DNA of 64,000 nt. Source: Desulfuromusa kysingii (lineage in GTDB: Bacteria > Desulfobacterota > Desulfuromonadia > Desulfuromonadales > Geopsychrobacteraceae). Below are positions 1 through 64,000 of this stretch, piece after piece. The DNA is taken from the NCBI RefSeq assembly GCF_900107645.1, contig NZ_FNQN01000011.1:58538-122537 (forward strand), given 5' to 3'. The translations under genes and the position numbers were made by a program. Under the pieces are notes generated by a model. It was not told the origin of the DNA and did no database searches. It was given only the letters and a program-made list of their open reading frames with translations. How positions within the stretch are numbered: position 1 is the first letter of the stretch; every line of letters begins with the position of its first letter.

Positions 1-1
1 G

Positions 2-1195
2 TTGTCTGAGACCCATCTCCCGGCTCCGGTCCGTGAAATTGTTTCAACCCCCCTTGCCCACGATACTCCGGCAGAGATGTCCCAGCCAGAGATCAAAGAG
101 TGGATCAAGGGTGAATGTGCGGCAATTCCAGGCAAAACCATGCCGGGACTGACAGTTGTCGAACGTGATTATGTCAATTTATATAAACGTTACATCTCCT
201 TGGGACCGGGAGCGCGCAAGAACGGCATCGGCGCACATGGTCTTTCATGGCAGATTGAGGACTTTTACGATGAATTGATTAAAACCAACCCGAGCGTTGC
301 CTGGAACGGGCAGTGCTATCCCTCGCTCGAAAACGCCAAAGATGCTGCCAACGTCATTCTCCAGCTAGCTCCTGAGACCAACGGTGAACTCGCCTTCAGG
401 GCATTTCAGGCTAAGGAAGAAAAAGTTGGCATGCCGCTGGTCGATCTAGCAGCAGATACCCGTGCGATTGGCACCACTTTCAGCGATCTCGATCGCCAGC
501 CTAGACGGCTTCTGACCAGCCCTTGTTGGAGTGGTTTGACAAATAACGGTCGTGCTTATGCTGCCTATTGTCTCAATGTTGAACGCCTGGTTCCCTGGCA
601 CACTTTGACGGGAAGACAACATTTTTATCTTGACCATGAGGGTTATATTGCCTACGGCGAGAATCTGCCAACTTACAAGCCGAAACCCGATCCGAGTTCG
701 TTACAGGATCTGGTCGTCACCCATTCCGACGAGCAAAGCATCATGCTTAACTACCTGACTCCGCACGGAAAATGGGGAATTCACTCCACCTATGGTGATA
801 ACCACAGGATGTTGACACTGTCACGTGGCTGCCATCCATTCTGGATCAACGACAAGGACGCAGTAAAAATCGGTGTCATCGATAATGACTGGGTCGAAGT
901 GTACAACGACCACGGCGTTGTCGTCACCAGGGCCGTCGTCAGCGCCCGCCTGCCACAAGGGATATGTTTCCTTTATCACGCACCGGAACGGACCATCGGC
1001 GTTCCCAAATCACCATTACGCGGTAACAAACGTGCCGGCAGTCATAACAGCCTCAACCGGATTCGGCTCAAACCAAATCTGATGCTCGGTGGCTACGGGC
1101 AGTTTACCTACGGGTGGAACTATTGGGGGCCACCTGGGGCCAATCGCGATACTTTTATTTTGGTGCGTAAACTCAAAGATGAACCGAGCTGGTAA
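2..1195 (+). CDS. narG: Respiratory nitrate reductase alpha subunit, C-terminal part
   Basis: This is the last third of the membrane-bound nitrate reductase catalytic subunit, which reduces nitrate to nitrite at a bis-MGD molybdenum centre on the cytoplasmic side. The reading frame is open to the left edge, so the first 397 visible residues are only the C-terminal portion of a protein that is usually near 1,200 residues; the N-terminal [4Fe-4S] and Mo-ligand regions lie outside. The visible part has the molybdopterin-dinucleotide-binding fold typical of the family end, including the stretch [15 protein letters not shown] near residue 252 and [12 protein letters not shown] near 279. It is followed 31 bp later by narH with a clear ribosome site, fixing it as the first gene of a narGHJI operon. 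The first codon shown is not the real start. Confidence 0.95.
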
Positions 1196-1226
1196 ACCCG
1201 GTACAGGATTTAAGGAGCTATGAACT

Positions 1227-2714
1227 ATGAATATACGTGCACAGGTGTCGTCGGTATTCCACCTCGATAAATGTATCGGTTGTCATACTTGCAGCATCGC
1301 CTGCAAAAACCTCTGGACTGACCGTAAAGGGGTCGAATACATGTGGTGGAATAATGTTGAAACCAAACCGGGAACCGGTTATCCGACCCAATGGGAAGAT
1401 CAGCAGCACCATCAAGGAGGCTGGCAAAAAAAAGGCAATGATCTACAGTTAAGAATGGGCAGTAAAGGAGCATCATTAGGGAGGATATTTCATAATCCAG
1501 ACCTGCCGACGATGGACGATTACTACGAACCTTTCACCTTTAAGTATCAGGATCTGACCAATGCTCCCGCCGGTGATGACCAACCGACCGCCCGACCGGT
1601 ATCCATGGTCAGTGGCAAGCCGATAAAGATTGAATCTGGTCCCAACTGGGACGATGATCTGTCGGGATCAAACATCTATGCCGCCAATGATCCAGGTGTC
1701 CTCCAGTTGAGTGAGAAAGAACAGCAACAGATGTTCGCCATCGAAAAGATGGTGATGTTTTACCTGCCGCGCATCTGTAACCACTGTCTGAATGCTGCCT
1801 GCGTGGCCGCATGCCCTTCCGGGGCGATCTACAAGCGTGGTGAAGACGGCATCGTGCTGATTAATCAGGATAAATGCCGTGGCTGGCGGATGTGCGTATC
1901 GGCATGCCCTTATAAGAAGACCTATTACGGCTGGACCAGTGGTAAATCAGAAAAATGCATTCATTGCTATCCACGTCTGGAAGTTGGAGAAGCCCCAGCC
2001 TGTTTTCATTCATGCGTCGGTCGCATTCGTTACCTTGGTGTTCTCCTTTATGATGCCGACCGTATTGAGGACGTTGCTAAACTTGAAGATACAGAACTCG
2101 CAGCAGCTCAACGTGACATGATCCTTGACCCATTCGATCCACGGGTACAGGAAGAAGCTCTAAAGTGTGGAATTGCCGCTGAAGTTCTGGAAGCAGCACA
2201 GAAATCCCCAACCTACAAATTTGTCAAAGAATGGGGCATTGCGTTACCTCTACATCCAGAATATCGGACTCTGCCGATGCTGTTTTATGTTCCGCCATTG
2301 CTACCAGTTATATCAAAAGAGACCTTAAACGTTCAAAAATTGGCAGATGATTTTTTTACCAGCTTGGAAAAAGCCCGCTTGCCCCTGAAATATCTTGCTG
2401 GTCTCTTCAGTGGCGGCAATGAAGAAGAAATCAAGGCCGTGTATCGTAAGCTGATCGCTGTACGCATCCAACGTCGCAATACCACCGTTGGAGATATGTC
2501 AGCAGAAGAGGCACAAAAGGCTCGCGACATTGCCGGGGTCGACAGTGACATGATCGAGGCTATTTTCCGGATGACAACAATAACCAGCATCAAAGAACGA
2601 ATCGTGATTCCCCCCATGTTACGCGAGCAGGCAATTGAAGCCGGGATGGATACTGAAACCTATAAACAAGAAATGGGATTTGGCAAGAGACAACCACCCA
2701 AGAGACGCTGGTAA
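1227..2714 (+). CDS. narH: Respiratory nitrate reductase beta subunit
   Basis: NarH carries the iron-sulfur wire that moves electrons from NarI haem b to NarG. At 495 residues it has family length. Four cysteine groups are visible: CIGCHTCSIACKN near residue 18, CNHCLNAACVAACP near 183, CRGWRMCVSACP near 216, and the group around CIHCYP near 242 with ACFHSCVG near 256. The tryptophan in CRGWRMC replaces a cysteine and is the known mark of the [3Fe-4S] cluster in this family, so one 3Fe and three 4Fe clusters are expected. AAGGAG lies nine bases before the chosen ATG. No signal peptide is seen, as expected for a cytoplasmic subunit anchored through NarI. The next gene starts two bases after the stop. 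Confidence 0.97.
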   Translation: MNIRAQVSSVFHLDKCIGCHTCSIACKNLWTDRKGVEYMWWNNVETKPGTGYPTQWEDQQHHQGGWQKKGNDLQLRMGSKGASLGRIFHNPDLPTMDDYYEPFTFKYQDLTNAPAGDDQPTARPVSMVSGKPIKIESGPNWDDDLSGSNIYAANDPGVLQLSEKEQQQMFAIEKMVMFYLPRICNHCLNAACVAACPSGAIYKRGEDGIVLINQDKCRGWRMCVSACPYKKTYYGWTSGKSEKCIHCYPRLEVGEAPACFHSCVGRIRYLGVLLYDADRIEDVAKLEDTELAAAQRDMILDPFDPRVQEEALKCGIAAEVLEAAQKSPTYKFVKEWGIALPLHPEYRTLPMLFYVPPLLPVISKETLNVQKLADDFFTSLEKARLPLKYLAGLFSGGNEEEIKAVYRKLIAVRIQRRNTTVGDMSAEEAQKARDIAGVDSDMIEAIFRMTTITSIKERIVIPPMLREQAIEAGMDTETYKQEMGFGKRQPPKRRW

Positions 2715-2716
2715 TT

Positions 2717-3262
2717 ATGATGAATGAACCCATCAATAAAAACTTATGTCATCAATTCTCTGTGCTCCTGAGTTACCCCGTTTCAGGTTTACAAAATACG
2801 GCTATTATGTGCAGAGATTCGCTTGCAAGAATATCTCCTGATGCCGCCTGTCAGCTGCATGAATTCATCGATTTCGTGGATACTGCCGATCGGGCCCAGA
2901 TCGAGGAAATATACACCTCAACCTTCGACCTCCAACCTGTTTGCCATCCCTATGTTGGCTACCAACTCTGCGGAGAGAATCAGAAACGTGCCATGTTTCT
3001 GATGAAGATGCAGCAGATCTATCGTCATTATGATTACACTCCGGGAAACGAATTACCTGATCATTTATGTGAAATTCTTCGCTTTATCAGCAGAACAAAC
3101 GCCCCGGACTGTTGTCAGGAACTGATTGACGATGGAGTATTACCGGCACTGGAAAAGATCATTCAAGCGATTGAAAATGATGATCATCCCTATAAAAGAC
3201 TTCTCATGACCCTGCAATGCTTTCTCAGTGAAAGCCGTACGGAAAATGGAGCATTATTATGA
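2717..3262 (+). CDS. narJ: Nitrate reductase assembly chaperone NarJ (delta subunit)
   Basis: NarJ is a cytoplasmic chaperone of the TorD/NarJ family; it is needed to insert the molybdenum cofactor into NarG and is not part of the mature enzyme. The 181-residue product is all helical in character and shows the family signature of a conserved Pro-His/Pro-Tyr stretch (LQPVCHPYVGYQL near residue 70). The assignment rests on this, on its size and on position between narH and narI. Two tandem ATG codons are possible starts, differing by one residue. The stop overlaps the narI start in an ATGA, indicating coupled translation. Confidence 0.92.
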   Translation: MMNEPINKNLCHQFSVLLSYPVSGLQNTAIMCRDSLARISPDAACQLHEFIDFVDTADRAQIEEIYTSTFDLQPVCHPYVGYQLCGENQKRAMFLMKMQQIYRHYDYTPGNELPDHLCEILRFISRTNAPDCCQELIDDGVLPALEKIIQAIENDDHPYKRLLMTLQCFLSESRTENGALL

Positions 3263-3939
3263 TGGATCTGATTTTATTCGGCGTGTTCCCCTATGTAGCC
3301 ATGACCCTCGCGATTGCTGTCGGTTTTTATCGCTACTGTTTTGATCGTTACTCTTATTCATCACAATCTTCCCAGTTTCTTGAAAGTCGCACCCTTTTCT
3401 GGGGATCGGTTCCTTGGCACTACGCTATTCTCCTGATCCTGTCGGCCCACCTTTTGGCGTTTCTTTTTCCGTCTCTTTGGGGGTCTCTGCTCGGGGCCCC
3501 AGGCCGACTGTATTTATTGGAGATAACAGGTATCGCTCTCGGGGTGGTCACGACGATCGCGATGCTGGTTTTGCTGCTCCGCCGCGCTAGTAATGCCCGG
3601 GTCAACGTAGTCACCACGACCATCGACTGGGTCCTTTTAATTTCTTTATTACTTCAGGTGATCACTGGCGTTTATATCGCTATCACCATGCGTTGGGGGG
3701 GCTTCTGGTACGTCCATACGGTCACACCTTGGCTCTGGTCACTAGTCTCCTTCAGCCCGAAAATTGATTTTCTGGTGAACATGCCATTTGTCGTCAAGCT
3801 GCATGCCGTCAATGCCTTTTTTCTCGTGGCATTGTTCCCTTTTTCCCGCTTGGTTCACGTTGTCAGCATCCCTCTTGCCTATGTCACCCGCCCCTATCAG
3901 CTGGTGATCTGGTATCGGCAACGCAATAACCAGCTTTGA
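3259..3939 (+). CDS. narI: Respiratory nitrate reductase gamma subunit (cytochrome b)
   Basis: NarI is the integral membrane subunit that oxidises quinol on the outer face and passes electrons through two b haems to NarH. The 226-residue product has five hydrophobic segments, the first opening at residue 3, consistent with the five-helix family fold. Candidate haem ligands are the histidines in WHYAILLILSAHLL (near 54 and 64) and in KLHAVNAFF and RLVHVVSIP near the end (about 181 and 199), the spacing expected for haems in helices 2 and 5. Its start overlaps the narJ stop. NarI completes a canonical GHJI set; the two transporters that follow belong to the same run of genes. Confidence 0.95.
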   Translation: MMDLILFGVFPYVAMTLAIAVGFYRYCFDRYSYSSQSSQFLESRTLFWGSVPWHYAILLILSAHLLAFLFPSLWGSLLGAPGRLYLLEITGIALGVVTTIAMLVLLLRRASNARVNVVTTTIDWVLLISLLLQVITGVYIAITMRWGGFWYVHTVTPWLWSLVSFSPKIDFLVNMPFVVKLHAVNAFFLVALFPFSRLVHVVSIPLAYVTRPYQLVIWYRQRNNQL

Positions 3940-3998
3940 TATAAATTTATTTGCCGTGTTCTAGCAACAAACTGAATTATGACCTGAAGGGTGTGACC

Positions 3999-5492
3999 AT
4001 GCAAGACGTTGCCACAGGTAAATCTCACAAAATGCTCTTCCTTAACACCCTGGCATTCACGATCTGTTTCGCCGCGTGGATGTTCAATGGTGTTCTGGTA
4101 ACCTTTCTAGTTGATAATCAGGTTTTCGATTGGGGACCGGTCCAGATTGGTTGGCTGATGGGGATTCCAGTCCTGACCGGATCAATTTTCAGATTGCCAG
4201 CTGGGATGCTGACCGATAAATTTGGCGGTAAACCGATCTACGGCACCCTGTTACTCGTCTGTGCAATACCGATGTATTTACTCTCCAAGGCAGATAGTCT
4301 CACAACATTCGCCCTTTGCAGCTTCGGTTTCGGTCTGGCCGGAGTCAGTTTTTCTATCGGTATTGCGTTTACATCAGTCTGGTATCCACAGAAGCGACAG
4401 GGAACTGTTCTCGGAATCTTTGGAGCCGGCAATGCCGGTGCAGCACTGACAACACTGTTTGCCCCAACTTTGCTAAATCGTCTGACAGATAATGGCGCCC
4501 ATATCGAGGGGTGGCGGCAGCTACCGGTTTATTACGCAATGATGCTGGCATCGATGGGAATTCTGTTCTTCATCTTTGCTGAGAACAAGAAACCTGAATC
4601 GTCAACCAAAAACCTTATCCAAATGCTTAAACCATTATCAAATATCCGCGTTTGGCGTTTTGGACTTTATTATTTTCTCGTTTTTGGCTGCTTTGTTGCC
4701 TTTTCGCAGTGGCTGGTTTCTTATTTTGTCAATGTCTACTATCTGTCTTTAGTTACCGCCGGAATTTTTGCTGCAGCCTTCAGTCTTCCGTCCGGAGTGA
4801 TCCGGGCACTGGGGGGCTGGTTATCGGACAAGTTTGGGGGACGCACGGTGATGTACTGGGTTTTGAGCGCTTCGGTGCTGCTCAGTTTTATGGTCATTAT
4901 TCCCAAAATGGACATCTACTCTCCTGGCCGGGGAGTGATGGCGCAGCGAGCCGGGAGTGTGACCGAGGTAACGTCCACAGTAATTGGCATCGGTGACAAG
5001 CGCTACAGTCTAAAAGCAAAACCCGATGAGCTTAACAACTTTGATGACAGAATGTTGATTCTGCCAAGCAAGCAGACTTGGCAGGAACCAGCGGTCGAAG
5101 TCGGTCAGCAGGTTAAGAAAAAGGAACTTTTGGCCAAGGGCGTCACACGCATATTTTTTCAGGCCAATGTTTGGATTTTCGCTGGAATTGTTGTACTGCT
5201 CGGCAGCATCTGGGGGATTGGCAGCGCGGCTGTCTATAAACTGATCCCTGATTACTTTCCTGAAGAAGTCGGAGTGGTGGGCGGTATGGTCGGTGTTCTC
5301 GGCGGGCTCGGTGGTTTTTTCTGCCCGATCGTATTCGGATATCTGCTTGAATGGACCGGGCTCTGGACCAGCTGCTGGATGTTCATGTTCGCCCTGTCAC
5401 TTTTGTGTTTACTCTGGATGCATCTGGTTGCGACCCGAATGATGAAGAGTAAACACCCGAAAGATATGCAGAAATTTGAAATTAGCAGCTAG
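3999..5492 (+). CDS. narK: NarK-type nitrate/nitrite transporter with an inserted domain
   Basis: A 12-helix major-facilitator protein of the nitrate/nitrite porter family, expected to import nitrate or exchange it for nitrite across the inner membrane. Family marks are the loop between helices 2 and 3 (RLPAGMLTDKFGG) and the glycine-rich nitrate signature GIFGAGNAGAALT near residue 142. I chose the ATG that lies eight bases after GAAGG; an upstream ATG at 3951 would add 16 hydrophilic residues and has no ribosome site. Unusual: between the helices around residues 304-390 sits about 85 soluble residues (4907-5167) ending in a motif like half of a lipoyl/biotinyl domain (VEVGQQVKKKELLAKG). Most NarK proteins have only a short loop there. 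Whether it is a proton symporter or an antiporter cannot be decided here. Confidence 0.9.
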   Translation: MQDVATGKSHKMLFLNTLAFTICFAAWMFNGVLVTFLVDNQVFDWGPVQIGWLMGIPVLTGSIFRLPAGMLTDKFGGKPIYGTLLLVCAIPMYLLSKADSLTTFALCSFGFGLAGVSFSIGIAFTSVWYPQKRQGTVLGIFGAGNAGAALTTLFAPTLLNRLTDNGAHIEGWRQLPVYYAMMLASMGILFFIFAENKKPESSTKNLIQMLKPLSNIRVWRFGLYYFLVFGCFVAFSQWLVSYFVNVYYLSLVTAGIFAAAFSLPSGVIRALGGWLSDKFGGRTVMYWVLSASVLLSFMVIIPKMDIYSPGRGVMAQRAGSVTEVTSTVIGIGDKRYSLKAKPDELNNFDDRMLILPSKQTWQEPAVEVGQQVKKKELLAKGVTRIFFQANVWIFAGIVVLLGSIWGIGSAAVYKLIPDYFPEEVGVVGGMVGVLGGLGGFFCPIVFGYLLEWTGLWTSCWMFMFALSLLCLLWMHLVATRMMKSKHPKDMQKFEISS

Positions 5493-5521
5493 TCAACTGT
5501 CTTTAACTGGAGAGATAAAAT

Positions 5522-7126
5522 ATGTCGGCTAACCTCGATAAATGGGACGTTGAAGACGAAGAGTTCTGGAATTCCACAGGTAAGAAAATTGCCACTCGGA
5601 ATCTGTGGATCTCTATTCCCAAACTGCTCTGCGGCTTTGCTGTCTGGCTTTATTGGAGCATCATCACCGTCCAGATGATCAATCTTGGCTACCCCTTCAG
5701 CCAATCGCAGCTGTTTACCCTCTCGGCGATCGCTGGACTAACCGGGGCAACCCTGCGCATTCCCAGTTCATTCTTGATTCGCATAGCCGGTGGCCGTAAC
5801 ACCATCTTCTTTACTACCGCGCTACTGATCATCCCAGCACTTGGAACCGGCATCGCTTTACAAAATAAAACCACACCGATAGAAATCTACTACCTGCTGG
5901 CACTGCTATCGGGGATCGGCGGTGGCAACTTTGCTTCGTCAATGTCCAACATCAGTTTCTTCTTCCCCAAGCGGGTTCAAGGGACGTCACTCGGACTGAA
6001 CGCCGGTCTGGGTAACTTTGGTGTCACCACCATGCAGATTCTGATTCCTCTGGTAATGACCTTTGGATTGTTTGGTGGTGAGTCACAGACGCTTATAAAC
6101 ACTAGCGGAACCCTGATCGGCAAGATTCCGGCTGGCACTGAAACCTATATCCAAAATGGCGGCTACGTCTGGTTAATTTTGTTGATTCCACTGGTCATTG
6201 TCGGCTACTTCGGCATGCACAACATCAGAACCGAAGCGGTCTCACCTGATGTCAACTCGACCACCCATGCGTTTATTAAAATTACCGGCTTGCTGATGAT
6301 CGCCTTTGTTACCGCCAGCATCGGCCTCTATCTTTTATTGCCACCTCCTGTCGGGTTAGGGATGCTGAGCAAGTGGATTGTCCTGCCACTCATTATTGCC
6401 GCAACAGTGTTCGGCATGAAATACCTGACTCGGGGAGAATTGCGCGCTAATCTCGAAAGACAATATCGGATTTTCAATAATAAGCATACCTGGGTGATGA
6501 CCATCATCTACACAATGACTTTCGGCTCGTTTATTGGCTATTCTGCGGCTTTTGCTCTCTCAATCAAGGTCATTTTCGGCTTTTCACACATCATGATTGA
6601 CGGCATTATGACGCACACTACGGCCAATGCCAACGGACCCAGTGCCTTGATGTTCGCCTGGATGGGACCATTCATCGGTGCACTGATCCGTCCGATTGGA
6701 GGAAAGATTGCTGACAAGCTCGGTGGAGCACTGGTCACTCAGTGGGTTTCTATCGTCATGATCGCCTCAGCACTTGGTTGTGCCTATTTTATGCAGGCGG
6801 CATACTCCTCACCTACTCCGGAAAATTACTTTGTCCCCTTTTTACTCCTATTTATTATTCTATTCGCCGCTACGGGAGTTGGTAACGGCTCTACTTTTCG
6901 TTCAATAGCGATGATTTTTGATAAAGAACAAGCAGGACCAGCCCTCGGCTGGACATCAGCAGTCGCCGCTTACGGCGCTTTTATTATTCCGCAGGTTTTT
7001 GGCGAGCAGATCAAAGCCACTACACCTGAATACGCGCTCTACGGTTTTGCCGTTTTTTACCTCTTTTGCCTGGTTCTGAATTGGTGGTTTTATCTCAGCA
7101 AAAATGCCTCCATCAAGAACCCATGA
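5522..7126 (+). CDS. narK: Second NarK-type nitrate/nitrite transporter
   Basis: A 534-residue major-facilitator carrier, homologous to the gene before it but clearly divergent. It shows the NarK signatures NAGLGNFGVTTMQ near residue 160 and GNGSTFRSIAMIF near 457, and RLPSS-type helix 2-3 loop as RIPSSFLIRIAGG near 79. It lacks the long soluble insertion of its neighbour. Paired NarK carriers beside narGHJI are known from Geobacter metallireducens and, as a fusion, from Paracoccus, where one takes in nitrate with protons and the other exchanges nitrate for nitrite; such a division of labour is likely here but which gene does which is inference. GGAGAG precedes the ATG. Confidence 0.92.
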   Translation: MSANLDKWDVEDEEFWNSTGKKIATRNLWISIPKLLCGFAVWLYWSIITVQMINLGYPFSQSQLFTLSAIAGLTGATLRIPSSFLIRIAGGRNTIFFTTALLIIPALGTGIALQNKTTPIEIYYLLALLSGIGGGNFASSMSNISFFFPKRVQGTSLGLNAGLGNFGVTTMQILIPLVMTFGLFGGESQTLINTSGTLIGKIPAGTETYIQNGGYVWLILLIPLVIVGYFGMHNIRTEAVSPDVNSTTHAFIKITGLLMIAFVTASIGLYLLLPPPVGLGMLSKWIVLPLIIAATVFGMKYLTRGELRANLERQYRIFNNKHTWVMTIIYTMTFGSFIGYSAAFALSIKVIFGFSHIMIDGIMTHTTANANGPSALMFAWMGPFIGALIRPIGGKIADKLGGALVTQWVSIVMIASALGCAYFMQAAYSSPTPENYFVPFLLLFIILFAATGVGNGSTFRSIAMIFDKEQAGPALGWTSAVAAYGAFIIPQVFGEQIKATTPEYALYGFAVFYLFCLVLNWWFYLSKNASIKNP

Positions 7127-7188
7127 CTGCTATCGATACACCTCTTTTAATCTGATGACAGCGCCCTCTTAGCGAAAGGAAATTTAAT

Positions 7189-7632
7189 ATGGAAATAAAA
7201 ATCAAACAACATATTTACGCAATGATTTGTGAACAAGCCCCAGATGCCATCCTCTATGCCGATCGAGAGGGAGTTATTCAACGATGGAACCGCGGTGCGG
7301 AAATGATTTTTGGATATACAGCAAAGGAAGCGATCGGTCAGCCTCTCGATATCATCATCCCGGAAAGGCTCCAGCAGAGACATAATGATGGATATCGACG
7401 AGTCATGGTTGAGGGGACGACCAAATATGGCGCAGATTTACTTTCAGTTCCGGCCCGTGACAAAGACAACCACTCACTGTTCAGTGACTTTTCCATTATT
7501 ATGATTAAAGATGACAACGGTCAGATGCAAGGAATTGCGGCGATAATGAGAGACTCTACGGCCCAAAAAGCAAAAGAAAAAGAGTTGAGAGAACAGATAA
7601 AAACACTGACATCAACACAGCAATCAGAATGA
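7189..7632 (+). CDS. Single-domain PAS protein
   Basis: A 147-residue soluble protein made of one PAS domain (about residues 12-125) and a short charged coiled-coil tail. The PAS core is visible from ILYADREGVIQRWNRGAEMIFGY to the PAC end IAAIMRDSTAQKAKE. There is no output domain, kinase or DNA-binding helix, so it probably works by binding a partner. It starts 62 bp after the second narK with AAGGAAA before the ATG, and the PAS-LuxR regulator follows 160 bp later; role as a sensor accessory for nitrate or redox state is inferred from this position only. Confidence 0.8.
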   Translation: MEIKIKQHIYAMICEQAPDAILYADREGVIQRWNRGAEMIFGYTAKEAIGQPLDIIIPERLQQRHNDGYRRVMVEGTTKYGADLLSVPARDKDNHSLFSDFSIIMIKDDNGQMQGIAAIMRDSTAQKAKEKELREQIKTLTSTQQSE

Positions 7633-7792
7633 TTAAAGCGGCAATAAAAGAGCCAAAACTTTCGAAAACTGAGCGTAAAATTACAAGTATTATCGATTTT
7701 TTCAATCTGCTGGCTGTACCTATAAGTTGAGAAGTTTTATGATGGAACAAAAATCAACAATGGACTGTTTACAACCGTGGGATTGAAATCAT

Positions 7793-9133
7793 ATGAGTGA
7801 TAAACTTCTTGATCAACTTAACGCACATTTAGAAACATTTCTGCAACTCTGGACCCAGCAAATGTCAGATGCCGGATACCTCGCTCATACAACGGCGAAG
7901 CGGGATGATTGTATTGAGTCATTTAATGGGGTCATAGAATCGATTCGGAAAATGGTTCCTGCTGCGGAAATACCAACATTTGCTCCGTTGATGAGAAGGG
8001 CCCAAGATGGGGCCTGCTACATGCTTCAAACGGCAAAAAACCATCGTCATCGAGGCATTACCGCAGGAATGTTTCTGGGATGTTTCAAAACCCTGATCCA
8101 TTCATTGGAAGATATTGTCTTAACCCTGGGATTGAAAGACGGAGAAAAGCTGGAAGCGGTCCTGCGAATTCGCCGTGTCTGTGATGTCCTGGAAACAACC
8201 TTTATCAGTGACTGGGAGCAGTCCAGCGATCATGATATGACCGAAAGGTTACAAGGGGTCAACCGTCAGCTCACCTTGAAAAAAAACCGCTACGAAAATA
8301 TATATCGGAGCACTTCAGATCTGGTTATTTTAACAGATGACCAGGGATTGGTTATCGAGGTGAATCCAGAAACCGAAAAATATGTTTCTGCGGAACTTTT
8401 ACACGGAAAACCCCTTTGTCAATTCCTGCGCATAGATTGTCAGGATATGGGACAAATGTTGACGAAGTTTACCGCGGGTGAATCTCATGAGGTCTCCTCT
8501 CTGGACAATCAGCATGTTTTTAGTCTGCGCATTGTCCCCCTCTCAAGAGTTTCTCTGGCTGCACAAGAGTACATGTTGATTCTCAGCGATATCACTTTGC
8601 TAGTCAACCACAGACAAGAGCTTGAACAACGGGTCGCTGAACGGACAGCAGATTTAAGCCATTCCCAAAATTTGTTACAGCAGGAGAAAGCCCAAACCGA
8701 TGAAATGAACGTGACCTTAAGAAACGTGATGAAAAGCATCGAATCGGAACGACGAGACCTCGAGCAAAAGATCTCTTGTCGTATTTCCACCCACCTGCTC
8801 CCAGCTCTGGAAAAAATACGCCATGAAACCGCGCATACAAATCGATCCAGTTTTCTCGATCTGATTCAAGAGCAACTGATTTCCCTGACGTCAGGTTTTG
8901 ATTCAGAACTCGATGCCGGGATGCTCAAGTTGAGTAAAACTGAAATCAGGATCTGTAATTTCATCCAAGCCGGATGTTCCTCCAAAGAGATCTCTGAAGC
9001 CATGAATCTGGCTTTTGATACCGTGAGAACTCACCGCAAAAATATCCGCACTAAACTTGGGTTGAAGGGGAAAGATGTCAACCTGCACCTGTTTCTCGCA
9101 AGTCGTAATTGCCCCCCTCCAGAAAAAATATAA
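7793..9133 (+). CDS. PAS-LuxR transcription regulator
   Basis: A 446-residue cytoplasmic regulator in four parts: a helical N-terminal domain (1-150) resembling the globin-like/RsbR-type sensor regions seen in front of PAS domains; a PAS domain (about 175-285, YENIYRSTSDLVILTDDQGLVIEVNPE); a coiled coil (about 285-345); and a C-terminal LuxR-type helix-turn-helix (about 380-435, LSKTEIRICNFIQAGCSSKEISEAMNL with the recognition segment DTVRTHRKNIRTKLGL, split here for length). There is no receiver aspartate, so the signal must come through the sensor domains. It lies just before the DmsABC-like operon, and is the likely regulator of it or of nar; which one is not shown by the sequence. Confidence 0.85.
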   Translation: MSDKLLDQLNAHLETFLQLWTQQMSDAGYLAHTTAKRDDCIESFNGVIESIRKMVPAAEIPTFAPLMRRAQDGACYMLQTAKNHRHRGITAGMFLGCFKTLIHSLEDIVLTLGLKDGEKLEAVLRIRRVCDVLETTFISDWEQSSDHDMTERLQGVNRQLTLKKNRYENIYRSTSDLVILTDDQGLVIEVNPETEKYVSAELLHGKPLCQFLRIDCQDMGQMLTKFTAGESHEVSSLDNQHVFSLRIVPLSRVSLAAQEYMLILSDITLLVNHRQELEQRVAERTADLSHSQNLLQQEKAQTDEMNVTLRNVMKSIESERRDLEQKISCRISTHLLPALEKIRHETAHTNRSSFLDLIQEQLISLTSGFDSELDAGMLKLSKTEIRICNFIQAGCSSKEISEAMNLAFDTVRTHRKNIRTKLGLKGKDVNLHLFLASRNCPPPEKI

Positions 9134-9147
9134 CCCTTGAATTGGCC

Positions 9148-9179
9148 CATTATGGGGTAGACAAAGATACCCCATAATG
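9148..9179 (+). terminator. Perfect 12-bp hairpin after the LuxR gene
   Basis: Arms CATTATGGGGTA and TACCCCATAATG enclose eight bases, 15 bp after the regulator stop. There is no T-run, so intrinsic termination is unproven; it could instead be a 32-bp two-fold operator in front of the chaperone gene. Confidence 0.5.
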
Positions 9180-9252
9180 CCCCCACAACTCACCTTTTCA
9201 TGATTTAATCAGATCGCTATTCTACCTGAAATCACGCCACAGGAGGATTGCG

Positions 9253-9828
9253 ATGACCCAAAACAACACCACCACACCTCAAGAACCCTCTTATGAAACA
9301 CAGGTCGGCTGCAACTTACGGGATTTTTTCTTCGCTGCTAACAGCCATGAAATTCAACATAGTTATAATCAATTACGCAGCCTGGTTAAAGAGCTTCCTG
9401 AGGCAGAAGATCTTGATCAGCTTGAGTTTTCCTTTAATCGTCTGTTCATCGGCCCCAAAGCACTCGTCGCCCCTCCCTATGCTTCAGTCTATCTGGAAAA
9501 AGACGAACTTGTTATGGGAACCACGACCCTTGATGCTCGGGATCTTTACTCTTCTCTGGGATTGAGTTTTCCATCACAGGGGACCTTCCCCGATGATCAT
9601 ATTTCACTTGAAATTGATGCCTGCCTACATTTACGCCAACTGCAAACACAGTCACAGGATCAAAACATAACCGCACTCTATCAACAATTTTTGCGGGACC
9701 ATCTTTTAGTGTGGGCCCCCAAATTTGCTACACGTATCGCGTCCGCAGAGAATGGTTCCGAAACTATTCAAGCGACTGCTGACTTATTAATCGACTGGTT
9801 GGAACAAGAACTCTCTGATCACCACTAA
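9253..9828 (+). CDS. TorD/DmsD-family molybdoenzyme chaperone
   Basis: A 191-residue cytoplasmic helical protein of the TorD/DmsD redox-enzyme maturation family. The marks are the central FNRLFIGPKALVAPPYASVYLE-type segment (about residues 57-78, with conserved Pro-Pro-Tyr and Glu) and DDHISLEIDACLHL (about 115-128). Such proteins bind the Tat leader and apo form of a molybdoenzyme until the cofactor is in place. The molybdoenzyme that follows 14 bp later has a Tat leader, so it is the obvious client. CAGGAGG stands before the ATG. The operon thus opens with its own chaperone. Confidence 0.88.
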   Translation: MTQNNTTTPQEPSYETQVGCNLRDFFFAANSHEIQHSYNQLRSLVKELPEAEDLDQLEFSFNRLFIGPKALVAPPYASVYLEKDELVMGTTTLDARDLYSSLGLSFPSQGTFPDDHISLEIDACLHLRQLQTQSQDQNITALYQQFLRDHLLVWAPKFATRIASAENGSETIQATADLLIDWLEQELSDHH

Positions 9829-9842
9829 CAAGGAGACAGGTG

Positions 9843-12116
9843 ATGAACGATTCATGTCAAGGTATGGTGGAGAAAGTCTTAAGGAACCCCTTAAGCCGCC
9901 GCAAATTTTTAAAGACGCTGGCTTTAAGCGGCGCAATGGCAATGGTCCCTGGAAGTTTGCTGCAAGCAGCAACGGCAGGGAAAGACATCAGCTATGAAGA
10001 TGCTTTTGAGATCTTTCGTAACGCTTGTCCCCGCAACTGCTACGACACCTGCAGTATTAAGACTTTCGTCAAGGACGGCGTGATTCAATTCATTGAAGGG
10101 GCTTCGGAGTCGACCTTCACTGATGGGGGGCTCTGTGTTAAGGGGTTTTCTTACCCACGCCGCGTTTATAGTCCTGATCGGATTAAGTACCCGATGATGC
10201 AAGTCGGCCGTGGCAGCGGCAACTGGAAGCGACTCTCTTGGGACGAAGCGATTGATCGGATTGCCGAAAAGATTCTGGAAATCAACGAAAAAGATGGCAA
10301 CCTTCTCGGCTTAGCTCTGGATAAATATTCTGGAAACTTTGGCATTACCCATTATGGTGTTGAAGGGATGATGTCTTCACTTGGCTACACGACCCGTTTC
10401 GTTGGGACCCCGTGCTGGCCAGCAGGTATCGATGCCCAGAATTTTGACATGGGTGAAATGTGGTGTAATGACCCTGAAGACATGGTCGAAAGTAAGTACA
10501 TCATTGTCTGGGGAGCTAATCCCGCCTGGTGTTCAGTTCACAGCATGAAATACATATTTGAAGCCAAAAAACGGGGTGCCAAAATCGTGGTTATCGACCC
10601 AGTGATGACCCAGACCGCCGCCAAGGCCGATATGTATCTACAAGTGGACACTGCAACGGATGGCGCACTTGCCCTCGGCATGGCACGACACCTGCTCGAT
10701 CAGGGAATGATCGATCGCGAATTTGTCAATAACCATTCTCTCGGATTTGAAGAATTCAGTCAGTACCTGAAAAAGAATGTCACCGTGACATGGGCAGCAA
10801 AAGAGACCGGTATTCCAGCACAAGTTATCAAGCAGATTGCGGAAGAATTTGCACAAGCAGACCCGGCAACAATCTGGATCGGTTATGGCATGCAACGGCA
10901 TGTCAATGGTGGAGCCATGGTGCGCGCTATTGACGCTCTGGTTGCCATGACTGGTAACGTCGGAAAAGTGGGTGGTGGAGCCCGTTACGGTCACCTGCGG
11001 ACCTGGGGTTTTAATTATAACGCCATGGTCAATGCAGCTCCAGAGGGTGCCGTTGGTATGATGGACGGCGCTGCGATCAAAGGAGATTTTCATTTTATTG
11101 GTGAAGGAAATGCCAAATTTACCGATCGTCCTCTCAATATGAACCAACTGGGACGCGAAATTCTACAGACACAGGATCCCAAAATTCGCATGTTGTGGCT
11201 CGCTTGCCGAAACCCATTCAGTCAAGATCCAGATACAGCGTTGCTAAAGAAGGCTTTCGATACTCTTGAAATGGTTGTCGTCGTTGATCAGTTTTTCACT
11301 AAGAGTGTGGAGCAAGCCGATATTGTTCTTCCACATACCACTCTCTTTGAAGAGAATACCGTCAATGTTGGTTATTGGCATTACTGGTTGAGCCTCAATG
11401 AGCAAGCGATCAAGCCTATGTATGAATCGCGTTCAGATGTGCAAATCGCCGCAATGCTTTCTAAACGGATGAATGAACGCCAGCCTGGATCCTGTACTTT
11501 CCCGACCGAACTGGATACCCGCAAGTGGATGGAAAAAGAATTCAACAAGGGTATTTACGATCTGTTTGGTCTTAACTCATGGAAAGATCTGCGCAACGGT
11601 CCCGCTAAAGCAAAACTGGTTTCCAGTGCGGCTTGGCACGACTTTAAATTCAAGACTCCTTCTGGGAAATACGAATTCAAGTCTGAATTAGCTGCGCAAA
11701 ACGGTCATAAGGCGCTCCCTGAGTTCAAGCAGAAAAGAGCTGCCACTGGGCCCTTACGACTATTGACACCACACAGTAAATTCAGCCTCCATTCGCAGTT
11801 TCAAAATCTGGATTTCATGGAGGACTTTAATCCTGAGCCGATAGTCTACCTGCATCCAACGACAGCCAAAACAAGGGATATTGAAGAAGGTGTCCAAGTC
11901 CGTGTTTTTAATCAGAGAGGTCAAGTCGAACTGATGGCCAGATTGACGGACAACGTTCCACCTGATGTGCTGCTGATGTATGAAGCCTGGTTTAAAAACA
12001 GTGACTTCAATGTCCAGAACCTTCTCGATGATGAGTCAGCTGATATGGGTTCCTTTAAAACTGGAGCACCAGGGATAGCAACTCACGATCAATTTGCCAA
12101 CATTCAGAAGGCCTGA
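9843..12116 (+). CDS. Tat-exported molybdopterin oxidoreductase, DmsA-like catalytic subunit
   Basis: A 757-residue DMSO-reductase-family enzyme. A Tat leader is plain (SRRKFLKTLALSGAMAM, residues 18-34, with a cleavable AAATAG region after it), so the enzyme should act outside the inner membrane. The [4Fe-4S] cysteines are CPRNCYDTC (about 62, 66, 70) and GGLC (98), followed by the Mo-bisMGD domains. The candidate metal-ligand region is around GTPCWPAG near residue 185, but I cannot decide ligand identity by eye. With the FeS and membrane subunits downstream it forms a quinol-linked reductase or oxidase of the DmsABC/PsrABC group. Substrate unknown (sulfoxide, sulfur oxyanion or other). The ATG at 9843 sits seven bases after AAGGAG; a GTG one codon earlier is possible. 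Confidence 0.88.
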   Translation: MNDSCQGMVEKVLRNPLSRRKFLKTLALSGAMAMVPGSLLQAATAGKDISYEDAFEIFRNACPRNCYDTCSIKTFVKDGVIQFIEGASESTFTDGGLCVKGFSYPRRVYSPDRIKYPMMQVGRGSGNWKRLSWDEAIDRIAEKILEINEKDGNLLGLALDKYSGNFGITHYGVEGMMSSLGYTTRFVGTPCWPAGIDAQNFDMGEMWCNDPEDMVESKYIIVWGANPAWCSVHSMKYIFEAKKRGAKIVVIDPVMTQTAAKADMYLQVDTATDGALALGMARHLLDQGMIDREFVNNHSLGFEEFSQYLKKNVTVTWAAKETGIPAQVIKQIAEEFAQADPATIWIGYGMQRHVNGGAMVRAIDALVAMTGNVGKVGGGARYGHLRTWGFNYNAMVNAAPEGAVGMMDGAAIKGDFHFIGEGNAKFTDRPLNMNQLGREILQTQDPKIRMLWLACRNPFSQDPDTALLKKAFDTLEMVVVVDQFFTKSVEQADIVLPHTTLFEENTVNVGYWHYWLSLNEQAIKPMYESRSDVQIAAMLSKRMNERQPGSCTFPTELDTRKWMEKEFNKGIYDLFGLNSWKDLRNGPAKAKLVSSAAWHDFKFKTPSGKYEFKSELAAQNGHKALPEFKQKRAATGPLRLLTPHSKFSLHSQFQNLDFMEDFNPEPIVYLHPTTAKTRDIEEGVQVRVFNQRGQVELMARLTDNVPPDVLLMYEAWFKNSDFNVQNLLDDESADMGSFKTGAPGIATHDQFANIQKA

Positions 12117-12127
12117 GGAGAAATAGC

Positions 12128-12694
12128 ATGAAAAGTCAATATGGATTTAAAATTGATGCAGAGCTGTGTATCGGTTGTTTTACCTGTGCCATGGCCTGCA
12201 AAAACCAAAACCAGTTAGAGCCGGGAGTTAAATGGCGTCAGGTTCATCCTTTGGATGAGGCTATTTATCCCCATACGGACAGAGCATTTTATTCCCTCTC
12301 ATGCAATCACTGTGAGACCCCATGTTGCGTAGAGTCCTGTCCTGTTGGAGCCTATAGTAAGCGGGAAAAAGACGGAGTTGTCATCCATAACCAGGCAAAA
12401 TGTATCGGTTGCAAAAATTGTATCCGCTCCTGCCCATTTGGTGCTCCCGTTTACAATGCCAGCCTGAAAAAAGCAGAAAAATGTAGCTTCTGTTTTCAGC
12501 GATTGGATGCCAACCGCACACCAGCTTGTGCTCAGGGCTGCCCGACAGGGGCATTAAAGGTTGTGGATCTCGCCACTGAAGATGTCAGTGACTTGGTGCA
12601 ATACCCCCAAGGATTTCCTCAAGCCAAAAGACTGAACCCTTCAGTCCGTTTCCGTAATCCGCAACAGCCTCAAATTATAAGGAGAGAATCCTGA
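12128..12694 (+). CDS. DmsB-like four-cluster ferredoxin subunit
   Basis: A 188-residue electron-transfer subunit with sixteen cysteines arranged for four [4Fe-4S] clusters: CIGCFTCAMACKN (about residue 14), CNHCETPCCVESCP (about 61), CIGCKNCIRSCP (about 94) and CSFCF with ACAQGCP (about 121 and 136). This is the standard DmsB/PsrB pattern. It links the catalytic subunit before it to the membrane subunit after it. No leader of its own, as usual for subunits exported with the Tat partner. GAGGAG precedes the ATG, and its stop overlaps the next start. Confidence 0.92.
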   Translation: MKSQYGFKIDAELCIGCFTCAMACKNQNQLEPGVKWRQVHPLDEAIYPHTDRAFYSLSCNHCETPCCVESCPVGAYSKREKDGVVIHNQAKCIGCKNCIRSCPFGAPVYNASLKKAEKCSFCFQRLDANRTPACAQGCPTGALKVVDLATEDVSDLVQYPQGFPQAKRLNPSVRFRNPQQPQIIRRES

Positions 12695-13497
12695 TGAATG
12701 AGATGGAACTTCCATTGGTGTTTTTTACCGTACTGGCCCAGACATCTATCGGTCTGGTCCTCTTCAGCACCTTACGCAGCTTGACCTTTGCCGAAGGCCC
12801 CGACAAGCCGTTGTTTAACGAACAGATTGTCGCCATGGCCCTGATCAGTGTCGCTTTGTTAGCTTCACTGGCCCATTTAGGCCATCCGTTTGGTGCGATT
12901 CGAACTCTGACAGGTCTCAAGCATGCATGGTTAAGCCGCGAGATTCTGATTTTCGGACTGTTATCGTCTGCTCTGCTGGTCTCGGTGGTATTGCGATTAA
13001 GAGGAACAAACGACCGACGATTACAAGTTGTGACAGCTATTTTGGGACTGATTGCCCTTGTGGTGCAGGGATTTACCTATGCCCCGCCAAGTGAACCGAC
13101 ATTAGCTAATGGTGTTCCACTGGTGCTGTTCTTGTTCACTGCCGTTACTTTAGGAACAGCCTTTGGTTCCTGGTTTGTCTCTACAGAAAAACAACCAATA
13201 TTGACTGCTGTGCTAGCAGCCGTTCTGCTGACAGGGCTCCTCATCAATCTGCTGTTACCCAATATCTGGTTGACCGGTGGATTTATTGCAGAGATGACGG
13301 GACATGCCTACCTGGATTCTCCGCTTTATTGGGGGCGTCTGCTTATCGGCTTTGTTGTGCCTCTTCTCATCCTGATCCGCATTCGTCGTATCCCCGTGTG
13401 GTTACCACTGCTGATTTTGTCAGGAGAGTTGATTGGTCGGATTGCATTTTTCAGCCTTGCTGTCAGCACGGCTCAGCATATCGGAATGCCACTATGA
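12694..13497 (+). CDS. DmsC-like membrane anchor subunit
   Basis: A 267-residue protein with eight hydrophobic segments, matching the DmsC anchor family (MNEMELPLVFFTVLAQTSIG at the start and the conserved HLGHPFGAIRTL near residue 61). It should oxidise or reduce menaquinone and hold the AB dimer on the membrane. DmsC anchors carry no haem. It overlaps both neighbours by a few bases, so the four genes from 12128 to 13904 are translated together. Confidence 0.88.
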   Translation: MNEMELPLVFFTVLAQTSIGLVLFSTLRSLTFAEGPDKPLFNEQIVAMALISVALLASLAHLGHPFGAIRTLTGLKHAWLSREILIFGLLSSALLVSVVLRLRGTNDRRLQVVTAILGLIALVVQGFTYAPPSEPTLANGVPLVLFLFTAVTLGTAFGSWFVSTEKQPILTAVLAAVLLTGLLINLLLPNIWLTGGFIAEMTGHAYLDSPLYWGRLLIGFVVPLLILIRIRRIPVWLPLLILSGELIGRIAFFSLAVSTAQHIGMPL

Positions 13498-13904
13498 AAA
13501 GAATGCGTTGGTGTCGAGTTGAGATCACTCTGGTTACAATAATTCTCATCTATTGTACCCTGAGTGGATGGGCTGCAGAACCTGCCAGAGAGATCCGGCT
13601 CGACTCCAACAGCATCACCGGGGTGGTTGATAAACCGTTACAGATTCTGGTCGAAGGTGTTGCTGAACAACTTCCCAGTGGCCACATGTATAGCGTTGTC
13701 GCTGATACTTTAGCCTATCCAGGACCGACTCCCCCTGCGATTCTCACCGGCATTCCAGACACAACTATTGATTGTAAGGATGCCGGTGATTATCGTATTC
13801 GTATCAGGGTCAATGTCGTCAATAAAAGTTCATGCGGTGGTGCATCAGTGCGAACACTTCTGGATCAGGAGGTCACTCTGCACGTGCTTCAAAGGACTTT
13901 TTAG
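13494..13904 (+). CDS. Small secreted protein of the DmsABC-like operon
   Basis: A 136-residue protein whose ATG overlaps the stop of the anchor gene (ATGA). Residues 1-28 form a Sec signal peptide (basic start, hydrophobic core, SGWAA end); the mature part is about 110 residues of beta-rich sequence with two cysteines (CKDAG near 83, SSCGG near 103) that could form a disulfide. I recognise no family. Position at the operon end suggests a periplasmic partner of the oxidoreductase, for example a substrate-handling or assembly protein, but that is inference. A longer frame opening at 13329 lies inside the anchor gene and was not used. Confidence 0.75.
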   Translation: MKRMRWCRVEITLVTIILIYCTLSGWAAEPAREIRLDSNSITGVVDKPLQILVEGVAEQLPSGHMYSVVADTLAYPGPTPPAILTGIPDTTIDCKDAGDYRIRIRVNVVNKSSCGGASVRTLLDQEVTLHVLQRTF

Positions 13905-14026
13905 TTCACTATATAAACAGAATCATGGAGATTGTTGACAAAATCACAAAACATCCATCAATGTCATGTTTTTCCCTTGAATATGATGCACTTATAGTTT
14001 TACTATAGCTTCGAAAATTGATCATT

Positions 14027-14050
14027 ATTGACGTTAATTTGATTGACGTT
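14027..14050 (+). promoter_or_regulatory. Direct repeat ATTGACGTT, 15-bp period
   Basis: Two copies of ATTGACGTT start 15 bp apart, ending 17 bp before the mobAB ATG. The spacing is not a full helical turn multiple, and no factor is known to me for this motif. It could be an operator for the molybdenum cofactor operon. Confidence 0.4.
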
Positions 14051-14067
14051 TTTTTTAGGATAGCGTT

Positions 14068-15183
14068 ATGCAGATTTCGCAGGTCGGGATTACAGACAAC
14101 GATCAAAACAATGTCACCGGGGTTTTGCTTGCTGGTGGTAAAAGTCGCCGCATGGGTCAGGACAAAGCTGCTATAAAGCTGGCAGGGTCTACCATGTTTG
14201 AACGCACATTAAAGCTCTTACAGAACAATTTCAAGCATGTACTAATCGCTGGTGATCGTCCTGATCTAGCTCGCCCACAGATCCCTGCATTCCCTGACAT
14301 TTATCCCGGCAGTGCACTGGGCGGACTCTACACAGGGTTAAAGACGGCAACAACGGATTGGATTTTTGTCGCCCCTTGCGACATGCCTTTCCCAGACGAA
14401 CGTATCGTCCATTTATTACTTCAATACCGTGCCAACTTTGACGCCGTTGTCCCACGAACTAATCAGGGTTACGAACCCGTCTTCGCTCTTTACCACAAGA
14501 ACTGTCTGCCACAAATGGAGAAGATGCTGCAACAGGGTCAATATCGCATCTACGCATTTTATCAACGTATCAAGATCCGTTACTTAGATTCGTCTGAACT
14601 TCCCGATGGTTGGCAACAAGCTCTGCTCAACGTGAACACCCCAGACGATCTGGCCCGGATCAAGGAGAAAAACATGGCCCCACCAGTTGTTTCTATCGTT
14701 GCAAAAAGCGGCACGGGGAAAACCACCTTGCTGGAAAAATTAATTTCTGAACTGAAACAACGTGGTTACCGCGTTGCTGCGGTTAAACATGATGCCCACA
14801 GTTTCAGTATCGACCATGAGGGCAAAGATTCCTGGCGTCTGACCGCAGCCGGGGCAGACACGATGATTATCACTTCTCCGGAAAAACTGGCGATGGTTAA
14901 GCGTAATCCAGCGGATCAAGAACCGGACCTGAAAGATACTCTCGAAAAATATACGACTGATGTGGATATTGTTCTCACCGAAGGGTTCAAACGCAACACG
15001 ATGCCGAAAATCGAGGTCCATCGCCAACAACGTAGCGAACAACTGCTTTGCCGTGGACTGGAACATGACCCGAAACTGCTTGCCGTCGCTTCTGACAGCT
15101 CACTTGATTTAGATGTTCCAGTTTATAACATAAATGATTCCAGTGGTTTATGTGATTTAATAGTCGCCAGGTTTCTGTCATGA
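14068..15183 (+). CDS. mobAB: MobA-MobB fusion for molybdenum cofactor maturation
   Basis: A 371-residue two-domain protein. Residues 1-195 are MobA, the guanylyltransferase that turns Mo-molybdopterin into MGD; the nucleotide-binding start GVLLAGGKSRRMGQDKA (about 19-35) and the metal-binding PCDMPF are intact. Residues 208-371 are MobB, a GTP-binding adaptor with the P-loop AKSGTGKTT (about 213). The two are separate genes in E. coli; the fused form is found in several anaerobes. All three molybdoenzymes in this window need the bis-MGD cofactor this protein makes. AGGA precedes the ATG, and the stop overlaps the next gene by ATGA, starting a tight five-gene cofactor block. Confidence 0.93.
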   Translation: MQISQVGITDNDQNNVTGVLLAGGKSRRMGQDKAAIKLAGSTMFERTLKLLQNNFKHVLIAGDRPDLARPQIPAFPDIYPGSALGGLYTGLKTATTDWIFVAPCDMPFPDERIVHLLLQYRANFDAVVPRTNQGYEPVFALYHKNCLPQMEKMLQQGQYRIYAFYQRIKIRYLDSSELPDGWQQALLNVNTPDDLARIKEKNMAPPVVSIVAKSGTGKTTLLEKLISELKQRGYRVAAVKHDAHSFSIDHEGKDSWRLTAAGADTMIITSPEKLAMVKRNPADQEPDLKDTLEKYTTDVDIVLTEGFKRNTMPKIEVHRQQRSEQLLCRGLEHDPKLLAVASDSSLDLDVPVYNINDSSGLCDLIVARFLS

Positions 15184-15521
15184 ATACGATCAGAATACGT
15201 TCCAAAATCTGGCTTGAAGTGGATGGTGAGCCGTTTCTTGGCGATGGTCGTTATCATATGCTGACTGCAATTGAGCGCTGTGGATCAATTAACGGTGCAG
15301 CAAAGGTTCTGGGGATTTCCTATCGCAAAATTTGGGCTCAGCTCCAAGCGATGGAAGAACACGCTCCGTTTAAGCTGCTAGAGCGCCGTACCGGCGGCAT
15401 TGGCGGAGGAGAGACGAAGCTGACACCAGCAATCCAAGATTTACTGCGGCACTATCAACTCTTGCGGAAACAGGTCAATCAAGCCGCAGATCTTGGTTTT
15501 AAAGAAATTTATATCCCCTAA
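15180..15521 (+). CDS. Short ModE-type regulator (DNA-binding domain only)
   Basis: A 113-residue winged helix-turn-helix protein matching the N-terminal domain of ModE (LGDGRYHMLTAIERCGSING, then AAKVLGISYRKIWAQL, about residues 19-55, and the GGIGGGETKLTP wing near 78). Full-length ModE has two C-terminal molybdate-binding MOP domains; these are absent here. Short forms like this are known next to molybdenum genes; without MOP it cannot sense molybdate in the usual way and may rely on a partner such as a Mop protein encoded elsewhere. It overlaps mobAB and is followed 15 bp later by moeA. Confidence 0.88.
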   Translation: MNTIRIRSKIWLEVDGEPFLGDGRYHMLTAIERCGSINGAAKVLGISYRKIWAQLQAMEEHAPFKLLERRTGGIGGGETKLTPAIQDLLRHYQLLRKQVNQAADLGFKEIYIP

Positions 15522-15536
15522 TTGTCAGGAGTTCTT

Positions 15537-16730
15537 ATGCTGACTTATGCTGATGCGCTAAAAATAGTCAAAGAGACGGTATCTCCACTCCCGTCGCAGA
15601 TTCAACCGTTAACCACAGCGATCGGGCAAGTCATAGCTAAACCAGTGTGTGCCCGCTGGGATATGCCACGTTGGGACAATTCCGCAATGGATGGTTTTGC
15701 TGTTTCTTCACAGGCTTTGGATTCTACTGCTGGCCTTGATATTGTCGGCAGTTCATTTGCCGGTCACCCTTATAACAAAACTCTGCAACGAAACGAAGCG
15801 ATCCAAATCACAACAGGGGCTCCTCTCCCCTGCGGTGCAGACACTGTAATTCCCGTTGAGGACACCAGCGTCAATGACAACTGTCTGAGTTGGACAGGCA
15901 CAATCCGGGCAAAGCAACATGTCCGTTATCAGGGAGAAGAATACTGCGAAGGAGAACGACTTGTTAATGCTGGAACAGTGGTGGACGCCGGAACTATCGG
16001 CTTATTGACCGGAGCTGGAATAACCGAGGTTGCTGTCTATCCTCGACCTCGTGTAGCCATATTTTCTACCGGTGATGAATTGCTCAATCCCGGTCAAGAT
16101 CCGGGGCCAGGACAGATCATCAACTCCAACCTCCAGTACCTTCAGGCTCGCTTGCAAGAATGTGGCTGTACCGTTCTACCCTTGGGAATAGGAGCAGATC
16201 AAAGGGATAATCTGGGCTTGATTTACAAACAAGCCAAAGAAGCTGATCTGATTGTTTCTACAGGGGGTGTCTCCGTCGGAGAAAAAGATCTGGTTCAGCA
16301 AACATTGCTTGATAACGGATTTGAACGCAAATTTTGGAAAGTCGCCATCAAACCAGGAAAACCGCTGTTATTTGGACTTCTCAACCATAAACCTTGCTTC
16401 GGTCTACCCGGCAACCCCGCAGCCACCGCTTCAACTTTTGAACTCTTCGTCCTTCCGGCACTGCGTATCCTCGCAGGTCATGGGACAACTGATCGAAAAA
16501 TGACAGCAAGATTGAAACATGGAGTTAAAGCCGGTGGCAGTCGACACGCGTTTCTCTGGTCACGTTGTGAATGGCAGGGCGACGGTTACCATGTCGAGGT
16601 TCCACAACGACAGGGTTCCGGTCAAACCCGCAGCATCCAAGGAGCCAATGCACTCCTAAGTCTCGCAGTTGGATCGCCAGATCTAAAAACCGGGGATAAA
16701 GTCGAGATCTTCCCGTTATACTCACTTTAA
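15537..16730 (+). CDS. moeA: Molybdopterin molybdenumtransferase MoeA
   Basis: MoeA inserts molybdate into adenylylated molybdopterin. The 397-residue product has the family motifs WDNSAMDGFAV (about residues 44-54), PCGADTVIPVEDT (about 97), IFSTGDELL (about 177), STGGVSVGEKD (about 241) and GLPGNPAAT (about 288). The ATG used lies six bases after CAGGAG; an in-frame TTG at 15522 has no ribosome site of its own. The C-terminal domain IV is complete. It follows modE and precedes moaA by 10 bp in the cofactor operon. Confidence 0.95.
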   Translation: MLTYADALKIVKETVSPLPSQIQPLTTAIGQVIAKPVCARWDMPRWDNSAMDGFAVSSQALDSTAGLDIVGSSFAGHPYNKTLQRNEAIQITTGAPLPCGADTVIPVEDTSVNDNCLSWTGTIRAKQHVRYQGEEYCEGERLVNAGTVVDAGTIGLLTGAGITEVAVYPRPRVAIFSTGDELLNPGQDPGPGQIINSNLQYLQARLQECGCTVLPLGIGADQRDNLGLIYKQAKEADLIVSTGGVSVGEKDLVQQTLLDNGFERKFWKVAIKPGKPLLFGLLNHKPCFGLPGNPAATASTFELFVLPALRILAGHGTTDRKMTARLKHGVKAGGSRHAFLWSRCEWQGDGYHVEVPQRQGSGQTRSIQGANALLSLAVGSPDLKTGDKVEIFPLYSL

Positions 16731-16740
16731 GGATATCGTT

Positions 16741-17709
16741 ATGCAGGATTTACACGGACGTAACATCAATTACCTTCGCCTCTCAATCACAGACCGCTGC
16801 AATCTACGTTGTCGTTATTGCATGCCAGCAGATGGGGTGCCACAGACAGATTGCGATGGAATCCTGCGCTTCGAAGATTTCTTGCAGATTGTCCGGGCCG
16901 CGACCCATCTCGGCATCCGTAAAGTCCGCATCACCGGTGGTGAGCCCTTAGTCCGCAAAGGGGTCATAGATTTTCTTGGAAAGCTTTCAAGTATTCCGGG
17001 CATTGAGGAAGTCGCTTTGACCACCAACGGTATTTTGCTCGCTGACAATGCTAACGCTTTAAAAGATGCCGGGATTAAACGTTTGAATATCAGTCTTGAT
17101 TCTTTAAATCCTAAAACTTTCACAGAAATAACTCGTGGAGGTTCACTCGAAGCCGTGTTGAAAGGGATAGCGGCAGCAGAAAAAGCCGGTCTCAAGATCA
17201 AACTCAATATGGTTGTCATGCGTGGCGTCAACGATCATGAGGTCTTGTCTTTTGCTGCGATGAGCATCAACAATCCTTGGTCTGTACGCTATATCGAATA
17301 TATGCCGACGATTCAGGAAAGCGACTGGCGCAGCCGGATTGTCAGCGGTGCTGAGATTTTGACCCAGCTACAGGAGAAACATACCTTGGAGCCACTGGGT
17401 CATAGCCGCTATTGTGGTCCAGCCAAGCCCTACCGCATCGCCGGCGCAAAAGGATCTATTGGCATCATCACCCCGATGAGTAGCCATTTTTGTAGCTCAT
17501 GCAACCGCATCCGCGTCGATTCGATGGGGTGGGCCAAGAGCTGTCTGCTCAGTGATGATAGGTTGGATCTGAAACCATATTTGGAATTGCCGCAGCCCCA
17601 TCTTATTGGCGCATTACAACAAGTCATTGAAAACAAACAACTCGAACATCATCTGGGCTGTGAGCAGGACGTAATGACACCGTTCAGTATGTCGAGTATC
17701 GGAGGATAA
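16741..17709 (+). CDS. moaA: GTP 3',8-cyclase MoaA (radical SAM)
   Basis: MoaA performs the first step of molybdopterin synthesis, turning GTP into 3',8-cyclo-GTP for MoaC. The radical-SAM cluster motif is CNLRCRYC (residues 20-27); the second, substrate-binding cluster uses CSSCNRIRVDSMGWAKSC (about 252-269). The protein ends in GG, the conserved tail needed for catalysis in this family. Length 322 residues is normal. MoaC, MoaD and MoaE are not in the window, so the rest of the pathway is encoded elsewhere. Confidence 0.96.
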   Translation: MQDLHGRNINYLRLSITDRCNLRCRYCMPADGVPQTDCDGILRFEDFLQIVRAATHLGIRKVRITGGEPLVRKGVIDFLGKLSSIPGIEEVALTTNGILLADNANALKDAGIKRLNISLDSLNPKTFTEITRGGSLEAVLKGIAAAEKAGLKIKLNMVVMRGVNDHEVLSFAAMSINNPWSVRYIEYMPTIQESDWRSRIVSGAEILTQLQEKHTLEPLGHSRYCGPAKPYRIAGAKGSIGIITPMSSHFCSSCNRIRVDSMGWAKSCLLSDDRLDLKPYLELPQPHLIGALQQVIENKQLEHHLGCEQDVMTPFSMSSIGG

Positions 17710-17712
17710 ATC

Positions 17713-18147
17713 ATGCCAAAACAACTTATAGCTGTCTGTATCAGTAAAAATAAAGGTGAACGCAAAACCCCGGTCGAGCAAGTCGAACTCAGAGAAAACC
17801 ACGGTATTGTCAGTGATGCCCACGCTGGAGACTGGCACCGTCAAGTCAGCCTGCTGGCAAAAGAGAGCGTCGACAAGATGCGGGCTTTAGGGTTGGATGT
17901 GGACAATGGCGATTTTGCAGAGAATCTGACCACGACAGGGGTAGATTTACCCAAGCTCCCAATTGGAACCCACTTGCAAATCGGTGATGTGTTGCTGGAG
18001 ATCACTCAGATCGGCAAAGAGTGCCACCACCACTGTGCTATCTATCATCAGGCCGGAGACTGCATCATGCCGAAGGAGGGAGTTTTTGCCCGCGTTCTTA
18101 CGGGTGGATCGCTTCGTCCCGGAGACCAGATCAATTTACCGAGCTAA
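17713..18147 (+). CDS. MOSC-domain protein
   Basis: A 144-residue stand-alone MOSC domain (residues 5-142). MOSC domains are the C-terminal part of molybdenum cofactor sulfurases and also occur alone beside molybdopterin genes, where they are thought to handle sulfur or the cofactor itself. Visible marks: GIVSDAHAGDWHRQVSLL (about 34-51), the conserved GDFAENLTTTG (about 72-82) and the cysteine in GKECHHHCAIY (about 98). It starts three bases after moaA with GGAGG just before, so it belongs to the same operon. Exact reaction unknown. Confidence 0.88.
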   Translation: MPKQLIAVCISKNKGERKTPVEQVELRENHGIVSDAHAGDWHRQVSLLAKESVDKMRALGLDVDNGDFAENLTTTGVDLPKLPIGTHLQIGDVLLEITQIGKECHHHCAIYHQAGDCIMPKEGVFARVLTGGSLRPGDQINLPS

Positions 18148-18176
18148 ATAGATCCACCTTTAACTGTTTAAACCTT

Positions 18177-18230
18177 TTAACGGTTGAATGGCCTGCTGAA
18201 TTCAACAGTTTCCGGCCATTCAACCGTTAA
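18177..18230 (+). repeat. Perfect 17-bp inverted repeat, 20-base loop
   Basis: Left arm TTAACGGTTGAATGGCC and right arm GGCCATTCAACCGTTAA are exact complements. There is no T-run after it. AACTGTT at 18162 can pair with AACAGTT inside the loop, and AACTGTTTAAA just upstream can compete for the left arm, so alternative folds exist. It lies between the MOSC gene and a 53-residue zinc protein, 38 bp before that ATG. Confidence 0.75.
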
Positions 18231-18267
18231 TATAAACTCACAAGTATTTTTGAGACACAAGCGCGAT

Positions 18268-18429
18268 ATGAAGACAGTTGTCTGCACTCACTGCAAAAAA
18301 AAACATCAACTAAAAAACCTGAAAAGGCTTTGCGGTAACTGTTTTGCGTGTACCGGTTGTGAAATTTATCAATGTCCTGACTGTCGAAAAAAAATCGTTA
18401 TTGTCCCAATCCGCGATCCAGATATCTGA
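18268..18429 (+). CDS. Small zinc-ribbon protein (53 residues)
   Basis: A 53-residue basic protein with four CxxC pairs: CTHC, CGNC, CTGC and CPDC at about residues 6, 22, 28 and 37, enough for two zinc sites or one cluster pair. No known family is recognised. The ATG at 18268 was chosen because the upstream part of the open frame lies inside the inverted repeat and has no cysteine. The ribosome site is weak. It could be coupled to the molybdenum operon or be independently expressed through the hairpin region. Confidence 0.6.
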   Translation: MKTVVCTHCKKKHQLKNLKRLCGNCFACTGCEIYQCPDCRKKIVIVPIRDPDI

Positions 18430-18460
18430 TCTCTCAAATAGAAGGGAATAATAATTCTGG

Positions 18461-19639
18461 TTAAACAAATCCCTGTTCTTGGTGTTTTGACGCTATTGCT
18501 TCGGCCAAAACGTCAAGAGCTTGAAAGTCTTGCTCCGACGGAAATCCTTTCGCAAACACGGGATCAATAATTTCAACATTAAGGTTGGGAATCATCCCCG
18601 CCAACGTTTCGACTGTTTTCCCACCCCAGCCATAAGAACCGATAATCGATAAGTACTGTGCTCGCGGACGTAACATGTTGGCAAGAAAAGTACAGTAAGC
18701 GACCGCAGGATGAGGTCCGTATAGAACTGTTGGCGTTCCAACCACAATGGTCGCGGCATCAACAAGGGCAATTGCCAACTTACCAATATCAGTCACAGAT
18801 AAATTAAAAAGCTCGACCCTGACCCCTTTTTCCGTCAGCATTGATGCAAGATAGTCCACCATTTTTTTAGTACTGTGATGCATAGAGACATACGGGAGAA
18901 TGACAACATTTTTCAGCGGGCCGGCGACCCAATCCTTATGAGCATTGATGATAAAAGACGGATTCCTATGGATTGGTCCGTGACTGGGTGCCACAATATC
19001 AATGTCGTAAGGGGTCAGTTTTTCCAAATGTTTTTCGATAATTTTCGCGAATGGCATCATAACTTCAGAGAAATAACGTTTTGATGCTTCGTAGACACGT
19101 GCTTCATCGACGGCGAAAAGATCCGACGTCGCAATGTGCGAACCAAAAAGATCACAACTGAAGAGAATTTTCTCCTCTTGCAGATAAGCAACCATCGTTT
19201 CAGGCCAATGAACCCATGGGGTATAAATAAACTCCAGAGTTTTATCACCAAGAGAGAGGGTTTCGCCATCAACTACGGTAATTATGGAATCCGCTGATAT
19301 AGCAAGAAGATCCATGAGGATTTCTTTGGCTTTTGGGGTGGTAATCAGCTTTGCATCGGGATATTTGGAGAGAACCTTTGGAATACTCCCGGAATGATCC
19401 TGCTCTGCGTGCAACGAGACCAGATAATCAAGTTGAGTGACATTTTCCAGTTGTTCTTCAAGTTCACCAAAGAATTCGGGTTCAACAGTATCGATCAACA
19501 CCGTCTTTTCACTACCTTCAACCAAATAGGCATTGTAGCTGGTTCCATCGGGCAACGGAATGAGCTGATCAAACAGACGCGCATCCCAATCGATATAACC
19601 CATCCAATAAATATTATCCTTTATTTTGCGTGGCTTCAT
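18461..19639 (-). CDS. Flavodiiron protein (FprA-type)
   Basis: A 392-residue cytoplasmic flavodiiron protein that reduces oxygen to water or nitric oxide to nitrous oxide. The N-terminal half is the metallo-beta-lactamase diiron domain with HAEQDHSG (about residues 78-85) and further ligands in the HWPETMV and CDLFGSH stretches (about 145 and 164) and the APSHGPIHR histidine (about 223). The C-terminal half (about 250-392) is the flavodoxin FMN domain. No rubredoxin extension, so an external donor is needed. In a nitrate-respiring anaerobe it would serve protection from oxygen or NO. AGGAG precedes the ATG. A palindrome TTGATTGATCAA at 19663 is close to an FNR site but has only two spacer bases. 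Confidence 0.93.
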   Translation of the reverse strand: MKPRKIKDNIYWMGYIDWDARLFDQLIPLPDGTSYNAYLVEGSEKTVLIDTVEPEFFGELEEQLENVTQLDYLVSLHAEQDHSGSIPKVLSKYPDAKLITTPKAKEILMDLLAISADSIITVVDGETLSLGDKTLEFIYTPWVHWPETMVAYLQEEKILFSCDLFGSHIATSDLFAVDEARVYEASKRYFSEVMMPFAKIIEKHLEKLTPYDIDIVAPSHGPIHRNPSFIINAHKDWVAGPLKNVVILPYVSMHHSTKKMVDYLASMLTEKGVRVELFNLSVTDIGKLAIALVDAATIVVGTPTVLYGPHPAVAYCTFLANMLRPRAQYLSIIGSYGWGGKTVETLAGMIPNLNVEIIDPVFAKGFPSEQDFQALDVLAEAIASKHQEQGFV

Positions 19640-19786
19640 CTCATGCTCCTATGCTGAATAAATTGATTGATCAACACCATGATAACGGAAGATTAAAGTT
19701 GTAAGACTATCATACCATCTCTGCAGAATTGTGCCGGTCCCTTAGCGACAACTCACTGTCTATCTGTCTACTTGCAGGATATAGGT

Positions 19787-20431
19787 CTAATCGGAACCCA
19801 TCAAGTTTTCAATGTGTTGAATAAGTTCACCTGGGAAACGCGTCACAACATCAGCTGTTGATATTTCCACCTCTTCACCAAATCCCCAAGCAACTCCAAT
19901 GGAGAAGATGCCATTCTGTTGCGCAGCGTGGATATCGTAATGAGTATCACCTATCATGACGCTTTTATCATGTAAGCAATGATGCTCGGTCAGAATGTGC
20001 CGGACTAATTCCGGTTTCGGTATTGTCGATGACCCGCCATAGACTCCTTGGAAATAGTGATCTAAGCGAAAATGTCGCAGCACATCACAGGCCGTTGCAG
20101 TCTTTTTAGTTGTCGCAATAAAAAGACGATAACCATTGGCAGCCAGCTGCAACAGGACATTGTCAATACCTGCGTATAGATCATTAATTTTATAACCAAC
20201 AGTAGTGTAGTCGTGCCGAAAGAATTCCACTGCTGCGTTGACAATATCTTCATCATTCGTTTCCAGCAAGCTACGGAAGGACTCGTCGAGAGGGGGGCCA
20301 ATATAACGATTCACATCTGTCCGCAACATGGTCGCAGCATTCATCTTATGCAAAGCGTAATTGAATGATTGAAAGATTCCTTCACTGGAATCACTGATTG
20401 TGCCGTCAAGATCAAATATGACTGTCTTCAT
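19787..20431 (-). CDS. HAD-family phosphatase, phosphoglycolate-phosphatase type
   Basis: A 214-residue soluble haloacid-dehalogenase phosphatase. Motif I is FDLDGTISDS (residues 5-14), motif II is ATTKK (about 106) and motif IV is MIGDTHYDIHAA (about 158). The cap between residues 15 and 85 places it in the Gph/PGP subgroup (PGMB-like cap). Substrate is not certain: phosphoglycolate, pyrophosphate or a sugar phosphate are all possible for this group. GAGG precedes the ATG. It is followed on the same strand by the flavodiiron gene but with 147 bp between. Confidence 0.85.
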   Translation of the reverse strand: MKTVIFDLDGTISDSSEGIFQSFNYALHKMNAATMLRTDVNRYIGPPLDESFRSLLETNDEDIVNAAVEFFRHDYTTVGYKINDLYAGIDNVLLQLAANGYRLFIATTKKTATACDVLRHFRLDHYFQGVYGGSSTIPKPELVRHILTEHHCLHDKSVMIGDTHYDIHAAQQNGIFSIGVAWGFGEEVEISTADVVTRFPGELIQHIENLMGSD

Positions 20432-20461
20432 ACCTCATTCCTCAAATCCGATGCTGATCAA

Positions 20462-21466
20462 CTAGAAGCGGTTAAGCATCGGAATCAACTGCATATAGTC
20501 ACGATAACTGAGCGTGCTATGCCAATGGCCGCTGAACATCCCGGCGGCCACACCAAAGGTAAACACCAGCAAAACCAGAGCAGGAAACAGCCAAACGGGC
20601 AACACCCGGGGGCTGCCAAACAGCCCCATCTGCAAGACTTGATGCTCGGGGCAACTTTGCACACAACTTAAACAGCCGGTACATTCCATAGAATAGACCT
20701 GTTTTTTTCTGGAGACGTTGATTGATGCCGGACAGGCACGATCACAACTTCCACAACCAGTACAACCATTGATGTCACGGGTAATCCGACTGGGGCTTAA
20801 AAAACTAAAAAAACCAAGCAAAGCTCCATAGGGACATAGATAACGACACCAGAACTGGCGAATAAAAAAAGATAAGACCGCTAAAGTCAAAACAATCACA
20901 ATGCTAAGCGTTGAGGGGTTAGTGAAGAAGTGGAGCATCTTCACATCACTGAGAGCCCAGTAGGGACTGGATAAAAACCCCTTAAGTGCAGGGCCAGGCA
21001 TTCCGAACAGAATCAACTTGACGAAAAAAAACAGCAACAGATATTTGGCACTGCGCAGCACAAGATCCAACCAGCGCCACGGTTTTATCCTGCGACCGAT
21101 CAGCCGTTCACTACTGCGCCAGAGCCATTCTGACAACGTTCCCACCGGGCAAATCCACGAACAGAACGATTTTCGGGTCAGCAATGCTAAGGCCAGGAAG
21201 GTCAAAAACAAGACCAAAGCAGCCGGATGAACCGGATCAATAATCCCGTTTAAAATCCAATTTTTTAAACTGACCAAAGCTCCAATGGGCAAAAAGGCTT
21301 CGATTCCCGGTGGCCTTGTGACCAGCGGGCTCTTTCCTTGACTGACAAAGTGTGCAACAAAACGTGAGAACTGAAACCCCAGATAGATGCACCAGAGAAG
21401 AAAACCACCTTGAACCAGATTGCGCCAGAACACTGGCTTGTGGCTATATTGACTAATTTGTTTCAT
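20462..21466 (-). CDS. Membrane polyferredoxin, NapH/CcoG-like
   Basis: A 334-residue membrane protein with five to six hydrophobic segments, two CxxxCP motifs at the membrane face (FCSWICPVG near residue 111, WCRYLCPYG near 210) and a C-terminal pair of [4Fe-4S] motifs (CTGCGSCDRACP near 235, CTGCLSCVQSCP near 259). This is the pattern of the NapH/NosR/CcoG group, which moves electrons across the membrane or helps assemble metalloenzymes. No nap or nos partner is beside it. Its promoter region has a perfect FNR-type box, so expression under oxygen-poor conditions is likely. Confidence 0.85.
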   Translation of the reverse strand: MKQISQYSHKPVFWRNLVQGGFLLWCIYLGFQFSRFVAHFVSQGKSPLVTRPPGIEAFLPIGALVSLKNWILNGIIDPVHPAALVLFLTFLALALLTRKSFCSWICPVGTLSEWLWRSSERLIGRRIKPWRWLDLVLRSAKYLLLFFFVKLILFGMPGPALKGFLSSPYWALSDVKMLHFFTNPSTLSIVIVLTLAVLSFFIRQFWCRYLCPYGALLGFFSFLSPSRITRDINGCTGCGSCDRACPASINVSRKKQVYSMECTGCLSCVQSCPEHQVLQMGLFGSPRVLPVWLFPALVLLVFTFGVAAGMFSGHWHSTLSYRDYMQLIPMLNRF

Positions 21467-21666
21467 AATTGCATTTCCATTCAGGTCACTGTTTTAATCC
21501 TGAAGCCTTGTCAACAGATTATTTGTCTCTTGCACAGCTTCAACCACTCCAAAGCATTTAACAGTCATAATTTGCCCTCCCCTGTTGGACATTCCGATAG
21601 AGAGACAATATTCTTATAACTGGAGATCAAGCATACCGACCATAGCAAATGAACTCGGTATAAAAA

Positions 21667-21680
21667 TTGATTGATATCAA
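21667..21680 (-). promoter_or_regulatory. Perfect FNR-type box
   Basis: TTGATTGATATCAA matches TTGAT-N4-ATCAA at all ten positions. A -10-like TATGGT (minus strand, 21640-21645) lies where a class II site centred at -41.5 would put it. The downstream gene is the NapH/CcoG-like polyferredoxin. Confidence 0.7.
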
Positions 21681-21764
21681 AGTTTTAAAAACAATCTTTG
21701 TTTCTATAACACTTTCCCGACAAAGACATAAAATAAAACCTTCAAGGATCAAAACGCTCCGCAG

Positions 21765-24700
21765 TTAAGGATCTTTCGTCGTCCAGATAAAAATCAACGG
21801 AATAAAGACCAGAGTCAAAAGGGTTCCGACCAGTAAACCACCTATAGCGACCGCTCCAAGAGGTGCCAATCGTTCCAACCCGATAGCGGAACCAAGAGCC
21901 ACTGGAAGCATACCAGCAGCAACGGCAAAAGCGGTCATCAGGACCGGTCGCGTCCGAATGCGGATACTTTCAAGCATGGCCGATTTTTTATCTATCCCTT
22001 CGCCAATCTTTTCCTGAGCGAAGTGAATCAGCAGGATGGCATTATTGACGATAATCCCTGAGAGGAGAATAAAACCCATCATGGCAGGCATCGAGACATG
22101 GTAACCAAGCAACAACAAAAACCAGGAGGCTCCGATAATAGTCAGTGGAATTGAGAGGATAATCAACAATGAAATTCGCACCGAATTAAACAGGGTGATC
22201 AGAGTAAAAAACAAAAGAATCACAGCAAAACCAATTGCCCCCACCATGCGACCAGCTGAATTATTGAATTCTTTAATATCCCCAACTTGTTCCATCTTCA
22301 CTGAGGGAGGCAGATTGACGTCCTGAAAATTCTTCTCAAAACCTTCCATGATATGAGAAATCGCCGATTTCTCTCGAAAGCCATAGACATTGAGGGTGTA
22401 GTTCAGCCCTTCCCTATTGATGATTCCCGGCTCCAAGGCACGAACCACTTCGGCAATAGCGAACAGTGGGAGCTTTTCCCCTTTCGGAGTGTCAAGCAAC
22501 AGGTTTGATAGAATTTCAAGCCGATCTCTTTGTGCTGCGGGGAGCCAAACACGAACCCCAAAATCAAGGTTGTTGACAGCAGGAAATGTCGCGACCTGAA
22601 CACCGCGAAGCAATGCTTGCAGCTGAGAAACAATATCTTCATGAGTCATCCCGTAAAGGGCGGCTTTTTCTCTATCTATAGCCAGATCATAGACCCGTTT
22701 ATCTATATCCCAGGTGCGAGAAACTGAGATGATACCACGAGTGGCATAGAGAGCCTTCGCAACTTTATCACCGGCGATGACGAGATCTTCAAATTCTGGT
22801 CCAGAGAGGAGAATGTCGATGTTTGCCCGGATACTGGAGAGGGCTGTTGCACCATAATCAACGACCTCCAACTGTTTGATATTTTCAATCTGTGCCAACT
22901 GTTCTCTTAATTTGCGGCCTATATCCCAAACCGAATCATGCCGTTCATAACGATTGACATAGGTCGCAATAATGACAATATGGTCTGTTGCCGAACCACT
23001 GCCGATACTCAGAATTCCCGCTTCACTACCGATGGCAGAAGAGAGATATTTAAGCGTGCCGTTTGCGGCAATGATTTTATCAACTTCGCGGACAATCTTC
23101 CGACTTGCGTCAATCGGCAGATTGGGATCTGTTGTAATGCTGATGCGAATTCCACCGGTATCCATCGGCGGCATCAATTCCCTGCCGACAGTCGGCATTA
23201 CACCTTTGACACTGACGACAAACAGCAGAAACAAGACAACAAAATAAACAACTGCCACAGACTTATGTCCCAAGGCTGCTGCGACCGCCTGCCTGAAAAA
23301 CCCCTGAATCGCGCCATTAGCCCTGCTGGTCAACTTATGAAAAAAAGCTTCCGTCCGTAACAACCATGGATATTTTAAAGTCAAAATCTTAAGCGAAAGC
23401 AATGGCACAGCGGTTATGGAAATGACGTAGGAAGCCGTAAGCGCCAGTAATAATGTCGCCGCCAATGGCCGAAACACCGTCTGCGGGTAACCGCCGACAA
23501 ACAAGATCGGAGCCAGTGCAATCATGGTTGTGATGGTCCCGGAAAGGTCGGCAAACATAATTTCCTTAGTCCCATCCATAACCGCTTTACGGATATCCGC
23601 GCCCAATTCTCGATAATGGCGCTCAATATTTTCCATAACCACAACGGCATCATCAAGAAGCAATCCCAGCGCCAGAATAATGGCCGTGAGAGTGACAACG
23701 TTAAACTCAATGCCGACAATCCACATCAGAGCAATTGTTGAGGTGTAAACCAGTGGAATAGTAATGAGAACAACAAGAACCTGCCTGAAACTGGCCAAAA
23801 AGAGAAAAACGATAAATATCGACATGAGAATGGCATCACGCAGCGACTCAAACATATTATCCGTCGATTGAATGATCGTATCTTTCTGGGTGTCGGTCGT
23901 CTCAAATCGCAGTTGCGGATACTCTCTCTGAAGTTTTTCAACCTCAGCCTCGACACTTTCAACGGTGCTAACGACATCACTGTCACGTCCCCGTTGGACC
24001 GCCAGAGCGATCGACTCATTGCCATTACCATAGTAAATCGCACTATTTTCATAGTGACCAAAATAGATATCGGCAACATCAGCTAAAGTGATATCTGCAC
24101 TTAAACGTAATGATTGCAGACCGGCAATGTTCTCTTCTCGAGAGGATGAACGCAGTAAGTAACGACTCTGTTCATTGGTGAGAAAGCCAATCGCATAATC
24201 TCGGTTATTAGCCTGTAATCCTGCCAGCACGGAACCGATACTCAACTGAAAACGATCGAGCTTTTCTTTATCTAAAACAATCTGGATCTCTTTTTTATAA
24301 CCACCAAACACATCCACATTGGCAACCCCTGGAAGCTTTATCAGTCTCCGCTGCAATTGCTGCTCGGCAATTTGACGGACGTCAACAAGTGGCAAGCTAT
24401 TTTTGGGACTGACAGCAACAATAATCACTGGAGCGGTTGCGGCAGAAATCTTATGAATCTGCGGTTCTAAAATATCACTTGGAAGTAAAGAACGAATTTT
24501 ACTGATGGAATTATTGACGTCGCTAGCAGCCATGTCGAGATTTTTACTGTACTCGAACTCAGCCCGGATGACGGAAACCTCATCAATGGTCGAAGAATAA
24601 ACCCGACGCACCTGATCAAGAGTATAGAGTTCTTCTTCCATGGGGACGCTGACATTGGCGGCAATATTTTTTGCTGATGCACCCGGCTGAACGACGACAA

Positions 24701-24845
24701 CGGCAACCTCAGGATAATTGGATTCAGGGAACAGTTTCCGGTCGATTCGGTTATACCCCAACAGTCCCAGCAACAAAAATAAAGCCAGGAAGGAATAGAT
24801 AAAAAAAGGCCGCCCCAACAACCGCTCAACCCAGTTATTTTTCAT
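21765..24845 (-). CDS. RND-family efflux pump, inner-membrane subunit
   Basis: A 1,026-residue proton-driven RND transporter with twelve helices and two large periplasmic loops. Helix 4 carries the paired aspartates of the proton relay (GLLLDDAVVVMENIERH, about residue 400). With the adaptor and TolC-like channel upstream it forms a tripartite exporter. The acidic helix-4 motif and loop pattern favour the HAE1/hydrophobic compound group rather than CzcA heavy-metal pumps, but the substrate cannot be read. The ATG at 24845 was used; an upstream in-frame ATG at 24878 lacks a ribosome site. The start overlaps the end of the adaptor gene. Confidence 0.93.
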   Translation of the reverse strand: MKNNWVERLLGRPFFIYSFLALFLLLGLLGYNRIDRKLFPESNYPEVAVVVVQPGASAKNIAANVSVPMEEELYTLDQVRRVYSSTIDEVSVIRAEFEYSKNLDMAASDVNNSISKIRSLLPSDILEPQIHKISAATAPVIIVAVSPKNSLPLVDVRQIAEQQLQRRLIKLPGVANVDVFGGYKKEIQIVLDKEKLDRFQLSIGSVLAGLQANNRDYAIGFLTNEQSRYLLRSSSREENIAGLQSLRLSADITLADVADIYFGHYENSAIYYGNGNESIALAVQRGRDSDVVSTVESVEAEVEKLQREYPQLRFETTDTQKDTIIQSTDNMFESLRDAILMSIFIVFLFLASFRQVLVVLITIPLVYTSTIALMWIVGIEFNVVTLTAIILALGLLLDDAVVVMENIERHYRELGADIRKAVMDGTKEIMFADLSGTITTMIALAPILFVGGYPQTVFRPLAATLLLALTASYVISITAVPLLSLKILTLKYPWLLRTEAFFHKLTSRANGAIQGFFRQAVAAALGHKSVAVVYFVVLFLLFVVSVKGVMPTVGRELMPPMDTGGIRISITTDPNLPIDASRKIVREVDKIIAANGTLKYLSSAIGSEAGILSIGSGSATDHIVIIATYVNRYERHDSVWDIGRKLREQLAQIENIKQLEVVDYGATALSSIRANIDILLSGPEFEDLVIAGDKVAKALYATRGIISVSRTWDIDKRVYDLAIDREKAALYGMTHEDIVSQLQALLRGVQVATFPAVNNLDFGVRVWLPAAQRDRLEILSNLLLDTPKGEKLPLFAIAEVVRALEPGIINREGLNYTLNVYGFREKSAISHIMEGFEKNFQDVNLPPSVKMEQVGDIKEFNNSAGRMVGAIGFAVILLFFTLITLFNSVRISLLIILSIPLTIIGASWFLLLLGYHVSMPAMMGFILLSGIIVNNAILLIHFAQEKIGEGIDKKSAMLESIRIRTRPVLMTAFAVAAGMLPVALGSAIGLERLAPLGAVAIGGLLVGTLLTLVFIPLIFIWTTKDP

Positions 24846-25911
24846 CAGTCGACCCCGAGGAAATTCTGACTTCACCATAAACGGGAAGTAAACTCAGCTT
24901 TGCCTCTGTTGCCAAAGCGACCGGGTGGTTGACACAGGGGGAAATTATAGCAAAACTGTCATCCTTTACTTGGACACTCACTGCGATTTCACTGAAATGA
25001 TCTTCCTGATAGGTCATGATGCTGCTCCCTTGGTCTCGATGTAACAGACTCTGGAGCGGGATAGAACACCCGGTTGCAGTTTTTGTAACAATTGAAACAG
25101 TCAGATAGCTACCACTGGGTAGGTTTAATTGTTTATCGGGAACGATCTCGGCCACCGCTAAACCATTTTGCGCATCATTATATATACGACTTATCCGACC
25201 GACCCTCTCCCCTTGGTACAGAACCATCTGCCCGGTCTGTAGCTCTGCTGATTCAGGGACAAAACTCACAATAAGTTTCTGCGACAGGGAATTAAGGGTA
25301 AGGATAGATCGCCCTGGTGAAGCTAGGTCGCCGGGATGGAGTAAAATGGTTCCAACGATCGCATCAAAAGGAGCCTTAATATTCATATACTTAAGTTGAC
25401 TCTTTAAACCGATGATCTTTTGTTGCAGATCGTTTACTGCGGCCTGCGCTGTACTCCTGGTCACGTCTGAGGCCTCAAGCTCTTGTTGCGATAAACCACC
25501 GATATCGTAGAGAGAAAGGTTACGTTCATATAGCCCCTGATCGTATTCATACTTCTTCAACGCGGCATTAAGTTGGGCCTGCACAGACTTGAGATTGGCA
25601 ACAATTTCCTCCTCATCGAGCTTAACCAGCAGATCACCTACTTTAATTCGCTGACTCTCATGGATTGGTAACTGACGAATCCAAGCAGAATATTTTGAAG
25701 AGATCGCCGTAGTTTCAGCAGCTTTAAGCTCAGCCAGATAACTGTGCGTTTGCATCAGCGTTCGCTCGACAGGAAGAGTTGTCCTCACAGAATGAATCAT
25801 CGGTTGCGCGACCGGAATGGCAGCATTTTCATGACGACGCTTCGTTAGCAGCATGGCCCCAGCCACAATCATGACAATGACAAAAAGGATGATAAAGAGT
25901 TTTTTTTTCAC
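24835..25911 (-). CDS. Membrane-fusion (periplasmic adaptor) protein
   Basis: A 358-residue adaptor of the RND system. A signal anchor (residues 3-23) is followed by a lipoyl half-motif, a long coiled-coil hairpin (about 85-160, QAQLNAALKKYEYDQGL and following), and the second lipoyl half with a beta-barrel domain. It bridges the inner-membrane pump and the outer-membrane channel. The start is GTG, overlapping the TolC stop as GTGA, with GGAGA just before. It is co-transcribed between tolC-like and RND genes. Confidence 0.92.
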   Translation of the reverse strand: MKKKLFIILFVIVMIVAGAMLLTKRRHENAAIPVAQPMIHSVRTTLPVERTLMQTHSYLAELKAAETTAISSKYSAWIRQLPIHESQRIKVGDLLVKLDEEEIVANLKSVQAQLNAALKKYEYDQGLYERNLSLYDIGGLSQQELEASDVTRSTAQAAVNDLQQKIIGLKSQLKYMNIKAPFDAIVGTILLHPGDLASPGRSILTLNSLSQKLIVSFVPESAELQTGQMVLYQGERVGRISRIYNDAQNGLAVAEIVPDKQLNLPSGSYLTVSIVTKTATGCSIPLQSLLHRDQGSSIMTYQEDHFSEIAVSVQVKDDSFAIISPCVNHPVALATEAKLSLLPVYGEVRISSGSTDEK

Positions 25912-27242
25912 CTTGATTCTCCAGTTTCCAACAAATATTGAAGATAATAGCCTGCGACTTCATAAGCATAACCCGCAGCAATAAAACGACTTTCAGCTAA
26001 TTGATGCCGCGCTTTGGCGTACAATAAGTCGTTAAGAGATGTCGCCCCCTTATCAAAACGTACTTGTTCGATCGCCGCAGTTCTCTGTGTCAGTTCCCGC
26101 TCACTTTGAGCACTTTGATAGTCGCTGACACTGGTATTAATTTTCGTCACCGCTTCCTTCACCGCACGTTTTAATTCAAGCTTCGCTTGCGTCTGTTGGT
26201 GACGGCTATGTTGTTCAACAAATCGAGCTTTTCTGATTTTGCTTTGTGTACTGCCGAAATCAAAAACCGTCCATTTGAGACTTAATCCCCCCTGCCAAAG
26301 GTCTTGATTGTTCCAGTTGCCACTATCAGCATGACTACTGTCATTAGGGCCAAAGTTCTGCCCATAGGCAACATTTAAAGCGATCTGAGGATAAAGACCT
26401 GCTGCCGCTTTCTGAACTAACTTGGCATCTTTGCGAACGGTCAATTCAGCAGCCCGCAATCGCTCGGTGGTCTTTAATTGATCGACAAAATCACCCTGTA
26501 AAGGTTGAGGATTGTCCACCGTCAGGTCAAATTTCTGCAGGGGAGGAATCGCCTCAATGTTGAGCTGACTTGCTAATGATCCACTTAGAATGTCGATGTC
26601 TGCATTGATCTGCACCAGTCTCGCACGCGCATTTTGCAGATCGGCAGCAGCCTTTAGTTGATCAACAAGTGCTTTCCTCCCGAAAGTTAACTCATGAGAA
26701 ATCTGTTCGTAGAGTTGTTGCGACGATCGGACATATGCCGCCTGAGCAGATGCTTGTTCCTGCAATGAAAGAATGTTGACGTAGAGGCTTTTAACGTTAT
26801 AGATCAATTGCTCTTTACTTAATGTCAACGCCGCAGCAGCCAACTCTCTTTGCAAAGCAGCAACTTCAACTGACCGCGTTTGTGCAAAACCGGTAAACAG
26901 TTGCACTTCGTAGTTGATTCCTGCGACGAAAAGATCCTCAGTGGTCGGCACGGCCAGAGGATTAGAAGCAATGGCCCCCGGCGTCAAAGGTGCTAACGTA
27001 TGTGGCAGATTATAATGGGTGTAGCTGGAGACAAGATTCAACTTCCCGTATTTTTGCCCCTGTCGGTCAGCTAAGTCAGCTTGGGTAGTCTCCAAATTGA
27101 CCTTCTGCTTTGCCATCTCCGGATTGTTCCTTAAAGCGAGTTCCACACATTCATTCAGGGTCATGGCTGAAGCCTGACTCATCGGCTGAAAAACAAGCAG
27201 ACAAAGGAAGACTAAAATTGGATTTACAGATAATGTTTTCAT
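25908..27242 (-). CDS. TolC-family outer-membrane efflux channel
   Basis: A 444-residue TolC-like protein with a signal peptide (about residues 1-26, ending SQASA) and the two-repeat helical barrel layout of the family (MTLNECVELALRNNPEMA at 27; a second repeat near 240). It gives the exporter its exit duct. It is the first structural gene after the TetR regulator and is followed directly by the adaptor, whose start overlaps its stop. Confidence 0.92.
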   Translation of the reverse strand: MKTLSVNPILVFLCLLVFQPMSQASAMTLNECVELALRNNPEMAKQKVNLETTQADLADRQGQKYGKLNLVSSYTHYNLPHTLAPLTPGAIASNPLAVPTTEDLFVAGINYEVQLFTGFAQTRSVEVAALQRELAAAALTLSKEQLIYNVKSLYVNILSLQEQASAQAAYVRSSQQLYEQISHELTFGRKALVDQLKAAADLQNARARLVQINADIDILSGSLASQLNIEAIPPLQKFDLTVDNPQPLQGDFVDQLKTTERLRAAELTVRKDAKLVQKAAAGLYPQIALNVAYGQNFGPNDSSHADSGNWNNQDLWQGGLSLKWTVFDFGSTQSKIRKARFVEQHSRHQQTQAKLELKRAVKEAVTKINTSVSDYQSAQSERELTQRTAAIEQVRFDKGATSLNDLLYAKARHQLAESRFIAAGYAYEVAGYYLQYLLETGESR

Positions 27243-27287
27243 CGAATTATCTCACAAAATTCATACTGCAGTTACACAGGTTGAGGG

Positions 27288-27893
27288 TTAAGCATTAGTG
27301 ATCCCGCGCTGATAAATAGCAAACACCTTTGAGGCATTCTGTTTGATACGCTTAATTTCTCCAGCAAGCAGTGATTGCACCACTAGACCTTGAAGCGTAC
27401 CAATGAAAAGAATGGTTGCCGCTTCGGTATCGAGTTTGATATCGAAATCCTGCCTCTCTTTCCCCTCCTCAAACAGTTGCTGCAAACACGCACGATAACG
27501 ATGAAGCAACCTCTGCACCACCAACTTAGATCCGGTTTCTTCAGGCCGTTGTAATTCTGCAAAGAGGATACGTGGCACTCCAGGAAACTCACTGACAAAA
27601 TCGACGTGGGTCATAAATACCGCTCGCAACACAGCATGGGGCGATAATCCAACTTGGAACTGTGCTTCGACCTGTCCCACCAATAGCTCCTCTACCCACT
27701 CCATCACCGCTTCAAATATTGCTGACTTATTAGCAAAATGGCGAAACAGTGCTCCTTGTGTAAGGCCCATGCGTTTGGCAATTGCCGCTGTTGTTATGGT
27801 GTTTGGGTCCTGTTCACCAGCGAGTTCGATGACTGTTGCAACAATGATCTTTTTACGTTCATCAGCAGGTAGATGTTTTGCATTCACTTTCAT
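27288..27893 (-). CDS. TetR-family regulator of the efflux operon
   Basis: A 201-residue TetR repressor. The N-terminal helix-turn-helix is at about residues 28-60 (NTITTAAIAKRMGLTQGALF then RHFANKSAIFEAV); the C-terminal ligand domain follows. It is first in the operon with tolC, adaptor and RND genes, and a 22-bp perfect palindrome lies 13 bp before its start. Autoregulation with derepression by a pumped compound is the usual scheme and fits here. Confidence 0.9.
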   Translation of the reverse strand: MKVNAKHLPADERKKIIVATVIELAGEQDPNTITTAAIAKRMGLTQGALFRHFANKSAIFEAVMEWVEELLVGQVEAQFQVGLSPHAVLRAVFMTHVDFVSEFPGVPRILFAELQRPEETGSKLVVQRLLHRYRACLQQLFEEGKERQDFDIKLDTEAATILFIGTLQGLVVQSLLAGEIKRIKQNASKVFAIYQRGITNA

Positions 27894-27905
27894 ACAACCC
27901 CCAAA

Positions 27906-27927
27906 AGATAGTAATTAATTACTATCT
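27906..27927. promoter_or_regulatory. TetR operator candidate, 22-bp perfect palindrome
   Basis: Each half is AGATAGTAATT or its complement AATTACTATCT, with no spacer. It sits just upstream of the TetR gene, so repressor binding would block the promoter of the whole efflux operon. Confidence 0.75.
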
Positions 27928-28080
27928 TCATGTGGATAATATTTTTTGTCAAGAGGGAATCTAAATTTAATAAGTTTAACAACAGGATTAAATTGAATGT
28001 ACGGAGAGAATGGAGCTCTGTTTCACGGATTAACAGATCCAGTCAAAAGCTTTAAGGAAGAGAAAAGAGAATCTAACGCC

Positions 28081-29136
28081 TTATTCCGCTTCGATAAGTT
28101 CTTTGTTTGCGACAATCTTCGCATTGAGAGAAACTTGTTGTTTTTGCAGTTGACTCAACGCTACAGAGATTTTTTCTTGATGATCATCGTCAGCTTTTTC
28201 TAAAGCCTCTTGCAGCGTTTCAATACGCGCGGTGATTTCATCAAGACTGGTTGTCTGCTCTTCCAAGGTTGCCGCGTTTTCTGCTTTATCAAAGATAATT
28301 TCCTCTGGGTCTTTGGTGTTTTCAACAGAATCTTGCGTAGCAATAGGTTGTGCCCTAAAGTTCTGATGAGCAACATCGCGAGTGTTCATGAAATTCGGAG
28401 AAACAATCTCAATCCCAGCCCCATGCAACGAATCAAGGATGGCTCCATTCAAAACTGAGCGAACGGAGAGTAATTGTTTAACATCTTTCAACATACCATT
28501 GATTCGATAAAGAACGGAAAAGTCACCAAGCTTGATGATATAGACAAACGGATCTTCTAAACTAGCGGTAATGGCAGCCTGTTTAAGTAGATGTTCAACC
28601 TGGGTATGAGAGATATCATAACCAAGAGAGACTTCAGCTGAAATTATCGTTCCAGATGCTCGGGTGACCTTCACAGGATTGGTGGTGACATACAGATTGG
28701 GGAGAGTGACCAGATCACGATCCTGAGTTTGTAATTCGATATGAAACAGACTACGGCCGGAAACACGTCCGAAATGTTCATTGATATAGATGAAATCACC
28801 GGTACTGAAACTTCGAACATTACGCAACAAGATCCCTGCAAGAGCATTACCGAGAAAAGTTGTCGAACTCAAAGCGATCGTCGCACTGACCAGAATCCCC
28901 AGAAGACTGAGAATTTGACCACGCAAGGTTTCACTGATGGGTAACATAATCACAGTGAAAAATAGGGCAATCAGGGTTGCCACTAACATCAAAACCTGAC
29001 GGTGAAGTGCGCGCTCGGGATGCTTTGCCTGCATCCTGCTTAGGAGAATATTAAGCCCGACAAGGGAGGCAACCATAATTGCTACAATGGTTATAGGCCC
29101 CAAAAAATACTCCAATAACATTTCACCTGTGCTCAT
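28081..29136 (-). CDS. MscS-family mechanosensitive channel
   Basis: A 351-residue membrane protein with three N-terminal hydrophobic segments (about residues 14-30, 45-62, 70-95), a pore-like third helix followed by the MscS beta domain (SFSTGDFIYINEHFGRVSGR near 108), and a C-terminal alpha/beta domain ending in a charged coiled coil (about 270-351). MscS channels release solutes on osmotic downshock. The long C-terminal coiled coil is an addition over the 286-residue E. coli protein. No operon partners are seen on either side. Confidence 0.85.
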   Translation of the reverse strand: MSTGEMLLEYFLGPITIVAIMVASLVGLNILLSRMQAKHPERALHRQVLMLVATLIALFFTVIMLPISETLRGQILSLLGILVSATIALSSTTFLGNALAGILLRNVRSFSTGDFIYINEHFGRVSGRSLFHIELQTQDRDLVTLPNLYVTTNPVKVTRASGTIISAEVSLGYDISHTQVEHLLKQAAITASLEDPFVYIIKLGDFSVLYRINGMLKDVKQLLSVRSVLNGAILDSLHGAGIEIVSPNFMNTRDVAHQNFRAQPIATQDSVENTKDPEEIIFDKAENAATLEEQTTSLDEITARIETLQEALEKADDDHQEKISVALSQLQKQQVSLNAKIVANKELIEAE

Positions 29137-29321
29137 AATCCCTCTGAAATCTGCAAAAGCTTTAATCCTATGTATGGAATGAGTAACGACAAAATTAATT
29201 CGCTACGAACTTCTTCTGACTGAATGAATTATATAGTGAAGCTAGAGAAGATCAAGGTAGGTAGCCGCATTATGCTTTGAGAAAGAAAACATAATTGACA
29301 AGGAGCACAGACGGGGGAGAT

Positions 29322-29864
29322 CTAACACCTTTCAGGTCTGAGATATTGCGCAATTAGACTTTCATCAAACAAATAGAGAAGATGAAAAGAACTGCCATTA
29401 TCATCATAAAAAACCCCAAAAATATCAGTTTCATACATGCTTTTCATGCCATTACCGGCGTTATAAAAGTAATTTTTTTTATTTAGATATTTAGCTAGCA
29501 TTTCGCCATAGTCAAAACCTTTTCCGGTATCATAAATTCGCAATAATATTCCTTGGTTGCCCTGATATATGTTCACTCCAATGGGGAGCTTCGCCTGACG
29601 TTTATGGCCGTGACAATAAGCATTTGATAAAGCTTCACTGATAAGACCACTGGAGCCAATCAACTGTTTGCGGTGTTTCTTCAACCAGGGATCCAAAAAA
29701 CGGGCCAGTTTCCGTTCTAAAAGAAATAACCAGTCATATTCAGGGAGGTAGCAACTGTGAGAAGCACAGGGCGCTGTCTTGGGAACAATTGTTTCATCAA
29801 AGATCAATTGTGGTTCCTCACCCAGTGTAGATAATGCTTGAGCAAATGTTAAAGATAAAAACAT
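29322..29864 (-). CDS. Histidine-kinase-like ATPase (anti-sigma type)
   Basis: A 180-residue protein with a stand-alone HATPase_c fold. The N box is LISEALSNAYCHGH (about residues 75-88) and the G1 box is YDTGKGFD (about 115), followed by GNGMKSMY. There is no dimerisation/phosphotransfer histidine domain, so it resembles the RsbW/SpoIIAB type that binds a partner rather than a two-component sensor. It ends an operon whose first gene is a response regulator and second a PHP protein, and starts four bases after the PHP stop. A partner-switching role is likely but inferred. Confidence 0.8.
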   Translation of the reverse strand: MFLSLTFAQALSTLGEEPQLIFDETIVPKTAPCASHSCYLPEYDWLFLLERKLARFLDPWLKKHRKQLIGSSGLISEALSNAYCHGHKRQAKLPIGVNIYQGNQGILLRIYDTGKGFDYGEMLAKYLNKKNYFYNAGNGMKSMYETDIFGVFYDDNGSSFHLLYLFDESLIAQYLRPERC

Positions 29865-29868
29865 GTCG

Positions 29869-30483
29869 TTATCCGCTTCTTTTGGCTAAGCCAGTATTCG
29901 CTTTGATGGCTTGAGCGAGAGACATTTCATTATCAGGCAGATGAGTAAATTCAGTATACGCCCGACCCAACATAGCCAGACAATGGGCATCACTCCCTGC
30001 AACCATGGGAAGATCAGCTCTACTGGCTAAATTTCTCGCATCAGCTTCATACTCACCTATGGTCACAGTACTCGCGATCTCAATGGCATCAACCTGGTCA
30101 GTCCAACCAAAATGTTGAGTAATGATCCCCCCACGATGTGGATGGGCTAATATCATAGTAGCGCTGGCAGCTTTTGTTATCATGTGCAGTTCAGTCGCGG
30201 GAATTCCAACTTGAATACCATGCATATCACGTAGACCAATGACGACAAAATGACCGTCGATACTGCTAACTTCAACACCGCGATAAATTTTTATCCTTTG
30301 CCTACTGCGATCTTCTAAAGCCAACACTTCATCTTCTGACCACATCGCATCGTGCTCGGTCAGAACAACTCCGTGCAGCCCTGCTTCTCTAGCAGCAAGA
30401 CTTAATTTTTCTGGATCCAAGGTCTCTGCACAAGGAGAGTAACGCCTTGTATGGACATGCAGATCAATACAATATTTCCCCAT
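29869..30483 (-). CDS. PHP-domain metal-dependent phosphoesterase
   Basis: A 204-residue PHP protein. Metal-binding motifs are visible in order: DLHVHTRRYS (residues 7-16), LTEHDAMW (about 41), AHPHRGG (about 114) and GSDAH (about 164). Proteins of this set cleave phosphoesters, from histidinol phosphate to nucleotides and RNA ends; the substrate of this one is unknown. It lies between a response regulator and an anti-sigma-type ATPase on one strand. Confidence 0.82.
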   Translation of the reverse strand: MGKYCIDLHVHTRRYSPCAETLDPEKLSLAAREAGLHGVVLTEHDAMWSEDEVLALEDRSRQRIKIYRGVEVSSIDGHFVVIGLRDMHGIQVGIPATELHMITKAASATMILAHPHRGGIITQHFGWTDQVDAIEIASTVTIGEYEADARNLASRADLPMVAGSDAHCLAMLGRAYTEFTHLPDNEMSLAQAIKANTGLAKRSG

Positions 30484-30502
30484 ATTCTTTTCCAGCTGGA
30501 AA

Positions 30503-30532
30503 CAAGAGCTCTGAAAGTGTCCAGAGCTCTTG
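30503..30532 (-). terminator. Perfect 11-bp hairpin between response regulator and PHP gene
   Basis: Arms CAAGAGCTCTG and CAGAGCTCTTG enclose eight bases. The T-run is poor on the minus strand, so it may lower readthrough or stabilise the upstream message rather than end transcription. Confidence 0.55.
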
Positions 30533-30562
30533 TTGAATATCCGTTAATGGACAATAAAATTT

Positions 30563-31819
30563 TTAGCGAACTTCTTCAGCAATATCGAGAATCACTTTTT
30601 CAAGTTGCATTTTAGCCAATGCCACATTCGCATCAGCTTCGAGAACAACCAACATATGTATATGTGCCCGTCCGGCTTCAGAATTATGGAAGTCAGTATT
30701 TTCATTTAAACAGCGCATCAACAAGTTCGCTTTAGGAGCAACAATATGAACCATTGAGCCCCGACCAACGCCCATAATGTCTGTCTCTTCTTGAGCTTTG
30801 AGGAGAATGTCGTTTGCTAATGCGCCAACTTCAGCTAATCGCAGAGTACTGGAGACAGAGACTTCAGCCATAATTTCACCATCTGCGGAGAAAGCCCCTG
30901 CCGCAATAAATCCTTTGATCTTTTTTAAGACCTCCATTTTTTCTTCCATCATTTGAACTCCTTTTGGTGTGGTTAAGTGGTTCTGTTCTGAATCATTTTC
31001 CAGAGCAGAGGTTTTGGCATTATTGCCATCTGTTGACGTGTTTATATGGTCTGCTCCTACTTCTTCTCCCTGAGTAGCAGCAGTCTTACAACAATCTCGA
31101 TCAGAACCGTTGACAATGGATTTGAGTTGCTTGTTCGCTTTTATGCCGTGATTGGCTTCATCGATAGCCCTGAATGCCTCCATCAACAAATGTTCCATAG
31201 AGAAATTAATAACGTTCTCCCGCCGTTCACAGACTGAACACATAACTATCTCTGCGTTGTCCCAACCAATAATGCTCAAAGCGGCTTCAATGCCACTGAT
31301 ATCTCCAATTTCAGCATTGACCAATTCTCCAGCAAAGAGATACAAATGACCACATTTGCCCGCTGAAGTGACTGTCAGAGTGCAGGTTTTTCTTTCGACA
31401 TGCATCAATTGCAAAAATGTCGCCAAAGTGATCCCACGAATAAAACTATTCGTTCCAGTCGATAACCCTTCAAAAATTGCACTTTCTACCGTCTCCAGAT
31501 CTAAGGGCTTATTTAAAAACTGAAGGGCATTCATGGCTTCGGCACGTTCTTCAATCTCTGGAGTTCCAAATGCTGACATGACAATGACTGACAGTTTGGG
31601 TTGATATCTTAAAACCCAAGCCAAAATCTCAAAACCATTCATCTCAGGCATTTTCAAATCAGTCAGTAGCAAGTTGACCTTGGTTGTCCGCAGAATATCA
31701 ATGGCCTCTCGTCCATTGTCTGCACATAGCACTTCAAATTTCTCTTTGTGCTTGCTCAAGCCATCGTGAAGAGAAAGCAAAAATGATTTTTCATCGTCAA
31801 CTATTAGGACTTTATCCAT
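30563..31819 (-). CDS. Response regulator with PATAN (DUF4388) and roadblock domains
   Basis: A 418-residue cytoplasmic protein in three parts: a receiver domain (residues 1-120) with DDE metal residues and phospho-Asp in LLLTDLKMP (about 53); a PATAN/DUF4388 domain (about 130-245, ITLATFLQLMHVERKTCTL); and a C-terminal roadblock/LC7 domain (about 290-418). There is no DNA-binding or enzyme output, so it should act by protein contact, for example on small GTPases or cell polarity and motility machinery, as such domains do in related bacteria. The start used is the ATG before MDKVLIVDDEKSF with AAAGGCGG upstream; 29 further residues upstream are in frame but lack support. It is headed by a riboswitch-terminator leader about 400 bp long. 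Confidence 0.88.
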   Translation of the reverse strand: MDKVLIVDDEKSFLLSLHDGLSKHKEKFEVLCADNGREAIDILRTTKVNLLLTDLKMPEMNGFEILAWVLRYQPKLSVIVMSAFGTPEIEERAEAMNALQFLNKPLDLETVESAIFEGLSTGTNSFIRGITLATFLQLMHVERKTCTLTVTSAGKCGHLYLFAGELVNAEIGDISGIEAALSIIGWDNAEIVMCSVCERRENVINFSMEHLLMEAFRAIDEANHGIKANKQLKSIVNGSDRDCCKTAATQGEEVGADHINTSTDGNNAKTSALENDSEQNHLTTPKGVQMMEEKMEVLKKIKGFIAAGAFSADGEIMAEVSVSSTLRLAEVGALANDILLKAQEETDIMGVGRGSMVHIVAPKANLLMRCLNENTDFHNSEAGRAHIHMLVVLEADANVALAKMQLEKVILDIAEEVR

Positions 31820-32221
31820 GTTTATGTAACCGCCTTTAGAGCACATACTTGACACAGGATAACCACAGAGATTGAACGCTGGTGAATGGTTTTGACGCTC
31901 CTGCAAAACCTTATTTATCTGTCATATCAGGGGTTTAAAATATTTATTGTTTAAAAATAAAAGACCCAATGAACGTGGATACTGTTCATCATTTCATAAT
32001 CCAGATTAACTTAAGGTCATGGCCTGCGTTTAACAGTGTGCAAGAAAACATGCAAAGCAAATTGTTCAGCACAAACAAAACAAGCTTTTTTGTTTATTCT
32101 GAACATTGTTTACATGCTCATATAGATGGGATGCTTCCAGGTTTGCATGGCACTATGTTGCTAGCCAAGCATCAAGTATAGCCCCCCCCCAAAAAAACAA
32201 GACTTTTAATCCTGTCAAACT
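31820..32221 (-). other. Long leader between riboswitch terminator and response regulator
   Basis: About 400 bp with no convincing gene. It contains a homopolymer pair on the plus strand, nine C (32182-32190) followed by seven A (32191-32197), and a low-GC hairpin around the A/T-rich stretch at 32076-32098. No second promoter is clear. Confidence 0.6.
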
Positions 32222-32254
32222 AAAAAGCCCCTTTTCTGGCCGAAAAGGGGCTTT
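32220..32254 (-). terminator. Riboswitch expression-platform terminator
   Basis: Minus-strand stem AAAGCCCCTTTT and AAAAGGGGCTTT (12 bp, seven-base loop) runs into five T. It directly follows the GEMM aptamer, so ligand binding can decide termination. Confidence 0.85.
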
Positions 32255-32261
32255 GGTACCA

Positions 32262-32346
32262 TCCTTCGGCAACCCGGCTATCCGCATAGGACCCGTGGCT
32301 TTGCGTCCCCAAGTCTCCTTGGGTTTGCTATTTCAATAGATGTTAA
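32262..32346 (-). ncRNA. GEMM-I riboswitch, predicted 3',3'-cGAMP-sensing (A20)
   Basis: Read on the minus strand, the GEMM core is complete: AGCAAACCC, a GNRA-capped P2 (CCCAAG-GAGA-CTTGGG), the joining GACGCAAAGCC, then P3 with GGGTCC and the 3' strand GGATAGCCGGGTTGCC. In the Vc2 numbering, GCAAACC covers G21 to C27, so the base before it is position 20 and is A, not the G of c-di-GMP sensors. A20 is the change that makes Geobacter GEMM RNAs prefer 3',3'-cGAMP. The terminator follows at once, and the next gene is the response-regulator-PATAN-roadblock operon. Confidence 0.88.
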
Positions 32347-32563
32347 TTATTAACAGAAGAGATAATAATGGATAAGCGCTATAAAATCAATATAAGTTAT
32401 CGGTTTTATAGAATTACTTTAAATACAATATCAATGGGTGTATTAAAATCTCTAATCCCCTGCAATTAAAGGAATTTTAGTTCCATAAATAGGACTGATG
32501 AAAGATGTGAATATGAAGTTGACTAAATTAAATTCTAGAATCAGCCTTCTAGAAACCATTAAA

Positions 32564-33928
32564 TTAATGTATGTGGCGGTTAATCAGAAATCCTGCCGCA
32601 AAAATAACTAGAGAGACACAGAGGCCAAAATAAAGTGGCGATATCGAGACTCGTTGCATCATCCCCACCACGATGACAGAAGTCGGAGCAATAAAAATCG
32701 ACAAGGCCCCTGCCCTGCGGAGATGATATTTATGCAGGAAAACCGCAAATAATAGTGGGAAAAAGAGGGTTGCACCACGTAACCCCATGGAGAGAAAACT
32801 CCAATCCATAATCGCTGAACCTAAATTTAACAGCAACAAAACAAACGCCATTAACACCACCACAGTGGTAAGCACTCGGAAATATAATAATTCAGCTACG
32901 TTACCAGTCAACCAACTACGCAATATATCAATCTTCAGGGTCGTTGACACGCCAAGCGCTAATCCTGATGCCGTACCTACAGCAGCAATTAATAGAGCCG
33001 CAAAGGCAATCCCGGCAAAACTGGCTGGAAAATTCTCTGAGATAAACGCCGGTAACGCTAAAGCACTGATCATAGTCGGGGAGCTTTGCCGCATATACAG
33101 ACCCACCAGCACACCGAGCAACCCAAGGGGGAAAATCATCAACGCACTGATAAATGATCCATTGCGAGCGGTCGCCCCATTGGCTGCAGAGAATATTGCC
33201 TGTAGATAAGTCTGGGTGGAAATAACTCCGACCAACATCGATAACAGGTCTGATAAGCCTTCCTGAACTCCATATCCGAAGAAACTGAACCAAGGATAGT
33301 CAGGGAATGTTTCGTGCAATCCGTGCCATCCTCCGGCATGATTCAACGCCAGAAAACCGGCATAAAGCATGGTCGCATAGATCAATCCCATCTTAATCAA
33401 GCCGATTCTTCCAGCAGCTTTCATCCCGCCACCAAGGGTAAAAAGGATCACCAGTAACGTTGAAATAGTTGCACTCCATTGCAATGACAGTTGAAACATG
33501 ACCGCCAGGATGGAACCACAAGCCAACAACTGCGCAACGATCTGGACAAACATTCCTAGCCCAGTGAAAAGACTGGCGGCAACCCGGGCGGGTTCACCAT
33601 AATAGCGTGAGATATACTGAGGGATGGTTTCGACATTACTTTCACGTAAGGGCCGGGCTAGAAATAGTCCGAGGAACAGACAGGCCAATCCTGCTCCCAA
33701 GGTGAACCACCACGCCGAAAGGCCATAGAGGAACGCCAGTTGAGCGGTCCCTATCGTTGACGCTCCCCCCACCAGGGTTCCGGTAATAGCACCTGAAACG
33801 GCCCACGAATTAGCTTTTCTCCCACCAAGCGTAAATTCATTGCGACTATGGGCTTTAACTTTAGCTCCATAGGCAAAGTAAATGATTCCGATTATGGTCA
33901 TCGCAAAAGAGATAAAAAAAAGTGGCAT
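32564..33928 (-). CDS. Sodium:solute symporter family protein
   Basis: A 454-residue transporter with about thirteen hydrophobic segments of the SSS (sodium/solute symporter) family, shown by the helix-1 to 3 pattern TLGGRKANSWAVSGAITGTL near residue 33 and GASTIGTAQLAFLYGLSAWW near 54. The substrate (for example proline, acetate, pantothenate or another organic acid) cannot be told. It stands alone: its stop is 200 bp upstream of the riboswitch, and the leader before it can fold around CCACCTA/TAGGTGG. Confidence 0.85.
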   Translation of the reverse strand: MPLFFISFAMTIIGIIYFAYGAKVKAHSRNEFTLGGRKANSWAVSGAITGTLVGGASTIGTAQLAFLYGLSAWWFTLGAGLACLFLGLFLARPLRESNVETIPQYISRYYGEPARVAASLFTGLGMFVQIVAQLLACGSILAVMFQLSLQWSATISTLLVILFTLGGGMKAAGRIGLIKMGLIYATMLYAGFLALNHAGGWHGLHETFPDYPWFSFFGYGVQEGLSDLLSMLVGVISTQTYLQAIFSAANGATARNGSFISALMIFPLGLLGVLVGLYMRQSSPTMISALALPAFISENFPASFAGIAFAALLIAAVGTASGLALGVSTTLKIDILRSWLTGNVAELLYFRVLTTVVVLMAFVLLLLNLGSAIMDWSFLSMGLRGATLFFPLLFAVFLHKYHLRRAGALSIFIAPTSVIVVGMMQRVSISPLYFGLCVSLVIFAAGFLINRHIH

Positions 33929-34281
33929 GATTTTTCTGTATAGTTAAATAGGGTTGACCACCTATGGCTCCACAGATGCAGGCCGGTATTAGGTGGCATT
34001 AAATATTTGCGTATTCATTTAGAGTTTAGGTGATAGTTAGAGTTGATTTGCCAGCTTGAATTGGACTCACTGAACAAGCGATCCGTTGAGAGAAGCGCTC
34101 AAAAGCATCGGGGGTCAACATCAATGGTGCTAGCAATCAAACGGCCAACCGCTCAGCAAGAGTAATACGTTTTGCTTGAATTGTCTTCCAAATTTGAATC
34201 TTTTTTCTAAACAACACAGGATGCAAACTTTAATACCGCTTTCAATCTTAGTCTGCCGTTGCCCAAGAGGAGATAACTGAA
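33929..34281. other. Intergenic region between symporter and fbp
   Basis: The left part holds the symporter leader with CCACCTA and TAGGTGG arms (33959 and 33990). The minus strand 34030-34200 has one decayed open frame (AKRITLAERLAV, stop, LLAPLMLTPDAFERFSQR); I recognise no family and call it no gene. Otherwise nothing is seen. Confidence 0.4.
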
Positions 34282-34497
34282 GTGTGGTTGATATGGTTCA
34301 AAGACAAACAGGAGCTCTTTTCGATTGATCCTACAATCACAGGACTATCTTCTCTATCGTTTGACAAAGTCATAAAAGAACTTGATACTAGAGACGATTT
34401 TATGAAGGCCTACACTAAAAAGGTGCAGAATGAGACAACCATCGGAACAGATGACCTCACAAGGAGTTGCAATGAGAACACAGAAATCACTGGGTGA
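34282..34497 (+). CDS. Possible 71-residue ORF before fbp
   Basis: The frame starts with GTG nine bases after GAGGAG and encodes 71 residues, overlapping the fbp start by 26 bp in another frame. It has no recognisable domain and few signs of selection that I can see. It could be a leader peptide coupled to fbp or chance. Confidence 0.3.
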
Positions 34498-35485
34498 ATT
34501 TATCATTGAGAAACAAGCAGACTTTCCCCATGCAAAAGGTGAGTTAAGTGCGTTGTTAGGCGCGATCAAGCTTGCTTCAAAAATTGTGAACCGCGAAATT
34601 AACAAGGCAGGCTTGGTCGATATTACCGGCTCAAATGGCGTAAAGAACATTCAAGGTGAACAGCAACAAAAACTTGATATTTACGCCAATGATATCTTTA
34701 AGAATGCTTTAATCGCCCGTGGTGAAGTCTGTGGAATCGCATCGGAAGAAGAAGATAATTTCGTGTTTTTTGATAACAAAAATAGTCGAAATGCCAGCTA
34801 TGTTGTTCTTATGGATCCCCTCGATGGCTCATCAAACATTGATGTCAATGTCTCAGTGGGGACAATTTTCTCCATCTACCGCCGAGTCTCCCCAAATGAT
34901 GGTCCCGTAGAATTAGACGATTTCATCCAGGTGGGTCGAAAACAAGTCGCCGCTGGTTATGTGATTTATGGTTCTTCAACCATGCTTGTTTTCACCACGG
35001 GTAATGGGGTTCACGGTTTCACCTATGATCCATCGATTGGCATGTTCTGCCTCTCCCATGAATCTCTCAAAATTCCGAAAACAGGTAAGATTTATTCAAT
35101 CAATGAAGGGAATTATATCAAATTCCCATTAGGGGTAAAAAAATACCTGAAATATTGCCAAGAAGAGGATAAGACAACAAACCGTCCTTATACGTCACGT
35201 TACATTGGTTCTTTAGTTGCTGACTTTCACCGCAATTTACTCAAAGGCGGTATATATATCTACCCGCAAACAGCACAGGCGCCATCAGGGAAATTACGCT
35301 TACTCTATGAATGCAATCCGATCGCCTTCTTAGCTGAGCAAGCTGGTGCACTGGCTACAGATGGTTATAACCCCATCCTTGACTTAAAACCAACTGAGTT
35401 GCATCAACGTGTTCCTTTCTTTACAGGGTCGCCTGAGATGATGGAGACCGCACACCAATTTATGGAAAAGTATAAGGACGAATAA
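34472..35485 (+). CDS. fbp: Fructose-1,6-bisphosphatase, class I
   Basis: A 337-residue cytosolic enzyme that removes the 1-phosphate from fructose-1,6-bisphosphate in gluconeogenesis. The metal-binding core is [20 protein letters not shown] (about residues 113-132) and SEEED near 92; the C-terminal active-site segment is [20 protein letters not shown] (about 273). The ATG at 34472 follows AAGGAG by five bases; a longer frame from 34430 is weaker. Class I enzymes are AMP-inhibited in enterobacteria; whether this one is cannot be seen. It is followed by a structured intergenic element. Confidence 0.95.
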
Positions 35486-35522
35486 TATCCCACAAAAGCA
35501 TTTCGGACCGGACTGAGTCTTT

Positions 35523-35648
35523 GCCTATTTCGGTCACTGATCGATCGTTTTCAAAACGTTTATCCTGAATAAGTTCTAACCGTGGGTGCTCTCCACCCTT
35601 TGAACCGGTTAGAACACAAAAGAGACAGATCACCAGTGACCGATAGGC
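35523..35648 (+). repeat. Structured three-way element, possible noncoding RNA
   Basis: An outer stem pairs GCCTAT-tt-CGGTCACTG (35523-35539) with CAGTGACCG-ATAGGC (35634-35648), 15 bp with a two-base bulge. Inside are CGTTTT-C-AAAACG (35546-35558) and GTTCTAACC / GGTTAGAAC (35573-35581, 35607-35615), the latter enclosing GGGTG-CTCTC-CACCC. The whole folds as a three-way junction on either strand. I match it to no known RNA family. It lies 38 bp after fbp and 181 bp before the next gene, with a further small hairpin ACACGC/GCGTGT at 35741. Confidence 0.6.
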
Positions 35649-35828
35649 TTGGCCTCTAACCAGTTGGAATTCTTAATTTAATATATTCCTACCACCACGC
35701 ATATTTGCTGTTTCATGGACATAATATCCACACTGGAAAAAACACGCGACTCAGGCGTGTGCCCCTATCCATGCTGACGGATCTTAACTTATAATAGATC
35801 ATACCTCTTAAATACGGAGGGCTTATGC

Positions 35829-37166
35829 ATGGCTAAAGGTGACACCCCGGCAACAGACTGGTTTCTGTCCATCCTGTTGAAACTGGTCAAAGTAAAGCAG
35901 GAAGAGATTCAACCACTGTTGTGGTCGTTCAGTTACTTTTTTGTCCTCCTTTGCTCGTATTATATCTTGCGTCCACTTCGAGATGAAATGGGCATCGCTG
36001 GTGGCGTCGAAAACCTGCAATGGCTTTTCACTGGTACTTTCGTGGCTATGCTTGTGGCGGTACCGATGTTTGGTTGGATTTCATCCCGCTATCCACGTAA
36101 ACAATTCTTGCCTCTCGTTTATCTTTTCTTCATCAGCAACCTCCTGATTTTTTATTTTCTGTTCTATTTTGGATGGAGTTACACCTGGATCGCCCGGTCT
36201 TTTTTCATCTGGACAAGTGTATTTAATCTGTTCATTGTTTCGGTTTTCTGGAGCTTTATGGCCGACCTTTTCAATGATAATCAGGCGAGGCGCCTATTTG
36301 GCTTTGTTGCTGCGGGCGGCACAGCTGGAGCACTTGCTGGACCGACAATCACCGTCATTTTAGCGGCCCCCCTGGGGACAACAAACCTGCTGCTGATTTC
36401 TGTAATAGGGCTGGTTTGGGCGATTCTGTCAATTCATCGTCTCAATTCCTGGAACGATAAGAACACAGCTTCGGTGACTTCCCCATCGCCTCAGATCTTG
36501 AAATCCGTCAAGGATACAAATCCTGCTTTAGGGGGCGGTGTTTTTGACGGGCTACGAATGATCATGACTTCACCTTACTTATTTGGAATCTGTCTGTTAA
36601 TTCTCCTTTACACAACACTTTCCACTTTCCTCTATTTTCAACAGGCCCAAATCATTCACGATAGCTTTAGTGATGCGGCACAACGCACCACTGTTTTTGC
36701 TGCCATGGATTTAGCCACCAATGCTCTTACTATTTTTTTTCAGTTTTTTTTAACCAGTCGCATCATCAAACTCTTAGGACTGGGATGGGCCTTGGCGCTG
36801 ATCCCCTTACTGCTTAGTGTCGGTTTTCTTGCATTGGCATTTGTCCCCACACTTGGAGTCATGGTTTGCGTCCAGGTGGCACGGCGGTCTGGGAACTATG
36901 CGCTGATGAAACCAGCGCGGGAGATACTCTTTGTCGTTCTCGACAAAGAACAAAAATACAAAGCAAAAAACATCATCGATACTGTCATTTATCGCAGTGG
37001 CGATGTTGTCAGCGCATGGGTCTATGCTGGCCTGCAGGCCCTCGGTCTTGGTTTAGCGGCAATTGCATTGATCGCAGTCCCGCTCTGTGGAGCATGGGCT
37101 TGGATCAGCTACCGGCTGGGCAAGCAACAGAAACTTCAAGCCAATGAAAAGGAAATGACAACATGA
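35829..37166 (+). CDS. ATP:ADP-antiporter-like MFS carrier
   Basis: A 445-residue membrane protein with about twelve hydrophobic segments in the MFS fold, of the group often called AAA-family ATP:ADP antiporters in free-living bacteria. The start SYFFVLLCSYYILRPLRDEMG (residues 36-56, given in full as key run) and the loop DLFNDNQARRLFGFVAAGG (about 139) are typical. In free-living bacteria these carriers are not known to move ATP; their real substrate is unknown. The GGAGG at 35817 selects the ATG at 35829 over an out-of-frame ATG four bases earlier. The stop overlaps the next gene, a Tat aldo-keto reductase, in ATGA fashion. Confidence 0.72.
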   Translation: MAKGDTPATDWFLSILLKLVKVKQEEIQPLLWSFSYFFVLLCSYYILRPLRDEMGIAGGVENLQWLFTGTFVAMLVAVPMFGWISSRYPRKQFLPLVYLFFISNLLIFYFLFYFGWSYTWIARSFFIWTSVFNLFIVSVFWSFMADLFNDNQARRLFGFVAAGGTAGALAGPTITVILAAPLGTTNLLLISVIGLVWAILSIHRLNSWNDKNTASVTSPSPQILKSVKDTNPALGGGVFDGLRMIMTSPYLFGICLLILLYTTLSTFLYFQQAQIIHDSFSDAAQRTTVFAAMDLATNALTIFFQFFLTSRIIKLLGLGWALALIPLLLSVGFLALAFVPTLGVMVCVQVARRSGNYALMKPAREILFVVLDKEQKYKAKNIIDTVIYRSGDVVSAWVYAGLQALGLGLAAIALIAVPLCGAWAWISYRLGKQQKLQANEKEMTT

Positions 37167-38104
37167 ATATAAATAAACGTTGGTTAAACAGGCGGGAATT
37201 TATCACCCTTATGAATGTGGCGCTGGCCTCCTTCATACTCGCCCCTTGGCAACTGAAAGCAGCAAACTCAACGATCTTACGAAAAATCATTCCGGGGACT
37301 TCTGAAAGCTTACCAGTGATTGGGCTGGGGAGTTCACGAACTTTTGACGTCAATCCTAACGCTGCGGTAATGACAGAGTTTGTGGCATTGATGCGGGATT
37401 TTTTTACCCTAGGAGGCGAACTTATAGATTCTTCTCCGATGTATGGTGCCGCCGAACAGATCATCGGGAAGCTGTTGACGCAGTCCGGTGGACGGGATCG
37501 CTTATTTGCGGCAACCAAGGTGTGGACCAATGGAGAACAGGCAGGAATCCAACAAATGGAGAGCTCAGCAAAAAAATGGGGTGTTGACAGGTTCGACCTG
37601 ATCCAGATCCATAACCTGCGCGATTGGCAGACACAACTAAAAACCCTCAAAGCATGGAAGTCAGAAGGTAAACTCCGCTATCTGGGAATCACCACTTCAC
37701 ATGGACGTAATCATCGTGAGTTGGAAACCATTTTACGTCAGGAACCTTTCGATTTTGTGCAACTCAGTTACAACATTGAGGATCGAACAATCGAAAACAG
37801 ATTACTTCCAATTGCCGCTGATCGGGGTATCGCTGTCCTGGTCAATCGTCCGTATCAACGTGGATCATTGTTCCGTGCTGTCAAAGGCAAACCCTTACCT
37901 GAGTGGGCTGCCGAATTTGATTGCCAAAGCTGGGGACAATTTTTCCTTAAATATATTGTTTCTCATCCGGCGGTAACCTGCGTCATTCCTGCGACAACTA
38001 AACGACATCACCTTCAGGACAACATGGCAGCTGGAATAGGTCGTCAACCCGATGCTACACAACGTAAAGACATGGAAAAATTTATATCTAAGCTATTATA
38101 TTGA
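37163..38104 (+). CDS. Tat-exported aldo-keto reductase
   Basis: A 313-residue aldo-keto reductase preceded by a Tat leader (NRREFITLMNVALASFILAP, about residues 9-28), so it should fold in the cytoplasm with its NADP-like cofactor and be exported. The TIM-barrel marks are ELIDSSPMYGAAE (about 89-101, catalytic Asp and Tyr), then KVWTNGEQ and IQIHNLRDW with the catalytic His/Asn region (about 148). Exported AKR proteins are few; a periplasmic redox role without free NADPH is unusual, so the true cofactor or substrate is open. Coupled to the antiporter-like carrier before it. Confidence 0.8.
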   Translation: MNINKRWLNRREFITLMNVALASFILAPWQLKAANSTILRKIIPGTSESLPVIGLGSSRTFDVNPNAAVMTEFVALMRDFFTLGGELIDSSPMYGAAEQIIGKLLTQSGGRDRLFAATKVWTNGEQAGIQQMESSAKKWGVDRFDLIQIHNLRDWQTQLKTLKAWKSEGKLRYLGITTSHGRNHRELETILRQEPFDFVQLSYNIEDRTIENRLLPIAADRGIAVLVNRPYQRGSLFRAVKGKPLPEWAAEFDCQSWGQFFLKYIVSHPAVTCVIPATTKRHHLQDNMAAGIGRQPDATQRKDMEKFISKLLY

Positions 38105-38208
38105 TCAGCAGTGATTTAAAGATGAGGATTATATTTGATGGAATGGGTAGCAGCCCTGGCGGGATTTCCATGCATAGACTCACATCCATCAGAGCTACAG
38201 TGACACAG

Positions 38209-38248
38209 CAACAAGCCTCAGCCCACAATCATAGACTGGGGCTTGTTG
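38209..38248. terminator. 13-bp hairpin between convergent genes
   Basis: CAACAAGCCTCAG pairs with CTGGGGCTTGTTG (one wobble) around 14 bases. It lies between the aldo-keto reductase and the convergent small regulator. No T-run on either side. Confidence 0.45.
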
Positions 38249-38281
38249 GTTCAGCATCATAAATTCATACGCCTTGTTAGA

Positions 38282-38458
38282 CTAAGCTGGAGTCCAATAA
38301 CAACGCTTGGGCGAAACGATCTTTTCCTCTTTTTTTAATTGAGTCATTGCCTTGTCGACTGCTTTGCGTTCAAGACCACCAAGCTCAGCAATTTTACCGG
38401 CATTTAAAGGTTGCCCTTCGGCACGCATCACTTCTAAAACCTTTTCTGTGACATCCAT
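38282..38458 (-). CDS. Small winged-helix protein
   Basis: A 58-residue protein with a MarR-like helix-turn-helix: helices [24 protein letters not shown] region (about residues 22-42) and a basic end ([10 protein letters not shown]). AAAGGAG stands eight bases before the ATG at 38458; a longer frame from 38500 has no such site. Such mini winged-helix proteins are common in Desulfuromonadia. Function as a transcription factor is likely from the fold but its target is not visible. Confidence 0.7.
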
Positions 38459-38589
38459 CCTACTGCTCCTTTTTGTCTTATATGTTCTAACTACTACCAC
38501 GAGAAAACCATACAGAATGACAACGTTCCTGTGGTCGCCCAGAATTTCATACTAAGAACAAGGGCAAACACCACCTTCTGGATAACTTT

Positions 38590-38665
38590 TGGTGGAGCTG
38601 ATGAGGATCGAACTCACGACCTTCGCGTTGCGAACGCGACGCTCTCCCAACTGAGCTACAGCCCC
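38590..38665 (-). tRNA. tRNA-Ala (anticodon CGC)
   Basis: A 76-base tRNA with all arms: acceptor GGGGCTG/CAGCTCC, D arm GCTC/GAGC, anticodon loop TTCGCAA (CGC, reading GCG), TTCGATC T loop, discriminator A and encoded CCA. The third acceptor pair is G3-U70, the alanine identity element. It lies alone on the minus strand. Confidence 0.97.
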
Positions 38666-38779
38666 TAATTTAAAAGCTACGACGAACCCGTCTTTCAGAC
38701 CATAGCAGAAAAGTAGTTCAGCTACAAAGAAATGTAGAACAACACTATCCGCTATGGGTCTTAGAAAGCTATTTTCAAA

Positions 38780-40819
38780 TCAAATCAGACTATTTGATAA
38801 CAATACATCTCTGCTTTTACCCTTTTCAACCTCAATCCGGGTGTCATAAAAGGTACTTCCTCCCCCGTCATCTGTGAGGCGTTGCGAAGTCAAAGCGTTG
38901 ACCGAACGCACTCCCGGAGCAAATTCAATCCACCAAACTCCTTCAGCGACAACCACTCCGGCTGGAGTCTTGTCGGTCACATCCAAAATAAAATCCACTT
39001 CGCCACGTTCGTTACGCGCGGTTACCTGTTCACCAGCTACCAAGTTTCTGGATTCAGCATCAGCTGGATTCATCATCAAAAGCATCTTCTGCTGTTGACG
39101 ACGCAGGTCGTCTTGTTCGTAAAAGCTGGAATTGAGCGCATAAAGCGAAGGGGCAGTCATCAGTTGCAACGGAAGATCACCACCATGTGGAGCCATATAG
39201 ATTGGGAGAGGATGTTCTAAACGGGGATTAAAAATCTCAATTTTCCCAGATGGCGTCTGGTACAACTTGTCTCCATTCGGAATGGGTAATTCCAGCGGTT
39301 GTCCTGATCTAAGGGCAGAAAAGTCGACCTCGTGGAGGCGATGAGCGGATTTAAGCAGAAATGCTTCAAGCATCTCACTTTCACTCTGTTGAAAGAAACT
39401 CTCCTTAAACCCCATAGCATGAGCTAACAGGGAAAATACCTGCCAGTTTGATTTGCTTTCACCGACTGGAAGAATGACCGGAAAGGCTCGCTGGACACAA
39501 TAAGAACCATAAGCTCGATAGATATCTTCATGTTCAAGCGATGAAGTTGCCGGCAGGACAATGTCGGCATAGCGAGCAGTGTCAGTCATAAACCGTTCAT
39601 GCACGACTGTGAACAAATCTTCTCGTTCCAGCCCCTTGATGACTTGATTCTGATCGGGCGCGGCCACCGCGGGGTTGGCTGCATAAACGTAAAGAGAGCG
39701 AATCGGCGGATGATTCTCAACAGTCAGAGCATGCCCCAGCTGATTCATATTGATAATACGCGTGGGACGATCAATAAAGTCCTCACGATGGACTGACGCC
39801 TTATCGAAATAGCAACCGGTACTTGTATCGGCAAAACACCCGCCGCCCGGTTTGCCATAAGCTCCGACCAGTGCGGGCAAAGCAACAATGCTCCGCGCTG
39901 TCATCGCACCATTTCCATAACGGGTCAAGCCACTACCCAAACGAATAAAGGGGGCCCGAGCATGGCCGTAAGCAGTTGCCATTGCCTCCAACGTAGCGAT
40001 GGGCAGGCCAGTCAGATGACTGACAATCGGTGGTGGATAGTTTGGTAAAATCTGCTCTTTAAGTTCGGAAAAACCCTGCACCTGCTGATCTAAAAATGTT
40101 CTGTCAAGCAACCCATCCCGATCCAGAAGGTGCATCAATCCTAAGGCCAGCGCTCCATCAGTCCCGGGACGAATCAAAAAAAACTCATCACTGATAGCCG
40201 CAGTTGGAGTCTGATAGGTATCTATCACCCAGACTTTACCACCGTTTTTTTTGGCTTTATTGACGCCGTGGAGAAAATGTATATTAGTAGAAACGGTATT
40301 CGCTCCCCAAATAATGACCAAGTCACTTTGAGCTGCAACATCTGGAGATACGGTTGGGGTAGCCCCCATGACCGCCATCCACCCTTTTGATTTAGCCGGA
40401 GAGCAGATAGTACGATCAAGTCTTGAAGCCCCCAAGCGGTAGAAAAATGGGTGTCCAGCTTCCTTTTGAATCATCCCCATGGTTCCAGCATAAGAGTAAG
40501 GAAGAATCGCTTCAGCACCACAAGTATCAATAATCGCTTGCCAACTCCTGGCAATACGCGCAATCGCATATTCCCAAGAAACCGGCTTAAATTCGCCGCT
40601 TCCTTTGGGCCCTATCCGCAACAAAGGGGTGGTTAATCGACGCTTAGAGTGAACGGTCTTTTCATAATGGTTCATCTTTGGGCAGAGAGTTCCGCGTGTA
40701 AAAGGGTGATCAGGATCACCTTTTACGTTGCAGGCCTTGCCATCTCTCACTTCGACCAACAAAGAGCAGGCATCGGGACAGTCATAGGGGCAAACAGAGC
40801 GTTTTATCTCACGACACAT
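38780..40819 (-). CDS. Cytosolic molybdopterin oxidoreductase
   Basis: A 679-residue DMSO-reductase-family protein without a Tat leader. The [4Fe-4S] cysteines are CPYDCPDAC (residues 10, 14, 18) and GTLC (46), followed by the MGD domains; candidate metal-ligand region is LDRTICSPAKSKG near 130. Stand-alone cytosolic members of this group are related to assimilatory nitrate reductases and formate dehydrogenase-like enzymes but have no settled substrate. There are no iron-sulfur or membrane subunits beside it, so it would need a soluble electron partner. The ATG at 40819 is adjacent to the orphan sRNA locus on the other strand. Confidence 0.85.
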   Translation of the reverse strand: MCREIKRSVCPYDCPDACSLLVEVRDGKACNVKGDPDHPFTRGTLCPKMNHYEKTVHSKRRLTTPLLRIGPKGSGEFKPVSWEYAIARIARSWQAIIDTCGAEAILPYSYAGTMGMIQKEAGHPFFYRLGASRLDRTICSPAKSKGWMAVMGATPTVSPDVAAQSDLVIIWGANTVSTNIHFLHGVNKAKKNGGKVWVIDTYQTPTAAISDEFFLIRPGTDGALALGLMHLLDRDGLLDRTFLDQQVQGFSELKEQILPNYPPPIVSHLTGLPIATLEAMATAYGHARAPFIRLGSGLTRYGNGAMTARSIVALPALVGAYGKPGGGCFADTSTGCYFDKASVHREDFIDRPTRIINMNQLGHALTVENHPPIRSLYVYAANPAVAAPDQNQVIKGLEREDLFTVVHERFMTDTARYADIVLPATSSLEHEDIYRAYGSYCVQRAFPVILPVGESKSNWQVFSLLAHAMGFKESFFQQSESEMLEAFLLKSAHRLHEVDFSALRSGQPLELPIPNGDKLYQTPSGKIEIFNPRLEHPLPIYMAPHGGDLPLQLMTAPSLYALNSSFYEQDDLRRQQQKMLLMMNPADAESRNLVAGEQVTARNERGEVDFILDVTDKTPAGVVVAEGVWWIEFAPGVRSVNALTSQRLTDDGGGSTFYDTRIEVEKGKSRDVLLSNSLI

Positions 40820-40868
40820 AATGAATTTCCAAGTCAGCCTGTTACAGGCACAAGATGCAATTCTTTGA

Positions 40869-40898
40869 TTGACAAATGGTGATGAATTAGCTTAGAAC
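40869..40898 (+). promoter_or_regulatory. Promoter candidate for the orphan sRNA
   Basis: TTGACA (40869-40874) and TAGAAC (40893-40898) are 18 bp apart, a good sigma-70 match at -35 and a fair one at -10. The start would be near 40905. Confidence 0.55.
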
Positions 40899-40904
40899 TA
40901 AAAA

Positions 40905-40988
40905 ACGAATTGAGTTCTCCCCTTTCGAGGGGGGAAGAAAGCTCCTGATGGTCACCCCCCCTCCGACCTTCAGGAGCTTTTTTTTATT
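40905..40988 (+). ncRNA. Orphan small RNA with C-rich terminator loop
   Basis: About 80 nt ending in an intrinsic terminator, on the strand with no gene in front or behind. Hairpin 1 is TTCTCCCCT-TTCG-AGGGGGGAA (9 bp, one wobble, UUCG loop). Hairpin 2 is AAAGCTCCTGA paired with TCAGGAGCTTT, with an inner GGTC/GACC, and an eleven-base loop of C7-TCC, followed by eight T. The exposed CCUCC can pair with Shine-Dalgarno sequences. The hairpin might also serve the lipoprotein gene on the other strand, but its T-run is only good on this one. Confidence 0.6.
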
Positions 40989-41086
40989 CGTTCAGCTAAA
41001 CGGGGCCGCGTTTTCGCTTTAATTGATTCCAAACTGCTATTCTAATTTTTTATCTAAATATCTGTTAAATAGAGGATTGAAGGATT

Positions 41087-41236
41087 TTATTTTGTAGCTT
41101 CGTTAACTTTATCTTTTGCAGAATCAAGCATCTTATCAAAAGTTTTTCCTGCTTTTTCAGCTGTCCCCTCTTTCTCACATCCAGCTACTGTTAAGACAAA
41201 AACCATTAAAATCAAAACGATGAAACATCTCTTCAT
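41087..41236 (-). CDS. Small lipoprotein
   Basis: A 49-residue lipoprotein. Residues 1-19 form the signal with lipobox VAGC (cysteine at 20), after which a short charged helix remains (KAGKTFDKMLDSAKDKVNEATK, residues about 28-49), of the entericidin/LptS-like small-lipoprotein type. The start at 41236 was taken because the longer frame to 41305 adds non-signal sequence. It lies alone beside the sRNA locus. Confidence 0.8.
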   Translation of the reverse strand: MKRCFIVLILMVFVLTVAGCEKEGTAEKAGKTFDKMLDSAKDKVNEATK

Positions 41237-41462
41237 AAAAATCTCCTTGAGGCTAGATTCATTATTATTACAATAAGCGACTTCACTAATGATTATTGGA
41301 ACCAATCAGTTTTAAGTATATTATTATTATAGACTTTTCCAGATTTGTCAAAACCGGAATATACAGGATAAACAACTTAGGCTGCAACAATTGGTGAGAA
41401 TATTTGGAATCAGTATTTCCTTAATGAGGATCTCAACATTGATGAAGCATTGCAGACCCTCA

Positions 41463-44123
41463 TCAACCCATCCTAGTGGGGGAATCTATTTTCTCATCCA
41501 AGACATCTCTCACGATCTGGAGCAACTTGGAAGATTCCAAAGGTTTCATTAAAAAAGCATCCGCACCAAGCTCTCGTGCTTGGTCTTCATTGACCTTACT
41601 ACTGTAGCCTGTGCAAATAATCGTTTTCATCTCAGGTTTAATCTGCTTAACTCTACGAATCAAATCACTCCCTGTTATTCCTGGCATTGTCTGGTCAGTG
41701 ATCAACAACTGAATATCTTCAGCATGAGCAGTAAAGAACTTGAATGCTTCTTGACTGTCCGTCATAGGTGTCACCTGATATCCCATATCCGTCAAAATTT
41801 GCTTTGCAAGCAGGACAAGCATCTCCTCATCATCGACATAGAGAATGGTCTCATTCCCACGATAAAGCGTTGTCTCGGGCGGTACTGGTGAGGTTGTTGC
41901 CGGCTCTAATTTTTTCTCGATAATCGGAAAATAAAGATGAAAGGTGCACCCCTCTCCAGCGACGCTCTCAACATCAATCATGCCGCTATGCTGCTCGATA
42001 GCTCCCTGAACAGTCGAAAGCCCCATGCCAGTTCCTTCATGCAGGTCTTTTGTGGTGAAAAAAGGATCGAATATTTTATCCCTGATCTCAGCAGAGATAC
42101 CACATCCATTATCCTCAATGCTGAGACGCAAGTAAGCCCCTGGCTGATACTCATACCCCATCAAAACCCCCGCTTGAGGAAAATCGACCCGCTTCAACGT
42201 CAAGGTCAACTTCCCCTCTTCTTCCATCGCCTGAACAGAATTATTACTCAGATTGAACAGACATTCTTGAATCTGGGAGGCATCAGCATTAATAAAACAA
42301 CGACTATTCGCACTGATGTTTGTCTGTAGTTGTATGGTTGTTGGAATTGTAGACCGTAACAGTGCGACGGTCTCTTCAACGATCAAATGCAGCTGCAACG
42401 GGACCTTTTTCTGCGGGCCTTTATGGCTATAAGTCATCAGTTGACCCACCAGATCACGCGAACGCAAAACCGCAGTTCTAGCATTATTGAGGTGCTTTTC
42501 AACTTCGGCAGATTGGCCTTTTTTCCGGCTCGCCATCTCCAGGCTACCAAGAATAATTGCCAAGCTGTTATTGAAGTTATGAGCCATGCCGCCAGCCATA
42601 ATACCAACAGCTTCCATCTTGAATTTTTGCCGCAACTGGATTTCAAGCTCTCGACGCTGCTCCTCAGATTTGATTCTTTCAGTAATATCTCTAGTCACAG
42701 CAAGAATGTGTTTTTCACCTTCCATCACGATAATTCCTGCAGATATCAAACCATAAATAATGACACCGTTCTTGGTTACAAATTCTGTAGCGTAATTATC
42801 GACAAAACCTTTGCTCAGAAAGTCATTGAAGACTTTTTCTCTATCTGATTGATTTTTCCAGATCTTTAAATCGATGGCCGAAACACCGATGATCTCTGCC
42901 GCTGAGTAACCCAACAATTTAATAAAACTATCGTTCACCTCGATAAATACAGCGTCACTTTTCCGGCTCAGACTTATTGCATCAGGACTGGTTTTAAACG
43001 ACAACCGGAACCTTTCTTCACTGCGTTGCAAATCTTCCTGACTAAGCGCAAGAGCCCCTGCCATATGATGGAAAGAGTCCGTCAATTGCCCAAATTCATC
43101 GATCCGTTCAGTGGGTTCAATACGAGTGTGGAGATTTCCACGCGCTATTTCACCAGTCATGGAGATCAACTGTTTTATCGGAGTGATAAAGGTCTTACGA
43201 CCAATCCCCCAGGAAATAAAAAGTGCCATCGTTGTCGTCAATAAAATACTGAGCAGGTTACGTTTTAAAATAGCGTTGGCGGGAGCAAGAATAAAATTTT
43301 CAGGAACTCCTGCCCACACGTACATATAAGGCTCTTTGTCTGACTCAAGAGCCACTTGTTCAAACGCAGAGATCCGCACGACTCCATCAGAACCAGGGCT
43401 GGTAACAATTCTGTTTTCTGGATTTTGCAGAGCATTATCCCAAACACTGGCTTTAATTGTGGAACCAACAGGATTAGTTGTGGAGTTATCGGGAAAGTAA
43501 AATAGACGCAGTCCGGTATGATCGGTAACAGCAATGTAAGATTCCGGAGGTAGATAGGACCCCTTATACAGCCTGGAAAAAAGTTCCAGATTGATCGTTA
43601 CAGTTAAAACGGCCTTTGGCTCACCTGTTGCGTCCAAGACGGGATAAGCAAAAGGAAAAGCCGGTTCAGCACCACCAACCCGAGCAATGATATATTCACC
43701 AGCAACAAAGTCTTTAGTCGATAATGCAGCACGGAAATGTTTTCGATCCGCAATGTTGACCCCGGTGTTCGTAAAACCAGAGGCGATAACATTTCCGTTT
43801 AAATCAGCTAACAGAATATTTCTGTAGTTGCTGTTCATTTTTAGAATATTTTTTATGATGGCTTCAATCTTAGGGGGATCAAACGACTGTATTTCTGTTG
43901 TCAGAGCTAAAACAGAGAGAGTTTCATGGACAGAGATGGCAATATCTTTCTGTACTTGAGCCATCGAATCGGTGATCAGTAATACATCTTGTTTGGCCGC
44001 CTCAATCGTACTCTTTCGTTGTTCCATTCCCGAATAAAAAAGGATCGCGATAGCAGGAAGAACGGCGAGGCACATCAATAACGCAAGATTTTTCCTTATT
44101 GATCCCAGATTGAAAAGGCTCAT
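41463..44123 (-). CDS. Hybrid sensor histidine kinase (dCache-HAMP-PAS-HK-REC)
   Basis: An 886-residue membrane sensor. Two hydrophobic segments (about 12-32 and 293-313) bracket a periplasmic dCache-type domain; a HAMP region follows (about 316-368), then PAS (about 375-495), the kinase with H box GGMAHNFNNSLAIILGSLEM (phospho-His near 532), N, D, F and G boxes (NGCGIS, GTGMGLS near 707), and a receiver with phospho-Asp in LLITDQTMPG (near 821). The cognate output is not beside it. Between it and arsR are inverted and direct repeats that could be promoter elements; a role in metal or organic-ligand sensing is possible but only by position. Confidence 0.9.
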   Translation of the reverse strand: MSLFNLGSIRKNLALLMCLAVLPAIAILFYSGMEQRKSTIEAAKQDVLLITDSMAQVQKDIAISVHETLSVLALTTEIQSFDPPKIEAIIKNILKMNSNYRNILLADLNGNVIASGFTNTGVNIADRKHFRAALSTKDFVAGEYIIARVGGAEPAFPFAYPVLDATGEPKAVLTVTINLELFSRLYKGSYLPPESYIAVTDHTGLRLFYFPDNSTTNPVGSTIKASVWDNALQNPENRIVTSPGSDGVVRISAFEQVALESDKEPYMYVWAGVPENFILAPANAILKRNLLSILLTTTMALFISWGIGRKTFITPIKQLISMTGEIARGNLHTRIEPTERIDEFGQLTDSFHHMAGALALSQEDLQRSEERFRLSFKTSPDAISLSRKSDAVFIEVNDSFIKLLGYSAAEIIGVSAIDLKIWKNQSDREKVFNDFLSKGFVDNYATEFVTKNGVIIYGLISAGIIVMEGEKHILAVTRDITERIKSEEQRRELEIQLRQKFKMEAVGIMAGGMAHNFNNSLAIILGSLEMASRKKGQSAEVEKHLNNARTAVLRSRDLVGQLMTYSHKGPQKKVPLQLHLIVEETVALLRSTIPTTIQLQTNISANSRCFINADASQIQECLFNLSNNSVQAMEEEGKLTLTLKRVDFPQAGVLMGYEYQPGAYLRLSIEDNGCGISAEIRDKIFDPFFTTKDLHEGTGMGLSTVQGAIEQHSGMIDVESVAGEGCTFHLYFPIIEKKLEPATTSPVPPETTLYRGNETILYVDDEEMLVLLAKQILTDMGYQVTPMTDSQEAFKFFTAHAEDIQLLITDQTMPGITGSDLIRRVKQIKPEMKTIICTGYSSKVNEDQARELGADAFLMKPLESSKLLQIVRDVLDEKIDSPTRMG

Positions 44124-44210
44124 ACTCGTTTCCCGTTAAGACATGTTTATTTTTTTGAATCCTGATCTAAAGATCAGGAAGTATTGACATTTAAAAAGGT
44201 GGCAATTTAG

Positions 44211-44227
44211 ACGATAATGTTTATCGT
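44211..44227. promoter_or_regulatory. Inverted repeat ACGATAA-TGT-TTATCGT
   Basis: A perfect 7-bp inverted repeat with three-base spacer, between the kinase and arsR. The same CGATAATGTT recurs at 44302, 90 bp away. Possible operator of the kinase or of arsR. Confidence 0.45.
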
Positions 44228-44407
44228 AGATAAATAATCTTACATATTTCTGAATCAAATTCAAAAAACAGATTAACAACTTACATTTTTTCAATTCTCA
44301 TCGATAATGTTCCGATGTTTGTTGTAAAAATTGGGACAACGACAGATCTCCCCTCCCCCTCCTTTCACAAAAACTTGCCGGCAGGAAGATCTTCACCCTT
44401 GACTTCC

Positions 44408-44423
44408 ATCCGCATACACGGAT
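44408..44423 (+). promoter_or_regulatory. ArsR operator 1 (upstream of arsR)
   Basis: ATCCGCATACACGGAT, a near palindrome 12 bp before the arsR ATG, with the same ATCCG/CGGAT ends as operator 2. Confidence 0.65.
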
Positions 44424-44434
44424 ATTGTAGCCTC

Positions 44435-44782
44435 ATGAAGAAATTAGCCAAGAACTTTAAAGCTCTCTCTGACGAAACCCGATTGCGGATCATTGCGCTC
44501 TTAAGCTACAGCGAACTCTGTGTCTGTGATTTGATGGCGGTTTTACAACTTCCACAATCAACTGTTTCGCGGCATTTGGCTTATCTCAAATCTGTCGAAA
44601 TGGTTGATGATCGCCGTGAAGGGGTATGGATGTATTATCGGCTGATGAACGAAAGTGAATTTGGCCTTGGTAAATTACTTCCTGCATTATTAGAGCAACT
44701 CTCTGCTGTCGATAAAACCCAGCATGACTTGATATCACTTCGAAGCTATCTTAAGCAGAGAGAATCAAACAGCTGTACTTGA
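44435..44782 (+). CDS. arsR: ArsR-family arsenite-responsive repressor
   Basis: A 115-residue winged-helix repressor. The arsenite site ELCVCDLM (about residues 28-35, two cysteines in CVC) and recognition helix LPQSTVSRHLAYLKS (about 42-56) are both plain. It represses the arsC-acr3 genes until As(III) binds. The ATG at 44435 was chosen; a longer frame from 44315 would pass through the operator. Operator-like palindromes lie just before it and before arsC, as expected for autoregulation of both. Confidence 0.92.
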   Translation: MKKLAKNFKALSDETRLRIIALLSYSELCVCDLMAVLQLPQSTVSRHLAYLKSVEMVDDRREGVWMYYRLMNESEFGLGKLLPALLEQLSAVDKTQHDLISLRSYLKQRESNSCT

Positions 44783-44800
44783 TTTTTTTTGGCTTTACGC

Positions 44801-44816
44801 ATCCGCACATGCGGAT
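44801..44816 (+). promoter_or_regulatory. ArsR operator 2 (upstream of arsC)
   Basis: ATCCGCA-CA-TGCGGAT, a perfect 7-bp inverted repeat, 52 bp before arsC, matching operator 1 in its ends. A second binding site for ArsR or an internal promoter for the arsenic genes. Confidence 0.7.
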
Positions 44817-44867
44817 TAGCACATATCGCAAATAGGTCTGTCCATCATTTAATCCAAAGGTTTTCTC

Positions 44868-45293
44868 ATGACTGTTAAACGCGTTCTTTTTCTCTGTACT
44901 GGTAATTCCTGCCGCAGCCAAATGGCCGAAGGTCTAGTTAATAACGATTTTAAGGGGCAAATTGAAGCCTTCTCTGCCGGCACAGATCCCCATGGTTTGA
45001 ACCAGAAGGCGGTTGAAGTTATGGCAGAAATCGGTGTCGATATCGCTAACAATAGTTCCGACCACCTCAGCCTCTATGAAAAACAACATTTTGACTACGT
45101 CATTACTTTGTGTGGTGATGCCAACGAAAAGTGTCCGCTGTTTTTTGGTGGCACGAAACGACTGCACATGGGGTTCGATGATCCACCTCAAGCAAAAGGC
45201 AGCGACAAAGAGATCATGGAGACATATCGCCGAGTTCGAGATGAGATCCGCAACCAAATGGGATCATTTTTCCAATCCGAATTAGATAGCTAA
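44868..45293 (+). CDS. arsC: Thioredoxin-type arsenate reductase
   Basis: A 141-residue low-molecular-weight phosphatase-fold enzyme that turns arsenate into arsenite using thioredoxin. The nucleophile loop is CTGNSCRS (residues 10-17) and the Cys pair for the relay is TLCGDANEKCP (about 82-91). This differs from the glutaredoxin-linked E. coli ArsC family. Product arsenite is exported by Acr3 encoded next. Confidence 0.92.
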   Translation: MTVKRVLFLCTGNSCRSQMAEGLVNNDFKGQIEAFSAGTDPHGLNQKAVEVMAEIGVDIANNSSDHLSLYEKQHFDYVITLCGDANEKCPLFFGGTKRLHMGFDDPPQAKGSDKEIMETYRRVRDEIRNQMGSFFQSELDS

Positions 45294-45309
45294 ACTCAGG
45301 AGCTGACAC

Positions 45310-46368
45310 ATGGCACAAACACTCATTAAAAAACTTTCCTTCCTTGATCGTTATCTAACTTTGTGGATTTTTCTGGCTATGTTTATCGGTGTTGGCACTG
45401 GCTGGCTGTTTCCACTGATCAAGGATGTCGTCAACACTTTTACGGTTGGCACCACAAACATCCCCATTGCCATCGGCTTGATCCTGATGATGTACCCGCC
45501 CTTGGCCAAAGTTCGTTATGAAGAATTGGGCGAAGTCTTCGCCAATAAAAAAATCCTTGGCATTTCATTGCTTCAGAACTGGCTAATCGGTCCAGTCCTG
45601 ATGTTCTTTCTTGCCATTGTCTTTTTACATAATTACCCGGAGTACATGGTTGGCCTGATTTTAATCGGCTTGGCACGTTGTATCGCTATGGTCATCGTTT
45701 GGAATGAATTAGCCAAAGGCAATACCGAATATTGCGCAGGGTTAGTCGCATTTAACTCGGTGTTTCAAGTTATTTTCTATTCCGTTTATGCCTGGTTCTT
45801 CGTGACCGTATTACCACCTCTTTTTGGTCTACAAGGGACAGTTGTGCAAATCTCGATCGGACAGATTGCCGAAAGCGTCGCTATCTATCTCGGCATCCCA
45901 TTTGTTGCTGGAATGATCACCCGCGTGATCCTGATTAAAGCGAAAGGACGAGACTGGTACGAACAGGTCTTTATCCCGAAGATCAGTCCGATCACCTTAA
46001 TCGCATTGCTATTTACTATCCTCGTCATGTTCAGCCTCAAAGGGGACCTGATCGTTTCAATACCTCTTGATGTCGTACGCATCGCCATCCCGCTGTTGAT
46101 CTATTTTGTCATCATGTTCCTGGTCAGTTTCTGGCTGGGGATCAAGGCCGGAGCTGATTATTCCAAGACAGCAACTCTCGCTTTTACTGCGTCAGGAAAT
46201 AATTTTGAGTTGGCTATTGCTGTCGCAGTCGCAGTTTTCGGGATCGACTCAGCAGCCGCATTCACTGCTGTCATCGGACCATTGGTCGAGGTTCCTGCGT
46301 TAATAGGTTTGGTCAATGTTGCTTTCTGGCTCCAGAAAAAATACTTCAAAACGTCAGCAGCCATCTAA
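45310..46368 (+). CDS. acr3: Arsenite exporter Acr3
   Basis: A 352-residue ten-helix exporter of the ACR3/bile-acid symporter family that carries arsenite out by proton exchange. The conserved cysteine in helix 4 is in [18 protein letters not shown] (about residues 121-138), and the [16 protein letters not shown] region (about 297) is typical. CAGGAG precedes the ATG. It is 16 bp after arsC. Confidence 0.93.
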
Positions 46369-46473
46369 AAAGAGGCTTGGCTTCTCCACCGCAGAACTGA
46401 GTGGATAGATAGCAAAACCATGGCAAATAACCGGATCAAGACGAATGGGTTACAATTGCCATCAACACAAAAA

Positions 46474-46507
46474 GGGCCGTTGATAACGGATAAAGATTCC
46501 GCGGCCC
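46474..46507 (+). terminator. Hairpin between acr3 and permease
   Basis: GGGCCG pairs with CGGCCC around an inner CGTT/AACG stem. No T-run. Likely reduces readthrough or separates the two messages. The open frame at 46420-46629 covering it has no support. Confidence 0.4.
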
Positions 46508-46656
46508 TCAAGTTAAACTATCGCTATTTCATACGGTCAATGATCTCCTATAATTTCAGCTTGTTAGCTCAGTTTCTACATCAAATGAGCAGACTTTGGA
46601 GTTCTTTTTTAATTTTGTTTATCGATTGATCTTGAGTTTTCGCAAGGGAGAAAAGC

Positions 46657-47658
46657 ATGACGATTGAAGTGATCATTCCGATGATCAAAGATGCTTTAGG
46701 ATTTTTTCTTTACACAGTGACCGAACTTGCCATCCTTTTTATTGGTATCAGCATCATCGTCGGCGTCCTCCAGGAATTTATCCCTCCAGAAAAAATCAAG
46801 GTATTGCTCTGTGCCAGCAAAGGGAGAGGATATTTCATTGGGGCGGGACTGGGAGCACTAACTCCATTTTGCAGTTGCTCTACAATTCCGATCATGGTCG
46901 GTCTACTCAAAGCTCAGGCTGGTTTTGGACCAACTCTGGCCTTCCTGTTCACATCGCCACTGGTCAACCCTGTCATAGTGGGTCTTTTCTTCATAACTTT
47001 CGGATTTAAACCAACCATTATCTATTCGATACTGGCCTTGCTTATGGCTATTGTAATCAGCTACATACTTGAGAAGTTTAATTATCAACGCTTCATCAAG
47101 AAGGATGTCCTTGAAGATCAACAACAACATTGTTGCAGCAAACCAACAATGGACACAAATCTAAAGGCTTCAGGTTATCCAAGAGGTGAAAAGACCCAGA
47201 CCAATAACTGTTGTGATCAGGCATCACCCAGCTTAGAAACCTCTCCGAAAAGTCGATGGAGGCGTATTTTTAAAGATGCGGTCAATGAATTCAAGACATT
47301 TTTACCCTACATTCTTTTCGGCGTAGCGCTCGGTGCTATCGCTTACGGCTTTGTCCCCAAAGAGCTTATTATAAAGTATGCGGGACCCGACAACCTGTTC
47401 GCCATCCCGATTGCTGCTGTGATTGGGGTGCCTCTGTATGTACGGGTTGAAACAATGATCCCAATCACTGTTGCATTGATGGGCAAAGGGATGAGCATGG
47501 GGGCAGTCGTTGCTCTGGTCATCGGCGGAGCAGGTGCAAGCATTCCCGAAGTAATCATGCTCAAACGGATTTTCAAAGGTCCTATGCTCGGTGTCTTCTT
47601 AGGTGCAATTTTTTTAATCGCAGTGACATCGGGATTCCTATTCAACGCCGCCTTTTAA
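46657..47658 (+). CDS. ArsP-like permease (DUF318)
   Basis: A 333-residue permease with eight hydrophobic segments of the DUF318/ArsP group. The hallmark TPFCSCSTIP (about residues 69-78) and VGVPLYVRVE-type region (about 252) match ArsP organoarsenical exporters. Between the halves lies a soluble loop with CCSKP and CCDQ (about 164 and 189), possible metal-binding pairs. Position after arsRC-acr3 fits an organoarsenical or metalloid exporter. AAGGGAG precedes the ATG. Confidence 0.78.
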   Translation: MTIEVIIPMIKDALGFFLYTVTELAILFIGISIIVGVLQEFIPPEKIKVLLCASKGRGYFIGAGLGALTPFCSCSTIPIMVGLLKAQAGFGPTLAFLFTSPLVNPVIVGLFFITFGFKPTIIYSILALLMAIVISYILEKFNYQRFIKKDVLEDQQQHCCSKPTMDTNLKASGYPRGEKTQTNNCCDQASPSLETSPKSRWRRIFKDAVNEFKTFLPYILFGVALGAIAYGFVPKELIIKYAGPDNLFAIPIAAVIGVPLYVRVETMIPITVALMGKGMSMGAVVALVIGGAGASIPEVIMLKRIFKGPMLGVFLGAIFLIAVTSGFLFNAAF

Positions 47659-47757
47659 GCAAAGGGAAGCAATACTTAACGGGAATCAGGATCTATTGAT
47701 CAAACATATTATTGTGAAGGTTTTACAACAGAGAAGGCAGAGAGCCGTGGGCTGCAA

Positions 47758-48258
47758 TCATAATCGATCAGAAAGATCCTTATGTCCAGACCACTTAGGT
47801 AAGTTATCACTGATGTCAATAACCCGCTGGCCATAAAAAAGATGGCAGGTTGGTTTGAATGAATCTGGCACCTGAGTCCCAGGCTCAAAATCAAATAATG
47901 AGGGAAAAGCGAGCCACATCCTACGCCCTTCATCTGCAATCGGAGTCCCACACAGACTGCAACTGACCTTACAGGGTAATATGCGCTCATTTTTGTCCAG
48001 TTCATTATTGTAAAAACGGAGGAGATTCACACCGGCAGTAAATCGCACCTGATATTTGTGGAAGATAGCGGCCCATTGCATCGGCGCACCATGCAATCGC
48101 TGACAGGTTTTACAGTGACAAAGTTTGGCATCGACAGGATCTGCACTCACCTCGTATTGGACTTTGCCACAAAAACATGCAGCCCGATACTTTGGGACAA
48201 AAGTCAAATCATCAACAGAGGCATAGTCAGGGCCAAAGTTATTCTTGGCAGAGAGCAT
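47758..48258 (-). CDS. GFA/CENP-V-family zinc protein
   Basis: A 166-residue protein of the glutathione-dependent formaldehyde-activating (GFA) fold. The zinc cysteines are in CFCGKVQYEV (about residue 28), CHCKTCQRL (about 48) and SCSLCGTPIAD (about 105). Bacterial GFA members are mostly of unknown role; the name comes from a formaldehyde-glutathione protein. It lies alone downstream of the arsenic locus on the other strand. Confidence 0.82.
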   Translation of the reverse strand: MLSAKNNFGPDYASVDDLTFVPKYRAACFCGKVQYEVSADPVDAKLCHCKTCQRLHGAPMQWAAIFHKYQVRFTAGVNLLRFYNNELDKNERILPCKVSCSLCGTPIADEGRRMWLAFPSLFDFEPGTQVPDSFKPTCHLFYGQRVIDISDNLPKWSGHKDLSDRL

Positions 48259-48345
48259 AAAAATCCCTTCATTTTATAATCATCCTGAGGTTCAATTTTC
48301 CTCCATCAAAAGCAATTATCGTCGAAGATATTTAGACAATGGGTG

Positions 48346-48681
48346 TCAGGAGGAAGTAGAGTCGTCATGGACAGTCAACACTTCACGAATATATCGTTCG
48401 ACATACCTCTGGCTATTCAGGCAGGTTTTAATCACCCAAAATACGAGCAAAACTCCGGCCGCCAGAACAAACAAGCGCCCCTCCGGAAGCACCAACGCAA
48501 GGAGTAAAGCAACTGGGATAATAACAGCCAGGCTCCAGATACCACGCTTGCGAACTTTCACCAAAAGATCCTGAGCGGAAGCCCGGGTTGTGAAGCCCGC
48601 TTTGTGTAAAGAAAGACACAATGATTCGTAATTCCGTTGATGCTTATCGTGCATTCTTCCGAATGGGTCACTGAGATTCAT
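48346..48681 (-). CDS. Small membrane protein
   Basis: A 111-residue protein with two hydrophobic segments (about residues 48-64 and 70-88) between a basic soluble start and a short charged tail. No family recognised. The ATG has no strong ribosome site. Confidence 0.55.
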   Translation of the reverse strand: MNLSDPFGRMHDKHQRNYESLCLSLHKAGFTTRASAQDLLVKVRKRGIWSLAVIIPVALLLALVLPEGRLFVLAAGVLLVFWVIKTCLNSQRYVERYIREVLTVHDDSTSS

Positions 48682-48833
48682 AGGTTCATTTCTGTAAAAG
48701 GGTTAAAGGTTAACAGAGCAATTATCTCTGCCTGATTTGATTTTGTCAAAACAAACCGTGATCAGGGTTAACTATTCCTCTTACAGTTTGTCGGGACATG
48801 CGCAACCCGTTGCTTCTTATAAATAACACGTCT

Positions 48834-49607
48834 TTAACCAGAGCTTTCCCAATCCAGCTCTTCAGGATCAAAGCCGGCTTCAATTTGCGGTTTGATAATC
48901 TGAAAATAAGGTGAAACATCAAAATCACCTGGGACAAAAAGGCTATGATGCCGGATTTTCAATATCTGCTTACAGAAGATTTGTCCGTTACGGTCCATAG
49001 ACTTCTGATAACGGATATTTGGCAAAATCGGATAGCGGACAGAGTGAAAGGCTTGAGCAATCAGGGATGAGCAAATTGCCCTTGTCGGGTCCCCACTCCC
49101 AAACGCTAGCAAGCTGCGGCGCCACTTAGCAGGTACAGGGGTGGGGAGAACGAAGTATCGAGCCAGGTCAAAGATATTTTTCAGATCGTAACTGTGACCG
49201 AGACGTTCCATAGCATAATCGAGAATTTGATCGATGGCGACCGCCGATAATCCGATCGGACGACAGATTCGGGTATGCTTATGAACATAGTCACTCAGTG
49301 GCACTAAACGCACTCCCTCAATCACATCAGCTTCAAGCAGGACTTTGGCCTCCTCCCCTGGTCCACTCAGCGTTTTTTCGGGGCCAAGGTAAAGCGCTGC
49401 ATGCGACCATCCAGACTGGGTCAGATATTTAATGACGGCACCGACCCGTGAATTACTATCGATCAGCAATACATCTCCAGGTCGCAGGCATTTTGCCAAC
49501 AATTCCGGATCACTGGTCGCCAATTGAGCCGGACCGCTGCGTGGCTTGGTCAGATATATGGAAAGTTGATGACCAATTTTTTCCAGTATGCGTCGTGCGA
49601 TATTCAA
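48834..49607 (-). CDS. YiiX-like NlpC/P60-family hydrolase
   Basis: A 257-residue protein of the permuted NlpC/P60 group (YiiX/YebB). The catalytic His is in WSHAALYLG (about residues 67-75) and the catalytic Cys in AICSSLIAQAF (about 177-187), the reversed order being the mark of this set. No signal peptide. Members may act on lipids or peptides; substrate unknown. The start is TTG with GGAAGGA about nine bases before. Confidence 0.8.
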   Translation of the reverse strand: MNIARRILEKIGHQLSIYLTKPRSGPAQLATSDPELLAKCLRPGDVLLIDSNSRVGAVIKYLTQSGWSHAALYLGPEKTLSGPGEEAKVLLEADVIEGVRLVPLSDYVHKHTRICRPIGLSAVAIDQILDYAMERLGHSYDLKNIFDLARYFVLPTPVPAKWRRSLLAFGSGDPTRAICSSLIAQAFHSVRYPILPNIRYQKSMDRNGQIFCKQILKIRHHSLFVPGDFDVSPYFQIIKPQIEAGFDPEELDWESSG

Positions 49608-49815
49608 AAATCGAGTCCTTCCTTCAAAAGTAACTCCATGATAACCCAGTTTTTATCAGATTGGCAGTAGGATTCATTGGCCACAGTCGAGCATTAACAT
49701 GAGCTCAGTAACAAAATTGGAGTTTCTGTTACAATGTCATTATAACTTTTGAGCATCTTTTTGTTATTACAGCTGGTTTCGTGCATGCCATTGACACTTT
49801 AGCTGGAGGTAACAC

Positions 49816-52200
49816 ATGATCTCTATCCTACTGTTTCTGTTCGCTTTTTGGATTATGTTGGTGTTTCAGGCCTCCCGCCTTGTGCATACCCTTGTAGCAG
49901 CAGTTTTTTTGATTGTAGCCAGTTGGTCTCTGAACAGCATTACCCTATGGCTCCTTTGGCCTCTCTTCGTCATCACCACCCTATTGCTTCATATTGCCAA
50001 GATCCGTAAACCATTGCTGACTCAACCAATTCTGTCAGTTTTTCGTAAAATCAAACCAAAACTTTCTGCGACCGAGCAGGCAGCCTTGAATGCCGGAGAT
50101 GTCTGGTGGGATGGAGACCTGTTTAGTGGGCGACCAAACTGGAACAAATTACTATCATATCCACCTGCGGTCCTTAGCGATGAGGAACAAGCCTTTATTA
50201 ATGGTCCAGTTGAAAATCTCTGCGAGTTGCTTGATGACTGGAAAATCACCCACGAATTAAAAGATCTGCCACCGGAGGCGTGGGAATTTATCAAATCCAA
50301 TGGGTTCTTTGCGCTGATTATCCCTAAGCAGTATGGTGGATTGGAATTTTCCGCCATGGCCAATTCCTGCTTGATTTCCAAGTTGGCAGCACGAAGCCTG
50401 TCGGCAGCAGTAACGGTCATGGTACCCAACTCACTCGGTCCAGCAGAACTATTGTTGCATTACGGCACAGAAGATCAACGAAATTACTACCTACCCAGAT
50501 TGGCCCGGGGAGAGGAAATTCCCTGCTTCGCTTTAACTGGTCCAGAAGCAGGCAGCGATGCAGCCTCCCTACCCGACAGCGGCGTGATTTGCCGGGGAGA
50601 TTGGCAAGGAAAAAACGTGTTGGGAATCAGACTTAACTGGGAAAAACGCTATATCACCCTCGGCCCGGTAGCAACCCTCCTTGGTCTCGCTTTTCGTCTT
50701 TACGATCCTGATCATCTGCTCGGTGATGTGACCGATATCGGCATCACTTGCGCACTTGTTCCGGTGAACACTCCAGGTATCGATATCGGCAAACGGCACA
50801 ATCCGCTCAATGTTCCCTTTATGAATGGGCCGAATAGCGGTCGAGACGTCTTTATTCCTGTTGATCAAATTATCGGTGGTGTCACAGGGGCAGGTAAAGG
50901 CTGGCAGATGCTAATGGATTGCCTTTCCGCCGGACGGGCAATCTCGCTTCCTGCTTTAAGCCTCGGTGCGGCAAAACTCGTAGCGCGGAATACTGGTGCC
51001 TATGCCCGAGTCCGCCGCCAATTTAATCTTCCTATCGGACATTTTGAAGGGATAGAAGAAGTTCTGACCCGAATTGCCGGAGAAACCTGGGTCATGACGG
51101 CAGCCCGCAACTTAACCTGTAGTGCTCTCGATCAGGGATTTCAGCCATCGGTAATTTCTGCCATTGTCAAGCTGAACCTCACTGAGCGCATGCGCTTGAT
51201 CGTCAATGATGGCATGGATATTGAGGGCGGCAAAGGGATATGTACAGGACCCAGCAATCATCTGGCCTCAGCCTATCAGGCGATACCGATTGGAATTACC
51301 GTTGAAGGAGCTAATATCCTCACTCGCACCATGATCATCTTTGGCCAAGGGGCAATCCGTTGTCATCCTTGGATTTTAAAAGAGTTACAGGCTGCGGATA
51401 ACAAAAATCAAGACCAAGCCATCGATGAATTTGACTTTGCGTTTTTCGGTCATATCGCTTTTAGCTTGCGCAATGCGGCATCAGCTCTGTTTTATGGTCT
51501 GACCTCGTCACGGTTTGTCGCTTCACCAACAAGTCCAAACAAGCGTTTTTATCAGCATTCCACGCGCTTCAGTACCGCCTTCGCCCTCACCAGCGACCTC
51601 CTCATGGGCAGTTTGGGTGGAAACCTGAAACGGAAGGAAAAGCAGACCGGTCGTATGGCTGATATCCTGAGCGAACTGTACATGCTCTCCGCTGCGCTCA
51701 AATATGCTGAGGATCATCAAAATTCTACGACCGAAACGGCACTGCTTCACTGGAATGTTCAGCGCTCCCTGGCGCGGATACAAGAAAGCCTTTTGGCGAT
51801 TATGCGAAATTTACCCTTGCCGCTACACTTACTGTTGCGCGGCCTTATCTTCCCTCTTGGGGCACACTTTACCCCACCAAATGACACTCTGGGGCGTGAC
51901 GTTGCCACAACAATTTTAGAACCAGGGGAACAACGGGATCAATTAACCGCCGGTCTTTATTCTCCAACAGGAGAAAATGACCCTGAAAAACTGTTGGAAG
52001 AAGCTTTCATACTGGCGGTTGCAACCGATCCATTAGAAAAAAAACTTCGTCAGCAGATCAAGAAAGGAAATCTGGATATCCAAGACCCGGACCTTCTAAC
52101 CAAGGCCGTTGCTAAAACCATCATCTCGGCAGATGAATCTGAGCTGCTGATAAAAGCACGTGAACTCCGTCGGCGCATCATTGCAGTAGATGCCTTCTAA
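49816..52200 (+). CDS. FadE-type acyl-CoA dehydrogenase
   Basis: A 794-residue membrane-attached acyl-CoA dehydrogenase. Residues 1-58 have two to three hydrophobic segments, then the FAD-dependent dehydrogenase fold (conserved CFALTGPEAGSDA near 236 and MIIFGQGAIRCHP near 508) and a C-terminal DUF1974 extension, as in E. coli FadE. It oxidises fatty acyl-CoA in beta-oxidation. AGGAGG selects the ATG. It is followed by a decayed acyl-CoA synthetase fragment. Confidence 0.9.
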   Translation: MISILLFLFAFWIMLVFQASRLVHTLVAAVFLIVASWSLNSITLWLLWPLFVITTLLLHIAKIRKPLLTQPILSVFRKIKPKLSATEQAALNAGDVWWDGDLFSGRPNWNKLLSYPPAVLSDEEQAFINGPVENLCELLDDWKITHELKDLPPEAWEFIKSNGFFALIIPKQYGGLEFSAMANSCLISKLAARSLSAAVTVMVPNSLGPAELLLHYGTEDQRNYYLPRLARGEEIPCFALTGPEAGSDAASLPDSGVICRGDWQGKNVLGIRLNWEKRYITLGPVATLLGLAFRLYDPDHLLGDVTDIGITCALVPVNTPGIDIGKRHNPLNVPFMNGPNSGRDVFIPVDQIIGGVTGAGKGWQMLMDCLSAGRAISLPALSLGAAKLVARNTGAYARVRRQFNLPIGHFEGIEEVLTRIAGETWVMTAARNLTCSALDQGFQPSVISAIVKLNLTERMRLIVNDGMDIEGGKGICTGPSNHLASAYQAIPIGITVEGANILTRTMIIFGQGAIRCHPWILKELQAADNKNQDQAIDEFDFAFFGHIAFSLRNAASALFYGLTSSRFVASPTSPNKRFYQHSTRFSTAFALTSDLLMGSLGGNLKRKEKQTGRMADILSELYMLSAALKYAEDHQNSTTETALLHWNVQRSLARIQESLLAIMRNLPLPLHLLLRGLIFPLGAHFTPPNDTLGRDVATTILEPGEQRDQLTAGLYSPTGENDPEKLLEEAFILAVATDPLEKKLRQQIKKGNLDIQDPDLLTKAVAKTIISADESELLIKARELRRRIIAVDAF

Positions 52201-52201
52201 G

Positions 52202-52366
52202 GAGAAACAAATTGCTGATTTGCTGGCAGAAGATCTGCAGGAAATTAAACCAACGATATTGATCACCGTTCCACCCATTTTGAGTGAATTTATAGTAAAT
52301 TAGCCCTTAAACTAGCGGATGAATCCTGGTTTGCACGAAAGATTTTCCAATTGGCAGTCGAGTATT
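52202..52366 (+). pseudogene. Remnant of a long-chain acyl-CoA synthetase
   Basis: Two short frames resemble consecutive parts of a FadD-type ligase: DLQEIKPTILITVPPILSEF, then after a stop and a shift, LKLADESWFARKIFQLAVEY. The first part matches the typical PTIL-VP region of AMP-binding ligases. Stops and lack of further sequence show decay. It would have supplied acyl-CoA to the FadE enzyme just upstream. Confidence 0.75.
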
Positions 52367-52547
52367 GACTCTGGATTGATTACCACAGCACTAAAGGTGC
52401 GTCAGAAAACGGTCATTGAACAATTTTTCCAAAGAAATTGAGGGCATGTATGCTGGGCACCAATAAATTACTGCATTTCCAATACAACAAAATCCAGGAT
52501 TAAATGGCAGTTTTTGAAAAGGGCTTTTGAAATGAATCTTTTTAGCA

Positions 52548-53684
52548 TTATTGAATAGCAGAGAGGTTTTCTTTAATCCATTGTTCCATCTTCAGTTCGT
52601 TGAGACATCTTATCGCGGACGTTCTGACATTTAAATCATCACTGTAAAACAGCTCTTTTAAAGTCTTTATGGATTCTGGTGCAAGGTTCACGAACGACTG
52701 TGCTGCTGCAGCCCTGACCTGCCATTGAGGGTGAGAAAAATACCCAGAAATCAGTGGGATCAGTTCATGATCAGTGGATATTTTTAATAGGATATTCGCA
52801 ATAACCACCGGAGATTTTTCATTATCCAATATCCCCAACAAAGCCGTATCCTCTTGGTAGCAGAAGACTGCTTGCGCCCGCAACTTTTCGTTTTCGTGTT
52901 TTAAAAGTATGCTGATAACATCATTGAACACATCGGTGTTGGATGAGTTCTGAATACAACTGAGAGCACAAGAAAGCACCGTCACTGATGTTTCACGCTG
53001 CAAAATAGTTGTCAACAAGACTTCATAACCGGATGGGGAGTCTTTAATCAGTTTGATAAGAACCCATTCTTTAAGTGAATCGCTAAGGGTTTCCCAATCT
53101 GTTAACAGCAGATTCACTGGTCTGTCTCTCAAAGTCAGAAATTTTTTTCGGATCGATTGAGTATATGGACCCTGCATTTCAGCAATCCAGCTATTTACTG
53201 TTTCCTTATTAAAAGGGGGTAAATCACATTTTTTGTCGGCTATTGCGCAGATCCGGATTGCTACATTAGTTGAAATTTGACGATTTCCTGCTAATAAATT
53301 GGCGCACAGTCTGGTGCGATTATTGTTATTATCTGCGAGCAATATAGGAGATAAAAATGCAGCTTTCTCAATATCTGTCAACAAAGAGATTCGGTTTGCA
53401 GCCATCACCAGATAATGACTTTCAACAGACGCAACGAAAATCTCTTTTGCCAATTCGGCAGTCCTTTGATCTGCAAAGCTGAGAGCCGTAAAAACATGCT
53501 CCCACTTTTCAGATGAATTGGAAAACTGGATACACAACTCCAACAGTCGCCCAATCAAGTCCCTACCCGCTTCAGTGCAAGCCTTCTCTGCGCGTGCAGG
53601 ACGCTGTCTGATAGCCCGGGTTACGGAGATCCTTTCTGCACTTAGAGGGCTATTCAACCCTTTGAAAATACTTACTGCATTCAT
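52548..53684 (-). CDS. HEAT-repeat protein
   Basis: A 378-residue helical protein of repeated helix pairs, with clear HEAT-type units in the last third (HPQWQVRAAAAQSFVNLAPESIKTL, positions about 328-352, then DLNVRTSAIRCLNEL near 360). No signal peptide. HEAT arrays bind partners. It is the last gene of a three-gene minus-strand operon; its start overlaps the stop of the gene before it. Function unknown. Confidence 0.75.
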   Translation of the reverse strand: MNAVSIFKGLNSPLSAERISVTRAIRQRPARAEKACTEAGRDLIGRLLELCIQFSNSSEKWEHVFTALSFADQRTAELAKEIFVASVESHYLVMAANRISLLTDIEKAAFLSPILLADNNNNRTRLCANLLAGNRQISTNVAIRICAIADKKCDLPPFNKETVNSWIAEMQGPYTQSIRKKFLTLRDRPVNLLLTDWETLSDSLKEWVLIKLIKDSPSGYEVLLTTILQRETSVTVLSCALSCIQNSSNTDVFNDVISILLKHENEKLRAQAVFCYQEDTALLGILDNEKSPVVIANILLKISTDHELIPLISGYFSHPQWQVRAAAAQSFVNLAPESIKTLKELFYSDDLNVRTSAIRCLNELKMEQWIKENLSAIQ

Positions 53685-54844
53685 TAGTTGACAACATTTT
53701 CCAGATAGCCTTTATCCACAGACGAACCATCCAGGTCTTGAGCACCGACAGTATTGTAAAATGTTGAATCTCTAACTGATTCACCCTCATTGACGATCGT
53801 CTTTACAACTCTTTTTTCCAGCGAAAGGACTTTCAGCCAGGAGATCTGGATAAAGCCTCCTCCGAGCAAATCATACTCTGAATGGGCATGAAAAGAGACG
53901 GAGACATCTTTATCACTTAGGTCTGCTGGCAGGGCTCCGTTACCATCACCTTGGCCATATAATATTGTTGTGTCAGCATTTATATCTGCATCTTGGACGG
54001 TGAAGCTGCTGTCAGCAACAGAAAAGTCCGTTATGTTGATATCAACAGGAGAAGCAAAGCCAAAGCTTGGGCCAAATGCCAACTGAGGATTGACAAAGTC
54101 AACAAGAGTCAACACCACATCTCCAAGTGCGAGAATCAGATCGACGACTAATTCTCCTGGACCTGTTGGCAGAAATATCGCACGGATAACGTCCTCTGAA
54201 ATGGTTAACACTAAACCGACAAGGTCGACATCTCCCACAACCTTGGGGGCTAGCGAAACCTTGCCATTTTTTGCGCCAATACCTGAAGTTTTGTCATAAT
54301 AAGCCCCCGTATCTACATTTTCTGGAAGAAGAGCGGCGATGATGTCTCCCAAAGGAATAGCATCCCCAAGAGTAACCAGCTTGCCAACAATCAATGCGAT
54401 GAACGCAACGGCATTAAACTGATACGGACCCTTGTCAAACGTTTTTATGTGATCCCATGAATGTGATAACCAATGATAATGAATATGGCTTACATCGATA
54501 TGAAATTCAGGGCTAAGATCCAGACCGATAACTCTCCCTGCGACAAAGGTATCATCTGTAATAGTCAAGGCGGCACTATCAGGGTCATCGTCATCAACTT
54601 CTATCTCTGCCTGCAATGTCGCACCCCAGGCTGTTTTACCAAAACCTATAGAACCAGGCATATCCAGCGTGGTTTTAATTTTGAAGACTCCCTCTAAGGG
54701 ATAATTATTCTCTGTGTGCTTTACCCTGAAAGAGACCGTGCCAGCAGAAAGGCTGTCTTCATCATCGTAAGGGATACTGCCTTCATCATCGGCAATGCTT
54801 GCAGGATCATGTGTGGCCAATATTGTTTTGCTGATAGATGTCAT
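53684..54844 (-). CDS. Unknown protein, 386 residues
   Basis: A 386-residue acidic protein without signal peptide, beta-rich in its first and last thirds (residues 30-115 and 270-360) with a hydrophobic middle (about 145-240, VAFIALIVGKLVTLG and VIRAIFLPTGPGELVVDLIL). I recognise no family. It lies between a Tat lipoprotein and a HEAT protein, spacing 15 bp and an overlap. Possibly a structural or export partner in that set. Confidence 0.55.
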   Translation of the reverse strand: MTSISKTILATHDPASIADDEGSIPYDDEDSLSAGTVSFRVKHTENNYPLEGVFKIKTTLDMPGSIGFGKTAWGATLQAEIEVDDDDPDSAALTITDDTFVAGRVIGLDLSPEFHIDVSHIHYHWLSHSWDHIKTFDKGPYQFNAVAFIALIVGKLVTLGDAIPLGDIIAALLPENVDTGAYYDKTSGIGAKNGKVSLAPKVVGDVDLVGLVLTISEDVIRAIFLPTGPGELVVDLILALGDVVLTLVDFVNPQLAFGPSFGFASPVDINITDFSVADSSFTVQDADINADTTILYGQGDGNGALPADLSDKDVSVSFHAHSEYDLLGGGFIQISWLKVLSLEKRVVKTIVNEGESVRDSTFYNTVGAQDLDGSSVDKGYLENVVN

Positions 54845-54859
54845 TAATCTTTCCGTTTA

Positions 54860-56227
54860 TTAAGCGGGGATACCCACGACCAGAGATCTAGTGCCATCGG
54901 CAAAAGTGCAGTAAAAAACAATCCGATCCTGACTGTCAGCTTGAAGTGTTGTTCCACCAAAATAGATGGTTTCCACTGGTGCTCCACCATCAGAAAGGGT
55001 GTCGCCGGTCGCCAAAAGGACAGAATGCTGAGCTCCGTTATAGTGAAGCAGTTCCTGAACCGCATGCCCCTCATCGTCTATTGCGGAAAGGGAATAAAAG
55101 AGCGAATCATCATGACTTACCGTGCCCGTGCTCAGATATAGAGCTTGATTACCCAGCGGAGTGGTGTCGCCTGATGCTATTATCTTATCAGCGCCAAGAG
55201 ATAAGCTCATGTGGTCTTCAGTTTCGTCCCAGGTTATGCCGTAAACATCACCTGTGCTTGTCGTTCGTGGTCCATAAAAACATGGAGCAGTCAGTTCTCC
55301 ACCACCAATATCCGAAGCAGCCCCAAGTAAAAGGGTTTCAGATGTGGCAACATTACCAGTGACTAATAAAGCTGAACTAGAAGGTTCATCTATATTCGAG
55401 TTGGTTGCCGCTCCTAAAGCAGTTGCGTGGCCACTAACGGCATAGTGGCCGTTGTCGTGCATGTCAATCAGTCCAAAAGTCTCCATTGCGTGGTTGGAAA
55501 ACGGGACAAAGTCACCTGTTGTCATAACCAGTTCGGATGAATTCAATGATGCAGCAGGCAGATAGAGGACCCCATAACCGTGCATATTTTCATTGTCAAC
55601 ATATTTTAGATGGCTCGAAAACATAATGTCATTATCTTCATGCAGGTCAATATCGCCGAGTTGCCCGGTTGTATAAACGCTGTTATCAGCTAATTGCTGG
55701 CCATAGGTTAATACAGGTTGAAAGCTGCCATTGTCTGTTTGCAAATAGATTCCTGATAACTGATGATTAATTCTTTCACCAGAAGGGGTCTTAGCAACGA
55801 TATCAACGGCAACAGAGCCTTGTCTGTTGACATCCATAGCTTTAAAATTACCAACATAACGCCCATCATCAAGATACTCATTTGTCATTACAGGGATATT
55901 TTCCCATTCGATTTTAGGGGTGCCAGAATCAAAATCGACTGCAATCTGGACGATACCGACCCTCTTTGAGCTGTCGGCAGCATCAAATGTAATGACATTA
56001 TTATCGCTGAGATGAACTGATCCTCTGAAGATATCCAGTTCCAGTGACCGGTTGTTAGTCCCAACAGCGTCACCACCGTTTTTTATCCTGTAAAAACGGT
56101 ACCCATTAGGAAAAGAGGCTCCGCTTCCATCTGATCCCATACAACCAATGAAACCAGAAGAAAGGACCGTGCCACCAACAACTCCACTCACAAGTTTTAT
56201 AAAATGACGTCTACTGAAGTTAGAAAT
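54860..56227 (-). CDS. Tat-exported lipoprotein with repeated GD motifs; AUU start
   Basis: A 455-residue exported protein. The Tat leader SRRHFIKLVSGVVGGTVLSS (residues 5-24) ends in SGFIGC, a lipobox. The rest is made of repeats with D-x-x-D-x-G and TGD segments (about residues 80-455), resembling the bladed DUF7453-type beta repeats. No in-frame ATG, GTG or TTG fits a ribosome site near the leader: the far GTG at 56305 has none. The codon ATT at 56227 lies six bases after GGAGG and gives a normal short Tat start. I therefore place the start at this ATT. If so, translation is likely limited in the manner of infC. It is the first gene of the operon. Confidence 0.6.
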   Translation of the reverse strand: MSNFSRRHFIKLVSGVVGGTVLSSGFIGCMGSDGSGASFPNGYRFYRIKNGGDAVGTNNRSLELDIFRGSVHLSDNNVITFDAADSSKRVGIVQIAVDFDSGTPKIEWENIPVMTNEYLDDGRYVGNFKAMDVNRQGSVAVDIVAKTPSGERINHQLSGIYLQTDNGSFQPVLTYGQQLADNSVYTTGQLGDIDLHEDNDIMFSSHLKYVDNENMHGYGVLYLPAASLNSSELVMTTGDFVPFSNHAMETFGLIDMHDNGHYAVSGHATALGAATNSNIDEPSSSALLVTGNVATSETLLLGAASDIGGGELTAPCFYGPRTTSTGDVYGITWDETEDHMSLSLGADKIIASGDTTPLGNQALYLSTGTVSHDDSLFYSLSAIDDEGHAVQELLHYNGAQHSVLLATGDTLSDGGAPVETIYFGGTTLQADSQDRIVFYCTFADGTRSLVVGIPA

Positions 56228-56563
56228 GATAAGCCTCCATTCAAGGTAGAATATAAATAAAATAAGGAAAGCTGAAATTATTTTTATCCATAATTCGGCA
56301 AACACAACTAATTTTAAGAGGCGAGTATACGCTGATATGTGTCGATCATCAGCTTTGCAACTCTCATAAGACCTTTATATTCCTCAACTTTATTATTAGC
56401 AAAAATAGATTAAGAAAATCAATAAAAAAACAGTTCGAAATGAGATTTTGCAGGAATAAGCGGTACACGCTGAGGCAAAACTATATAAGAATTTTATGAC
56501 CAGAATGAAGTAACTTGATAACATGGAGACCGCCCCTCTTTTGCCAAGCTATCTCCATAGCAA

Positions 56564-56935
56564 TCATAAGTTTCGAGAGACAAAAAAAGCTATCAATAAC
56601 CAACCAAGCAGGAAGGTCATGCCACCGATAGGCGTGACCATACCAAGCACACGAACGCCGCTGAGGACCATCACATAAAGGCTGCCAGAAAATAAAATAA
56701 TTCCACTGAAAAGTAACCACCCAGAGAGTCGAAGTTGCCCTATTTGAGGGAGTAAATGTATCAATATTCCAAGTAAGATCAGTCCCAGAGCATGAAACAT
56801 GTGATATTGCACACCAGTTTGCCAGACCGTTAACATCTCTACTGAAACTTTACTTTTAAGACCATGAGCTCCAAAAGCACCTAAAGCAACTGCGAGAAAA
56901 GCGTTAAGACTCCCTAGAACAACAAACAATTTCAT
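56564..56935 (-). CDS. DUF423 membrane protein (YgdD-like)
   Basis: A 123-residue protein with four hydrophobic segments and the DUF423 start MKLFVVLGSLNAFLAVALGA followed by FGAHGLK (residues 1-27). GGAG precedes the ATG. Function of this widely spread family is unknown. Confidence 0.85.
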   Translation of the reverse strand: MKLFVVLGSLNAFLAVALGAFGAHGLKSKVSVEMLTVWQTGVQYHMFHALGLILLGILIHLLPQIGQLRLSGWLLFSGIILFSGSLYVMVLSGVRVLGMVTPIGGMTFLLGWLLIAFFVSRNL

Positions 56936-57067
56936 ATCAACTCCTTGATTCCAATCACTATTTTCGTAAATAGAAATTTTTGAATGCAGAAAGCATAACC
57001 CATAATATCCACCATTATTGGAGAGAAAACCGGGGAAAAGTCTCGTTCAAAGCAACCTAGGCCAGTT

Positions 57068-58309
57068 TCAACCGCGGCACGTCTTAAGTTCTGTGAGCCA
57101 GTATATAAAGGCAAGGCCTCCGAACATGCCACCCAGCCAGGAAACTCCTACCCATCCGCCAAACTCGAACACATAGCCCGACGACGCGGAGCCAATCACA
57201 CCGCCAAAGAAAAAACAGGTCATGTACGCAGTTGTGATGCGGCTTCGTGCCTCGTGATTGAGCGTATAAATGACGCTCTGATTAAGAATGTGTGTGCCCT
57301 GTTGACCGATATCAAGCAGCACGACGCCGATAATAATAGCGGTAAGGTGGGTACTGTAAACACCCATGATGACAAACGCAATCACCACCAGCGCCAACAG
57401 CACCCCGGTAGCCGGCCGTGTGCTACCACGGTCATGGAAGTGGCCGGCAAGACTTGCACTCAAGGCACCGGCAGCACCGACCACGCCAAACAAACCGATG
57501 ACCGAATCACTGTAACTATAGGGGGGCCGAGCGAGGAGAAAGGCAAGTGAAGTCCAGAAGACACTAAACGCTGCAAAGCCCAAAGTCCCATAGACTATGC
57601 GCCGTCTGAGCAATGGTTCCTCACGGAACAAAAGAAATACAGAACCAATCAAGGCCGGATAGGACAAACGTGTCCCGCCTCGACTCTGCGGTAGCATCCG
57701 CCATAACACGATGGATTGGACAATCATGCTTACAGTCGCTATCCAAAAAACTGCACGCCAACCATAGACGTCAGCAATGAATCCCGAAATGGTACGAGCC
57801 AGCAGAATACCCAGCAGCAGGCCGGACATGACGCGACCAATGACCGCACCACGCTGTCCGTCCGCGGCTAACACGGCGGCAAAAGGCACCAGCACTTGTG
57901 CAACCACTGCCGTAAAACCGATTCCCAAGCATGCCATCAGGAACGAACCTATCCCTGGCGAGATTGCGGCACCTGCCAGGGCTACCGCTGTTCCCGCAGA
58001 GACAACTGTGATCAATCGGCGTCGTTCGAACAGGTCACCAAGAGGCACGATCAGCGCGAGGCCGATGACATAACCCAACTGCGTCATCGTGACAATAAGA
58101 CCAGTTGTCCCCTCGGATATGCCAAATTGCTGTGCCAGGGTGTGCAACAAGGGTTGCGCATAATAAAGATTAGCCACAGCCACCCCGCAAGCGACAGCCA
58201 TAACATAAACAAGCACGTTTCCTGGTTTTAACGGGGGCGTTTTCGTAGAAGGATGACTGTTGTTATCACCCGGTTGAATCGTCAAGTTGGTTTCACCTCC
58301 ATGGGACAT
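57068..58309 (-). CDS. Major-facilitator transporter
   Basis: A 413-residue MFS carrier with twelve hydrophobic segments; the loop 2-3 motif is GLALIVPLGDLFERRRLITV (about residues 87-106). Of the YgaY/inner-membrane efflux-like group by pattern. The sequence looks richer in G and C than neighbours by eye, a possible sign of transfer. The ATG at 58309 was used; an upstream in-frame TTG has no ribosome site. Downstream is DUF423. Substrate unknown. Confidence 0.82.
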   Translation of the reverse strand: MSHGGETNLTIQPGDNNSHPSTKTPPLKPGNVLVYVMAVACGVAVANLYYAQPLLHTLAQQFGISEGTTGLIVTMTQLGYVIGLALIVPLGDLFERRRLITVVSAGTAVALAGAAISPGIGSFLMACLGIGFTAVVAQVLVPFAAVLAADGQRGAVIGRVMSGLLLGILLARTISGFIADVYGWRAVFWIATVSMIVQSIVLWRMLPQSRGGTRLSYPALIGSVFLLFREEPLLRRRIVYGTLGFAAFSVFWTSLAFLLARPPYSYSDSVIGLFGVVGAAGALSASLAGHFHDRGSTRPATGVLLALVVIAFVIMGVYSTHLTAIIIGVVLLDIGQQGTHILNQSVIYTLNHEARSRITTAYMTCFFFGGVIGSASSGYVFEFGGWVGVSWLGGMFGGLAFIYWLTELKTCRG

Positions 58310-58332
58310 AACATTCAAGCTCAACAACGCAC

Positions 58333-58998
58333 TTAGATAACGTCCTCTGGAGCATTTTGTTCGTTACGTGTCGCTTTGATTCTATCTTCTTCAAGCAGAA
58401 AACGTGGCAAGGTTAGATTCCAATGCAGCGCAGCAACCCGAATCGCCAGTGTCGTCATGATAGATGCCGATACCGCGAAGAGGCTAGGTTGTTGTAAATG
58501 GGTGAGTAGCGCAAGTAGAACACCACCACATAGACTGGCAGATGCGTAAATTTCGCGGTGAAAGATCAGAGGAACTTCACCCGAAAGGACATCACGAATA
58601 ATTCCACCAGCAACACCTGTAGACATACCCATGACGATTGCAATGCTGTACATATTGGTAACCTGGAAACCTTTTTGAAAACCAATGGCCGTGAAAACAG
58701 CTAACCCAACCGCATCTGCATAGAGGATAACAATCTCTGGTAGTCTTCTACTCCGTGCCACGACAAATGTACCGATCGCCGTAGCCACAGGGATTGCAAG
58801 ATACATCGTGTCCTCGATCCAGAAGACTGGACGACTCCCAAGGATCAAGTCGCGGAGAGTCCCACCGCCGATAGCAGTGACACAGCCAAGCACAACCACG
58901 CCAAAGACATCCATCCTTTTCCGGCCTGCCGCAAGCGCACCTGTTATAGCAAAGACAGCTGTGCCAATAAGATCAAGTAAATGTATTATGAAATCCAT
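58333..58998 (-). CDS. YicG/TRIC-family cation channel protein
   Basis: A 221-residue membrane protein with seven hydrophobic segments and the UPF0126 signatures FAITGALAAGRKRMD (about residues 14-28) and GGTLRDLILG (about 45-54), repeated as GGIIRDVLSG (about 130). Bacterial TRIC homologues form potassium-permeable channels. The ATG at 58998 was chosen, with CAGGA before it; an earlier one at 59037 adds 13 residues of no clear value. Confidence 0.85.
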   Translation of the reverse strand: MDFIIHLLDLIGTAVFAITGALAAGRKRMDVFGVVVLGCVTAIGGGTLRDLILGSRPVFWIEDTMYLAIPVATAIGTFVVARSRRLPEIVILYADAVGLAVFTAIGFQKGFQVTNMYSIAIVMGMSTGVAGGIIRDVLSGEVPLIFHREIYASASLCGGVLLALLTHLQQPSLFAVSASIMTTLAIRVAALHWNLTLPRFLLEEDRIKATRNEQNAPEDVI

Positions 58999-59808
58999 AT
59001 CTATCCTGAAAAAACAGTTCATGATAACTGGCAACAACGGGAGATTGCGTGAACCATCGAACCGTCAACGTTATTACAAAAAGGTTTTCTACCACGATTT
59101 GTGTTGATTAAGCCTCGGTTAAATTTAAAGTTTCGATTTTACAAATTCTCATCTATCCAACCCCAAAATAATGATGGAATAGATTGAAAAGACAAACCGC
59201 CCCTCCCCGTTACCAAACTTCGAAAATGACCACATCATTGCCGAACATGTCATTCAAATAATGACAGCAACAAAATTAATAATTCAATTAATAATTCCAA
59301 TGAGGTTTTCGCGGCAACGTTTATCTCCTGATTGTTATCGAATAAAACCATCCACAGAGATGGAGGATTGTAAAGTAGCGACATCCTCCCATCAAGCATG
59401 AGCGATAACTTGTTCAACGCCGATCATCTATCGGTGGATCGGTATTGTCTATTTCTTGAAGATATTCTGCAACACTAAATACAGCAATGTGATCATTGAT
59501 TCATTGTTAGAGAATGCATGCCGGGGACTTTCTTGAGATTATCCATAATGACACCGACGGCCGGATCATCTGGGTATCAATAAAGTTTTGACGCCTTCGG
59601 TGTCTCTGCTTACGTCTATTTTAAAAAAAAAATTCGAGGAGATTACCGGATCATCAGGATTAAACACTTCTGTGAAGACAAGGCCACGAGATCGACTTTC
59701 TCTGCTGTCGCTTCTTTAACTGCAGCGACAGCCTGTCATCAACACTGCAGACCGAGCCACTCCGCAGAATGCTTTCTTTCTCTTTTCTATCCAAACCAAA
59801 TGACCAAA
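58999..59808. other. Gene-poor region before the cupin gene
   Basis: About 800 bp with no intact gene. It holds the IS256 relic (59371-59526). Other parts show only AT-rich sequence and short chance frames. Confidence 0.7.
59371..59526 (-). pseudogene. Relic of an IS256-type transposase C terminus
   Basis: Read on the minus strand it gives NNESMITLLYLVLQNIFKK and, after stops and a shift, LNKLSLMLDGRMSLL, clearly related to the intact-looking end at 63.7 kb (about 70% of bases by eye). It is a decayed, older copy of a related element. Confidence 0.8.
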
Positions 59809-60195
59809 CTAACCTTGAACCTTCTTAAGGATATGATCAATAACCTGACTATGTTCAAGTTGGGGGCTAAACAGAACCATTTCGGTCCCTCGGTCAGCCT
59901 TGATCGTATGGCCTGGAGGCCAGTAAAACAGGTCATTGCCACTGACAACTTCTACATGCCCATCGCTAAAAGTCACTGATAATTGTCCAGATAAAACATA
60001 TCCCCAGTGGGGACACTGACACAGATCGCCCTCTAGCCCTTTAAGAAGGCCAGTAATATCTATTCCTTCAGCTAGTGAAAAATACTCACCGCTAATTTTT
60101 CCATAACCCGTGACATCGCCAAAATCTGTCTTTTGACGAGCAACGGACCCAGGTACATTGATTCTAACTGGCACATCTTCTTTCGCTATTCTCAT
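59809..60195 (-). CDS. Cupin-domain protein under a riboswitch
   Basis: A 128-residue single cupin. The metal-binding motif 1 is CPHWGYVLSGQLSV (about residues 58-71) and motif 2 lies near FYWPPGHTIKAD (about 90-101); the usual His/Glu set is partly changed, so metal use is not certain. AAGGAG stands before the ATG. Its leader carries a predicted c-di-GMP-I riboswitch with terminator, so expression should follow c-di-GMP. Role unknown. Confidence 0.78.
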   Translation of the reverse strand: MRIAKEDVPVRINVPGSVARQKTDFGDVTGYGKISGEYFSLAEGIDITGLLKGLEGDLCQCPHWGYVLSGQLSVTFSDGHVEVVSGNDLFYWPPGHTIKADRGTEMVLFSPQLEHSQVIDHILKKVQG

Positions 60196-60265
60196 AATAT
60201 TATCTCCTTAGACGGGATTGGTGTCTGCTCCTTCGGTATTAACTGTCGTGTCGATAGCCATTTTC

Positions 60266-60316
60266 AAAATAAAAAACCGAGTCCACCGAAGAAATAATTA
60301 TCCTTAGGTAGCTCGG
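60266..60316 (-). terminator. Terminator sharing the riboswitch 3' strand
   Basis: On the minus strand CCGAGCTACC pairs with GGTGGACTCGG (one bulge) and is followed by TTTTTTATTTT. Its left arm is the 3' strand of the aptamer, so aptamer folding and termination compete. Confidence 0.8.
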
Positions 60317-60395
60317 CTATCTTGCGAAGTTTTAGAGGAAAGACCCGGAGCTTTCCGTCTCTGCTTTTCAACAGGTTTGGCATTAGCTGGGATGA
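60302..60395 (-). ncRNA. c-di-GMP-I (GEMM-I) riboswitch
   Basis: Minus-strand core: TGCCAAACC, P2 capped by GAAA (TGTT-GAAA-AGCA), joiner GAGACGGAAAGC, then CCGGGTC and the 3' strand GATAGCCGAGCTACC. The base before the CCAAACC core is G at position 20, the c-di-GMP-type base. The pair G21-C46 of Vc2 is here C21-G46, a covariation that keeps the stem. The overlapped terminator and the ribosome site for the cupin gene complete the switch. Confidence 0.75.
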
Positions 60396-60520
60396 CGTCC
60401 TTCAACTGTAACACACATTGAAGACTCAACTAGTTATCTATAAATATTTAAAATAGAAAGTCACCCTTTTTTAACAGTCACCAGTTATAAACAAACTCAC
60501 GAACCAGCAGAGAAAAAGTT

Positions 60521-60563
60521 ATGTCTTCAATTGTGAAAGAGAGGTTCACATGCCTAAAGACAT
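60521..60563 (-). terminator. Terminator of the second cupin gene
   Basis: Minus strand: ATGTCTT pairs with AAGACAT, enclosing GTGAA/TTCAC, followed by AACTTTTTC. Just after the stop at 60571. The plus strand also has seven T after it, so it may work in both directions. Confidence 0.65.
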
Positions 60564-60570
60564 TTTTTTG

Positions 60571-60876
60571 TTAATCGTTCTCCGTTATAAAGTCATATTG
60601 TCCAACCCCTTGAACAAGTAGGTATTTTGATGATTCATTGTTGAGGTTATTCATGACTTTATGGCTTCTACCTTGTTCAATTTTGCAATGGACTCCAGGC
60701 TTGAGAATGACTTTTTCAATTGGTTTTCTCATGCTTACCGTGATCTCACCAGAAATGCCAAACATGTTGTCAATAATCTCTGTGTGAAAATGAAAAGGCC
60801 CCTCTTCCTTCGGATGGAGTTCAATGACCCTGACTTTGACATCTTCGGTTTGAATTATAATTTCTTCTTTTTTCAA
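60571..60876 (-). CDS. Small cupin-like protein
   Basis: A 101-residue beta-barrel protein of the cupin type: the histidine motif is EGPFHFHTEIIDNMFGISGE (about residues 24-43), then SMRKPIEKVILKPGVHCKI (about 46-64). A TTG at 60876 lies eight bases after GAGG and is preferred; the GTG three codons earlier is directly on the ribosome site. Lies between an EIIC-EAL gene and the riboswitch-cupin gene. Confidence 0.7.
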   Translation of the reverse strand: MKKEEIIIQTEDVKVRVIELHPKEEGPFHFHTEIIDNMFGISGEITVSMRKPIEKVILKPGVHCKIEQGRSHKVMNNLNNESSKYLLVQGVGQYDFITEND

Positions 60877-60986
60877 TTTTGACACCTCACTTGATTTGAG
60901 GGGATCCTGACGGCTTGACTCAACAGGGTGTAGTTAGAAAGATGGTAACCTCAGAGTTCTATTATACTTCATAAAATCTTTTTCGA

Positions 60987-63233
60987 TTAACATGCCTGTG
61001 CATTAACAACAGGATCTTCATCAAAATCAGACTTGTTTATAGAAAGTGCCGTCAACAGACTTTCATCCCGTAAAGTTTCTCCTTGATGGTATGACATCAT
61101 AAAATTGAAACATAACTCGCTTGAGAGTGGAGGGCTGAAATAATACCCTTGGAAAAGTGAACACCCCATCTTTTTGAATCGTTCGCATTGCTCAACAGTT
61201 TCAACACCTTCCACGATGGTGCGAAGATGCATATTCTCTCCCAGGTTCATAATGCTCCCGACGATATGATCATTGACTTTATCTTCTGTTTCCTCGGTCA
61301 GAGAGCGATCAAGCTTGACGGTATCGATGGGAAAAGCTTTAAGATAGCGCAAAGAAGTATGCCCCATACCAAAATCATCAATCGCTACATGGGCTCCCAT
61401 AGATCGAAGGGCGAATAAGGTGTCAAAGATTGCTTCATTGGGGGTAACGGCAACAGTCTCCGTAATCTCTAATTCGAGATAGTGCGCAGGGACCCCTGTG
61501 GCCTTAAGGGTATTAGCGACTTGCTTAACTAAATTGAAATTGTTCAATTCTTTCCCTGATAAATTCACGGAAATTCGGAAGTCTTTTCTGACCGACGGTT
61601 GCCACACTTTAAAAGTTGTACAAGCGGACTTCAACACAAAAGTGCCGAGGTCATCAATAACACCACTGTCCTCAGCAAGAGCCACTGTCAGAGGTGGTGG
61701 GATGAGGCCATAGACCGGATGCTGCCAGCGCAAAAGAGCTTCAACGCCTGCCACTTGGTTATCAAGTGTATTGATCTGCGGTTGGTAGACAAGAAAGAGT
61801 TGCTTTTTTTCGTCCAAAGCTCTAATCAGATCATCGGCCAGTGAGCGGGCCAAATACCCCTCGATTCCAGGGCGGCTGAGACATTTTTTGCCATCGGGAC
61901 CTGGAATGACCTCCTCGGAATAAGCGGCCAGCGTTTTGACGGATCTGTGTAATTGCTTCTTATGGGTCTTTTCGGCAAGCAGGATAAATGGACAATAAAC
62001 AAAAGTACCGATCACCAGATTCACCACCTGAAGCATGGTCCCTGCGATTGAACCTGTTGAGATGTATCCACTGATAAAAGCCGGCGTTGTCCAGTGGACA
62101 CTTTGAGAGACGTTAGGAACCAAATCCAAAGTCGTTGCCAGATATGCCGTAACAATATTGATTAAGGGCACCAACAAAAACGGAATAAAATATAATGGAT
62201 TAAAAATTAGCGGGATTCCAAAGAGAAGCGGTTCGTTGACATTGCACAAAGCTGGGATCAGAGCCAAATAGCATAAGCGACGATTCCCTGGGTCAGTGCC
62301 TTTGAGATACACGGCGAGAATCAAGCTCAAGGTGCATCCGGATCCACCCATAAAAGCAAAAGCATCCAGAAACTCTTTCGTCAAAATATGAGAAGGATCA
62401 ACATGATTTAAAATATCGTGTGCGTTTTCGAGCATTGATAGGTTCAGCTTTTCCTCAATGAGAGGAAACAGCATATTTGGACCATGAATCCCAAAAAACC
62501 AGAAGATCTGTGACAAACCGACGAATAGGAGGCCCAATCCAAGGTCCCCGATAGGTTGAGCAAACAGGTAACCTTGAATGAATCCTGTGATGAGATCTCC
62601 CTCGGGAAAAACGGATTCAAACGTAACCTGCCCGACAGCACAAACAAAAATAGTTAGTATTCCCGCCGGCATTAGTGACAGTATCTGAAATGTTGAAGGG
62701 TCACGGCCGATTATAGAGAACGAAAAACGAAGGGACTTTATAGAAGCAAGCCACAAAAATATCCTGCTGGCAATGACGGAAGAAACAACGGCTAAAAACA
62801 ACCCAGAGCCTAATGAAAACTGAGAGGTCCAAAGATTGGGGGAACCAACAATAATTATGTAGCAGGACAGTGCCACCATAGTGGTCATTCCGGGGCTGAC
62901 AAAACCTTGCCTATCCGAATCATTGAGTAACAGCGCAAGATTGAGCGCGACACCGCAGACAACGGCTAAAGAGGCCACACCAAAAGACCCCTGAACAATG
63001 GTTTCCAGAACTGATCGCCAAGCAACTCCGAATAGTTCAGTGAGAAAATTTTGTAAGGTTAAATAGGGAAAATGTAGCAAACATAGAGACATTGCGCCGG
63101 CAACAATTAACGGTAGAGGGAATATCAACCCACGCTGGATCGCTCGCAGAGTCATGTTGTTCTCAAGTCGCTCCAAACCTTTTGCAACGAAAGAAGTGGT
63201 CCGGTCCACTGATCTTGGCTTAAGGGCATTCAT
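60987..63233 (-). CDS. EIIC-EAL fusion, predicted c-di-GMP phosphodiesterase
   Basis: A 748-residue membrane protein. Residues 25-430 are a phosphotransferase-type EIIC of the lactose/cellobiose group, with the conserved NVNEPLLFGIPLIFNP (about 331-346), but no EIIA or EIIB. Residues 475-725 are an EAL domain. The catalytic set looks intact: VEALLRW, NLSGKE, ELEITET, DDFGMGHTSL, KLDRS, EGVET and QGYYFSPPL. So it should hydrolyse c-di-GMP under control of a sugar-binding membrane part. Two genes downstream is a c-di-GMP riboswitch, giving a possible feedback pair. Confidence 0.87.
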   Translation of the reverse strand: MNALKPRSVDRTTSFVAKGLERLENNMTLRAIQRGLIFPLPLIVAGAMSLCLLHFPYLTLQNFLTELFGVAWRSVLETIVQGSFGVASLAVVCGVALNLALLLNDSDRQGFVSPGMTTMVALSCYIIIVGSPNLWTSQFSLGSGLFLAVVSSVIASRIFLWLASIKSLRFSFSIIGRDPSTFQILSLMPAGILTIFVCAVGQVTFESVFPEGDLITGFIQGYLFAQPIGDLGLGLLFVGLSQIFWFFGIHGPNMLFPLIEEKLNLSMLENAHDILNHVDPSHILTKEFLDAFAFMGGSGCTLSLILAVYLKGTDPGNRRLCYLALIPALCNVNEPLLFGIPLIFNPLYFIPFLLVPLINIVTAYLATTLDLVPNVSQSVHWTTPAFISGYISTGSIAGTMLQVVNLVIGTFVYCPFILLAEKTHKKQLHRSVKTLAAYSEEVIPGPDGKKCLSRPGIEGYLARSLADDLIRALDEKKQLFLVYQPQINTLDNQVAGVEALLRWQHPVYGLIPPPLTVALAEDSGVIDDLGTFVLKSACTTFKVWQPSVRKDFRISVNLSGKELNNFNLVKQVANTLKATGVPAHYLELEITETVAVTPNEAIFDTLFALRSMGAHVAIDDFGMGHTSLRYLKAFPIDTVKLDRSLTEETEDKVNDHIVGSIMNLGENMHLRTIVEGVETVEQCERFKKMGCSLFQGYYFSPPLSSELCFNFMMSYHQGETLRDESLLTALSINKSDFDEDPVVNAQAC

Positions 63234-63699
63234 TTTCTACGGTATGTTCCATTGATAAGCGGTTAACAAAAGTGGATTTATTTAAAATGCTTACAACAAC
63301 ATTCTGCCGAATAAGCTACAAACATATTATTATTTCTTCATAAACACAAGATAATATAACGCCGATTGATCTGCTATCTTTGACAGTACAGATTTTTAAA
63401 CAAGCGAGTTACGAACTGTTCAACGTTGGCTCACAGCTTGAGGAATTTTTTATGGGGTAAATCCAGCCAGAAGAAAAACACCTATGATTGTTGTGATGGA
63501 GAAAGTGGTCTGATTCTTATATTTTTTGCCAAAAATTTGAAAAGGCAAAAGGTCTGCCACTGTTTGGGCATCAAATCAAGTTCGCATAAAAAGGCAAATC
63601 GTCCTTTCGAAGAAAAAGCTAAATCTGATATTTTTGGATCTACCTTATTAAATGGATAATTTCAATATCACCATGGGCATCCCTAAGATACTGGGCCTG
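63234..63699. other. Intergenic region before the IS element
   Basis: About 465 bp; no supported gene. An open frame at 63426-63659 starts with a TTG without ribosome site and has no known domain. Nothing else is seen. Confidence 0.6.
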
Positions 63700-64000
63700 T
63701 AAAGTAAATTGTGTAAATAGCCCGCCGGTTAAAGTAGCGGCATCCGCCCTTCAAACATAATCGAAAACTGATTCAGTGCCGATCGCCAGTTGCGGATCGG
63801 CATTGTCCATTTCTTGGATATATTCTGCAGAGCCAAATACATCAGTTTAATCATCGACTCGTCGTTTGGAAACGAGCCCCGATTCTTCGTCACCTTTCGC
63901 AGCGACATATTGACCGACTCAATGGCGTTAGTCGTATAGATCGCCTTGCGGATATCCGGTGGATACGAAAACAGCGGTGTAATTCGTTCCCAGTTGTTCC
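63700..64000 (-). mobile_element. IS256-family insertion sequence, left end (partial)
   Basis: The transposase frame runs off the right edge. The left end of the element is near 63700, where AAAGTAAATTGTGTAAATAG resembles IS256-type terminal sequence. Target duplication cannot be checked as the other end is outside. Confidence 0.75.
63729..64000 (-). CDS. IS256-family transposase, C-terminal end
   Basis: The minus strand gives 90 residues ending in ...FEGRMPLL, with the mutator-type block [20 protein letters not shown] and [20 protein letters not shown]. It is the DDE transposase C terminus of the IS256 family. No stop or shift in the visible part; it may be intact. Confidence 0.92.

Follow-up and report, generated by a model that had tools for sequence, protein, structure and literature searches.

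In Desulfuromusa kysingii, a full-length GEMM-I aptamer is located on the minus strand (32337-32264) of a 64,000-nt stretch of contig NZ_FNQN01000011.1 (hereafter, the window) and is followed by an intrinsic terminator, a leader and three genes that encode a receiver-DUF4388/PATAN-roadblock protein, a PHP/PHP_C protein and a GHKL ATPase (Table 1). The PHP gene begins 79 bases after the first gene, and the GHKL gene 4 bases after PHP. In the first protein, both the receiver and the DUF4388/PATAN domain score above the Pfam cut-off, as do PHP and PHP_C in the second; on the GHKL protein, HATPase_c_2 reaches 22.3 bits (cut-off 27.4).

The roadblock domain (PF03259) has no match in the 418-aa protein in the Pfam search of the genome and falls below the cut-off in the homologs P0029, P0039 and P0046; some homologs carry the source name Roadblock/LC7/MglB. 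Because receiver domains filled the results of the full-length fold search, a separate prediction was made for the C-terminal domain. With this second model (mean pLDDT 63), Foldseek retrieves six structures at E <= 0.001, each of them an MglC, MglB or archaeal roadblock, which identifies the predicted fold as roadblock. Thus, the operon described in the original prediction, which had been made from the sequence alone, stands with respect to the gene order and the receiver, PATAN, PHP and GHKL assignments, whereas the roadblock domain is recovered as a fold but not as a Pfam match. A receiver-PATAN paralog about 62% identical over positions 2-224 (L063:6567-9457, minus strand, G000:C14) is encoded after a histidine-kinase-like ORF and before a 216-aa ORF without a Pfam match, and genes similar to it are common in relatives.

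The length of the leader agrees with the spacing of about 400 nt proposed earlier between the terminator and the first gene. No sigma-70-like match was found in the leader in one simple scan. It contains a hairpin with 18-nt arms at 32063-32105 and a G run at about 32183-32191; a mobile element or repeat, suggested by the hairpin, was rejected, as the leader has no second genomic copy and folds no better than shuffled sequences. Within 31700-32600, the only sigma-70-like match is the site upstream of P1, which carries little weight since shuffles average 3.1 such matches. An SSF symporter gene precedes the riboswitch and ends about 226 bases upstream.

The original prediction called for a complete minus-strand GEMM-I aptamer with A at position 20 and proposed a covariance-model search as a check; both features are present. 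In the cmscan search, the aptamer is full length and exceeds the curated cut-offs of RF03167 (c-di-GMP-I-GGC, the best Rfam family for it; 60.5 bits, gathering cut-off 59, E 8.5e-12) and of RF01051 (67.6 bits, cut-off 35, E 5.9e-13 at whole-genome scale), which places it in the GEMM-I class. This A lies immediately 5' of the P2 G-C foot; because J1/2 is one base short, cmscan placed a gap in the position-20 column. Of the features that define GEMM-Ib, the window aptamer has this A but not the C-U foot with GGGGCGG, in place of which it carries a G-C foot and GGGGACGC. The assignment to a cGAMP-type aptamer therefore holds for A20 but not for the Geobacter GEMM-Ib type, the core and the P2 foot being of the c-di-GMP type. 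The riboswitch had no match in the plasmid search.

Table 1. Riboswitch, leader and operon features in window coordinates
Feature	Position	Strand	Basis or remark
GHKL ATPase, 180 aa, SpoIIAB/RsbW-like (below cut-offs)	29322..29864	-	Pfam/NCBIfam
PHP / PHP_C protein, 204 aa	29869..30483	-	Pfam; best NCBIfam match CehA/McbA metallohydrolase, below cut-off
Receiver - DUF4388/PATAN - roadblock protein, 418 aa	30563..31819	-	Pfam and predicted fold
Leader (400 nt), terminator to first gene	31820..32219	-	unique in genome
Intrinsic terminator with U tail	32220..32254	-	hairpin scan
Predicted antiterminator 3' strand (UUUUCGGC), in terminator 5' half and loop	32239..32246	-	folding
P1 3' strand (CGAAGGAUG)	32260..32268	-	folding prediction
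Predicted antiterminator 5' strand (GCCGAAGG)	32263..32270	-	folding
GEMM-I aptamer	32264..32337	-	RF03167 match
C predicted to pair with ligand guanine (C92 of Vc2, C75 of pilM)	32269	-	alignment; excerpt of PMC9262584
A, ligand-contact position 20	32329	-	alignment; role per excerpt of PMC6456294
P1 5' strand (CAUCUAUUG)	32334..32342	-	folding prediction
Weak promoter-like site TTGATT-17-TATTAT	32362..32390	-	about 20 bases before P1

Aptamer types and recurrence of the gene set

We read 93 GEMM-I aptamers in 18 genomes hand-chosen out of 98, a set that leaves aside genomes without matches (e.g., G002 and G005), most other genera and the unanalysed loci L076-L105. Type names give the position-20 base followed by the two after it. 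Typing by script covered 83 aptamers (39 G-GC, 19 A-GC, 9 G-CC, 5 A-CU and 11 others or untyped, eight being untyped); ten were read by eye and added by hand, with four more A-CU and one more A-GC among them. In total, A-GC accounts for 20 of the 93 aptamers and occurs in 11 of the 18 genomes. The Geobacter-type A-CU aptamers, which carry GGGGCGGAAA or GGGGCAGAAA, number nine and are found in G016 and G022 only; we take A-CU with GGGGCGG to be the Gs1761 type. Ten of the 18 genomes, that of D. kysingii included, contain A-GC but no A-CU aptamer. The A-GC aptamers share the core of the G-GC type, the ACGCAAA pattern being present in 15 of 19 vs 37 of 39.

Of 136 genomes searched within the order, nine contain the roadblock domain of the 418-aa protein at E <= 1e-10. 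The domain is 70-77% identical in Desulfuromonas sp. BM522 (G015), Desulfuromusa sp. BB25 (G008) and Desulfuromonadaceae CSMAG_2089 (G007), and PHP follows in each. A single contig of Desulfuromonas sp. BM522 holds three GEMM-I aptamers, each located 128-264 nt before a copy of the module: a full receiver-PATAN-roadblock gene, a receiver-PATAN gene with a roadblock gene, and a roadblock gene on its own with PHP and GHKL behind it. All three have A at position 20 (two are aligned gap-free) and, like the window aptamer, belong to the A-GC type, so that A20 is found in four of four aptamers associated with this gene set. The proposed link between riboswitch and operon is thus supported by a second genus, with three riboswitches in one cluster. 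No GEMM-I match above the cut-off was found in the stretches examined around the gene set in G008, where the protein has no receiver and follows a GGDEF-EAL gene, and G007, where the contig ends inside PHP; hence, the riboswitch accompanies the gene set in two of four genomes. No link of the gene set to cGAMP was found in the literature searched.

Among the aptamers with a G-C foot, each of the seven small clusters defined by downstream genes has exclusively A or exclusively G at position 20, a result reached in 0.00165 of label shuffles with tandem members counted separately. Four of the seven are A clusters, and two of these span genera. Judging from this distribution, position 20 looks to be under selection in G-C-foot aptamers, and A20 as mere noise was rejected in view of the purity of the clusters. 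A lipoprotein-like gene cluster, which lies outside this test, is mixed, with G-GC aptamers in G020:C326 and G022:C4:841372 and A-CU aptamers in G016:C1:2869655-2869870.

Signalling genes follow 11 of the 19 script-typed A-GC aptamers, namely receiver-PATAN-roadblock modules (4), EAL-HDOD genes (2), receivers (2, one of them followed by a MshEN-receiver gene) and HAMP/CHASE4/SBP-PAS sensors (3). Downstream of the remaining aptamers lie a solute-binding protein gene, a PPIase gene, genes in which no domain is known, or the end of the contig. Besides the window aptamer, D. kysingii has a single further A-GC aptamer (L061:7244-7318, G000:C9), upstream of a lipoprotein-like ORF of 513 aa that has no Pfam match. 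In G004, two near-identical A-GC riboswitches lie about 4.3 kb apart on contig 28, one (L137, G004:C28:2513) before an EAL-HDOD gene and the other (L146, G004:C28:6863) running into the contig end.

A second aptamer in the window (60303-60390, minus strand, 63.5 bits) combines G20 and a G-CC foot with a terminator that draws on the aptamer 3' strand (ON-type), and precedes a 128-aa cupin-like ORF. Two tandem G-GC aptamers of D. kysingii (L062:7929-8243, G000:C23) precede a 1097-aa repeat protein, an arrangement also seen in relatives, in a cluster of 22 members that all have G20. One aptamer (L143, G007:C165:6768-6842, minus strand) has C at position 20; we know of no aptamer for either messenger with this base.

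Terminator, antiterminator and predicted direction of the switch

The strong terminator claimed after the aptamer is indeed present: it begins 10 nt past the aptamer and consists of a perfect 13-nt stem (32254-32224, minus strand) followed by a U tail. Terminator-like sites number three, compared with 0.7 +/- 0.9 in shuffles. Minimum free energy (MFE) folding of the window RNA along transcription yields P1 up to about 108 nt, an antiterminator between 111 and 123 nt, and P1 together with the terminator from 126 nt onwards. In the antiterminator, the aptamer 3' strand is predicted to pair with the 5' half of the terminator, taking the ligand-pairing C.

According to excerpts of PMC9262584, Cd1 follows an OFF logic, in that its aptamer and terminator can form side by side and the antiterminator takes the ligand-pairing C, whereas in the ON logic of pilM the two exclude each other. 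In the folding predictions, with a shuffle control that is weak for the window RNA (34 of 100 shuffled tails give an equally good antiterminator under the 5-pair rule), the window riboswitch follows the Cd1 pattern. Its aptamer and terminator are compatible with each other, and the antiterminator would form only at the expense of P1, so that an OFF switch is predicted. For the full-length RNA without ligand, the terminator is favoured by 13.0 kcal/mol; hence, the ON state would have to be kinetic.

An antiterminator of at least 5 pairs is predicted in nine of 14 A-GC and 29 of 35 G-GC riboswitches, vs 3.4 and 2.35 expected from shuffled tails, the energy table and this control having taken in 14 of the 19 A-GC riboswitches. 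Cotranscriptional folding of eight A-GC riboswitches gave a clear antiterminator window in five; that in G000:C9 is partial and not made with the terminator, G015:3636 has no such window and G015:6931 is ambiguous. The base adjoining CCGAA shows modest covariation with the loop: pairing is possible in 40 of 47 riboswitches, a value reached in 0.0042 of shuffles of these related sequences. The 47 are those of 59 riboswitches that carry the UUCGG/UCCGG motif, 10 of the 12 left out being A-GC.

The terminator-calling script is greedy. For the 19 A-GC riboswitches it called 14 separate terminators, two overlapping and three none; both overlapping calls come from G003, where a separate hairpin is visible by eye, and one riboswitch called without a terminator (G015:C61:5416) does have a hairpin, though its U tract is poor. 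The calls for the 39 G-GC riboswitches were 35 separate, three overlapping and one none, at a contig end. In A-CU and G-CC riboswitches, the terminator is built from the aptamer's own 3' strand: all nine G-CC and three of five A-CU were called overlapping, and for the two A-CU called separate, the script had picked the terminator of the next tandem copy.

Candidate ligand, proposed mechanism and relation to known systems

A candidate cGAMP synthase is encoded on contig 22 of the D. kysingii genome. This GacA-like receiver-GGDEF protein (L054) combines the two Hypr features, a selectivity-position Ser and a motif that reads GGDEF rather than GGEEF, and is the sole protein with Ser and an intact GGDEF among the 24 of 25 D. 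kysingii GGDEF matches that were read (all except L048); another GGDEF-type protein with Ser has GGDDY. The best solved relative of L054, 6d9m, presumably a Geobacter protein, also has Ser at the selectivity position. A Ser-bearing GacA-like ortholog is present in 19 of 19 relatives searched, and the stops reported in three GacA-like loci fall at the end of 460-464-aa frames. Given that a Hypr enzyme is present in every genome searched, its presence cannot discriminate the A-GC set and was discarded as a test.

The presence of A20 makes recognition of cGAMP by the window aptamer likely, and cGAMP is the likeliest predicted ligand, with dual c-di-GMP/cGAMP sensing possible. We give roughly even chances to the explanation that this A20 GEMM-I riboswitch binds cGAMP (possibly c-di-GMP as well) and turns the operon off by premature termination. 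Without ligand, GCCGAAGG, which includes the ligand-pairing C, would pair with UUUUCGGC of the nascent terminator and P1 would open; with P1 open and the antiterminator formed, the polymerase could read on into the operon. With ligand, P1 would be held, the GCCGAAGG strand would not be free and the terminator would form. The ligand would be produced by L054. In the cyanobacterium Synechocystis, PATAN domains bind PilB, the motor for pilus extension (excerpt of PMC10519157), and roadblock proteins, as described in excerpted sources, act on MglA in polarity control. By analogy, the receiver-PATAN-roadblock protein probably places the control of pili or polarity under a phosphorelay, and our guess is that the operon as a whole has such a role.

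Alternatively, A20 might relax specificity, so that an OFF riboswitch of the same architecture would report c-di-GMP, or either messenger. We regard this as rather unlikely, even though it fits the c-di-GMP-type core and P2 foot, and the G20A form of Vc2 reportedly responds to both ligands rather than being selective. In excerpts of PMC9262584, G-to-A at the equivalent base of Cd1 has no large effect, so A20 may not exclude c-di-GMP, and changes in lower P2 affect ligand selectivity. Against this reading, A20 is kept in gene clusters, across genera too, whereas related riboswitches keep G20; in Gmet_0970, the choice between cGAMP and c-di-GMP is set by base 20, and A20G changed selectivity (excerpt of PMC6456294); G20A GEMM-I is listed in a table as a cGAMP sensor (excerpt of PMC11352751).

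The direction and reach of control admit other readings as well. That the window riboswitch is a cGAMP ON switch like those of Geobacter, where the published GEMM-Ib genes are activated by cGAMP (excerpt of PMC6456294), appears very improbable: the window terminator, at its distance from the aptamer, folds together with P1, and terminators that share the aptamer 3' strand belong to the A-CU and G-CC riboswitches. Scarcely more probable is that the aptamer and terminator are a remnant or give a short RNA of their own, the operon being transcribed from its own promoter in the leader. The gap offers room for another promoter, the terminator is strong at full length, and the gene set occurs without a GEMM-I match in the G007 and G008 stretches examined; but the single scan of the leader gave no sigma-70-like match, and every module copy in G015 has its own riboswitch just before it.

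Returning to the preferred reading of a cGAMP-responsive OFF switch, we tentatively extend it to the Desulfuromonadales, at a likelihood somewhat short of even: a second set of cGAMP riboswitches may have arisen through G20-to-A on c-di-GMP OFF riboswitches and would repress genes when cGAMP rises, many of them signalling genes, with PATAN-roadblock, EAL-HDOD, receiver and receiver-MshEN proteins and membrane sensors, rather than cytochromes, as targets. No published description of a set of A20 OFF riboswitches was found in the limited literature searched. If true, cGAMP would gain a repressive arm aimed at surface-motility signalling, and GacA-like enzymes would gain targets in genomes where no A-CU aptamer was found. 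A single base would re-wire a c-di-GMP switch with the expression platform unchanged, and a connection would exist between cyclic-dinucleotide signalling and the roadblock and PATAN regulators that act in surface motility. cGAMP is known to control gliding in Bdellovibrio (excerpt of PMC9140294).

Compared with known systems, the window riboswitch resembles the GEMM-Ib riboswitches of Geobacter (pgcA/GSU1761, pilM and Gmet_0970) in the GEMM-I fold, A20, the use of a transcription terminator and a similar J1/2 (GAyAAUA in many A-GC members). It differs from them in being A-GC with GGGACGC rather than A-CU with GGGGCGG, in its separate terminator and predicted OFF direction as opposed to ON, and in that the genes it precedes form a signalling operon, whereas the Geobacter ones head genes for cytochromes, pili or polysaccharides. 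With Cd1, the c-di-GMP OFF riboswitch of Clostridioides difficile, it shares the coexistence of aptamer and terminator and the predicted capture of the ligand-pairing C by the antiterminator (excerpts of PMC9262584), whereas Cd1 has G in place of A20, another gene set and an unrelated host. The G-GC riboswitches of the same bacterial family (e.g., G000:C23) have the same core, G-C foot and separate terminator with a UUCGG-containing antiterminator strand, but have G20, are often in tandem and precede other genes. Finally, the 418-aa protein shares its roadblock fold and DUF4388/PATAN domain with the surface-motility regulators of the roadblock (MglB/MglC) and PATAN kinds; unlike these, it joins receiver, PATAN and roadblock in one protein, whose operon also holds PHP and GHKL genes.
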